From: Selenomonas sputigena
GTDB lineage: Bacteria; Bacillota; Negativicutes; Selenomonadales; Selenomonadaceae
Length of the DNA: 38,167 nucleotides
Direction: 5' to 3'
Assembly: GCF_026015965.1 (NCBI RefSeq)
Contig: NZ_CP110383.1
Location: forward strand, 2,575,814 to 2,613,980
The notes below the pieces were generated by a model. That model had not been told where the DNA came from, made no database searches, and worked only from the letters and a program-made list of their open reading frames with translations. Below are positions 1-38,167 of the stretch, piece by piece. The position numbers and the translations under genes are program-made. How positions within the stretch are numbered: the stretch's first letter is position 1; each line of letters starts with the position of its first letter.

Positions 1-332
1 AATCGCAGGACGAAGAGGTCAAAGAGAGCGTGGAAGAAGTCCGCGCAGCTGACGAGAAGTTTGCGAAGATCGCTGAATCCATCCGTGCCCTGATTGGGCA
101 GGTCGCGAAGGTCGGGACGATCACGGGAGCGCTCGAAAAGGACTGCAAGAGCACGGTCGATACGGTGCAGAAGGTAAGCGACCTGTCCCATGCCGTGCAG
201 CAGAAGGCGACGGACGTGTCCGCCGTCTCCGAGGAGCAGGCGGCGTCCGCCGAAGAGATCGCAGCCGCGAGTCATACGCTCGCAGATCTCGCGCAGCAGC
301 TGCAGCAGGGAGTAGCGAAGTTCAGGCTTTGA
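1..332 (+). CDS. Methyl-accepting chemotaxis protein, C-terminal fragment
   Basis: The reading frame is open from the left edge of the window to a TGA at 330-332, so this is the 3' end of a gene that begins upstream. The visible ~110 residues are helical and end in the pattern EEQAASAEEIAAASHTLADL followed by a short Lys/Phe tail. This matches the last helix of the cytoplasmic signalling domain of bacterial chemoreceptors, a membrane-anchored dimer that controls CheA. The ending is nearly the same as that of the complete chemoreceptor at 24627-26357 ([14 protein letters not shown]), so the two are related. The sensor domain and membrane segments are not in the window, so the ligand cannot be guessed. 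A GTG at 30 is an internal codon, not a start. Confidence 0.9.
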   Translation, partial: SQDEEVKESVEEVRAADEKFAKIAESIRALIGQVAKVGTITGALEKDCKSTVDTVQKVSDLSHAVQQKATDVSAVSEEQAASAEEIAAASHTLADLAQQLQQGVAKFRL

Positions 333-348
333 GCAGAGTCTGAGACAA

Positions 349-406
349 TATAGAGCGAAAGCCGATGCGTGGAGCAAGAGTCTCCATGCATCGGCTTTCA
401 GCTATA
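349..406 (+). terminator. Long hairpin between the chemoreceptor gene and gyrA
   Basis: An inverted repeat pairs GAAAGCCGATGC with GCATCGGCTTTC, extended inward by GTGGAG/CTCCAT and outward by TATAG/CTATA, around a short loop at 374-380. It begins 17 bases after the stop of the chemoreceptor gene. No clean T-run follows the right arm, so termination could be factor-assisted, but position and stem length suggest a transcription end. Confidence 0.6.
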
Positions 407-472
407 TTTGCGATGGCATATAGGATAACGACTGTACGAAAGTGATGTGCGCCAACCCCGCCTTTCGCCGCA

Positions 473-501
473 TGGACTTTTTCTGCAAAAAATGCTATAC
501 T
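473..501 (+). promoter_or_regulatory. Probable gyrA promoter
   Basis: TGGACT (473-478), a 17-base spacer and TATACT (496-501) with an extended -10 TGC just before it. Transcription would begin near 508, about 40 bases before the GTG start of gyrA. The same extended -10 (TGCTATACT) appears at the two metal-uptake promoters near 28.6 and 34.3 kb. Confidence 0.55.
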
Positions 502-546
502 ACTAAGGTTAGATACTGTTCTCGACTATATTTTTGGGGTGAGAGT

Positions 547-2976
547 GTGGATTTTGGCGAGGGGAAGATCGTTCCTGTAAATCTCGCAAGTGAGATGAAG
601 AATTCCTATATCGACTACGCCATGAGCGTCATCGTCGCCCGCGCCCTGCCGGACGTGCGCGACGGTCTGAAGCCCGTGCATCGCCGCATCCTCTATGCGA
701 TGCAGGAAGCGGGCATGGGGTCGGGCAAGCCGTACAAGAAGTCGGCGCGCATCGTCGGCGAAGTTCTCGGTAAGTACCACCCGCATGGTGATACTTCCGT
801 CTACGATGCGATCGTGCGCATGGCGCAGGACTTTTCCATGCGCTACATGCTCGCCGACGGTCACGGCAACTTCGGCTCGGTCGACGGCGATCCGGCAGCA
901 GCGATGCGCTACACCGAGGTGCGCATGTCGAAGGTTGCGGAGCTCATGCTGCAGGACATCGACAAGGAGACGGTGGATTTTGCGCCGAACTACGATGAGT
1001 CCTTGAAGGAGCCGACCGTGCTGCCCGCGAAGTTCCCGCAGCTTCTCACGAATGGTACGGCGGGCATTGCTGTCGGCATGGCGACGAACATCCCGCCGCA
1101 CAATATGCGCGAGGTCATTGACGGCACGTTGATGCTCATCGACCGCCCCGATGCTACCGTTGAGGAGCTTATGACGGTCATCAAGGGGCCGGATTTCCCG
1201 ACGGCGGGACTGATTCTCGGCACGGAGGGCATACGTCAGGCATATACGACGGGGCGCGGCGTCGTCAAGCTTCGCGCGCGCGTGCACATCGAGACGACGT
1301 CGAGCGGCCGCTCGCGCATCATCGTGACGGAGCTGCCCTATCAGGTGAACAAGGCACGCCTCGTCGAGAAGATCGCCGAGCTCGTGCGCGACAAGGCGAT
1401 CGAGGGCATCACGGCCTTGAACGACGAGTCCGACCGCAGCGGCATGCGCATCGTCATCGACGTGCGCCGCGACGCGAACGCCAACGTCATCTTGAATCAG
1501 CTCTACAAGCACACGCAGCTGCAGGACAGTTTCGGCGTCATCATGCTCGCGCTCGTCGACGGCAGTCCGCGCGTGCTCACACTCAAAGAGGTGCTGCACT
1601 ACTACATCAAGCATCAGCAGGATGTTATCACGCGGCGCACGAAGTACGAATTGACGAAAGCCGAGGCGCGCGCCCATATCCTCGAAGGCTTGACCATCGC
1701 GCTCGATCATCTCGACGCCGTCATCACGACGATCCGCGAGAGCCGCACGGCGGACATCGCGCGTGAGCGCCTGATGGAAGGCTTCAAGCTCAGCGAGAAG
1801 CAGGCGCAGGCGATTCTCGACCTTCGTCTGCAGCGCCTGACGGGTCTGGAACGCGAGAAGATCGAGGAAGAGTACCAAGAGGTCTTGAAGATGATCGACT
1901 GGCTCAAATCCGTTCTCGCCGACGAGGGAAAGATCGACAAAATCATCAAGGACGAGCTTCTTGCCGTGCGCGAGAAGTACGGCGACGAGCGCCGCACGGA
2001 AATCACGATCGACACATCCGAGATCAACGTCGAAGACCTCATCGCGCAGGAAGACGTCGTCATCACGCTCACGCACAACAACTACATAAAGCGCATGCCG
2101 CTCGACACGTATCGCCGCCAGAAGCGCGGCGGCGTCGGCGTGACGGGCATGGGCACGAAGGAAGCCGACTTCGTCGAAAATATCCTCGTCACGACGACGC
2201 ATCACACGATCCTCTTCTTTACGAACCGCGGGCGCGTCTACTGTCTCAAGGCGTACGAGATCAACGAGGCGAGCCGCCAGGCGAAGGGCACGGCGATCAT
2301 CAACCTGCTGCAGCTTGAGAGCGAGGAGAAGATCACGGCGGTCATCCAGGTCAAGGAGTTCCTGCCCGAGCGCTACCTCTTCATGGCGACGAAGAAGGGC
2401 ATCGTGAAGAAGACGAGCCTCTCCGAGTTCCAGTCGATCCGCAGAGGCGGACTCAACGCGATCAACCTCGACGAGGATGACGATCTCATCGGCGTCAAGT
2501 TCACGGACGGCGAAAAGCATGTGATACTCGGTACGGCGGGCGGCATGGCGGTCGCCTTCGCCGAAGACGATGTGCGCTCGATGGGACGCACGGCGCGCGG
2601 CGTCAAGGGCATCAACCTGAAGGCGGGCGACGTGGTCGTCGGCATGGACAACCTCGCGCGCAATGCCGAGGTTCTGACGATCACGGCGGAAGGCTACGGC
2701 AAGCGCACGGCGACGAGCGAATATCGTCTGCAGACGCGCGGCGGCAAGGGCCTCATCAACATGAAGGTCACGGAAAAGACGGGCGCGGTCATCGGCCTCA
2801 AGGTTGTGCGTCCGGGACAGGAGCTGATCCTCATCACGACGGACGGCATCGTCATCCGCACGAAGGTCGACGAGATTTCCGTCATCAGCCGCAACACGCA
2901 GGGCGTCAAGGTCGTGCGCCTCGGCGAGGGCGACAAGGCAGCATCGTTCGCCGTGATGGAGCAGAAGAACAACTGA
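547..2976 (+). CDS. gyrA: DNA gyrase subunit A
   Basis: GyrA is the DNA-cleaving subunit of gyrase, which introduces negative supercoils as an A2B2 complex. The 809-residue product starts [13 protein letters not shown]. The active-site tyrosine is Tyr122 in [11 protein letters not shown], in E. coli numbering. The quinolone-determining region reads [10 protein letters not shown], with Thr at position 83 and Asp at 87. The C-terminal beta-pinwheel carries the GyrA box as QTRGGKG, which separates it from ParC. I chose the GTG at 547, preceded by GGGGTGAG, because the homologous N-terminus begins there; the frame is open back to 442 but that extension is not GyrA-like. gyrB is not in the window. 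The next gene starts one base after the stop, so the two are probably co-transcribed. Confidence 0.97.
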
Positions 2977-2977
2977 T

Positions 2978-3694
2978 ATGGGAAACCCCGTCATATCTCT
3001 GGCGCTCGCGGGAATCCCCGTCGAGCTTGAACGAAAGTCCATCAAGAACATCTATTTGCGCGTCGTGCCGCCCGCAGGCACGGTGCGCCTGAGCGCACCG
3101 AAGCGAGCGACGCTCGAAGAGCTCGCACGCTTCGTCGCCAAGCATATGGCATGGATCGAGGAAAAGCAGGCGAAGATCGCCGCGAAACCTCTGCCAAGCG
3201 CTCGCCGCTTTCTAAGCGGCGAGCGCTTCTTTGTCTGGGGCGAGCCCCTTTGGCTCACCGTGAAGTTCGGACGTGGCTGCAACATCGTCCTGCGAGACGG
3301 CAGCCGACTCATCCTGAGCCTCAAGGCGCAGGAGGCCGAGAGCAGCCCCGCCGAGCGTGAAGCTCTGCTGAACGAATGGTATCGCCGCGAACTCGCGCGA
3401 GCCGTGCCGCCGCTCTTGGCGCGAGCTGAGACGATCGTCGGCAAGAGCGCCGCCGAATGGCGCATCAAGAACATGAAGACGAAGTGGGGCACCTGCAACA
3501 TCCGTGCGCGCCGCATCTGGTTGAATCTGCAGCTCGCCAAATATCCGTCCGCCTGCCTAGAATACGTCATCATCCACGAGCTTACGCATCTCTGGGAGCG
3601 CTACCACAACGCGCATTTCAAGAGCCTCATGGACAAGTTCTGCCCCGACTGGCGCGAGCGCAAGAAGATCGTCAACACGCCGCTTGGGGATTGA
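2978..3694 (+). CDS. YgjP-like (DUF45) zinc metallopeptidase family protein
   Basis: A 238-residue soluble protein of the YgjP/DUF45 family, related to the SprT-like and WLM metallopeptidases. The key motif is HELTH in VIIHELTHLWERYHNAHF near residue 200: HExxH, followed by a further His-rich segment that would supply a third zinc ligand. The upstream segment MKTKWGTC is also typical of the family, whose substrate is generally unknown. Its ATG is one base after the gyrA stop, so translation may be coupled. A hairpin terminator follows at 3709. No signal peptide is visible, so it should be cytoplasmic. The family call is firm; peptidase activity is inferred from the motif. Confidence 0.85.
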   Translation: MGNPVISLALAGIPVELERKSIKNIYLRVVPPAGTVRLSAPKRATLEELARFVAKHMAWIEEKQAKIAAKPLPSARRFLSGERFFVWGEPLWLTVKFGRGCNIVLRDGSRLILSLKAQEAESSPAEREALLNEWYRRELARAVPPLLARAETIVGKSAAEWRIKNMKTKWGTCNIRARRIWLNLQLAKYPSACLEYVIIHELTHLWERYHNAHFKSLMDKFCPDWRERKKIVNTPLGD

Positions 3695-3708
3695 AGAAAA
3701 TGGGAAAG

Positions 3709-3743
3709 AACCGCCCGCCGTTGTACGGTGAGGCGGTTTTTTT
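3709..3743 (+). terminator. Rho-independent terminator of the gyrA operon
   Basis: AACCGCC at 3709-3715 pairs with GGCGGTT at 3732-3738, with an inner CCG/CGG helix in the loop, followed by a run of T. It closes the gyrA-metallopeptidase unit and separates it from cas3. The remaining ~145 bases up to cas3 hold a good Shine-Dalgarno (GGGGAGGAAG) but no promoter I can call with confidence. Confidence 0.85.
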
Positions 3744-3889
3744 GACGCTTTGCTGCTGGCAGTGCAGGAGCATCTATACAGGAAATGGAAATTGTTTGTC
3801 GAAACACTACATAGGATTTTTTTGATGTTCGTGCGGACGGCGGATGGGACTATATCGATCTTGTCGTCGTTTCTGGGGAGGAAGTAAAA

Positions 3890-6145
3890 ATGACAAAATC
3901 TTCTGCTTATCTTGGGCATCTTGATGAGGAAACGGGGCGCGAGCAGCTTTTGTGCGACCATCTGACGGGCGTTGCCGATCTTGCGGGACGCTTTGCCGCC
4001 GCTTTCGGTGAGGAGGCGATGGGGCGGCTCTTGGGCTTGTATCACGATATCGGCAAGTATTCGCGCGAGTTTCAAGCGTATCTGCGTGCGGGCGAGGAGG
4101 AGAAGAAACGGCGCAGGGGGCGCATCGATCATTCGACGGCAGGGACGCAGGAGATCGTGAGGCTGCGGCAGAGCGCGGACGATGAGCAAAGCAGAAGGCT
4201 TGGCAGAGGCATGGCGCAGGTGATGGCGTTCTGCATCGCAGGGCATCATGGCGGCATACCGAACCGGGGTACGACGGCGAATACAGCGGAAGAAGGTACG
4301 CTTTTGAGTAGGCTCAAGCGTCAGAATCTGCCCGATTACCGCGCTTATCACGAGGCCGATCTGCCCCAGACCTTGCCACCGTCGCTCTTGTTGGAGCAGG
4401 TCGCCCGCGCACCGTTTTCCGCGATGCTCTATACGCGCATGCTTTTCTCCTGTCTCGTCGATGCAGATTTTCTCGACACGGAAGATTTCATGTCGGCGGG
4501 GAATGTCGAGCGGGAAGGTTTTGCTTCTATGGAAACCTTGCTCGAACGTCTGCAGGAGAGCCTTGAAGAGAAATTCTCGAAGCCGAAGACGGAAAAAGAG
4601 AAGCGGAAGCTGGAATTGCCGATCAACAAAAAACGCTCTGCACTCCTCGCCGAGAGCATCGCCGCAGGAAAAGAAGCAAAAGGAAATTTATACCGGCTAA
4701 CCGTACCGACGGGAGGGGGCAAGACGATTTCTTCCCTGGCGTTTGCCCTGCATTATGCCGCTCATGCCAAGAGGAAGCGCAGGCGCATCATCTACGTCAT
4801 ACCGTATACGTCGATCATCGAGCAGAATGCTGCTGTCTTTCGGGATCTGCTGGGGCCGGACAGTGTCGTCGAGCATCATCAGAATGTGGATTATGACGAT
4901 GTGCAGGATATGGATATGAACCGCAAGCGGTTGGCGACGGAGAACTGGGATGCGCCCGTCATTGTGACGACGAACGTGCAGTTTTTCGAATCGCTTTTTT
5001 CCAATCGCCCGTCGAAATGCCGCAAATTGCACAATCTTGCCGAGAGCATCGTGATTTTCGATGAGGCGCAGATGATTCCACTCGATTATCTGCGTCCCTC
5101 GCTTGCCGCAATCGAGGCGCTCGTGCGGCACTATGCGTGTACGGCGGTGCTCTGCACGGCGACGCAGCCGCCTCTGGGACAGTTTTTCTCCGATGATATG
5201 CAGCCGCTGGAAATCTGCCCGGCGCTCATGGAAAATGCAGCGTTTTTCCGGCGCACGAAGATCGAGCTGCGCGAAGAGGTGATGACGGAAGAGGAGCTTG
5301 CCGAAGAGCTGGCGGCTCATGAGCAGGTGCTTTGCATCGTCAATGTGAAAAAGACGGCGCAGAGTGTCTTCGATTTGCTGCGGGAAGACGAAGGAACGTA
5401 CCACTTGTCCACGAATCTCTATCCTGTGCATCGCGAGCAGGTATTGGAGGAGATTCGCGCACGGCTCAAGGACGGCAAGCCGTGCCGCGTCATTTCGACG
5501 AGCCTCGTGGAGGCCGGCGTTGACCTCGACTTCCCCTGCGTCTATCGTGAGATCAACGGCCTCGACAGCATAGTGCAGGCGGCGGGCCGCTGCAACCGCG
5601 AGGGCAGGAGGACGGCGGAGGAAAGCGTTGTGCATGTATTTTCTCTGGAAAAACTGGCGAAAAATGCACAGCTTGCCGCTGGGATCACAAAGAATGTGGC
5701 GCGGAGCTTCGGTGAAGATTTGGCGAATCCCGAGGCGATTCGCAGCTACTTTGCAGAGCTTTACGATCTGAGCGGCAAGAATCGTCTGGACAAGAAAGAC
5801 ATCATGGGACAGTCGGGGAAGTTTGCCTTTGCCGATATTGCAAACGATGTCCGCCTGATCGAGGATCGTACCAAGCCGATCTTCATTCCGCAAACCGAGG
5901 CGGGACAGGCGCTCTTGGCGCGGCTGGAACAAGGAGAGAGATCGCGTTCGCTTATGCGAAAGGTCGGACGCTACATCGTGACTGTCTATACGGGATATGC
6001 TGAAGCGCCGTTCGAACAGCTTGCCGCGCAGGGAAAGATCCGTATGCTTGATGAAAACCTCGCCGTGCTCGTTGATATGGCGGTATATGACTCAGAAAAG
6101 GGACTGTCGAATAATGTTGGAGAGGGAGAAGGAATGTTCCTGTAG
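3890..6145 (+). CDS. cas3: Type I-C CRISPR nuclease-helicase Cas3
   Basis: Cas3 is recruited to a full R-loop made by Cascade and degrades the target DNA. The 751-residue protein has an N-terminal HD nuclease domain, with His24, His52-Asp53 in YHDIGKYS, His81 and the pair His119-His120 in AGHHGG. A superfamily 2 helicase follows: Walker A VPTGGGKT near 272-280, DEAQ at 391-394, CTATQPP, and QAAGRCNREGR as motif VI. All core motifs look intact. The start ATG follows GGGGAGGAAG. Unlike in compact type I-C operons, cas5 does not follow directly: a 355-bp gap with its own promoters lies in between, so cas3 is probably transcribed separately from the Cascade genes. Confidence 0.96.
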   Translation: MTKSSAYLGHLDEETGREQLLCDHLTGVADLAGRFAAAFGEEAMGRLLGLYHDIGKYSREFQAYLRAGEEEKKRRRGRIDHSTAGTQEIVRLRQSADDEQSRRLGRGMAQVMAFCIAGHHGGIPNRGTTANTAEEGTLLSRLKRQNLPDYRAYHEADLPQTLPPSLLLEQVARAPFSAMLYTRMLFSCLVDADFLDTEDFMSAGNVEREGFASMETLLERLQESLEEKFSKPKTEKEKRKLELPINKKRSALLAESIAAGKEAKGNLYRLTVPTGGGKTISSLAFALHYAAHAKRKRRRIIYVIPYTSIIEQNAAVFRDLLGPDSVVEHHQNVDYDDVQDMDMNRKRLATENWDAPVIVTTNVQFFESLFSNRPSKCRKLHNLAESIVIFDEAQMIPLDYLRPSLAAIEALVRHYACTAVLCTATQPPLGQFFSDDMQPLEICPALMENAAFFRRTKIELREEVMTEEELAEELAAHEQVLCIVNVKKTAQSVFDLLREDEGTYHLSTNLYPVHREQVLEEIRARLKDGKPCRVISTSLVEAGVDLDFPCVYREINGLDSIVQAAGRCNREGRRTAEESVVHVFSLEKLAKNAQLAAGITKNVARSFGEDLANPEAIRSYFAELYDLSGKNRLDKKDIMGQSGKFAFADIANDVRLIEDRTKPIFIPQTEAGQALLARLEQGERSRSLMRKVGRYIVTVYTGYAEAPFEQLAAQGKIRMLDENLAVLVDMAVYDSEKGLSNNVGEGEGMFL

Positions 6146-6184
6146 ATTCGCTGCATGAAATCGTGGTTCTCCGCACAGACGAAA

Positions 6185-6212
6185 GCGGGGAGATTTGAAA
6201 AAATCTCCCCGC
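6185..6212 (-). terminator. Perfect 12-bp hairpin at the end of the CreR-like RNA
   Basis: GCGGGGAGATTT pairs with AAATCTCCCCGC without a mismatch around a 4-base loop (GAAA on the plus strand). On the minus strand it is followed by TTTCGTCT, a weak U-tract; on the plus strand no T-run follows. It therefore suits the 3' end of the minus-strand guide RNA better than a cas3 terminator, and it sits where a normal array would carry its second repeat. Confidence 0.5.
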
Positions 6213-6273
6213 ACTCGCGCATCATATGTCCTAACAAAAATTTCAATCCTCGTGCAGACATGATCTCCACGAC
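6185..6273 (-). ncRNA. CreR-like Cas-regulating RNA: degenerate repeat plus guide plus hairpin
   Basis: Read on the minus strand, 6273-6240 is a 34-nt degenerate CRISPR repeat. It begins GTCG and ends GGATTGAAAT like the array repeat. Its middle has diverged but still folds: TCGTG pairs with CACGA, with an inner AGA/TCT helix. The putative 11-nt handle (AGGATTGAAAT) differs from the array handle at one base. The guide-like part starts at 6239 with TTTTGTTAGGA, and a perfect 12-bp hairpin with a short loop ends the element at 6212-6185. The predicted transcription start is near 6273, exactly where the repeat begins. A guide of this design, matching the cas5 promoter, fits the Cas-regulating RNAs known from other CRISPR types. 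The RNA itself is inferred, not observed. Confidence 0.75.
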
Positions 6274-6279
6274 GATGTT

Positions 6280-6307
6280 AGTTTACCATGCATCTGCAAG
6301 AAGTCAA
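6280..6307 (-). promoter_or_regulatory. Promoter of the CreR-like RNA
   Basis: On the minus strand: TTGACT (6307-6302), a 16-base spacer and TAAACT (6285-6280) with an extended -10 TGG. It is one copy of a promoter element also found at 17083, 17252 and 21329, including the short GCC-N3-GGC hairpin just upstream of the -35. It points away from cas5. The AT-rich stretch between this promoter and the cas5 promoter could serve both as an upstream element. Confidence 0.7.
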
Positions 6308-6419
6308 GCCTAAGGCGAGAATTGATGGATTTCGCATAATGTGGTGACTATGGAGCATTTAGAAATTATTGTTTTTATGTATTTTTTTCGATTTTCTTAG
6401 TGAATTGTAGAATTTCAAA

Positions 6420-6448
6420 TTGACAGAGTTAATTTTTTATGATATGCT
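6420..6448 (+). promoter_or_regulatory. cas5 operon promoter
   Basis: A consensus TTGACA (6420-6425), a 17-base spacer and TATGCT (6443-6448) with an extended -10 TGA. Transcription would start near 6455 and give a ~46-nt leader before the cas5 ATG. It should drive cas5-cas8c-cas7-cas4-cas1-cas2 as one unit. Confidence 0.75.
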
Positions 6449-6480
6449 TTCTACAAATAAAATATTTCCTAACAAAAGAA
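6443..6480 (-). promoter_or_regulatory. Predicted Cascade binding site (PAM plus protospacer) over the cas5 promoter
   Basis: On the minus strand a TTC, the usual type I-C PAM, lies at 6480-6478. The adjoining 6477-6467 is TTTTGTTAGGA, identical to the first 11 nt of the CreR-like guide. Positions 13-16 also match; 12 and 17 do not, and pairing largely ends after that. A 35-nt protospacer would run to 6443 and cover the transcription start and the -10 box, so bound Cascade would block transcription. The limited pairing would favour binding without Cas3 cleavage. Confidence 0.72.
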
Positions 6481-6500
6481 AAACATATGGAGGTGATTTT

Positions 6501-7157
6501 ATGGCCTATGGCGTTCGCCTTGAGGTTTGGGGCGAAGCGGCGTGCTTCACGCGACCGGAATTGAAGGCGGAGCGCTTTTCCTACGCCGTCATGACGCCGA
6601 GCGCGGCGAGGGGTGTCTTAGAAGCCGTCTTCTGGCATCCCGGCTTGCATTGGGTGGTTGATCGCATCTATGTCCTCGCCAAGACACAATTCACGAATGT
6701 CCGCCGCAATGAGCTCAAGGCAAAGATTCCTGCGCGTACGGTGAAGGCTTTTGCGGAGAAAGAGCGTGGGGAACTCTATCAGTCCACGAAGGAGGATATC
6801 CAGCAGCGTGCCGCCACTATCTTGAAGGAGCCGCATTACATCATTGAAGCGCATTTCGAGATGACGGAGAAGGCATCGGCATCGGACAACGAGGGAAAAT
6901 TCCGTGAGATGTTCTGCCGACGCGCGCGCAAGGGACAGTGCTATCATGCACCGTATTTGGGCTGCCGCGAGTTTCCCGCGCGCTTCCGGCTGTACGAGGA
7001 AGCGGAGCTTCCGTCGACAAATGGGGAAACGAAAGATCTGGGCTTCATGCTCTATGATATCGACTACTCGGATCCCAAGAATCTTCGGCCGATGTTTTTC
7101 CAAGCACAGCTTGTGGACGGCGTGCTCGACCTTAGGGATTGTGAGGTGTATCGCTGA
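6501..7157 (+). CDS. cas5c: Type I-C Cas5 (Cas5c/Cas5d), repeat-processing Cascade subunit
   Basis: In type I-C, Cas5 cleaves the CRISPR repeat hairpin to make crRNAs, leaving an 11-nt 5' handle, and then stays bound to the handle in Cascade. The 218-residue product begins MAYGVRLEVWGEAACFTRPE, the characteristic Cas5 N-terminus with a Gly-containing first strand. I chose the ATG at 6501 because AGGAGGTGAT-type Shine-Dalgarno sequence (GGAGGTGA) lies at ideal spacing and the predicted promoter is just upstream; the frame is open to 6420 but those residues are not Cas5-like. cas8c begins directly after the stop. There is no cas6 in the locus, as expected for this subtype. Confidence 0.95.
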   Translation: MAYGVRLEVWGEAACFTRPELKAERFSYAVMTPSAARGVLEAVFWHPGLHWVVDRIYVLAKTQFTNVRRNELKAKIPARTVKAFAEKERGELYQSTKEDIQQRAATILKEPHYIIEAHFEMTEKASASDNEGKFREMFCRRARKGQCYHAPYLGCREFPARFRLYEEAELPSTNGETKDLGFMLYDIDYSDPKNLRPMFFQAQLVDGVLDLRDCEVYR

Positions 7158-8897
7158 ATGCTCCAAGCACTGGTTGAAAGATATGAGACGGAGTGCAAAG
7201 AGGGACGGTTGCCCAGAGATGGTTGGGAGAAGCGTAATGTTTCCTTTGCGCTCTTGCTTTCCAAAGAAGGAGAATTGCTTCAAGTATTGCCGCTCATCCA
7301 GAAGGTTTTGCGCGGCAAGAAGGAAGTGGATCGACCGCAGGAACTTATTGTTCCGGCAGGAGAAACGAGGACGGTTGGCATAGCCCCGTTTTTCCTTTGT
7401 GATAATTCGTCGTATTTTTTAGGCGCCGATATGAAAGGAAAGCCCAAGCGTACAGCAGAATGTTTTGCGGCTGCGAAGGCCCTGCACGAGGAGATCCTGG
7501 ATGGTGCGGGGTCGGACGCTGCTCGCGCTGTCATCGCTTTTTTCGGGCACTGGCAGGGCGGTGAATCGATGGTGCGCACGCATCCGGCCCTCGCCCCCTA
7601 TGCCGATGAGATTATTGCCGGGGCGAATCTCGTATTCCGTGTGGCGAGCACCTTCGTGCACGAAGAGCCGGCCGTGCGTGAGGCTTGGGAAACGCATCTC
7701 GATGCGAGCGGCGCTGAGGAAAAACGCCGCTGCCTCGTGACGGGCACATTGGCGCCGATCGCCGTCAAGCATCCGGCGCTCAAAGGAGTCAGCGGCGCCC
7801 AAGCAACGGGAGCCATGCTCGTCTCCTTCAATGCCAATGCCTACGAATCCTACGGTCACGACGGCGAGCAGGGCGGCAATGCTCCCGTGTCGAAGAAGGC
7901 GGCGTTTGCCTACGGCACGGCGCTCAATGCCCTGCTTGCTGATCGCGAGCATACGAAGATCATAGGCGACACGACGATGGTCTATTGGGCCGAGGAGGAG
8001 AGCGAGGCGGCACAAGACTTGCTTTGCGGCATGCTTTTCGGCGATGAAGATAAGATGACCGATGATCTGCTGGATTCCGTGCTGAAAAAGGTGCAGGCAG
8101 GGGCGGCTATCGACTACGAGGGCGTGGCAATCTCCTATGCCAATCCTTTTTATATCCTGGGTCTGGCGCCCAATGCGGCGCGGCTTTCCGTACGCTTCTT
8201 CCTGCAAGGATCTTTCGGAGATTTCTTGAGGAATCTCGCCCTGCACATGGAGCAGATGAAGATTGTCCGCCCGAGCTGGGAGACGCGCGGCAATGTGCCA
8301 TTGTGGGAGCTCCTGCGCGAAACGGTGAATCCCAACGCCAAGGTGAAGATGGCTTCTCCCATCATGGCAGGAGCTATGCTGCGAGCCGTTTTGACCGGCA
8401 GCAAGTATCCTGTGTCCGTATTCCAAAACATTTTGCTGCGCATTCATGCAGAGCAGGGGGAGCGGAAAATCAATGCAAGGCGCGCCGGCTTTTTGAAAGC
8501 ATATTTGATGCGAAATCGAGGGAGGAAGATCGCTGTGGCATTAGATGAAAACTCGACCGATGTTGCTTATTTGCTCGGACGCTGGTTCGCCGTTTTGGAA
8601 GAGGTGCAGGAGAAGGCGAATCCTGAGATCAAGGCGACGATTCGCGACCGTTTCTTTGATTCTGCCTGTGGAACGCCGGCGCATGTGTTCCCGATGCTGC
8701 AGAAGCTCGCGCTTCATCACTTGAAAAAGTTGGAGACGGTTCCCAGAGTCTATTTGGACAAGAAGCTGTCGGAGATCATGGGAAAGCTGAATGCCAAGGA
8801 TATGCCGCGTCATTTGCCGCTTGAGGAGCAGGGTGTATTCATCCTTGGTTACTATCATCAGAAGCAGAAGCGGTACGAAAAGAAGGAGGAAAAGTAA
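7158..8897 (+). CDS. cas8c: Type I-C Cas8c (Csd1), large Cascade subunit
   Basis: Cas8c recognises the PAM, helps open the DNA duplex and recruits Cas3. The 579-residue length is normal for the Csd1 family. A typical conserved stretch lies near the middle: GAMLVSFNANAYESYGHDGE followed by a Gly-Asn-Ala-Pro segment. The C-terminus is Lys/Glu rich. The ATG follows the cas5 stop with no spacing, and cas7 starts right after its own TAA, so the genes are tightly coupled. Type I-C operons commonly also make a small subunit from an internal start inside cas8c; I have not assigned that start here. Confidence 0.94.
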   Translation: MLQALVERYETECKEGRLPRDGWEKRNVSFALLLSKEGELLQVLPLIQKVLRGKKEVDRPQELIVPAGETRTVGIAPFFLCDNSSYFLGADMKGKPKRTAECFAAAKALHEEILDGAGSDAARAVIAFFGHWQGGESMVRTHPALAPYADEIIAGANLVFRVASTFVHEEPAVREAWETHLDASGAEEKRRCLVTGTLAPIAVKHPALKGVSGAQATGAMLVSFNANAYESYGHDGEQGGNAPVSKKAAFAYGTALNALLADREHTKIIGDTTMVYWAEEESEAAQDLLCGMLFGDEDKMTDDLLDSVLKKVQAGAAIDYEGVAISYANPFYILGLAPNAARLSVRFFLQGSFGDFLRNLALHMEQMKIVRPSWETRGNVPLWELLRETVNPNAKVKMASPIMAGAMLRAVLTGSKYPVSVFQNILLRIHAEQGERKINARRAGFLKAYLMRNRGRKIAVALDENSTDVAYLLGRWFAVLEEVQEKANPEIKATIRDRFFDSACGTPAHVFPMLQKLALHHLKKLETVPRVYLDKKLSEIMGKLNAKDMPRHLPLEEQGVFILGYYHQKQKRYEKKEEK

Positions 8898-9782
8898 ATG
8901 GCGGAAGCAATCAAAAATCGGTATGATTTTGTCATTCTTTTTGATGTCGAAAACGGCAATCCGAACGGCGATCCCGATGCGGGCAACATGCCGCGCGTCG
9001 ATCAAGAGACCGGACACGGACTGGTCACCGACGTTTGCCTCAAGCGGAAGATTCGCAACTACGTGGAAACGGCGCAGGAAGGGAAGCCGGGCTATCGCAT
9101 TTACATCAAGGAAAACGTGCCGCTCGCTCAAAGCGACCAAGAGGCCTGTGACCACCTCGGCATCAAGGACATCAAGAAGGTCAAGGCCTCAGATCCTGCG
9201 ATTGACGGCAAGATTCGCGACTTCATGTGCAGCAATTTCTTCGATATCCGCACCTTCGGCGCCGTCATGACGACCTTCGTGCAGGGAGCGCTGAACTGCG
9301 GGCAGGTACGCGGTCCCGTGCAGCTCGGTTTTGCGCGCAGCATCGATCCCATTCTGCCGCAGGAGATTACCATTACGCGCACGGCGATCACGACGATCAA
9401 GGATGCGCAGACGAAGAAGACGGAAATCGGTCGTAAGTTCATCGTACCCTATGCGCTCTACAAGGTCGAAGGCTATGTCTCGGCAAACCTCGCGCGCAAG
9501 ACGACGGGCTTTTCCGAAGAGGACTTGGCGCTCTTGTGGCAGGCGATCCTGCGCATGTTTGAGCTTGACCGCTCGGCGGCGCGCGGCAATATGGCGACGC
9601 GCGAACTCATCGTCTTCCGCCACGAAAGCGAGCTTGGCAATGCGCCGTCCTACAAGCTTTTTGAGCGCATTCATGTCAAAAAGAAGGCGGCGGAGGAGCC
9701 GGCACGCAGCTATCAGGATTATGAGGTCACCGTCGATGAAGCAGATCTGCCGGAAGGTGTGACCTGCACGCGCATGAGCTGA
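8898..9782 (+). CDS. cas7: Type I-C Cas7 (Csd2), crRNA-backbone subunit
   Basis: Cas7 polymerises along the crRNA spacer to form the Cascade backbone. Its thumbs kink the guide every sixth base, which matters for the guide/target pairing described at 6443-6480. The 294-residue protein begins with RYDFVILFDVENGNPNGDPD, the family signature, and contains GFARSIDPILPQEITITR in the middle. The ATG directly follows the cas8c stop with a good Shine-Dalgarno (AAGGAGGAAAAG) overlapping the end of cas8c. Its stop shares a base with the cas4 start. Confidence 0.96.
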   Translation: MAEAIKNRYDFVILFDVENGNPNGDPDAGNMPRVDQETGHGLVTDVCLKRKIRNYVETAQEGKPGYRIYIKENVPLAQSDQEACDHLGIKDIKKVKASDPAIDGKIRDFMCSNFFDIRTFGAVMTTFVQGALNCGQVRGPVQLGFARSIDPILPQEITITRTAITTIKDAQTKKTEIGRKFIVPYALYKVEGYVSANLARKTTGFSEEDLALLWQAILRMFELDRSAARGNMATRELIVFRHESELGNAPSYKLFERIHVKKKAAEEPARSYQDYEVTVDEADLPEGVTCTRMS

Positions 9783-10441
9783 TGGCATATCGCGAAGAGG
9801 AGTGGCTGGATGTCGCCGGCATCCAGCATTTCCTCTTTTGCCGCAGGCAATGGGCGCTCATTCACATCGAGCAGCAATGGCAGGAAAACTTGCGCACAGT
9901 CGAGGGGCAGATTGTCCACGAGAAATGTCATGACGGCAGCCTGCACGAATCGCGCGGGGATTTGCTCGTGGCGCGCGCTCTGCGCATTTCCTCGGCAAAG
10001 CTCGGCGTGAGCGGCGTCTCGGATGTCGTGGAATTTCACAGGGAAAAGACAGGCGCGAGGCTGCACGGGCAGGAAGGATTTTGGCGTCCCGTCCCCGTTG
10101 AATACAAGCGCGGCAAACCGAAAGATGGCGGAGAGGATGTTTCGCAGCTCGTTCTGCAGGCTCTTTGCCTTGAGGAGATGCTTTGCTGTCATATCCCTGT
10201 CGGTTATCTTTTTTATGATGAAATCCATCGGCGGCAGAAGGTGGAAATCACGCAAGATTTGCGAGATTTCGTTCTTCATACGCTCGCTGAAATGCACAAG
10301 GAATATTCCCGCAGGGCGACACCCAAGGTCAAGGTGACGAAAAAATGCCGCAACTGTTCTCTGAAAGACCTGTGTCTGCCGAAGCTGCAAAAAACGGTGG
10401 GCGTTTCCGACTATTATGCAGCTGCCTTGAAGGGGGTGTGA
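9782..10441 (+). CDS. cas4: CRISPR adaptation nuclease Cas4
   Basis: Cas4 is a RecB-type exonuclease with an iron-sulfur cluster that trims prespacers and helps to select those with a correct PAM. The 219-residue protein has the four expected cluster cysteines: Cys20 in FLFCRRQW and the C-terminal trio Cys189, Cys192 and Cys198 in CRNCSLKDLC. The nuclease motif VEYKRGKPK supplies the catalytic Glu and Lys. Its ATG overlaps the cas7 stop by one base. Cas4 with Cas1 and Cas2 completes the adaptation module, so the locus should be able to gain new spacers if expressed. Confidence 0.94.
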   Translation: MAYREEEWLDVAGIQHFLFCRRQWALIHIEQQWQENLRTVEGQIVHEKCHDGSLHESRGDLLVARALRISSAKLGVSGVSDVVEFHREKTGARLHGQEGFWRPVPVEYKRGKPKDGGEDVSQLVLQALCLEEMLCCHIPVGYLFYDEIHRRQKVEITQDLRDFVLHTLAEMHKEYSRRATPKVKVTKKCRNCSLKDLCLPKLQKTVGVSDYYAAALKGV

Positions 10442-10444
10442 GCT

Positions 10445-11476
10445 ATGCGTCATATGCTCAATACCCTGTTCATTTTGACCGAAGATGCGTATGTGGCTTT
10501 GGAAAATGAGAATGTCGTCGTACTGCAGGAAGAAAAAGTGCTGGGGCGGATTCCGCTGCTCACTTTGGAAAATATCCTTTGCTTTACTTATAAGGGCGCG
10601 AGTCCTGCCTTGATGGGCGCGTGCGCCCAAGCGAAAATCGGGCTTTGCTTTTTTAGTCCGCGCGGGCGATTTCTTGCCCGCTCTTGTGGGGATGTGCGAG
10701 GCAATGTGCTCCTGCGCAAGGAGCAGTATCGCCGCTCGGAAGATGATGCGGAGAGTGCTAAACTCGCGGCGGATTTCCTTTTCGGAAAAATCTTCAACAC
10801 GCGTACCCTTGTCGAAAGGATGAAGCGCGACCATCCGCTGAGCTTGGATCTGACGGCGCTTGCGCAAGTGAGCGCGGAACTCAAAAGCAGCCTGCAGAGC
10901 TTGCATCGAGTGCAGTCGCTTGATGAAATGCGCGGTATTGAAGGAAATGCCGCACATCTGTACTTCTCGTTGTTCAATCAATTCATTTTGCAGAACAAGG
11001 ACGCATTTTCCCTGGAAGGCCGCCTCAAACGTCCGCCTCTCGATCGCGTCAATGCCATGCTGTCTTTTCTGTATACCGTGCTGGCGCATGACTGTGCCTC
11101 CGCGTTGGAAGGCGTGGGACTTGATGCGTATGTCGGCTTCCTGCACCGCGATCGCCCGGGCAGGGAATCTTTGGCGCTCGATCTCATGGAGGAGCTACGA
11201 AGTCTCTTTGTCGATCGCCTCGTACTCACGCTGATCAACAATCGCATCATCAAGCCGGAGCATTTTGAGAAAAAAGAGAACGGCGCCGTCTGGCTCAATG
11301 ATTCTGGGCGTAAGCTCGTCCTCAAGGAATGGCAGGATAAGAAGCGGGAACAGATCACGCATCCGTTTCTCAAGGAAAAACTCCCTTGGGGCTTGGTTCC
11401 CTATGCCCAATCCCTCCTGCTGGCACGATATTTACGCGGCGACTTGGAGGAATATCCGGCGTTTTTGTGGAAATAA
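10445..11476 (+). CDS. cas1: CRISPR integrase Cas1
   Basis: Cas1 is the metal-dependent integrase that inserts new spacers at the leader end of the array, as a Cas1-Cas2 complex. The 343-residue product begins MRHMLNTLFILTEDAYVALE. Catalytic residues are in place: the Glu in GIEGNAAHLYF, the His in GFLHRDRPGRESL and the acidic residues just after it. The start at 10445 has a GGGGGTG ribosome site; the ATG at 10454 is a possible alternative. It lies three bases after cas4 and ahead of cas2 in normal type I-C order. Confidence 0.96.
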   Translation: MRHMLNTLFILTEDAYVALENENVVVLQEEKVLGRIPLLTLENILCFTYKGASPALMGACAQAKIGLCFFSPRGRFLARSCGDVRGNVLLRKEQYRRSEDDAESAKLAADFLFGKIFNTRTLVERMKRDHPLSLDLTALAQVSAELKSSLQSLHRVQSLDEMRGIEGNAAHLYFSLFNQFILQNKDAFSLEGRLKRPPLDRVNAMLSFLYTVLAHDCASALEGVGLDAYVGFLHRDRPGRESLALDLMEELRSLFVDRLVLTLINNRIIKPEHFEKKENGAVWLNDSGRKLVLKEWQDKKREQITHPFLKEKLPWGLVPYAQSLLLARYLRGDLEEYPAFLWK

Positions 11477-11503
11477 GCAGGAAAGATGGAGGGGGCGGTG
11501 GAA

Positions 11504-11794
11504 ATGTTGATTCTCGTGACATACGATGTCAATACGGAAACACCTGCCGGCCGCACACGCTTGAGAAAAGTGGCGAAATGCTGCGTGCGCCACGGACAGC
11601 GCGTGCAGAACTCCGTGTTTGAATGCGTTCTCGATGAAGCGCAATTTTGCGCCCTGCGGCATGAATTGACTACTTTGATCGACCAAGAAAAGGACAGCCT
11701 GCGTTTCTATAATTTGGGCAATAAATACGCAGGAAAAACGCAGCACGTTGGTGCAAAACCAAGTTATGAGGCTGAAGGAACACTGATGCTGTAG
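11504..11794 (+). CDS. cas2: CRISPR adaptation protein Cas2
   Basis: Cas2 forms the central dimer of the spacer-integration complex. The 96-residue protein starts MLILVTYDVNTETPAGRTRL and contains RVQNSVFECVLD and HVGAKP, all typical of subtype I-C Cas2. The upstream GAGGGGGCGG favours the ATG at 11504; six extra in-frame residues from 11486 are not conserved in style. It is the last cas gene, followed by the leader and the array. Confidence 0.95.
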   Translation: MLILVTYDVNTETPAGRTRLRKVAKCCVRHGQRVQNSVFECVLDEAQFCALRHELTTLIDQEKDSLRFYNLGNKYAGKTQHVGAKPSYEAEGTLML

Positions 11795-11953
11795 TAGGCA
11801 TCTCCTTCGCGAGAATGGCCGCAAAATCTCTGTGCGAACCCGTATCACACAGAGGACTTTGCGACGAAAAATGCCTGTAACAGCACGGCCAAAAATGAGG
11901 TTCGCGAAAAATATAGCGCGACCGCTGTAATTAAGCCCGTGTAAACAGGCACA
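11795..11953 (+). promoter_or_regulatory. CRISPR leader
   Basis: A 159-bp non-coding stretch between cas2 and the first intact repeat, the usual place of the leader. It holds an inverted repeat, CTCTGTG/CACAGAG, near 11827-11853 and an AT-rich tract (GAAAAATATAG) about 50 bases before repeat 1. It should contain the array promoter and the integration signals, but I cannot assign a clear -35/-10 pair. The degenerate repeat at the far end of the array supports this orientation. Confidence 0.65.
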
Positions 11954-12568
11954 GTCGCGCCCCACGCGGGCGCGTGGATTGAAATCGAAAGATAAACCGA
12001 CAATCTTGATCGGTGCCTTGTCGCGCCCCACGCGTGGGGCGCGACGTGGCGCCCTTTTTGTATGCAGAGGCGAGGCACATATTTCAATCCACGCGCCCGC
12101 GGGCGCGTGGATTGAAATATCAATTAAGAGCTGTATGCTTTTATCTAATTCCGTCGCGCCCCACGCGGGCGCGTGGATTGAAATGAGGATTCATGTGAAA
12201 CATTTTCGGCTTGCTGCTCGTCGCGCCCCACGCGGGCGCGTGGATTGAAATGTCGCGGGCTACGATCTCAAGAACAGCCTCCGCAGTCGCGCCCACGCGG
12301 GCGCGTGGATTGAAATCTTATGACGACGCTGGGCGCGAAGGGGCTCGCAGTCGCGCCCACGCGGGCGCGTGGATTGAAATGGGTCGAGCACGTTGATGAA
12401 GATGATCGGCTTGAGTCGCGCCCCCATGCGGGGCGCGTGGATTGAAATACGTTGGAGAATTACGTCAAGCAAGGCACGATGAGTCGCGCCCCACGCGGGC
12501 GCGCGGATTGCAATCTGAAATACACCGACAAGAAGAACCTCCGCACATGTCGCTCCCCACGCGGGCGT
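11954..12568 (+). CRISPR. Type I-C CRISPR array, ten repeats and nine spacers
   Basis: The consensus repeat is 32 nt, starting GTCGCGCCCC and ending GGATTGAAAT, with a CGCGCCC/GGGCGCG stem. Repeats start at 11954, 12020, (12101, right half only), 12153, 12220, 12286, 12350, 12415, 12483 and 12549. Spacers are 33-35 nt. Repeats 2 and 3 are scrambled by an inversion around the second spacer. Repeats 6 and 7 lack one C. Repeat 8 is 34 nt with one extra C and one extra G in its arms. Repeat 9 has two changes in the handle region (GCGCGGATTGCAAT), and repeat 10 is truncated after ACGCGGGCG. Decay at this end marks it as leader-distal, so the leader is on the cas2 side. Confidence 0.97.
12031..12104 (-). 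repeat. Inverted spacer with flanking half-repeats inside the array
   Basis: The second repeat runs forward to ACGCG near 12034 and then continues as the reverse complement of its own 5' half, giving a perfect 26-bp palindrome at 12020-12045. A 35-nt spacer follows (12046-12080). Then comes the reverse complement of a repeat 3' half (ATTTCAATCCACGCGCCC), joined to a forward 3' half at 12101: a perfect 38-bp palindrome at 12081-12118. A single inversion between the cores of two neighbouring repeats explains all of this. Exact breakpoints cannot be placed because the cores are self-complementary. Confidence 0.88.
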
Positions 12569-12743
12569 GATACAAAGATAAGTGCGACACTCAAAAACGC
12601 GAGGAATACGGGCTTTGGTAAGCCTCCTGTGAGGCGTGCTTGGTCAAGGATGCGCGACAGAACATTTTGCGCATTGAGTCCTGAAAAATGATTTAAACAA
12701 AACTCTTGGCACACCCAGAACTCGCGAAAAAAGGAGAGGCATC

Positions 12744-12964
12744 ATGGAGCAGCGAATCAAATACAATCCAAAGGATTATGTCGACTATCTGGAAGAAAGC
12801 ATGACGCTTTTCGCCGAAGCGATGCAGGCGGGAGACGTATTCCTTATGGAACACGCACGGCGGCGTATGTACAATGACACGAAACAGGCGCTGAAGGAAT
12901 GCTGTCTCCCAAAGACCGTGATGAGATGTTTTTCTATTATGACGATTTGATTCCGCATGCTTGA
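12744..12964 (+). pseudogene. Small unknown protein, frameshifted paralogue of the gene at 13025
   Basis: The ATG at 12744 has an AAGGAGAGG ribosome site. The first ~52 residues (MEQRIKYNPKDYVDYLEESM onward) align with the neighbour at 13025, sharing K-YNP-DY-D-L and the later alternation ending ALKE/AMKE. After codon ~52 this frame gives an unrelated tail that stops near 12949. The frame starting at ATG 12899 continues the homology instead (MLSPKDRDEMFFYYDDLIPH, stop 12962-12964). One or two bases have therefore been lost or gained near 12897. The 163 bases between the array end and this gene show no feature I can support. I do not recognise the family. Confidence 0.55.
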
Positions 12965-13024
12965 TATTCTATATAGAATGGCATACGAATCACTAGGACA
13001 GTTCGAAGAAACGAGGGATTCATC

Positions 13025-13246
13025 ATGGAAGCAGTCTATAAGTACAACCCGCAAGATTACGAAGATCTTCTTCGCGACTATATGGAAGAATTTTATCGAG
13101 CTTATGAAGAAAAGAATCATCTCCAGATGGTTCTTGCTATGCAGAGGCTTCATTCCGAAACAAAATATGCCATGAAGGAAGGCGATATTTCATCAGGCAC
13201 CCGGGAGGAAATGCTGACATATTTCGGAGGGTTGATTGATGGTTGA
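13025..13246 (+). CDS. Small unknown acidic protein upstream of a HipA-like kinase
   Basis: A 73-residue, mostly helical and charged protein (MEAVYKYNPQDYEDLLRDYM at the N-terminus, ending YFGGLIDG). It is a paralogue of the frameshifted gene at 12744, so a tandem duplication occurred. Its last 8 bases overlap the ATG of the HipA-like kinase gene (13239), and the CGGAGG ribosome site of that kinase lies within it. Such overlap is common between antitoxin-type or regulatory partners and their toxins, so it may be the partner of the kinase. That role is an inference; no DNA-binding motif is obvious and I do not recognise the family. Confidence 0.6.
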   Translation: MEAVYKYNPQDYEDLLRDYMEEFYRAYEEKNHLQMVLAMQRLHSETKYAMKEGDISSGTREEMLTYFGGLIDG

Positions 13247-14169
13247 TCTGACGCATGTGAAGTGGCTGCCGAATCGTTTCGGCGGTTCGGAGAGCAAGTG
13301 GACGATGCAGTACAACGACAAGCTCTATTATGGTGAAGTTTCCCGATCCCAATCGAGCACCGAAACAAACATCGCTGCCATACATCAACAATCATTTCTC
13401 TGAATATATCGGCTGCCATATATTTCAGATGCTGGGGATTCCGGCACAAAACACTTTCTTGAGACGTGCTACGCCGCCGAACAGCGAAAAAGAGAAGCTT
13501 GTTGTGGCGTGCGAGGTCTTTTCTCCGAGCAGCGAAGGTATTCTCATTGAATTCAGCAAGTTCTTTTTACATGAGACGGACAGCCAGAAACGGAGCAAGA
13601 CTACGATTGACGATGTTATGTATATCATCGATACCGATGTGACGATAAAGAACAAGATGTTCTTGAAAAAGTTTTTCTGGGAAATGTTTGTAGTGGATGC
13701 TGCTATTGGCAATACGGATCGTCATTTGGATAATTGGGGCGTGATGGCATCGTCTGATGGCAAAATATCTCCCGCGCCTGTATATGATTGCGGTTCAGCG
13801 CTTTCTCCGCTAGTGTCTGACAGGGAAAAAGAGGAACTCTTGGAAGATGATATAAGCTTCAAAAATACAGAGTATAGCTTGTGTTCTGTCTATCGTCATC
13901 AAGGAAAGCGAATCTTCTACCATGAAATCTTGAAAGCGCCTCCGGCTGACCTGCATCGGTCGATTTTGGAGATTGTCCCAAGAATCAAGCTCGCGGTACC
14001 GCGCATCGACGTGCTGATTGATGCGACGGAGGGAATGACCGACATTTCCAAAACCTACATGAAGAAATCCCTCGCCATGCGCCTGAATCAGATGCTGCTT
14101 CCAGCATTGAAGAAAGCGCAGGAGCGTCAGGCTCGCGAGGATGGGGAAAGCCGCGGCTTCAGCCGCTGA
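13239..14169 (+). pseudogene. HipA-like (CtkA-type) kinase, interrupted by one frameshift
   Basis: HipA-type proteins are Ser/Thr kinases of toxin modules. The gene begins at ATG 13239 (MVDLTHVKWLPNRFGGSESK), but after NDKLY one extra T near 13328 (TATTATGG instead of TATATGG) shifts the frame, and the first frame stops near 13401. The kinase continues from ATG 13330 (MVKFPDPNRAPKQTSLPYIN), which carries the presumed ATP-binding Lys. The catalytic segment GNTDRHLDNWG and the metal-binding segment VYDCGSAL are intact, ending 14169. So it is either a one-base pseudogene, a sequencing error or a shortened kinase starting at 13330. The catalytic core could still be made from 13330 as 279 residues. 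Confidence 0.75.
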
Positions 14170-14191
14170 CACAAATGGCGAGAGCAGTCCG

Positions 14192-14470
14192 ATGAGCAGC
14201 ATATACACATACAACGACTATCTGCGCGATCTCTTGAAGGATGCGCCCTGCATCCTCGCATACGATACGGCTGCGGATTATATGGGGCTATGGAGCGGCA
14301 GCATGAATCCGCTTACGGCGAAGATTTATGTCTGCAAGCCTCCGCACATCGAAGGAACGACGGAATATCTGATTCCTTCCTTTGAAACTGTGGAACATGA
14401 GAATCGCCTCGCTGTCGAGAAGGCGAAAAAAATCGCCGCGGAGCTTGAAACTCTGCGGCAGGGATTCTAG
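14192..14470 (+). CDS. Short unknown protein downstream of the HipA-like gene
   Basis: A 92-residue product starting MSSIYTYNDYLRDLLKDAPC and ending in a charged helix. The frame is open upstream to 14141, overlapping the kinase gene, but the ATG at 14192 starts the protein-like part. The pattern of an N-terminal helical segment, then YDTAADYMGLWSGS and a strand IYVCKP, recalls the N-terminal part of AbiEi-like antitoxins, with low confidence. It may be a fragment: the expected C-terminal domain is missing. Together with the neighbouring genes it suggests a remnant of toxin-antitoxin material next to the CRISPR array. Confidence 0.5.
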   Translation: MSSIYTYNDYLRDLLKDAPCILAYDTAADYMGLWSGSMNPLTAKIYVCKPPHIEGTTEYLIPSFETVEHENRLAVEKAKKIAAELETLRQGF

Positions 14471-14577
14471 GAGATGTGCGGCGAAGCCGACAAGATGAAC
14501 GTTCAATTTTGCAGGGGAGTGCCGAAGAAGCACGGATAAAGATTCAGCGGATGGAGAAAGGCAAACCGTATCTGCGG

Positions 14578-15621
14578 TTACTGCTGATGTGGGCCGTGGC
14601 CTGCTCCGTGGCCGCCGCGACCGTGGCCGTGGCCGCCGCCTTTGCCGCGATGCGGACAGCGGCCTTCACCTATGGTGGCATCCTGTCCGTGGCGGTGTGC
14701 GTGCGCTTGGCCTTCGCCGTGGTGCTGACCGCAGTGACCGTTGCCTTCGCCATGATGATGCGCATGCCCTTCACCATGCTCTTCGCCGTGGTGCTGACCA
14801 CAGTGGCCTTTTCCGTTACCTTCGCCGTGGCGGTGCTGACCTTCGCCCGTGCCGTGCGCATGGGAGCAGCGATGACCGCTTTCGGCGTGCTCATGTCCCT
14901 CGCCGTGATGCGAACAGTTTGCTTCCGTCGTGTAGTCAAGCGTGCCGGCGAGATGCTGTGCGACAGCCTCGTCCGCCGCGCCCTTGACGCCGGCATAGAC
15001 GCGGATGCCGGCTGAGCCAAGCGCTTCGATCGCGCCCGCGCCGATGCCGCCGCAGATGAGCGCATCGACTTCGTTTTCCTTCAAGAAGCCGGCGAGTGCG
15101 CCGTGACCGCTGCCTTGCGTGCTGACGACCTCCGATTTCTCTACGGCGTCCTCCTTGACGTCGTAGAATTTGAATGCCTGCGAGTGGCCGAAGTGCTGGA
15201 ACACCGTGCCGTTTTCGTTTTCATAGGGGACTGCGATTCTCATCGTTCCTTCTCCTTTCTTTCTCGGGGGCGAAAAGCGATAGTCTTGACGCGCCTCGGC
15301 ACGCGGGCAGCATTTGCCGCACGGTGCGGACATGTCGCAGAGCTGGTAGAAGCCGCCTTCGATGACGAGCGGTCTGCCGTGCACGAGGCTCTCGGCGATT
15401 TTTTTGCGCGCTGCGGCATAGATTTCGGCGACCGTCGTGCGCGAGATCGCCATGCGTTTGGCGCATTCCTCCTGCTTTAGCCCGTCGTGGTCGATGCTGC
15501 GTATGCACTCGTACTCTTCGACGAGCAGGGTGACGGCCTCGCCGCCGGGAAAGCCCGCAGGCGTGAAGCGCTCGTAGGCGGGACGCACGCAGATCCTTCG
15601 CCCCCGCGTCGGTCTTGGCAC
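14578..15621 (-). CDS. DUF134 DNA-binding domain fused to a NifX-like domain and a His-rich tail
   Basis: The 347-residue product has three parts. Residues 1-~110 are DUF134: MPRPTRGRRICVRP, then a helix-turn-helix like that of sigma-70 region 4 (EECAKRMAISRTTVAEIYAA) and a CGKCC cluster. Residues ~127-235 form a NifX/NafY-type dinitrogenase-cofactor domain (MRIAVPYENENGTVFQHFGH, and ALICGGIGAGAIEAL). The last ~110 residues are packed with His and Gly and look metal-binding. The start is GTG 15621 after AAAGGAGG. Inside, an ATG at 15243 has a strong AAGGAG site at ideal spacing, so the NifX-His part may also be made alone. A near-perfect palindrome lies in the divergent promoter region. No nif genes are present, so a role in metal or cofactor handling is a guess. 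Confidence 0.85.
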   Translation of the reverse strand: MPRPTRGRRICVRPAYERFTPAGFPGGEAVTLLVEEYECIRSIDHDGLKQEECAKRMAISRTTVAEIYAAARKKIAESLVHGRPLVIEGGFYQLCDMSAPCGKCCPRAEARQDYRFSPPRKKGEGTMRIAVPYENENGTVFQHFGHSQAFKFYDVKEDAVEKSEVVSTQGSGHGALAGFLKENEVDALICGGIGAGAIEALGSAGIRVYAGVKGAADEAVAQHLAGTLDYTTEANCSHHGEGHEHAESGHRCSHAHGTGEGQHRHGEGNGKGHCGQHHGEEHGEGHAHHHGEGNGHCGQHHGEGQAHAHRHGQDATIGEGRCPHRGKGGGHGHGRGGHGAGHGPHQQ

Positions 15622-15655
15622 AGTCCTCGCCTCCTTTAAAACATTTTACGAATTT

Positions 15656-15677
15656 GTTATCGACATATGTCGGTAAC
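15656..15677. promoter_or_regulatory. Palindromic operator between the DUF134 fusion gene and the reductase gene
   Basis: A 12-bp perfect palindrome CGACATATGTCG (15661-15672) is extended by GTTA and TAAC on the outside, giving 20 of 22 symmetric positions. It lies between two divergent genes and overlaps the -35 of the reductase promoter. The HTH-bearing DUF134 fusion protein encoded next to it is the natural candidate to bind, which is an inference. Confidence 0.6.
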
Positions 15678-15688
15678 TGTGTTATCAT
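15660..15688 (+). promoter_or_regulatory. Promoter of the thioredoxin-reductase-like gene
   Basis: TCGACA (15660-15665), a 17-base spacer and TATCAT (15683-15688). The -35 lies inside the palindromic operator, so binding there should repress this promoter. A 7-bp hairpin CCGTTTT/AAAACGG follows in the leader near 15717-15734. Confidence 0.5.
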
Positions 15689-15797
15689 CGTATCATGGAA
15701 GGAACAGTGTGTCAAGCCGTTTTGACGAAAACGGCAGGATTTAGCCCTTTCATGGAGAAAAGAATAATATCGCCCATCAAAATAGAGGAGGGATTCC

Positions 15798-16736
15798 ATG
15801 GCAAAGGAAACGATACAGAAGGACGTCGTCATCATCGGTGCGGGCATGGCAGGGCTGACGGCGGCGCTCTACGCGGGACGCATGAATTTTTCGACACTCG
15901 TCCTGGAGAATGCCGTCGTCGGCGGGCAGATTGCGAACGCCACGGGCATTGAGAATTATCCGGGCTTTCTGAGCGTCTCGGGCAGCGACCTCATTCAGAC
16001 AGTGCAGCAGCAGGCGGAGAAGTTCGGCGCCGTCGTCGACGAGTTCGATGCGATTGAGAAGGTTACGCTCGAAGGCGCGGTCAAGCGCGTCGAGACGGAG
16101 AGCGCTGTTTACGAGACGCCCGTCGTCATCATCGCCTCGGGCATGAGCCGCAGGAAGCTGCCGCTCGCTGCGGAAGCGAAGTACGCGGGGCGCGGCGTCC
16201 ACTACTGCCAGCTTTGCGACGGACACATGTATCAAGATAAAATCATTGCCGTCATGGGCGGCGGCAATGCGGCGCTCGATGCGGCTAACTTCCTCTCGCG
16301 TTACGCGAAGAAGCTCTACCTCGTGCATCGCTCCAAGCTTCGCGCCGACGAAGTTTCGCAGAAGCGTCTCCGAGAAAATCCCAAGGCGGAGATCTTGCTC
16401 GAAACGGAGATCCGTGCCCTGCGAGGTGAGGGAAAGCTCGAATCTATCGAGATTTTCGACAAGAAGGCGGGCGAGGCACGGGAACTTGCTGTCGACGCCG
16501 TATTTGTCAACATCGGCGTGCAGCCGAACACGGCGCTCTTTGAGGGACAGGTCGAGATCAACGAGAAGGGGCATATCGTCGCGGGCGAGGACTGCCGCAC
16601 GAATATCCCCGGCGTCTTCGTCGCCGGCGACATCCGTGAGAAGGAGATCCATCAGCTGACGACTGCCGCATCCGACGGCACGACGGCGGCGCTTCTCGCC
16701 GAGAAGTACATCACAGGAGGGAAAACATCATGGTAA
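15798..16736 (+). CDS. Thioredoxin reductase-like FAD/NAD(P) oxidoreductase
   Basis: Family role: transfer of electrons from NAD(P)H through FAD and a Cys pair to thioredoxin or a related partner. The 312-residue length is standard. FAD binding is shown by VIIGAGMAGLTAALYAGR near residue 11 and by GVFVAGDI near the C-terminus. The redox pair is CQLCDG instead of the usual CATCDG, and ATGIENYPGF is conserved. The nucleotide-binding loop is MGGGNAALDAA. The segment VHRSKLRADE lacks the second Arg of the usual HRR, so cofactor preference may differ. The start has GAGGAGGGA. The glutaredoxin gene overlaps its end by 7 bp, suggesting that the two proteins work as a redox pair. Confidence 0.9.
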   Translation: MAKETIQKDVVIIGAGMAGLTAALYAGRMNFSTLVLENAVVGGQIANATGIENYPGFLSVSGSDLIQTVQQQAEKFGAVVDEFDAIEKVTLEGAVKRVETESAVYETPVVIIASGMSRRKLPLAAEAKYAGRGVHYCQLCDGHMYQDKIIAVMGGGNAALDAANFLSRYAKKLYLVHRSKLRADEVSQKRLRENPKAEILLETEIRALRGEGKLESIEIFDKKAGEARELAVDAVFVNIGVQPNTALFEGQVEINEKGHIVAGEDCRTNIPGVFVAGDIREKEIHQLTTAASDGTTAALLAEKYITGGKTSW

Positions 16737-16960
16737 AGGTCTATTCCATCACGCAGTGCCCTTGGTGCGACAAGGTCAAAAAGTATCTGAAGTCGAAGAA
16801 CATCGCCTACGAGGAGCACAACATCGAAGAGGACGAGGCGGCGCGCAAGGAGTGCAAGGCCATTTCGGGCGATCTCATCGTGCCGGTGACGACGGTCAAC
16901 GGCAAGGACTTCGTCGTGAGCTTCGACAAGGCGAAGCTCGATGCGATTCTCGGTATATAA
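16730..16960 (+). CDS. Glutaredoxin-like thiol-disulfide protein
   Basis: A 76-residue thioredoxin-fold protein with the redox motif CPWC at residues 9-12 (VKVYSITQCPWCDKVKKYL), then the cis-Pro region IVPVTTVNG. It belongs to the NrdH/glutaredoxin group of small carriers. Its ATG overlaps the end of the reductase gene by 7 bp, and its ribosome site (GGAGGG) is inside that gene. It may therefore be reduced by that flavoprotein instead of by glutathione. No ribonucleotide reductase gene is nearby. Confidence 0.92.
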   Translation: MVKVYSITQCPWCDKVKKYLKSKNIAYEEHNIEEDEAARKECKAISGDLIVPVTTVNGKDFVVSFDKAKLDAILGI

Positions 16961-16989
16961 GGAAGCGCAGATAAATTCAGCGCTTCCTT
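16959..16989 (+). terminator. Hairpin directly after the glutaredoxin stop
   Basis: AAGGAAGCGC pairs with GCGCTTCCTT around an 11-base loop. There is no T-run, so it may act as an RNA-stabilising 3' structure ahead of the proper terminator at 17021. Confidence 0.5.
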
Positions 16990-17020
16990 GAGAGAGTGAC
17001 TGCTGCTACAGGCAGCATCG

Positions 17021-17066
17021 AAAAACGCCCGCATGTGCAAAAGTGCATGTGCGGGCGTTTTTTCAG
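17021..17066 (+). terminator. Rho-independent terminator of the reductase-glutaredoxin operon
   Basis: ACGCCCGCATGTGCA pairs with TGCATGTGCGGGCGT (two wobble pairs) around an AAAG loop and is followed by TTTTT. The A-run on the left could allow function in both directions. Confidence 0.88.
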
Positions 17067-17082
17067 TCTGCGCCCTCCGGGC

Positions 17083-17110
17083 TTGACTTCTTGGGGTTTC
17101 ATGGTAAACT
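17083..17110 (+). promoter_or_regulatory. Dispersed promoter element, copy A
   Basis: TTGACT (17083-17088), a 16-base spacer containing TTCATGG, and TAAACT (17105-17110). Just upstream is the GCCC-TCC-GGGC mini-hairpin. It lies 169 bp ahead of a second, similar element (copy B). No gene I can support begins between the two copies; an in-frame ATG at 17145 lacks a ribosome site. Confidence 0.6.
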
Positions 17111-17113
17111 TTT

Positions 17114-17127
17114 TGAACATATGTTCA
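17114..17127. promoter_or_regulatory. LexA-box-like palindrome TGAACATATGTTCA
   Basis: A perfect 14-bp palindrome containing GAAC-N4-GTTC, which fits the Firmicute (Bacillus-type) LexA/SOS box. It sits a few bases after the -10 of promoter copy A, at its expected transcription start, so a bound repressor would block that promoter. The downstream target is unclear; murA is the next gene, 220 bp further on. Confidence 0.5.
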
Positions 17128-17251
17128 GCCGCCGCGCGAAGCAGCATGAGCTACTTTTCGTCCGTTTCCCGCGACAGCTTCATCAAGGGGGCACGCTGTA
17201 CATATGTCCACACGCCTTACATGAAAGAGCCAATCAGTCTGCGCCTACGGC

Positions 17252-17279
17252 TTGACTTCTTGGACTTTCATGGTAAACT
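17252..17279 (+). promoter_or_regulatory. Dispersed promoter element, copy B (murA promoter)
   Basis: TTGACT (17252-17257), a 16-base spacer containing TTCATGG, and TAAACT (17274-17279). The mini-hairpin GCC-TAC-GGC precedes the -35. The expected start near 17286 gives a ~63-nt leader before the murA ATG. Confidence 0.68.
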
Positions 17280-17348
17280 ATAAATTGCTATATCAGCCAC
17301 ATTAGCTCGATGGAACTTGCAGTGTGTGGGGGAGGAAATGGGACTTTC

Positions 17349-18614
17349 ATGGAGAAGTTGATTATAAAGGGCGGCTGTCGGCTTGCGGGACGCGTGAAAA
17401 TCAGCGGTGCGAAGAACGCGGTGCTGCCCATCATCGCCGCGACGCTTCTGGGGCAGGATGCTCCGAGCCGCTTAGAGGAGGTTCCTTCGCTCGACGATGT
17501 GCATACGATCACGGAAGTGTTGCGGGCGCTCGGCGTACATGCTACATTCGACAAGGCGGCGAATGCGCTGACCGTGGACAGCTGCGAGATCAAGCGGACG
17601 GAAGCGCCCTACGAGCTTGTGCGCAAGATGCGCGCTTCTTTCCTCATCATGGGGCCGCTGCTCGCACGCCTCGGTCACGCGAAGATCTCGCTGCCGGGCG
17701 GCTGCGCCATCGGCACGCGCCCCATCGACCTGCATCTCAAGGGCTTCGAGGCCTTGGGCGCAAAGATCGAGATCGGGCATGGCTACATCGAGGCGCGCGC
17801 TGACGCGGGACTCAAGGGCGCGCGCATCTATCTCGACTTCCCGAGTGTCGGCGCGACGGAAAACATCCTCATGGCAGCTTCGATGGCCGAGGGGCAGACC
17901 GTGCTCGAAAACCCTGCGCAGGAGCCGGAAATCGTCGATCTCGCGAACTTCCTGAACGTCATGGGCGCGAAGGTGCGCGGCGCGGGTACGAATGTCATCA
18001 AGATCGAGGGCGTCAAGAAGCTCACGGGGCACAACTATACGATCATCCCTGACCGCATCGAGGCGGGCACCTACATGGTCGCCGCCGCCATGACGCAGGG
18101 CGACGTCTATATCGAAAACGCCATTTCCGAGCATCTAAAGCCCGTCATCGCCAAACTCAAGGAGGCGGGCGTCACGATCGAGGAGGCTGTTGAGGGCATT
18201 CGCGTGACCTGCGACTGCAGGCCGAAGGCGGTCGACATCAAGACGATGCCGTATCCGGGCTTTCCGACAGACATGCAGGCGCAGTTCATGGCGCTTCTCG
18301 CCATCGCAGACGGTGCGGGACTCGTGACGGAAACGGTATTCGAGAACCGTTTCATGCACGTCGATGAATTGAAGCGCATGGGGGCGTCCATCAAGATTGA
18401 CGGGCGCACGTCCATCGTTGAGGGCGTCGATCATCTGACGGGCTGCCAGGTCAAGGCGACCGATCTGCGTGCCGGCGCTGCCATGGTGCTCGCGGGTCTC
18501 GTCTCCGAAGGAGAGACGCAGGTCGGCTACATCCACCACATCGATCGCGGCTACGACAAACTCGTGGAGAAACTGGTGGGGCTTGGCGCGGACATTCGCC
18601 GCACAGATGATTGA
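17349..18614 (+). CDS. murA: UDP-N-acetylglucosamine 1-carboxyvinyltransferase (MurA)
   Basis: MurA transfers enolpyruvate from phosphoenolpyruvate to UDP-GlcNAc, the first committed step of peptidoglycan synthesis in the cytoplasm. The 421-residue protein begins [20 protein letters not shown], followed by AKNAVLP. The catalytic Cys is in [11 protein letters not shown], so the fosfomycin-sensitive Cys form is present. Other family segments include [10 protein letters not shown] and [13 protein letters not shown] chose ATG 17349 because the family N-terminus starts there; 13 extra residues from 17310 are unlikely. GGGGGAGGA lies upstream at slightly long spacing. It is driven by promoter copy B and stands alone before the tRNA. 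Confidence 0.95.
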
Positions 18615-18657
18615 AGGGAAATCGGCAGCGGATGCAACCGTTTGCTGCAAATAAAAA

Positions 18658-18687
18658 TTGACATTCCTACAGGAAAAGTGATATATT
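18658..18687 (+). promoter_or_regulatory. tRNA-Arg promoter
   Basis: Consensus TTGACA (18658-18663), an 18-base spacer and TATATT (18682-18687) with an extended -10 TGA. The start of transcription would be a few bases before the tRNA. Confidence 0.75.
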
Positions 18688-18699
18688 GTTTCTATTGAT

Positions 18700-18774
18700 G
18701 CGCTCGTAGTCCAGTGGATAGGACGTTAGCCTCCGGAGCTGAAAGCGTGGGTTCGACTCCCGCCGAGCGCACCA
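18700..18774 (+). tRNA. tRNA-Arg (anticodon CCG)
   Basis: A full cloverleaf: acceptor arms GCGCTCG and CGAGCGC with discriminator A and an encoded CCA. The anticodon stem TTAGC/GCTGA encloses the loop CTCCGGA, giving anticodon CCG, which reads the Arg codon CGG. The T-arm contains GGTTCGACTCC. It has its own promoter and terminator. Confidence 0.97.
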
Positions 18775-18790
18775 TGGAATGACTTGAAGG

Positions 18791-18814
18791 AGGGCGCGCT
18801 TTCGCGCCCTTTTT
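18791..18814 (+). terminator. Terminator after tRNA-Arg
   Basis: AGGGCGCG pairs with CGCGCCCT around CTTT, followed by TTTT. Confidence 0.9.
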
Positions 18815-18842
18815 ATCATATCTGCGAGAGGCGGAAGGTACG

Positions 18843-19412
18843 ATGAACGAAAAGGCGAGCGCGGCGATGCGCCGGTTCCTTGAAGCGATGGGACTCGATC
18901 TCGCGGCGTGCGGCATGGAGAAGACGCCGGAGCGCGTGACGGAGATGTTTGAACTGCTCTTTTCGGGCTGCGGCAAAGATGTGTCTTCGGGTTGGGGCGA
19001 GCTTTTCGAGACGAAGGCGAGTGGTCTGACGGCAGTGCAGCACATCCCGTTTTATTCGCTGTGCGAGCATCATCTCGTGCCGTTCTTCGGCGAGGTGCAT
19101 ATCGCGTATTTGCCGAAGGACGGCAAGGTCGCGGGCTTCGGCAGGTTCGTCCATGTTGTGAATCTTCTCGCGAGGAGGCCGCAGCTGCAGGAGCGGTTTA
19201 CGCGCGAGATCGCGGACGCCGTGCTCGACGGGCTTTCGGCAGAGGGCGTGCTCGTCATTGTCGAGGCGCGGCAGCTGTGCATGATGATGCGCGGCGAGCT
19301 TGCGCCCGGAACGCGCACGCTGACTTCGGAAACGGGCGGCACGATCACCGCCGATGCGGCTCTTGGCAAGGAGGCGTGGGATCTTCTGATGCGCGGAGCG
19401 AAGGAGGGATGA
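18843..19412 (+). CDS. folE: GTP cyclohydrolase I (FolE), divergent active site
   Basis: FolE converts GTP to dihydroneopterin triphosphate, the first step of folate synthesis. The 189-residue protein has the zinc motif LCEHHLVPFFG and the second zinc Cys in VEARQLCMMMRG. Normally that last segment reads EAEHLCM: the His equivalent to E. coli His179, a catalytic residue, is Gln here. The usual GLSK phosphate-binding segment is GFGR. So the enzyme is recognisable but unusual at two functional places. The start ATG follows GGCGGAAGG. Its stop overlaps an ATG in front of folP, and folB and folK follow, so the context supports a role in folate synthesis. Confidence 0.9.
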   Translation: MNEKASAAMRRFLEAMGLDLAACGMEKTPERVTEMFELLFSGCGKDVSSGWGELFETKASGLTAVQHIPFYSLCEHHLVPFFGEVHIAYLPKDGKVAGFGRFVHVVNLLARRPQLQERFTREIADAVLDGLSAEGVLVIVEARQLCMMMRGELAPGTRTLTSETGGTITADAALGKEAWDLLMRGAKEG

Positions 19413-19417
19413 GGCAG

Positions 19418-20287
19418 ATGAAGGCGAAGAGGCATTACCGACTGCCATCGGGCAAGGAGCTGACGGTCGGCGAAGGGACGCTCGTCATGGGCATATTGAA
19501 CGTGACGCCCGACTCTTTCTCAGACGGCGGCAAGTGGAACACGCTCGATAAGGCGCTCGACCATGCGCTTTCGATGGTCGAGGACGGCGCGGCGATCATC
19601 GACGTCGGCGCGGAGTCGTCGCGCCCGGGCTTCGTGCCCGTGTCGGCGGCAGAGGAGATCGAGCGGCTCGCGCCCTTCTTGGAGCATATAGTACCGAAGA
19701 TTCCCGTGCCGATCTCCATCGACACGTTCAAGGCGGAGACGGCACGCGCTGCCTTGCGGCTTGGTGCGGACATCCTCAACGACATATGGGGCCTACAGTA
19801 CGCGGCGGAGGAACGCGGCGCGATGGCTCGCGTCGCAGCCGAATACCACGCGCCCGTCGTCGTCATGCACAATCAGACGGGTACGGTGTACAGACCGGAC
19901 GTCATTGAAGCTATGCAGGATTTCTTCCGCGAGAGCTGCGCCATTGCCGAGGAAGCGGGCGTGGCGAAAGAGAACCTGATCTTCGATCCGGGCATCGGCT
20001 TCGGCAAGACGCCCGAGACGAACATCGAGGTACTGCATCGTCTGCATGAGCTGATGAAGCTCGACGGAGAAGCGTATCCGCTGCTGTTGGGCGCGAGCCG
20101 CAAAAGCTTCATCGGCTATGCGCTCGATCTCCCCGTAGAGGAGCGGCTCGAAGCGACGGGCGCGGCGACGGTTTTGGGCGTCGCCTCTGGCGCATCCATC
20201 GTGCGCGTGCATGACGTCAAGGAGATCGTGCGCATGTGCCGCATGGCGGACGTCATCTTGGAGGGCGGGAAGCATGGACAGAATTGA
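19418..20287 (+). CDS. folP: Dihydropteroate synthase (FolP)
   Basis: FolP condenses p-aminobenzoate with dihydropterin pyrophosphate and is the sulfonamide target. The 289-residue TIM-barrel protein carries MGILNVTPDSFSDGG, IIDVGAESSRPGF, ILNDIWG, FDPGIGFGKT and LLGASRKSFIG, all standard. Two ATGs compete: 19409, only one base from the AAGGAGGG site, and 19418, about ten bases away; I prefer 19418. The gene overlaps folB by 14 bp. It is the second gene of the folate operon. Confidence 0.94.
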   Translation: MKAKRHYRLPSGKELTVGEGTLVMGILNVTPDSFSDGGKWNTLDKALDHALSMVEDGAAIIDVGAESSRPGFVPVSAAEEIERLAPFLEHIVPKIPVPISIDTFKAETARAALRLGADILNDIWGLQYAAEERGAMARVAAEYHAPVVVMHNQTGTVYRPDVIEAMQDFFRESCAIAEEAGVAKENLIFDPGIGFGKTPETNIEVLHRLHELMKLDGEAYPLLLGASRKSFIGYALDLPVEERLEATGAATVLGVASGASIVRVHDVKEIVRMCRMADVILEGGKHGQN

Positions 20288-20636
20288 GCTTTCAGGCATG
20301 GAGTTCTTCGGCTATCATGGCTGCTTTGCCGAAGAGCGGCAAAAAGGACAGAAATTCATCGTTGACGCCGTGCTTTGCCTCGACCTCGCCGAAGCGGGGC
20401 GCACGGACGATCTCTGCAGGAGCGTCAATTATGCTGAGGTGTTCGAGGACGTGCGCACCGTTGTCGAGGGAGAAGCGAAGAATCTCATCGAGGCACTGGC
20501 GGAGGAAATCGCGGCGCAGCTCCTCAAGAAGTATGCGGCGCTTGCGCGCGTCGAAATCGCCGTGCATAAGCCCCAGGCACCGCTTGCAGGCGCATTCCGC
20601 GATGTCTGTGTGCGCATCGAGAGGAACCGCGCATGA
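20274..20636 (+). CDS. folB: Dihydroneopterin aldolase (FolB)
   Basis: FolB cleaves dihydroneopterin to 6-hydroxymethyl-dihydropterin and glycolaldehyde. The 120-residue protein has the family features: MDRIELSGMEFFGYHGCF at the start, with EE following, a middle RSVNYAEVF, and IEALAEEIA, ending VEIAVHKPQAPL with the conserved Lys. The start is inside folP (14-bp overlap) after GGAGGGCGGG, implying coupled translation. Its stop overlaps the folK ATG. Confidence 0.94.
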   Translation: MDRIELSGMEFFGYHGCFAEERQKGQKFIVDAVLCLDLAEAGRTDDLCRSVNYAEVFEDVRTVVEGEAKNLIEALAEEIAAQLLKKYAALARVEIAVHKPQAPLAGAFRDVCVRIERNRA

Positions 20637-21229
20637 ACGGCGAAGGGGCGAGAGCCGGCGAAGGGGCTAGGCGCGTGCATCTTGCGGAGCGGGGATTGGC
20701 GCACGATATTGCAGGGCGAGCAGAGAGAATGTATCGCATCTATCTCGGTCTCGGCGCGAATCTCGGCGACCGCCGCGCTTCCTTGCGGCGAGCCTTGCGA
20801 CTTTTGGCTCATCTTGAGGATACGCGGCTCCTACGCGTATCCTCTTTTTATGAGACGCCGCCGTGGGGAAACGAGAAGCAGCCGCCGTTTCTCAATGCCT
20901 GCGCCGCTTTGGAGACGCGCCTTTCACCCCTCGTGTTCCTGCGCCGCGCTCAGCGCATCGAGCGTGCGCTCGGCCGCGTGCGCAAGGAGCATTGGGGGCC
21001 GCGCACGATCGACATCGACCTGCTCTTCGCTGAAGGATTCGAGAGTGCAGCGCCGGAGCTTCGGCTGCCGCATCCGTATCTTCACGAACGAGCTTTCGTT
21101 CTCCTGCCCTTGGCGGAGATTACACCTGGGCTGATTGTTCGAGGCAGGAAAATCGACGAATGGCTGGCGGATCTTTCGGAAACTGTCGCCTGCCGCAGGT
21201 GCGGCGTATACCGGCCCATGAAAAAATGA
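20633..21229 (+). CDS. folK: HPPK, 6-hydroxymethyl-dihydropterin pyrophosphokinase (FolK)
   Basis: FolK transfers pyrophosphate from ATP to the pterin that FolP uses. The core is clear: YLGLGANLGDRR, SSFYETPPWG, FLNACAALET, and GPRTIDIDLLF with the Mg-binding Asp pair. From the ATG at 20633, which overlaps the folB stop as ATGA, the protein has 198 residues with a 32-residue Gly/Ala/Arg-rich extension that the family normally lacks. A second ATG at 20729 gives the usual HPPK N-terminus. I keep 20633 because of the overlap, but 20729 is a real alternative. A short, probably weak hairpin (GAAGA/TCTTC) follows the stop. Confidence 0.9.
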   Translation: MNGEGARAGEGARRVHLAERGLAHDIAGRAERMYRIYLGLGANLGDRRASLRRALRLLAHLEDTRLLRVSSFYETPPWGNEKQPPFLNACAALETRLSPLVFLRRAQRIERALGRVRKEHWGPRTIDIDLLFAEGFESAAPELRLPHPYLHERAFVLLPLAEITPGLIVRGRKIDEWLADLSETVACRRCGVYRPMKK

Positions 21230-21328
21230 AAGAAGATTTTTTCTTCCAAAAGAAAAGCTATCTTTTCCCGTTGGAACATGGTAAACTACACGTACATGAG
21301 AAAGCCAATCGCTCTGCGCCCTTTGGGC

Positions 21329-21356
21329 TTGACCTCTTGGATTTTCATGGTAGAAT
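21329..21356 (+). promoter_or_regulatory. Dispersed promoter element, copy C (EAL gene promoter)
   Basis: TTGACC (21329-21334), a 16-base spacer containing TTCATGG, and TAGAAT (21351-21356). The mini-hairpin GCCC-TTT-GGGC precedes the -35. A partial copy (CATGGTAAACTAC) lies just upstream near 21278-21290. It serves the EAL-domain gene at 21448. Confidence 0.68.
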
Positions 21357-21447
21357 AGACTTGGTTGATTGAGATTTCATGAGAACTACGCCAAGGAATT
21401 TGGATGGCGCGACTATCCTCTCCGTGGTACCTTTAGGAGGGAAATGC

Positions 21448-23463
21448 ATGGCGAGATTCAGTATGCAGGAAGCGCGTCAGCTGGAGCAAAATCTTGCGCA
21501 TATATATGATTTCGCTCGCTTTGTGGATGCAAAAGCATGTGAGGTGCTTCATCTTGAAGCGGATGGCACGGTGCGGCGCGAGGGTCGCTGCTTCACCACT
21601 TGGGGAAGGACGCGTCGTTGCCGGCACTGCACGAGCTTCTGCGCCGCCGAGTCGCAGTCGAACTTTGAAAAGGATGAGATTTCGGACGACAAGATCTACC
21701 ACGTCCTTTCTGCACCGGTTGAGATCGAGATGCCGGACAAGAGCATCCTGCATTGTGCGATGGAACTGGTGACGAACTACCCACGCAATGCGGATACGCG
21801 CGCGATGCGCGACCGCGAGGTGCTGCAGCTTCTCTCGCGTGCGAAAGATACGGCTCATGCGGGTGTCCTGTGCTTCAATGTGGAGGATTCCTGCATTTAT
21901 GCCAACCTTGAGGCATACCGCGCCTTCCAGGTGCCGCCAGGCGAGCTTGAGGCTCTGCGGAGCTTCTTCATGACATGGCTCAAAGATGAAAGTTGGGACT
22001 CTCCGTGGGAGAGTGCAGCTGCATGGGAGCAGGAATTCTTCCTCGAAGGTGAGCGCTTCGTCTATCGGGTGACGATGGCGAAACTCTTTGATGCGGACGG
22101 ACATTACAAGGGCTATTATTACACGATCCGCGATCGGCATGGAACGATGGAGGAACAGGACGATGCGGCATGGTCGCGCGATAAGCTCACGGGACTTTAT
22201 GACCGCGAGGGCTTCTACGGCGCCGTGCGCGAGGAACTTGACTACGGCATAAAGGGCGAACGCTGCATCATCTGTTCGAACATCAAGGATTTCAAACTGG
22301 TCAACGAGCTTCTCGGCGAGGAGAAGGGAAACGAGATTCTAAAGAGCCTGGCGGAGTTTTTCGCCGACCTTGCCATGGATTCAGGCGCGGCAGCCCGTCT
22401 GCACGGCGACCATTTTGCTGCTTATGTGGACAGGGCGCGCTTCACGGAAAAGGATTTGCTCGACGGCCTGGAACATTTAGGGCAGGCGTTCGACAGCAAT
22501 TCATTCAAGCTGAATATCCATCTCGGCATATATAAGATTCAGGAGGCGCAGATGCCCGTTTCCGTCATGTGTGATCGGGCGCATCTCGCGCTCGCTCTTG
22601 TGCGCGACGAGAATGGCAACAAGGTGGCGTTCTATGACGATGCCTTGATGGAGCGCACATTGCGCGAAAAGGAGATCCTAGGTAGTTTCGAGGAAGGTTT
22701 GGCCGAGCGCCAGCTCGCTGTCTACCTGCAGCCGCAGGTTTCGACAGAGGGGGATCTGCTCGGTGCGGAGGCGCTTGTGCGCTGGAATCATCCCGAGAAG
22801 GGGTTCCTCGTGCCCGGACAGTTCATCGGTATCCTGGAGAATGCGGGGCAGATTCATCGCCTTGACCAGTACGTCTGGGAAGAGGCGGCGGCGATTCTGA
22901 AACGTTGGCAGGGAACGGAAAAGGAAGGGATGACGATCTCTGTCAACATTTCCGTGAACGACATGCTTCATCTCGACATTTTCCAGACGATGACGGATAT
23001 TGTGAAGCGGCATGGCATCGACGCCAAACAGCTGAAGCTGGAAATCACGGAGACGGCCTTGATGGGAGACATCGAAAAGTACAGAAAGCTCATCAGCAGT
23101 CTGCAGGAGGTGGGCTTCGAGGTCGAGATCGATGATTTCGGCAGCGGCTACTCCTCGCTTTCCATGCTCAAGGACATCGAGGCGGACATTCTGAAAATCG
23201 ATATGGGTTTTCTGCGTCAGACGGGCAATCCGAAGCGCAGTTCCGTCATATTGAATGCCGTCATCGCCATGGCAAAGTGGCTCGGCATGCGCGTCATCAC
23301 GGAAGGCGTGGAAACGAAGGAGCAGGTTGAGCATCTGAGGTCGCTCGGCTGCGATATGTTCCAAGGATATTTCTTCGCGAAACCCATGCCGGTCGAGGAG
23401 TTCGAGGCAAAGTATTTTCAGGAAGCGTCAAATGTATCTGCGCTTCCCGAAGCCGGAAGGTGA
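21448..23463 (+). CDS. EAL-domain cyclic-di-GMP phosphodiesterase with degenerate GGDEF domain
   Basis: A 671-residue cytoplasmic signalling protein. The N-terminus carries four cysteines (48, 58, 61, 65) in a CFTTWGRTRRCRHCTSFC segment, a pattern seen in Firmicute GGDEF/EAL proteins and possibly metal- or redox-sensing. A PAS-like region follows. The GGDEF domain has lost its signature (LHGDHF where GGDEF should be), so it should not make cyclic-di-GMP. The EAL domain looks active: EALVRW, EITETALMGD, DDFGSGYSSL, KIDMGF and EGVET are all present. The start has AGGAGGGAAATGC just upstream. Likely role: lowering cyclic-di-GMP in response to the N-terminal sensor. Confidence 0.92.
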   Translation: MARFSMQEARQLEQNLAHIYDFARFVDAKACEVLHLEADGTVRREGRCFTTWGRTRRCRHCTSFCAAESQSNFEKDEISDDKIYHVLSAPVEIEMPDKSILHCAMELVTNYPRNADTRAMRDREVLQLLSRAKDTAHAGVLCFNVEDSCIYANLEAYRAFQVPPGELEALRSFFMTWLKDESWDSPWESAAAWEQEFFLEGERFVYRVTMAKLFDADGHYKGYYYTIRDRHGTMEEQDDAAWSRDKLTGLYDREGFYGAVREELDYGIKGERCIICSNIKDFKLVNELLGEEKGNEILKSLAEFFADLAMDSGAAARLHGDHFAAYVDRARFTEKDLLDGLEHLGQAFDSNSFKLNIHLGIYKIQEAQMPVSVMCDRAHLALALVRDENGNKVAFYDDALMERTLREKEILGSFEEGLAERQLAVYLQPQVSTEGDLLGAEALVRWNHPEKGFLVPGQFIGILENAGQIHRLDQYVWEEAAAILKRWQGTEKEGMTISVNISVNDMLHLDIFQTMTDIVKRHGIDAKQLKLEITETALMGDIEKYRKLISSLQEVGFEVEIDDFGSGYSSLSMLKDIEADILKIDMGFLRQTGNPKRSSVILNAVIAMAKWLGMRVITEGVETKEQVEHLRSLGCDMFQGYFFAKPMPVEEFEAKYFQEASNVSALPEAGR

Positions 23464-23535
23464 TGGAGGAAGTTGCACGAGGACGATTTTATGCAGAGTT
23501 ACGAATCGTCCTGGCGCAGGGGAGGAATGCTGGAA

Positions 23536-24441
23536 ATGAAAAAGGGTTGGATGAAGCGTGCGGGGTGGCGAGCCTTCGCGCTTGGCGCATGTGCTTTTGG
23601 GGGATGGAGCACGCAGGCTTTCGCCGCCCGCATCGACCCGCAGGAGCTTGAGCAGCTGCGCGGCACGGTCGGCATGCTGCTTGAAGACGTCGAGGAATTT
23701 TACCATGTGACGCTCTTGATTGAGTCGTTCATGATCTTCGTGCTGCTGGCGCTGATCGTCGTCGGGCTCGTTGGCTATATCAAGCTGAGAAAGGAAGTTC
23801 GGGAACTGCGGCGGCGCATTTGCGGCGAGGACGATTTTGCGGCAGAGCCGCCCGAGGACATCGACTCTCCTTTTGAGCCGATGCCAACGCCTGAGCCGAT
23901 GCCGGAGCCTGAGCCGATGCCAGAGCCTGAGCCGATGCCAACGCCTGAGCCGATGCCAGAGCCTGAACCAGAGCCAGAGCCAGAGCCGGAGTCGGAGCCG
24001 GAATCGCCGCCGATCGTACGCTTTATGGAAGCGTACAGCGAGGCGAACGATATAGAAGACCCGGCGCTGCAAAAAGCGCGTTTTGCCAGCCTCTTGGCGG
24101 AGTTTTCCAGCAAGAGGTTCACCTGCACGAATCCTGAGGATCGGAAGACGAACCCGAATGCGCCGCCGACATTTGAAACGAGAGATGAAGGAGACTTCTG
24201 GGCTGTTGAGAAGGGTGACGGTTCGGACGATTACTACGTCATTCCCGATCCCACGTTTCCGTACAGTGAAGAACGCCATCGCTTCTGCGGCATGAAGGAA
24301 GCATTCGCTTCGAACTACCAAGAGGGCAAGACGTACACGCACATGGAGATCGAAGCTCCCGCGCGTTTCAGCCTCATGGGCAGCCTCTGGGCGCCGCAGC
24401 GCCCCGGTAAGATCGTGCTGTCGGGAGAACAAGACGCATAG
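23536..24441 (+). CDS. Unknown secreted or membrane protein with Pro-Glu-Met repeats
   Basis: A 301-residue product with a signal-like N-terminus ([20 protein letters not shown], then [11 protein letters not shown]). A single membrane helix follows ([20 protein letters not shown]) with a basic stretch after it. A low-complexity region is built from EPMPEPEP and PTPEPMPE units (nucleotides ~23875-24000), then a C-terminal domain of ~140 residues that I do not recognise. The start at 23536 follows GGGGAGG at good spacing; the frame is open upstream to 23473. The Pro/Glu stretch resembles a rigid spacer such as that of TonB. It starts about 70 bp after the EAL gene and may be in its operon. The function is unknown. 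Confidence 0.7.
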
Positions 24442-24451
24442 GAAGAATGAG

Positions 24452-24487
24452 AAACTCCGGCAGGAAGAGATTTCTGCCGGAGTTTTT
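24452..24487 (+). terminator. Terminator after the Pro-Glu repeat protein
   Basis: AAACTCCGGCAG pairs with CTGCCGGAGTTT around a 10-base loop, followed by more T. Confidence 0.9.
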
Positions 24488-24501
24488 ATGCGTCCGTGCA
24501 C

Positions 24502-24540
24502 AGTAAAACCCCGCAGGCGTAAATCCTGCGGGGTTTTACT
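24502..24540. terminator. Bidirectional terminator between convergent genes
   Basis: AGTAAAACCCCGCAGG pairs perfectly with CCTGCGGGGTTTTACT around a 7-base loop. With A- and T-rich ends on both sides it can stop transcription from both directions, which suits its place between the plus-strand gene and the minus-strand chemoreceptor. Confidence 0.85.
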
Positions 24541-24626
24541 ATGAAAGTCCAATCAGCCGAGCCGAAGGCGGGCTTCTTGGGTAACTTTCGTTAAGTGCGT
24601 GTAGTTTACTGTGTAAAGATGCGGCG

Positions 24627-26357
24627 TCACACCTTGAACTTGACGGATTCTTCCTTCAGGTTCTTCGCGGAGTCTGCAAGGCCGCGCGAGCTTGCGGCGA
24701 TTTCTTCCATGCCCGCGGCCTGCTCTTCGGTGGCGGCAGATACATTCTGCGAGGCATCGCTCGCGCGTTTCGCGGAGTTGTTCACGTTCTCGCTGAGGTT
24801 CACGATCGTGTGGATGCGTCCGTCGAGGATCTGCATTGTGTCGGTGATCTGTGCGCTGTCGTCGCTGCAGATGCGGATGAGCTCTAGGATGCGCGAGAAG
24901 CCCTGGCCTGTCGAAGAGACATTCTCCAGCCCCTTCTCAGCTTGTTCGCGGCCGTCCTTCATGGCGCTGACTGCTTGCTCTGTCTCGGTCTGGATGGAAC
25001 TGATGAGGTCGCCGATCTGCTGTGCTGCCTGCTGGGATTCCTCGGCGAGCTTTCGGACTTCCTCGGCGACGACGGCAAAGCCGCGGCCGTTCTCGCCGGC
25101 GCGCGCCGCCTCGATGGCGGCATTCAAAGCGAGGAGATTCGTCTGCTCGGCAATGCCCGAAATCGTCGAGATGATCTCGCCGATTTCCTGCGAGCGCTGA
25201 CCGAGCTTTTCGACGATCTGCGCCGACTGGTCGACCGTCTCAGAAATTGTGTTCATCTGCTCGACGGTCGATTTCACGAGTTCATTGCCCTCGTTGGCGC
25301 GCTCGACGGTGTCCTCGATGTTCTTGCGGATCGTGGCGATGCGGCTGACGGCTTGGCTGATGCCGTCGGACAGGGCGTCAATCTCATGCTTCGTTTCGCC
25401 GAGAGAATCCATCTGAACGGCAGCGGACTCGGCGACCTCCGTGATGGACTGAGCGACGCTCTGCGTAGCCTCAGCAGACTGGTTGGCGTTCGCCGTGAGC
25501 TGCTCGGATGTGTCGGAGACGAAAGCGGCGGTGTCCTGAATCTTCTTTGTCATCGAGCGCATGTTGTCAATCATGCCGTTGAACGCCGTCGCCATCTCAC
25601 CGAATTCGTCCTGATTCTCCACGGGCGCATGAACGCTGAGGTCGCCGCCTGCGGCGCGGCGCACGGCCTGCAGGAATCCTTGCACGGCGTTGTTGATTTC
25701 GCGGCGCAGCCAGTAGAGGACGGCGAGCGTTAGGGCGATGACGAGGAGCAGGGCGACTATGGTGATGACGGCGATCCGCGCTTCTTTCGCCTGGCTGAGT
25801 TCCTTCTGCGTCGCGGCGTCCCTGATGCAGTTCTGAGCGTCCTGGTTAATGCCGGCGACAGCGGTGTCGAATGCCTCGACGATCTCGGGCGAGAGGATGG
25901 CGGCTTCAGCCTCTTCACGGTTGTTCGAATCCTTCATGGCGTCGCCCGCTTGACTCAGGCGCTTGTAGTTCTCCCAAAGCTCCTGCTCTGCATCGAGTTC
26001 GGAGAGCGCCTGCTTCGTGATGTCGGGCGAGCCGAAATCCGTGTTTTTCTTTGCCTCGCGCAGAGCATTGAACGCATCTTCCACCTCTTGACGCGAATCC
26101 TGAACCTTTTGGGCGAAATCGTGCTTCTTCGCCGGGTCGACCGATACTACCTGATAGAAGACGTAGAGGCGCGTCTTCTGCATGGCCTGCGCGACCCTGT
26201 TCGAAGTGGCAACAAGGGTCGTGCGCTGGTTGATCCCCGTGTTGAGATCGTCGAGTTCGCCGACCGAATGGTAGGCGAAGACGCCGAAAGCGATGAAGGC
26301 AATGAGCAAGATGCTGAAAGAGAACAGGATCTTGTTTGCCACGGTCATGTTTTTCAT
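24627..26357 (-). CDS. Methyl-accepting chemotaxis protein
   Basis: A 576-residue chemoreceptor. The order is: a short N-terminus and TM1 ([20 protein letters not shown], ~9-30), a periplasmic ~160-residue helical sensor resembling the four-helix-bundle type, TM2 (~195-217), a HAMP linker, and a signalling domain. The hairpin tip has [20 protein letters not shown] and EVRKLAEES. The protein ends [14 protein letters not shown], like the fragment at the left edge of the window. The start ATG 26357 has a GGAGATGG site; the frame is open 12 residues further upstream. The ligand is unknown. It is a single-gene unit on the minus strand. Confidence 0.94.
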
Positions 26358-26496
26358 GAAAAACCATCTCCATTGAATCACGTTGAAAATCAATCTTTCT
26401 TAGCCTTCGACATGGAGAGAAGAAATCCTTTAAGGAAGTCTTTCTGATTTTTCATGGATTTTTTTCGTTTTATCGCATAGCGGAAAATGGGAGAAG

Positions 26497-26550
26497 AAAA
26501 AGCCGCTCGATACGCCTTCTGTGCTGAGATGGCGGTACTGAGCGGCTTTT
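26497..26550 (-). terminator. Terminator of the Mrp ATPase gene
   Basis: AAAAGCCGCTC and GAGCGGCTTTT pair across a long loop that holds a second small helix (TACGCC/GGCGGTA). On the minus strand it is followed by TTTTTCTTC. It lies between the Mrp gene and the chemoreceptor gene, both on the minus strand, so they are separate units. Confidence 0.75.
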
Positions 26551-26583
26551 CGCTATAGTTTGCGTCCCTTGCGGGGCAGCGGT

Positions 26584-27471
26584 TTACGATTCTCTGAAGT
26601 CATCGACCTCGGCTGCGTCATGCTCGGGCAGTTCTTCCAAGAGCAGCGCCGCAGCGTCGACCCAGTCGCCTTCGTACGACTCAATCTTGCCGGCGTCGCA
26701 GAGCGCGGCGAGCTTCGGCTCGATCGGCAGGCGCGCGAGAAGCGGCAGGTAGTAGTCGCGGGCGATCTCCTCGATGTGGCTGTCGCCGAAGATCTTGTGC
26801 TCTGCCGAGCAGTTGGGGCACTTGAAGTACGCCATGTTCTCGATGATGCCGAGGATGGGGGCGTTCATCAGTCCGGCCATCTTGACCGCCTTTTCGACGA
26901 TCATGGAGACGAGCTCCTGCGGCGAGGTCACGACGATGATGCCGTCGATGGGCAGGGACTGCAGCACGGTCAGAGGAACGTCGCCCGTTCCCGGCGGCAT
27001 GTCGACGAAGAGATAGTCCTCATTCTCCCAGACGACATCCTGCCAGAACTGCTGCACGACGCCCGCAACGATGGGGCCGCGCCAGACGACGGGGTCGGAC
27101 TCTTCCTTCAAGAGCAGGTTGATTGACATGATGTCGATGCCGCCCGCGCTCTTCAAGGGACGGATGCCTGCGGCATCGGCGGATGCCTTCTCCACTTCGC
27201 CCTTAACGCCGAAGACCTTCGGGATCGAAGGCCCCGTGATGTCGGCATCGAGCACGCCGACGCGATGGCCGCGCCGCGCCATGGCGGTCGCGAGAAGCGA
27301 GGTGACGAGGGACTTGCCGACGCCGCCCTTGCCGCTCATGACGGCGATGACGCGCTTGACACTGCTGTGCTCGTTCGGCGGTGTAAGAAGGCTCTGCGGC
27401 TCCTGCTGTGCGCCGCCGCAGCCGCCCGCCGAGGAACAGCTGCTGCAGCCGCTGCTGCAATTTTCACTCAT
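26584..27471 (-). CDS. Mrp/NBP35-family iron-sulfur cluster carrier ATPase
   Basis: The 295-residue P-loop protein belongs to the Mrp/ApbC/NBP35 group, which binds a [4Fe-4S] cluster and passes it to target enzymes. It has an N-terminal Cys cluster (CSSGCSSCSSAGGCGG), the deviant Walker A SGKGGVGKS (47-54), DADITGPSIP, DMPPGTGD, and a CPNC pair toward the C-terminus that should hold the bridging cluster. The start ATG has AAAGGAGAG at 8 bases. Proteins of this type are often encoded next to DUF134 or NifX-like genes; here that gene is about 11 kb away. Confidence 0.93.
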   Translation of the reverse strand: MSENCSSGCSSCSSAGGCGGAQQEPQSLLTPPNEHSSVKRVIAVMSGKGGVGKSLVTSLLATAMARRGHRVGVLDADITGPSIPKVFGVKGEVEKASADAAGIRPLKSAGGIDIMSINLLLKEESDPVVWRGPIVAGVVQQFWQDVVWENEDYLFVDMPPGTGDVPLTVLQSLPIDGIIVVTSPQELVSMIVEKAVKMAGLMNAPILGIIENMAYFKCPNCSAEHKIFGDSHIEEIARDYYLPLLARLPIEPKLAALCDAGKIESYEGDWVDAAALLLEELPEHDAAEVDDFRES

Positions 27472-27583
27472 GATGAATCTCTCCTTTGCTATACATAATA
27501 ATGGAAAATTTTTCTGAATGGATAGGGTATATTCATTATCTTACCCCTTTTTCTTGAATTGTCAATAGCCGCACTGCGCTGTG

Positions 27584-28036
27584 TCATTCCAATGCACGAA
27601 GGATGCGATAGAGCTGCTCCTTCAGCGCCTCGGCCTCTTCGAGGGTGAACAGGGTGCCTTTTTTATTGACGAGGCAGCCCATCGCATAGGGAATCTTCTC
27701 CGCCTCTTCGCGCAGGGCTTCCCCTTCCTTCGTGATCTCCACGACGACCACGCGCTCATCGTCTGCCTTGCGGCGGCGCTTCAGATACCCCATGCTTTCC
27801 AACTTCTTGAGCACGGGCGTCAAGGTGCCGGAGTCGAGGTACAGGCGCTTGCCGAGATCGTGCATGGTGACGGTGTGCTCTTCCCAGAGCACCATCATCG
27901 TGACGTACTGTGCATAGGTCAGACCGATCTTTTTCAGAAAGGGATTGTAGGCGGCCACAATCTTGCGGCCTGTGGCGTAGAGCGGGAAACAAAACTGATT
28001 TTCCAGCAGAAGCGGATCGAATTCCTTTTTTGCCAT
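27584..28036 (-). CDS. OhrR-like MarR-family redox regulator
   Basis: A 150-residue winged-helix regulator. The N-terminus LLLENQFCFPLYATGRKI carries a Cys (residue 16) at the position of the peroxide-sensing Cys of OhrR, and GLTYAQYVTMMVLWEEH and DSGTLTPVLKKLE match that family. OhrR represses until organic peroxide or hypochlorite oxidises its Cys. The start ATG 28036 has a GGAGATG site; the frame is open 5 residues upstream. The usual partner ohr is not in the window. The divergent region instead holds a strong promoter with a perfect palindrome (28168-28181), which is a candidate operator. Confidence 0.88.
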   Translation of the reverse strand: MAKKEFDPLLLENQFCFPLYATGRKIVAAYNPFLKKIGLTYAQYVTMMVLWEEHTVTMHDLGKRLYLDSGTLTPVLKKLESMGYLKRRRKADDERVVVVEITKEGEALREEAEKIPYAMGCLVNKKGTLFTLEEAEALKEQLYRILRALE

Positions 28037-28146
28037 TGACAACATCTCCATAGAATGATTCTTGTTTCAGTGTCTCTTCGATATTTTAACAGACAAATAA
28101 AATATAAGCAAATGAAATGTAGAAAAATAAAACATGAAAAAATGAT

Positions 28147-28191
28147 ATTTTATAAAATTGTATTTGACAAAATATATTTTGCGTGTATAAT
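28147..28191 (+). promoter_or_regulatory. Consensus promoter with palindromic operators, divergent from the OhrR-like gene
   Basis: Perfect hexamers TTGACA (28164-28169) and TATAAT (28186-28191) at 16-base spacing. A perfect 14-bp palindrome CAAAATATATTTTG (28168-28181) overlaps the -35 and the spacer. A second, ATTTTATAAAAT, lies at 28147-28158. AT-rich palindromes of this kind fit MarR/OhrR operators. Transcription would start near 28198. A weaker promoter for the regulator itself may be present on the other strand (TTGCTT-N17-TAAAAT). Confidence 0.65.
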
Positions 28192-28197
28192 AAAACA

Positions 28198-28328
28198 TGT
28201 AAGCGGCTTCCCCCGAACGCGAAGAGGAAAAGAGCTGCTTATATGGATGGAGAGAAAATTTCGTGCTTCGGACATTTGATTTGAAGTATTGCCTGATTTA
28301 TTTGGATGAAAACAGGAGGTTATTCATT
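28198..28328 (+). other. Structured leader upstream of a tiny ORF
   Basis: The transcript from the consensus promoter would begin with a stem TAAGCGGCT/AGCTGCTTA (one wobble) near 28200-28243, with TTCC/GGAA pairing inside. About 75 further bases lead to the AGGAGGT of the 27-residue ORF. I do not recognise a known riboswitch class in it. Confidence 0.4.
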
Positions 28329-28412
28329 ATGAGCACCATTGTTTTGGCAGTATCGGCCCTTGTATGCGCTACGGCATTTCGGCTTCTCGGCGAAGAAGTG
28401 CAGAAGGGATAA
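28329..28412 (+). CDS. Putative 27-residue hydrophobic peptide
   Basis: ATG 28329 to TAA 28412, preceded by a strong ACAGGAGGT site. The product (MSTIVLAVSALVCATAFRLL, then GEEVQKG) has one hydrophobic segment long enough to enter the membrane, followed by a charged tail. It lies between a consensus promoter and a terminator, so it is the only coding content of this transcription unit. It could be a small membrane protein controlled by the OhrR-like regulator, or the unit could be a non-coding RNA. There is no family match that I know. Confidence 0.45.
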   Translation: MSTIVLAVSALVCATAFRLLGEEVQKG

Positions 28413-28469
28413 GGCGACGCATCCTTCATACCGCATAATCACATAAGGCAAAACGCCGCAAGGCAGTCA

Positions 28470-28509
28470 AACAGCATGTGTTTCCGATGGGAGCGCATGC
28501 TGTTTTTTT
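28470..28509 (+). terminator. Terminator after the 27-residue ORF
   Basis: AACAGCATGTG pairs with CGCATGCTGTT (one wobble), followed by seven T. It ends the short unit that starts near 28198. Confidence 0.88.
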
Positions 28510-28572
28510 AGGAATCTTTGACGAGATGTTTTATAGATGAACCTTATCGCAAAAATCTTCAGATATAAATAA

Positions 28573-28592
28573 AATAATGATAGTCTATCTCA
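28573..28592. promoter_or_regulatory. Possible Fur-family operator upstream of the metal ABC transporter
   Basis: AATAATGATAG then TCTATCTCATT forms an imperfect inverted repeat directly upstream of the -35. It resembles a Fur/PerR/Zur-type box (NATAATGATA half) more than a DtxR/MntR site, but the match is partial. Confidence 0.4.
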
Positions 28593-28621
28593 TTTACAAC
28601 CTTCGAGGAACGTGCTATACT
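28593..28621 (+). promoter_or_regulatory. Promoter of the metal ABC transporter operon
   Basis: TTTACA (28593-28598), a 17-base spacer and TATACT (28616-28621) with an extended -10 TGC. The stretch CGAGGAACGTGCTATACT is nearly shared with the exbB promoter (CGAGGTATGTGCTATACT). Confidence 0.65.
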
Positions 28622-28654
28622 ACATGCTAAGAAAATCTCGAAAGAAGGTGCAAT

Positions 28655-29611
28655 ATGAATTTTTTGAAGAGGATGCTTCGTGGGAACGGCAAGGGGCTGT
28701 TTCTGTTGGCTCTGTGCCTCGCGGCGGCGCTTCTGACGGCGGGCTGCGGCGGTGCGGCGGGGGATGCGCCCTCGGGCAAGAAGAAGGTCACGGTCACGAC
28801 GTCGTTTCTCGCCGACATGACGAAGGAATTGGCGGGCGACTACGTCGATATTGACCTCGTCATTCCGGCGGGAGAAGACCCGCATCTTTACGTCGCTCAG
28901 CCGGCGGATCTCAAAAAGCTCAAGGATGCCGATCTCGTGCTTTACCACGGACTGCATTTCGAGGGCAAGATGGTCGAAATCCTTGAAAAGCGCGGCACGG
29001 CGGTGACGGCGGACTTCCCTGCGGATGCTGTACTGCGCATGGAAGAGGACGGCGAGAGCGTCGTTGACCCGCACTTCTGGTTCAGCATTGCGCTCTACAA
29101 GAAGGCGACGGAGAAGGCGGCAGACAGTCTCTCCAAGCTCGTGCCCGAGCATGAGAAGGAGATTCGGGCGAACTCGGCTGCATACCTCGCCAAGCTCGAT
29201 GCGCTCGACGCCGAGGTCAAGGAGAAAATTGCGTCCATTCCCGAGGGCAAGCGCAACCTCGTCACGCCGCACGACGCTTTCAACTATTTCTCCAAAAGCT
29301 ACGGCATGACGGTCGTCGCGCCGCAGGGCGTGAGCACGAATTCCGAGGTGGCGAATGCCGACATTGAAAAGACCGCAGACTTCATCGTCGAGCACAAGGT
29401 CAAGGCGGTCTTCGCCGAGAGCACGACGAATCCCGAACGCATGAAGAAGCTGCAGGAAATCGTGCGGTCGAAGGGCTTCGATGTCGAGATCGTCGGCGGC
29501 GAGGGGAATGAACTGTTTTCCGATTCGCTCGCACCCGCAGGGCAGAAGGGAGATACGTTCATCGACATGTATCGGTTTGACGTCGATCTGATCGTCAGTC
29601 ATCTGAAGTAA
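28655..29611 (+). CDS. Metal ABC transporter substrate-binding lipoprotein (Mn/Zn/Fe type)
   Basis: A 318-residue cluster A-I binding protein (TroA/MntC/PsaA group). The lipobox is LLTAGC, so after cleavage it is lipid-anchored outside the inner membrane. Metal ligands are visible: His in GEDPHLY, His in VDPHFWF, Glu in VFAESTTNP and Asp in GDTFIDMY. The set His-His-Glu-Asp is that of Mn/Fe carriers more than of ZnuA, which has a third His. It lacks the long His-rich loop of many Zn carriers. A terminator at 29625 separates it from the ATPase gene, which may allow more binding protein than transporter. Confidence 0.92.
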   Translation: MNFLKRMLRGNGKGLFLLALCLAAALLTAGCGGAAGDAPSGKKKVTVTTSFLADMTKELAGDYVDIDLVIPAGEDPHLYVAQPADLKKLKDADLVLYHGLHFEGKMVEILEKRGTAVTADFPADAVLRMEEDGESVVDPHFWFSIALYKKATEKAADSLSKLVPEHEKEIRANSAAYLAKLDALDAEVKEKIASIPEGKRNLVTPHDAFNYFSKSYGMTVVAPQGVSTNSEVANADIEKTADFIVEHKVKAVFAESTTNPERMKKLQEIVRSKGFDVEIVGGEGNELFSDSLAPAGQKGDTFIDMYRFDVDLIVSHLK

Positions 29612-29624
29612 GGAAAAAGGGAAG

Positions 29625-29648
29625 AAGGGCGGGCGACCGCCCTTTTTT
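29625..29648 (+). terminator. Intra-operon terminator between the binding protein and ATPase genes
   Basis: AAGGGCGG pairs with CCGCCCTT around GCGA and is followed by TTTT. No convincing promoter lies between it and the ATPase gene, so it is probably partial, lowering expression of the transporter genes relative to the lipoprotein. Confidence 0.75.
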
Positions 29649-29703
29649 GCTTTTTCCGTTCGATGCGGTCGAGTTGGCTGATTCTAGGGAAAGAAGGCGG
29701 AAT

Positions 29704-30426
29704 ATGGGAGAAAAGATGCTGCTTCATGTGGAGGATGTGACGATGGCGTACCGCGAGAGCGCGGTGCTCTGGGACATCGATCTCGATGTACCGACGGGCG
29801 TGCGATGTGCGATCGTCGGGCCGAACGGCGCAGGAAAATCAACGCTCCTGAAGGGAGTCCTTGGCCTTGAAAAGCCCGTCGCGGGCTATGTGCGCCTTTG
29901 GGGTAAGACGATTGACGAGGTGCGCGAGCGCATCGCCTATGTGCCGCAGCGCGGCGCGGTCAACTGGGATTTCCCGACGACGGTGTTCGACGTCGTGCTC
30001 ATGGGACGCTATGTGCATATCGGGCTCATGCGCCGCCCGGGCAGGGAGGATCGCGAGAGGGCGAAGGCGGCGCTCGCCGAGATGCAGCTTGAAAAGCTCG
30101 CCGAGCGCCAGATTTCGGAGCTTTCGGGCGGCCAGAAACAGCGCGTCTTCATCGCGCGCGCACTCGCGCAGGAAAGCGACCTCTACATCATGGACGAGCC
30201 GCTCGCGGGCGTGGACGAGACGACGGAGCGCATCGTCATGGACAAGTTCGTCGCGCTGCAGAAGGCAAGGAAGACGGTGATCGCCGTGCATCATGATCTT
30301 TCGACGCTCGACATGTACTTCGACTACCTCGTCGTTCTGAACCGTACGATCAAGGCGAGCGGCTACTTGAAGGATATGGACAAGGAAGCGGCGCTCGCGC
30401 TCGCCTTCCGTCCGAAGGAGCGTTGA
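29704..30426 (+). CDS. Metal ABC transporter ATPase
   Basis: A 240-residue ABC ATPase: Walker A GPNGAGKST, Q-loop in AYVPQRGAVNWDFP, signature LSGGQKQR, Walker B LYIMDEPLAGVD and switch His in VIAVHHDLS. The sequence VNWDFPTTVFDVVLMGRY is typical of the Mn/Zn importers (MntB, MtsB, ZnuC group). ATG 29704 follows AAAGAAGGCGG; the open frame upstream to 29647 runs through the terminator and is not used. The permease genes follow directly. Confidence 0.94.
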   Translation: MGEKMLLHVEDVTMAYRESAVLWDIDLDVPTGVRCAIVGPNGAGKSTLLKGVLGLEKPVAGYVRLWGKTIDEVRERIAYVPQRGAVNWDFPTTVFDVVLMGRYVHIGLMRRPGREDRERAKAALAEMQLEKLAERQISELSGGQKQRVFIARALAQESDLYIMDEPLAGVDETTERIVMDKFVALQKARKTVIAVHHDLSTLDMYFDYLVVLNRTIKASGYLKDMDKEAALALAFRPKER

Positions 30427-30428
30427 CG

Positions 30429-31298
30429 ATGGACATTCTGATGAACTACGCCTTCCAGATCATCGCCCTCGGCACGGCGCTTCTCGCGGCTGTCGCGGCG
30501 CCCGTCGGCGCTCTGAGCGTCTACAAGGGGCAGAGCCTCATCGGCGACGCCATCGGACATGCGACGTTTCCGGGCGTCGTCCTCGCCTTCATGGCGTTTT
30601 CGACGCGAAGCCCCGCCGTGCTGCTCGTCGGCGCAATGGCGGCGGCCGCCGTCACCTTTTTCGCCATTCAGGCGGCGCACGAGAACACGCGCGTCGGACT
30701 CAATGCCAACCTCGCCGTATTCCTCTCGGGCTTCTTCGGCCTCGGCATGGTCTTGAAGAGCTTCATTCAGGGGAACGAAGCTTATCGCGGTGCGTCGCAG
30801 GCGGGGCTTGAGACGTACATTTTCGGGCAGGCGGCATACATGCTCGAAGCCGATGTGAAGCTCATCGCCTTCGTCGCTGCGCTCTGCGCGGCGCTGCTCT
30901 TCGCCTTCTACAAGGAGCTGAAGGTCTTCGTCTTCGACGCCGAGTATGCGCGTGCCGTGGGGCTTCCCGTGCGCCTGCTGCAAGTCCTGCTGCCCTTTTT
31001 GACGATCGCCGTCATCGGTATCGGCATCAAGGCGGTCGGCGCGATTCTCATCAGCTCGTTCCTCATCATCCCGTGCGTCGCGGCGAGCCAGTGGTCGGAT
31101 GATTTTGCACACGTGCTCTTCCTGAGCGCCGTCTTCGGCGTCGTCGCAGCTCTCGCAGGCACCTATGTGAGCACGCTGGAGCAGGGAATGTCGACGGGGC
31201 CGAGCATCATCCTCGCGGCCTCTGCCATCGCCTTTTTGTCCATGTTCTTCGGCAAGCGGGGTGCGTTCAGAAAGCGCGGAAGGAGGGAAGAGGCATGA
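30429..31298 (+). CDS. Metal ABC transporter permease, first copy
   Basis: A 289-residue inner-membrane protein of the ABC-3 family with about eight hydrophobic segments. Family features include SLIGDAIGHATFPGVVLAF near residue 38, GLETYIFGQA, and VGAILISSFLIIP. ATG 30429 lies two bases after the ATPase stop; an in-frame TTG at 30423 is possible but less likely. Its end overlaps the second permease by 4 bp (ATGA). With that partner it should form the heterodimeric channel. Confidence 0.93.
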   Translation: MDILMNYAFQIIALGTALLAAVAAPVGALSVYKGQSLIGDAIGHATFPGVVLAFMAFSTRSPAVLLVGAMAAAAVTFFAIQAAHENTRVGLNANLAVFLSGFFGLGMVLKSFIQGNEAYRGASQAGLETYIFGQAAYMLEADVKLIAFVAALCAALLFAFYKELKVFVFDAEYARAVGLPVRLLQVLLPFLTIAVIGIGIKAVGAILISSFLIIPCVAASQWSDDFAHVLFLSAVFGVVAALAGTYVSTLEQGMSTGPSIILAASAIAFLSMFFGKRGAFRKRGRREEA

Positions 31299-32395
31299 CC
31301 GATTCTTTTGTCGTGCTCGCCCTGACGGCGGCGGCGTGCGCCCTGCCCGGCGTGTTCCTGCTGCTGCGCAATCTCTCGATGATGGCGGATGCGATCAGTC
31401 ACACAGTGCTCCTCGGCATCGTCCTCGCGTTCTTCCTCGTGCGCGACCTCTCGTCGCCGTGGCTGCTCTTCGGCGCGGCGCTCATGGGCGTCGTGACCGT
31501 GCTGCTCGTCGAGCTTCTGGGAAAGACGAAGACGACGAAGAGCGACGACGCGATCGGCATCGTCTTTCCCGTGCTCTTCTCCCTCGCCGTCATCCTCATC
31601 AGCAAGTATGCGGGCAACGTGCATCTCGACACCGACATGGTGCTGATGGGCGAGGTCGTCTATGCGGGACTCGATACGGTGACGCTTTTTGGGCATGAGG
31701 TCGCGTCCTCCGCCGTCAAGATGGGCGCGATCTTCCTCGTCAATGCGGCGTTCATCACGCTCTTTTACAAGGAACTCAAGCTCTCGACCTTCGACGAGGA
31801 GAACGCGCGTCTCATCGGCATGGCGACGGGCGCGATCTTCTACGCGCTCATGACCTTGATCTCCTTGACGACGGTCGCGGCATTCGACGCCGTCGGCTCG
31901 ATCCTCGTCATCTCGTTCTTCATCGCGCCCGCGGCGGCGGCGCTTCTCTTCACGAAGCGCCTGCATCACGCGCTCTTTCTCGCTGTGTTCTTCGGCGTCC
32001 TCGGCAGCGCCATCGGCTATGGCCTTGCGCTTCACTTCAACGCTTCGATGGCGGGCATGTGCGCTCTCGTCAACATGCTCCTCTATGTCGTCGCCGTCTT
32101 CGTCTATCCGAAGGGCGTCATCACGCGGCGCTTGAAGCGCATGCGGCGCAAGGCGCGGCTCAAGGAGGAACTTTTGATCATCCACCTCGGCACGCATACC
32201 GCCGAGAACCTTTACAGCGAGGAAAACGCTGTGCGCGACATCGCCGAGCATCTGCGCTGGAGCGAAAGGGAGATGCGGCGCGTCAGCGAGAGGTTGAAGG
32301 AAGCCGGCATCGTGCGCCGCTCGGGCGGCTACTACCTGCTGACGGAAAAGGGGGCGGAACGCTATCGTGCGCTTTGCGAGGAGTATGTGATCTGA
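31295..32395 (+). CDS. Metal ABC transporter permease with a C-terminal winged-helix domain
   Basis: A 366-residue protein. Residues 1-~275 form a second ABC-3 permease (LLRNLSMMADAISHTVLLG near 25, GSILVISFFIAPAAAALLF). After a very basic linker (RRLKRMRRKARLKEE) come ~80 soluble residues with a winged-helix look: NAVRDIAEHLRWSEREMRRV, SERLKEAGIVRR, and GGYYLLTEKGAERYRAL. This resembles DtxR/MntR- or MarR-type DNA-binding domains. The tail may sense metal and gate transport, or bind DNA at the membrane; neither can be decided here. The ATG overlaps the previous stop. A terminator follows at 32447. Confidence 0.9.
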   Translation: MTDSFVVLALTAAACALPGVFLLLRNLSMMADAISHTVLLGIVLAFFLVRDLSSPWLLFGAALMGVVTVLLVELLGKTKTTKSDDAIGIVFPVLFSLAVILISKYAGNVHLDTDMVLMGEVVYAGLDTVTLFGHEVASSAVKMGAIFLVNAAFITLFYKELKLSTFDEENARLIGMATGAIFYALMTLISLTTVAAFDAVGSILVISFFIAPAAAALLFTKRLHHALFLAVFFGVLGSAIGYGLALHFNASMAGMCALVNMLLYVVAVFVYPKGVITRRLKRMRRKARLKEELLIIHLGTHTAENLYSEENAVRDIAEHLRWSEREMRRVSERLKEAGIVRRSGGYYLLTEKGAERYRALCEEYVI

Positions 32396-32446
32396 AAGGA
32401 AGCCTCATGGCTTGGGAGAAGTCGTACACGTTGAGAGCAGCAGCAA

Positions 32447-32481
32447 GGCAGCCGTTCGTCAGGGAGCGGCTGCCTTTTTTT
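32447..32481 (+). terminator. Terminator of the metal transporter operon
   Basis: GGCAGCCG pairs with CGGCTGCC around a 12-base loop, followed by seven T. Confidence 0.9.
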
Positions 32482-32509
32482 GCAGGTACGGCGGTTTTTC
32501 TCGTTTTTC

Positions 32510-32538
32510 TTCATGAAGGGGCGGCGCTGTGGTATAAT
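32510..32538 (+). promoter_or_regulatory. Probable promoter of the Fic gene
   Basis: A consensus TATAAT (32533-32538) with extended -10 TGG, and a weak -35 TTCATG (32510-32515) at 17-base spacing. It lies 38 bases before the ATG of the Fic gene. Confidence 0.55.
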
Positions 32539-32575
32539 GCCATGGAAGAGAAATTCGTGCAGAGGAGAGATGGTC

Positions 32576-33268
32576 ATGATCGATATTGCCGCTTTGAGCA
32601 TGGATTATTGGGACGACTTGATGGTGCGCATGGCGCATCATTCTACGGCGATCGAGGGAAACACCTTGTCGCAGGGCGATACGAAGAGCCTGCTGCTCGA
32701 TGGCTACATTCCGCGTGCCATGGATCTTCGGGAGATGCACGAGGTCTTGAACTACAAGCGCTTCATGGACTTTCTGCAGCAGAGCTTGGCAAAGGAACGC
32801 GCCCTTTCGCTCGACTTCATTAAGGAAGTCCATGCCGTGCTTTGCAAGGACGCGATCGAGAGCGTCGCCGGGCGCTTCAAAGAGATTCCGAATCTCGTCG
32901 TCGGAGCGGATTTCGTCCCGACGCCGCCCTATCTCGTGCCGACGGATCTGCAGAACTGGCTGCTCGACCTCGCGGCGCAGCTGGCGGCGGCGAAGTCCGC
33001 CGAGGACAAGATCGCTGCCATCTGCCGTCAGCACATCCGCTTCGAGCGCATCCACCCATTTTCCGACGGCAACGGCCGCGTGGGGCGTGCGCTCATCGTC
33101 TACAGTTGTCTGCAGGAAAAGGAAGCTCCGATCGTCATCCCCGTCGAAGAAAGGAAGCGCTATATGAACTATCTCAACACGGAAGATTTGCAAGGGTTCG
33201 TCGCTTTCGCGAAGGAGCTGCAGAAAGAGGAAGAGGAACGGCTGCGGTTGTTTTGTGCGAAAAGGTAA
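32576..33268 (+). CDS. Fic-domain protein with N-terminal autoinhibitory motif
   Basis: Fic proteins transfer AMP or another nucleotide part to hydroxyl groups of target proteins. The catalytic loop HPFSDGNGRVGR is complete, with the catalytic His. The N-terminus carries STAIEGN (residues 23-29), which fits the (S/T)xxxE(G/N) inhibitory helix, so it is a class II, self-inhibited Fic protein. The 230-residue length suits a single-domain member. ATG 32576 has GAGGAGAG at good spacing; the ATG at 32570 is too close to it. No separate antitoxin gene is adjacent, as expected for class II. The target is unknown. Confidence 0.92.
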   Translation: MIDIAALSMDYWDDLMVRMAHHSTAIEGNTLSQGDTKSLLLDGYIPRAMDLREMHEVLNYKRFMDFLQQSLAKERALSLDFIKEVHAVLCKDAIESVAGRFKEIPNLVVGADFVPTPPYLVPTDLQNWLLDLAAQLAAAKSAEDKIAAICRQHIRFERIHPFSDGNGRVGRALIVYSCLQEKEAPIVIPVEERKRYMNYLNTEDLQGFVAFAKELQKEEEERLRLFCAKR

Positions 33269-33293
33269 CAGCGACTTTTTGTGCGGCGCTTTC

Positions 33294-33322
33294 TTGCAAA
33301 TTCATATCATTTGTACTATAAT
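33294..33322 (+). promoter_or_regulatory. Promoter of the DUF4198 gene
   Basis: TTGCAA (33294-33299), a 17-base spacer and TATAAT (33317-33322). The start would be near 33329, giving a ~54-nt leader. Confidence 0.65.
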
Positions 33323-33382
33323 GTAAAGGTATGGGACAAATGTGTTCCGCAGAGTGAATTGTTCTCGATGGGAGGATAAAGA

Positions 33383-34105
33383 ATGAAGAAGAAGCTTTTG
33401 GCAGCGGCGCTTGGCGCATTTGTAGGTCTTGGCATGTATGCGGCACCGACGGATGCGCACGGCGTGTTCTTTGCGAACCGCCTCGATCAGAAGGCGCTCG
33501 TGCTCGGCGAGGGTCCGTTGGACAACGCTTACGATCCCGCGTGCGTGCAGCGCATCGACGCCTACGATGTGAACTTCGAGCCGACGACGGTCGAGCGCGT
33601 CGACGCGGGCAACCATGTGACGATCGTGCCGGGCGACGACCTCGGCGTGACGGCGACGTTCTTCGACTATGGCTACTTCGCCAAGACGACGGACGGACAG
33701 GTCATTCCGACGCGCGATTACGCGAGCGTTGAAAATCTCAAGGCAGTGACGTACGCGCGCAAGTACAATGTGCATTACTGGAACGCGGCTGTGAAGCCGG
33801 GCGGGCTCTACAATGTGCCGATCCAGATCGTTCCCGCAGTCAATCCTCTGACGCTTCGCCGTGGCGATGCGCTGCGCCTGCGCATCTACAAGGACGGTCA
33901 GCCGTATGCGAATGCGCCCGTCATCGCTGACGTGCTCGGCGACCTCACGACGGAAACGAACGCGGATGCGAACGGCTACATCACCGTGCATGTGGCGAAC
34001 AACGGCCTCAACGTCATCGGCGTCGAAGTCGGCTTCCCGACGGACGATCCGATCGTGACGGAGAAGATCTTCAGCTCGCTTTCGTTCATCATTCCAGCCG
34101 AGTAA
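33383..34105 (+). CDS. Periplasmic DUF4198-family protein, probable metal-uptake accessory
   Basis: A 240-residue exported protein with a clear signal peptide (MKKKLLAAALGAFVGLGMYA, cleaved around APTDA-HG). The mature protein would start with or near a His (AHGVFF), as in other DUF4198 proteins, which are often found beside nickel, cobalt or TonB-linked uptake genes. Toward the C-terminus there is an Ig-like beta-rich section (GDALRLRIYKDGQPYANAPV, then TNADANGYITVHV). It has its own promoter and terminator but lies just ahead of exbB-exbD-tonB, which suggests a link to metal import. The bound metal is unknown. Confidence 0.8.
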   Translation: MKKKLLAAALGAFVGLGMYAAPTDAHGVFFANRLDQKALVLGEGPLDNAYDPACVQRIDAYDVNFEPTTVERVDAGNHVTIVPGDDLGVTATFFDYGYFAKTTDGQVIPTRDYASVENLKAVTYARKYNVHYWNAAVKPGGLYNVPIQIVPAVNPLTLRRGDALRLRIYKDGQPYANAPVIADVLGDLTTETNADANGYITVHVANNGLNVIGVEVGFPTDDPIVTEKIFSSLSFIIPAE

Positions 34106-34147
34106 GAGTGGCTTCGATTCGTGAAACTATACGCGCTTAGGCGCAGT

Positions 34148-34180
34148 AAAAACACCGCAAGCAATGCTTGCGGTGTTTTT
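34148..34180 (+). terminator. Terminator after the DUF4198 gene
   Basis: AAAAACACCGCAAGC pairs perfectly with GCTTGCGGTGTTTTT around AAT. It separates the DUF4198 gene from the exbB unit and could work in both directions. Confidence 0.92.
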
Positions 34181-34279
34181 GCTTTTGCAGCGCATTCAGA
34201 TGTTGATGCCGCATTCCTTGCGGATGGTATGTACCTGCTGCAAGGCAATCGCTCGCTAAAAAGTGAATCTTTTTTCAAA

Positions 34280-34302
34280 TATGAACAAATTTCATTTTCA
34301 TA
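34280..34302. promoter_or_regulatory. Possible iron-regulator (Fur-like) operator before exbB
   Basis: An AT-rich inverted repeat with outer arms TATGAA and TTCATA around a 11-base centre, directly upstream of the exbB -35. Its place and composition suit a Fur-family site for an iron-uptake operon. The match to the classical Fur box is only partial. Confidence 0.4.
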
Positions 34303-34331
34303 TTGAACTTTAACGAGGTATGTGCTATACT
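34303..34331 (+). promoter_or_regulatory. Promoter of the exbB-exbD-tonB-FTR1 operon
   Basis: TTGAAC (34303-34308), a 17-base spacer and TATACT (34326-34331) with extended -10 TGC. It shares the core CGAGG..(A)..GTGCTATACT with the metal ABC transporter promoter at 28593. Confidence 0.68.
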
Positions 34332-34399
34332 CACAGACGTGATAGGAATAACCGCTATCAGCGGTATTTAGATAGAAAATCCTTGAAGGAGATGTTCTT

Positions 34400-35026
34400 G
34401 TGGAGAATACTTGGGAATTATTTCAAAAGGGCGGCCCTGTCATGTACGTCCTCTTGGTGTGTTCGATCGTTGTTGCGGTCATCGCCATTGAGCGTTTCCG
34501 TTTCTACCGTCAGGCGGGCAGGGGCGCGAGCGATTTCGTCGCGAAACTGCCGAGCTTCCTGAAGGAGCACGATTTGAAGCAGGCAGCGGAACTTTGCCAG
34601 ACGGAGAACACGGCGCCCGCGTACATCGCCGAAATCGGCGTGCGTGCGGCGGCGGCGGGCGATGACTTGACGCTCGCGCTCGACACGGCGTACGCCGATA
34701 TGGCGATGCGCCTGAGGGAAAGGCTCAACTACTTGTCGATGATCGTGACGATGGCGCCGCTCCTGGGGCTTCTCGGTACGATTTCGGGTATGATTGAGTC
34801 GTTCAGCATCTTCAGCGTGCGTGCGGGCGAGCCGCTTGCCATCACGGGCGGCATCGGCGAGGCGCTGATCGCGACGGCGACGGGGCTTTGCGTGGCGATT
34901 TTTTCGCTGATCGTGCATACGTACTTCGTGCAGAAGCTTGACGAGATGCTCGCCATGCTCGACAAGGCGGCCGCCGCTGTGCGGAACGCGCTGAAGAAGA
35001 CGGGGGAGGATGGCCATGCGGCGTGA
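34400..35026 (+). CDS. exbB: ExbB, proton-channel subunit of the TonB system
   Basis: ExbB and ExbD use the proton gradient to power TonB-dependent outer-membrane receptors. The 208-residue protein has an N-terminal membrane helix (YVLLVCSIVVAVIAIERF) and two more in the MotA/TolQ/ExbB domain (MIVTMAPLLGLLGTISGMIE, and GEALIATATGLCVAIFSLIV). It starts at GTG 34400 (MENTWELFQKGG) after AAGGAGATG. Its end overlaps exbD. Together with tonB it shows that the host has an outer membrane. Confidence 0.94.
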   Translation: MENTWELFQKGGPVMYVLLVCSIVVAVIAIERFRFYRQAGRGASDFVAKLPSFLKEHDLKQAAELCQTENTAPAYIAEIGVRAAAAGDDLTLALDTAYADMAMRLRERLNYLSMIVTMAPLLGLLGTISGMIESFSIFSVRAGEPLAITGGIGEALIATATGLCVAIFSLIVHTYFVQKLDEMLAMLDKAAAAVRNALKKTGEDGHAA

Positions 35027-35429
35027 TTTTCGTATTACGAAAGAACCGCTCGTCATGATCATCCCGATGATCGACATCATGCTCTTTTTGCTCGTGTTCT
35101 TCATGATCAGCACGATCTACATGGTGCAGACGAACACGGTGCAGGTCGCTCTGCCGCAGGCGGCTGCGGGCAAGATGGAGACGCGCCCGAACATCGTGCC
35201 GATCACGGTGACGGATAAGGGCGATGTGCTCTATGACAAGGACGAACTGCCGAATGAAGACCTTGCGGACAAGATGAAGGCTTCCTTGGCAAGCGACCCC
35301 GATACGGTATTCGTGCTGCGCGGCGACAAGAAGGCCGACTACGAAGCCGTCGTGCGCGTCTTGGACCTCCTCAAGCGTTCGGGCGCGAAGCACGTCTCCA
35401 TCGCGACGGAGACAGCGGGGAGGCAGTGA
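35016..35429 (+). CDS. exbD: ExbD, proton-channel subunit of the TonB system
   Basis: A 137-residue protein with a short cytoplasmic N-terminus, one membrane helix containing the essential Asp (MIIPMIDIMLFLLVFFMIST) and a periplasmic domain. The Asp in the PMIDIMLFLLVFF pattern is the proton carrier of the family. ATG 35016 has GGGGGAGGA at 7 bases; the ATG at 35010 is too close to it. It overlaps exbB by 11 bp, and tonB starts one base after its stop. Confidence 0.94.
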   Translation: MRRDFRITKEPLVMIIPMIDIMLFLLVFFMISTIYMVQTNTVQVALPQAAAGKMETRPNIVPITVTDKGDVLYDKDELPNEDLADKMKASLASDPDTVFVLRGDKKADYEAVVRVLDLLKRSGAKHVSIATETAGRQ

Positions 35430-35430
35430 G

Positions 35431-36186
35431 ATGCGGTTCAAGAGCTACTGGCGCACGACGGTCGTCGCGGCGATCTTCCTGCACTTCTTCGTCTGGCTGG
35501 GACTGGCTCTCGCGCTGCCGTTGCTCGACTTCGAGGGCGATCCCTTGGCGGTGCAGGAGATGGAGGTCGTAGACCTTCCCGAGGAAGGCTCTTCGGGCGA
35601 AATGGAAGAGAAAAAGCCCGATCCGCCGAAGCCGGAACCGCCCGAACCGCCGAAGCCTGAGACGCCGCCTGTGGAGACGCCGCCCGAGGATGTCATTCCG
35701 ACGGAGACGTCGCCGACGGAAGCCGCTGAGTTGGACGAGGCGGTGGCAGAGTTGCAGAAGCAGGAGGAAGCGGCGAAGAAGAACGGTGAGGACGGCAAGG
35801 CTCTGCCACCTGCACCGCCCTCACAGGCGGTTGGCGTGCTCATTACGGCGGGCAATACGCCCGACACGCGCGGCACGGACTTTCGCGGCACGGTCGGCAT
35901 CCTCGTAAGCATCGACGCGCAGGGGCATATCACGGGCTATCGCTTTACGCAGACTTCGGGACGCCGCGTCGTCGATCAGCTCGTCTTGAATGCCATTCGC
36001 AACTTCAAATTCGAGCCGGCGCTCGATACGAATGGACAGCCGATGAAGACGATGCGCCTCCTGCGCTTCCCGTTCGACGGTTCGGGCAGTCATGCCTACG
36101 AGGATGATGAGAACAAGCGCATTCGCGTGAACAAGGAGATGTTCCTCCGAGAGCTTCATGCGAGGGGACAAGCGCCGTCGACGTAA
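35431..36186 (+). CDS. tonB: TonB energy transducer
   Basis: A 251-residue protein that spans the periplasm and pulls on TonB-dependent receptors. It has a single N-terminal membrane anchor (TTVVAAIFLHFFVWLGLALA) with the conserved His for contact with ExbD. A Pro/Glu/Lys-rich spacer follows (KPDPPKPEPPEPPKPETPP), then a C-terminal TonB domain (GTVGILVSIDAQGHITGYRF, VVDQLVLNAIRNFKFEPAL). About 30 charged residues follow the domain. No TonB-dependent receptor gene is in the window. FTR1 follows 52 bases later. Confidence 0.93.
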   Translation: MRFKSYWRTTVVAAIFLHFFVWLGLALALPLLDFEGDPLAVQEMEVVDLPEEGSSGEMEEKKPDPPKPEPPEPPKPETPPVETPPEDVIPTETSPTEAAELDEAVAELQKQEEAAKKNGEDGKALPPAPPSQAVGVLITAGNTPDTRGTDFRGTVGILVSIDAQGHITGYRFTQTSGRRVVDQLVLNAIRNFKFEPALDTNGQPMKTMRLLRFPFDGSGSHAYEDDENKRIRVNKEMFLRELHARGQAPST

Positions 36187-36238
36187 GGGGGCGGCACATA
36201 AAAATCATATCGGAACTTCCAAAAAGAAGGTGAGAGTC

Positions 36239-37420
36239 TTGAAAAAAATCTTATTCCTTTGCATGGCACTCGTGCTTCTCGCCGTGCCGCGCGCAGATGC
36301 AGCACCGAAGTGGCAGGAGGTCGCTGATCGTATTGCTCAGATGGTCGACCAGGCCGTTTCTGTCTACGAGACGGGCGACTACGAGGGTGCACGCGACCTC
36401 GTCAATACATCTTACTACGGCATTTATGAAAAAGAGGGTTTGGAGAGCGTCATGCGCAGTTCTGTCTCCGCCAAGGAGACGAGCCTGACTGAGTATCAGT
36501 TCTACAAAGTCAAGAAGAGCATGAAAAACGGCGAGAGTGTAGACACGGTCAAACAGGAAGCCGAAAAGCTCAAGTCGATGGTCAACGACAACGTCAAGGC
36601 GCTCGAAAATGCGCACGGCAGTTCGGGCTGGGCGGCGTTTCTGCCCGCTTATCTGATCCTCCTTCGCGAGGGCTTGGAAGCGATCCTCGTGCTCGTCGCG
36701 ATCATCGCCTATCTGAAGCGCGCGCAGGATGAGAAGCATCTCGGCACCGTCTACAACTTCTCGATTGCGGCGGTCGTCGCGAGTTTCATCTCGGCGTATC
36801 TGTTCAACACGTTATTGAACAACACGACGGGCGGCATGAGCCGCGAAGTGCTCGAAGGTGCGACCGCGCTCTTTGCTGTCGTCGTCCTGCTTTTGACTAG
36901 CGCATGGCTCGGCGGCAAGGCGAACAAGGACAACTGGAAGCAGTACATCGACGGACTCGTCAAGGAATCCATCACGCATGGCACGGCTAGGGCATTGGGC
37001 ATGGCGGCATTCCTCGCCGTCTACCGCGAGGGCGCAGAGGTCATCCTCTTCTATCAAGCGCTCTTCAACAACGCGGCTGCCGACGTCACGATGATTTGGG
37101 CGGGCTTCGGCGCGGGCTGCGTGACGCTGGCCTTGATCTTCTACGGCATGCAGCATGGCATCTTGAAGATTCCCCTGCGTCCGTTCTTCCTCTTTACGAG
37201 CATCCTGATGTTCCTGTTGGCCGTCACCTTCGTCGGCGGTGGCATCGAGGAACTGCAGGAGGGCGGCGTCATCGGCATCACGCGCTTCGAAGGCTGGCCT
37301 ACGGTCGATCTTCTGGGCATCTTCCCAACGGCGGAGACGCTCGGCGCACAGCTTCTCGTGCTGCTTCTTGGCGTGGGAATGGTCATCTACGCGAAGAGAC
37401 GCAAGCCGAAAGCGGCGTGA
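36239..37420 (+). CDS. FTR1-family high-affinity iron permease
   Basis: A 393-residue protein with a signal peptide (MKKILFLCMALVLLAVPRAD), a ~120-residue extracytoplasmic helical domain and a C-terminal FTR1 permease of about seven membrane helices. Both REGxE iron-binding motifs are present: LLREGLEAIL and VYREGAEVIL. I chose TTG 36239, preceded by AAGAAGGTGAG, because the signal peptide starts there; longer frames overlap tonB. The N-terminal extension resembles the periplasmic part of EfeU-type or other bacterial Fe2+ permeases. Its neighbour at 37564 is a P19-type protein, the usual partner of such permeases. Confidence 0.9.
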   Translation: MKKILFLCMALVLLAVPRADAAPKWQEVADRIAQMVDQAVSVYETGDYEGARDLVNTSYYGIYEKEGLESVMRSSVSAKETSLTEYQFYKVKKSMKNGESVDTVKQEAEKLKSMVNDNVKALENAHGSSGWAAFLPAYLILLREGLEAILVLVAIIAYLKRAQDEKHLGTVYNFSIAAVVASFISAYLFNTLLNNTTGGMSREVLEGATALFAVVVLLLTSAWLGGKANKDNWKQYIDGLVKESITHGTARALGMAAFLAVYREGAEVILFYQALFNNAAADVTMIWAGFGAGCVTLALIFYGMQHGILKIPLRPFFLFTSILMFLLAVTFVGGGIEELQEGGVIGITRFEGWPTVDLLGIFPTAETLGAQLLVLLLGVGMVIYAKRRKPKAA

Positions 37421-37448
37421 TCGCCTCTTCAAGAGTTATTGGCAATGG

Positions 37449-37465
37449 CGGAGCAAAGTGCTCCG
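37449..37465 (+). other. Short hairpin between the FTR1 and P19 genes
   Basis: CGGAGCA pairs with TGCTCCG around AAG in the 143-bp gap. No T-run follows, so it is more likely an RNA-processing or stability element than a terminator. No clear promoter is visible for the next gene. Confidence 0.4.
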
Positions 37466-37563
37466 TTTGCAGGTGTAGCGGATTGCTGCATCTATATAGG
37501 GCGTATTATGTAAGGGCGTCCAAGAGGAATTTCATTACATCATTTTTCGGAGGAGTGTGTTTT

Positions 37564-38133
37564 ATGAAAATGTTCAAGCTCAAGAAACTCAAGTCGGCTC
37601 TGGCGGTCTGCGCGGTAGCGGCATCGCTCTTCACGCTCGGCGGCTCTGCGTCGGCGGCGGGCTTCACGGAGTACCCGATCGGCGACGAGATCGAGAACGA
37701 GGCGAACCACTTCAAGGTAGCGCTCGTCTATTTCCAGCCGATTGAGATGCTGCCTGCAGGCATGATGCTTTCGCCGGACAAGGCGGACATGCACATTGAG
37801 ACGGATATCCATGCGACGGAAGGCAACGACACGGGCTTCGGCGTCGGCGAGTGGATTCCGTATCTGACGGTTCACTACAAGTTCACGAAGCGTGAGACGG
37901 GCCAGAGCGTCGAGGGCGTCTTCATGCCGATGAACGCAGACGATGGCCCGCACTACGGCGCAAACGTCAAGCTCCTGGGTGCCGGCACCTACGACATGCA
38001 CTTCTCCATCGAAAGCCCGTATCGCCAGAACTACGGTCTGCACGTCGATGATGAGACGGGCGTCAAGGGCCGCTTCTGGGATGAGCCTGTGACGATGGAT
38101 TGGGTCTTCAACTACGTCCCGCGTCGTTGGTAA
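37564..38133 (+). CDS. P19-type periplasmic iron-binding protein
   Basis: A 189-residue exported protein of the P19/FtrA/Tpd family, which binds iron or copper in the periplasm and delivers it to an FTR1 permease. The signal peptide is MKMFKLKKLKSALAVCAVAA, followed by SLFTLGGSASAAGF. Family features include PIGDEIE, Met-rich LPAGMMLSPDKADMHIETDI, HATEGNDTGFGVGEWIPYL and HYGANVKL; the Met and His residues are the likely metal ligands. The start follows CGGAGGAG. The gene lies directly after FTR1. The 34 bases after its stop contain a fragment loosely similar to the dispersed promoter element in reverse orientation. Confidence 0.9.
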   Translation: MKMFKLKKLKSALAVCAVAASLFTLGGSASAAGFTEYPIGDEIENEANHFKVALVYFQPIEMLPAGMMLSPDKADMHIETDIHATEGNDTGFGVGEWIPYLTVHYKFTKRETGQSVEGVFMPMNADDGPHYGANVKLLGAGTYDMHFSIESPYRQNYGLHVDDETGVKGRFWDEPVTMDWVFNYVPRRW

Positions 38134-38167
38134 TGCTGAGCCGTCCAAGAAGCGAACCCTGAAAGGG

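Follow-up and report, generated by a model that had tools for sequence, protein, structure and literature searches.

Type I-C locus and the gap between cas3 and cas5

The window analysed here is a stretch of 38,167 nucleotides from Selenomonas sputigena. An NCBIfam scan found in it a complete type I-C locus comprising cas3, cas5c, cas8c, cas7, cas4, cas1c and cas2, the gene content that places it in this type. The cas3 gene ends at 6145 and cas5 starts at 6501, leaving a gap of 355 nt that holds a guide RNA element and its target. The features of the region are listed below by position.

3890-6145, plus strand: cas3, upstream of the gap
6185-6212, minus strand: hairpin of 12 bp with a loop of 4, replacing a second repeat; probable terminator with a weak T tail, TTTCGTCT
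6213-6239, minus strand: guide of 27 nt, TTTTGTTAGGACATATGATGCGCGAGT
6240-6273, minus strand: degenerate type I-C repeat of 34 nt, GTCGTGGAGATCATGTCTGCACGAGGATTGAAAT, with GTC, stem CGTG/CACG and handle GGATTGAAAT
6280-6307, minus strand: guide-RNA promoter, TTGACT (6307-6302), 16 nt, TAAACT (6285-6280)
6420-6448, plus strand: predicted promoter of cas5 (Cascade operon), TTGACA-17-TATGCT, predicted start about 6455
6461-6477, plus strand: guide target, PAM-proximal base 6477; positions 1-11 and 13-16 match, 12 and 17 mismatch
6478-6480, minus strand: PAM TTC (GAA on the plus strand), adjoining the seed match
6501-11794, plus strand: target operon cas5c, cas8c, cas7, cas4, cas1, cas2 (type I-C)
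11951-12514, plus strand: CRISPR array with the canonical I-C repeat GTCGCGCCCCACGCGGGCGCGTGGATTGAAAT

As cas3 lies 5′ of the gap, it is outside the operon whose start is targeted. The cas5 leader is predicted to be 46 nt long, measured from the predicted start to the ATG.

The array is short and irregular over the stretch 11951-12580, with repeat halves inverted at 12020-12045 and 12081-12118, compared with 87 counted copies of the same array repeat in a sister species (L044). A gene with a HipA-like C-terminal domain (13330-14169) is located near the array, and 18-nt tandem repeats (TGAGCCGATGCC...) were found at 23856-24011. Rfam contained no family for the guide-RNA region; the four matches up to E = 5 were all far below the gathering scores.

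Anatomy of the guide RNA element

An earlier reading made from the sequence alone (the sequence-only reading) had proposed a promoter, a degenerate repeat, a guide and a hairpin on the minus strand of the gap, and every one of these parts was found. It had also stated that both ends of the array repeat are retained; GTCG and GGATTGAAAT are indeed common to the element repeat and the array repeat, and the former was probably derived from the canonical I-C array repeat. With 6 nt between the −10 box and the repeat, transcription is predicted to start at the first repeat base (6273), as had been expected. The stem claimed to precede the handle forms when the repeat is folded alone (−10.8 kcal/mol) but is absent from the minimum-energy fold of the 89-nt RNA, in which the guide pairs with parts of the repeat and the handle. 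Processing may therefore be inefficient or need a protein. The hairpin at 6212-6185 was the sole terminator-like site found in 6100-6560, compared with a mean of 0.4 in shuffled sequences. Repeat (6273-6240) and guide (6239-6213) together form a crRNA-like unit in the cas3-cas5 gap, outside the array, which is the situation of a CreR.

The guide-RNA promoter (6308-6284, minus strand) is also a degenerate member of a dispersed repeat, CTTGAC-N-TCTTG-N6-CATGGTA, for which the genome has 26 exact pattern matches and 0 matches to the reversed control pattern; 12 copies were read. In the window, copies are located at 6308-6284 (minus strand) and at 17082, 17251 and 21328 (plus strand). Alignment revealed that a sister species (L002) lacks 83 nt at the guide-RNA promoter, and the promoter of the present strain may thus stem from an inserted repeat.

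Target site and PAM

Of the first 16 guide positions, 15 match the cas5 leader, and the site adjoins a TTC PAM. TTC is the I-C PAM in P. aeruginosa (PMC7913775) and TTC/TTT that in N. lactamica (PMC10865793). The combination of TTC and the seed, any base being allowed at position 6, has a single occurrence in the 2.61-Mb genome (window 6467-6480), and a 10/10 seed with TTC was obtained for the window guide in 0 of 2000 Markov shuffles of the region. The window element and its guide match are real, and well above chance. The match had been assigned to the promoter of the Cascade operon. The site is indeed upstream of cas5, but it spans positions 6461-6477, which are +7 to +23 by the predicted start of the cas5 transcript; it lies in the 5′ leader, just past the promoter core and not within it. 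As in CreR, the guide matches only in part and does so next to a proper PAM, in the promoter region of the cas operon to which the unit belongs.

Recurrence among relatives

Searches with Cas5c found 2 of 2 genomes in the genus, 41 of 189 in the family (E 0.001, many of the matches weak), 43 of 380 in the class (1e-30) and 72 of 398 in the phylum (1e-30); the order-level search covered 189 genomes again and added no loci. Upstream DNA was taken for all 43 class genomes, that of L020 being interrupted by a contig end, and for the best 30 of the 72 from the phylum; among named genomes the best 80 of 573 were used. Loci sharing 150 nt upstream of cas5 were merged as duplicates, and the 163 loci with a cas5 position gave 139 distinct upstream regions, some of them short at contig ends. 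L024 to L030 gave no hit.

In the class, the unit was found upstream of cas5 in 10 of the 43 genomes (L001, L002, L003, L005, L006, L014, L016, L033, L037 and L041). It is present at cas5 in 27 of the 139 distinct upstream regions, 25 identified by the target-blind rule given below and two (L006, L086) by guide match, and the majority of sampled I-C loci are without it. The layout had been presented as one of Negativicute I-C loci; it does occur in Negativicutes, but contigs titled Lachnospiraceae and Clostridia carry it too. The 150 nt upstream of cas5 in L110, on a contig titled uncultured Clostridium, are identical to those of L041 and of L082, whose contig is titled uncultured Phascolarctobacterium; this identity would reflect either transfer or a mis-binned MAG contig.

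The cas3-cas5 gap is 198-370 nt in 21 loci with the element in the same orientation, except for L098 (76 nt). The 112 other regions with a measurable gap have a median of 30.5 nt, with 91 at 120 nt or less; the remaining 21 consist of five opposite-strand loci and 16 wide gaps without a detected unit. Evidently, the unit accompanies a wider gap, and it is mostly accompanied by a separate predicted cas5 promoter. In L112, L122 and L127 an element is located before cas3, so that cas3 may be under control too.

Target-blind test and swap controls

Candidates were collected from the 139 cas5 upstream regions by a rule that ignores the target, namely a GTC, a stem of 4 bp or longer and agreement with the handle at 7 or more of its 9 bases. 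The rule was framed after the first positives and is thus blind to the target while not independent of the sample; matches over at least 23 of 24 positions, mostly array duplicates, were excluded from the counts. It returned 31 candidates, 25 on the minus strand (25 loci) and six on the plus strand (L053, L091). For every one of the 25 minus-strand candidates, its own region contains a site with a seed of at least 9/10 beside TTC (24) or TTT (one, L100). The target is on the guide's own strand in 19 and on the opposite strand in six (L092, L093, L116, L125, L129, L131), and 15 of the 19 same-strand targets begin within 30 nt of the cas5 start. The six plus-strand candidates have no site of at least 9/10 beside TTC/TTT in their own region. 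At least five additional sites that reach 9/10 or better adjoin other triplets.

Upstream of cas3 (73 distinct regions), all three minus-strand candidates match (L112, L122, L127), with an opposite-strand target in L122. The plus strand there gave 55 candidates in eight loci, several of which resemble array repeats; the element of L053 matches. The L053 element (404-565, from a Negativicute of another family, G264) is a plus-strand I-C repeat-guide-hairpin unit, whose target lies just before a small HTH_Tnp_1 (transposase-type) gene beside cas3; the PAM is TTC, and positions 6 and 12 are mismatched. Judging by this placement, Cascade may silence a transposase-like or regulatory gene in L053.

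The opposite strand was searched only after some candidates had shown no good same-strand site, and the final detector covers both strands. Nine candidates were looked at in this respect. Seven of them, with good repeats, lacked a good same-strand site, and all seven showed a seed of 9-10/10 with TTC on the two-strand scan; the other two, L124 and L168, fail the target-blind rule. The opposite-strand elements (L092, L093, L116, L122, L125, L129, L131) lie on contigs titled Lachnospiraceae or other Clostridia. L006 and L086 have a guide match and were rejected by the stem rule, L006 for a broken stem and L086 for want of a GTC start.

With these two and the three elements at cas3 (L112, L122, L127), the 25 target-blind elements make up a set of 30. 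When the best site was chosen without regard to the PAM, the seed matched 10/10 in 22 and 9/10 in eight, and the adjoining triplet was TTC in 29 and TTT in one. Best sites of the 870 swapped guide-locus pairs reached 10/10 in eight and 9/10 in 113, with TTC in 41; a seed of at least 9/10 together with TTC/TTT was found in 12. With TTC required and one strand scanned, 9/10 was reached in 7 of 380 swaps versus 19 of 20 own pairs, the twentieth being L100 with its TTT. Several of the 30 were noticed through the match (L115, L112 and L127 were first seen in this way), and the target-blind 25/25 is therefore the cleaner figure.

The matches per guide position 1-24 (n = 30) were 29, 30, 29, 30, 30, 8, 29, 28, 30, 30, 27, 3, 22, 26, 20, 20, 15, 10, 10, 9, 12, 10, 8 and 4, where the high counts at positions 1-5 and 7-11 come partly from selection, since these positions served to choose the sites. 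Outside the seed score, position 6 matches in eight, position 12 in three, and positions 13-16 in 20-26. Cascade structures show that the guide is read in blocks of five, every sixth base being unpaired. Matching at 13-16 and not at 6 and 12 is as expected if every sixth base stays unpaired in Cascade.

Conservation and co-variation of the parts

Conservation of handle, guide and hairpin across related I-C loci had been suggested as a check. Where the unit occurs, its handle, stem, start site and hairpin have for the most part been preserved, in contrast to the guide sequence. The guide differs between loci, yet matches the cas upstream region of its own locus beside a TTC (once TTT) PAM, and a guide matched to its own locus is stronger evidence than plain conservation. 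The comparison with L002 illustrates this turnover at close range. Its cas5 is identical at 634 of 657 nt and the last 1200 nt of its cas3 at 1142, the handle is fully kept and the hairpin nearly so. The guide seed reads TTGTGTTTGGT in L002 versus TTTTGTTAGGA in the window, and the target is altered at the identical three positions.

The anatomy was compared in 23 elements, none of them one of the seven opposite-strand elements. Pair 1 of the repeat stem is C-G in 22, and pairs 2 to 4 are formed in 22, 21 and 21, with four or five pair types at each, the GTC start having been picked for best stem pairing, which introduces a slight bias. In the best promoter match, the distance from the end of the −10 box to the repeat is exactly 6 nt in 14 of the 23 and 7 nt in two more. 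A hairpin follows the handle by 17-31 nt in 22; L098 has none.

Alternative explanations

An ordinary antisense sRNA could account for part of these observations: the guide would block translation by base-pairing close to the ribosome site in the leader of the cas5 mRNA, the likeness to a repeat being incidental. The guides of the window and of the other same-strand elements are complementary to the predicted cas mRNA leader, as this explanation needs. However, a PAM is not needed for pairing with mRNA, and yet 29 of the 30 best sites adjoin TTC and the other TTT; nor would mRNA pairing leave positions 6 and 12 seldom matched when their neighbours are. The target site is upstream of the consensus-predicted cas5 start in L100, L109, L114 and L120, lying in the last three between two divergent predicted promoters. 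In addition, six cas5 elements and one cas3 element target the opposite strand, so that the guide runs in the sense of the cas mRNA, which makes pairing between the two impossible. Together, the PAM, the dips at 6 and 12 and the opposite-strand targets form a pattern that antisense pairing with mRNA cannot explain, and we regard this explanation as very improbable.

We give no better chance to a CreA-like antitoxin, in which the guide would repress a small toxin gene hidden in the gap and cas5 would not be the real target. CreA RNAs have a like make-up (PMC9458426), and the L053 element does point at an HTH gene beside cas3. The window target, on the other hand, sits in the cas5 leader, which at just 46 nt offers hardly any room for another gene, and most of the 19 same-strand targets among the 25 cas5 elements begin close to the cas5 start, as counted above. 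That the unit is a dead fragment of a CRISPR array with a chance similarity to the promoter is scarcely credible: the repeat is diverged and single and most sampled I-C loci lack the unit, but it recurs with stem, start site and hairpin largely kept, and its guide matches the target in 25/25 target-blind candidates against 12/870 best sites of swaps.

Relation to known regulatory RNAs

By its make-up and its target, the window unit would work like CreR, the cas-regulating RNA (Liu et al. 2023, Cell Host Microbe, as reviewed in PMC13131331, PMC12737573 and PMC12948488). In the reviews CreR is attributed to types I-B, I-E and V-A (PMC13131331) or, more loosely, to 'Type I and Type V-A' (PMC12737573). 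The window unit differs in belonging to type I-C, with Cas5c instead of Cas6 as the processing enzyme; in having one repeat, at whose first base transcription is predicted to begin, with a hairpin replacing the second repeat; and in that cas3 is outside the targeted operon. CreR takes a two-repeat mini-CRISPR form and the window unit does not, a feature that we did not treat as defining.

Stand-alone repeats beside cas genes, with a spacer partly matching cas promoters and mostly in type I, were reportedly described by Shmakov et al. in 2023 (NAR), and the window unit resembles these crRNA-like regulatory elements in being a stand-alone repeat by cas genes. In type II systems, tracr-L is a natural guide whose short complementarity makes Cas9, and no Cascade, a repressor. 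The type II scaRNA is similar to the window unit in that a natural guide of short complementarity turns the effector into a repressor, but it is Cas9-based and does without Cascade (PMC9458426).

The sequence-only reading knew of no described case of this layout, with a hairpin replacing the second repeat, in a type I-C Negativicute locus. CreA, the sister RNA, has a single-repeat form and one repeat can suffice for it (PMC9458426), so the single repeat is not new as such. CreA of CreTA shares with the window unit the degenerate repeats (one or two), the partial guide match beside a TTC PAM and repression by Cascade, but it silences a toxin RNA and is described for type I-B with Cas6 (PMC9458426); here the target is the cas operon, and the guide is directed at the cas5 leader rather than at the promoter of a linked toxin. 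Racr, or solitary phage repeat units, are likewise single repeat-like RNAs, often directly after a promoter, with an I-C member, RacrIC1 (PMC10651486). They are carried by viruses and plasmids away from cas genes and inhibit Cas proteins (PMC10651486), whereas the window unit carries a guide whose target is in the cas locus, lies inside that locus and is not a guideless repeat on a mobile element. For I-C loci, a palindromic RNA candidate some 300 bases ahead of cas3 has also been listed (PMC9067536).

A literature search found no report of an I-C CreR, and none of the start-at-repeat I-C form, of a hairpin in place of the second repeat or of an opposite-strand sub-class, within a reach that excluded the primary papers, Liu 2023 and Shmakov 2023. 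To that extent, the I-C form with one repeat and a hairpin would be a CreR-type RNA of a form not described before.

Proposed mechanism and meaning

Very probably, the element encodes a CreR-type RNA that is cut by Cas5c and directs the I-C Cascade to the head of the operon encoding it, so that this operon is repressed. The anatomy, PAM, seed match, guide-target co-variation and recurrence described above are the ground from which we infer its transcription, processing, binding, repression and relief. Strong pairing extends over 11-17 nt, too short for a full R-loop and attack by Cas3, and Cascade would thus stay in place and block transcription. In type I systems, short pairing should hold Cascade without licensing Cas3.

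The transcript would be leaderless and crRNA-like, starting at the first repeat base and ending at the hairpin. Cas5c is the processing enzyme of I-C crRNA (PMC7684278), and a single Cas5c cut below the repeat stem would leave the I-C handle followed by some 27 nt of guide, the terminator hairpin standing in for the 3′ repeat hairpin. Cascade (Cas5c-Cas8c-Cas7) loaded with this RNA would bind the TTC-flanked site at the head of the cas5-8-7-4-1-2 operon. The N. lactamica I-C Cascade has been shown, in N. gonorrhoeae, to lower transcription from a promoter at which it is aimed (PMC10865793). An excess of Cascade would in this manner lead the operon to repress itself, and repression should lift when array crRNAs occupy Cascade or an anti-CRISPR disables it. 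At the sites of L109, L114 and L120, bound Cascade could block both divergent predicted promoters.

On balance, we lean towards seeing these elements as an I-C-specific class of autorepressors across Negativicutes and Clostridia. Its members would be leaderless, with one repeat, one Cas5c cut and a terminator replacing the 3′ repeat; guide and target would turn over together, at such a speed that sister species already differ, and an opposite-strand sub-class would exist. With cas3 often outside the feedback, Cascade and not Cas3 would be what is sensed.

The 30 natural, co-varying guide-target pairs also document the small extent of pairing that may suffice for Cascade to stay on a site and leave it uncut, and they display the apparent every-sixth-base rule in natural sequence. 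The layout of promoter, repeat, guide and terminator is simple and could be used in I-C silencing as a compact cassette for guides. If the proposed mechanism is true, type I-C systems can be equipped with an internal throttle responsive to free Cascade, and this throttle bears on when these bacteria are immune and on how anti-CRISPRs act on them.
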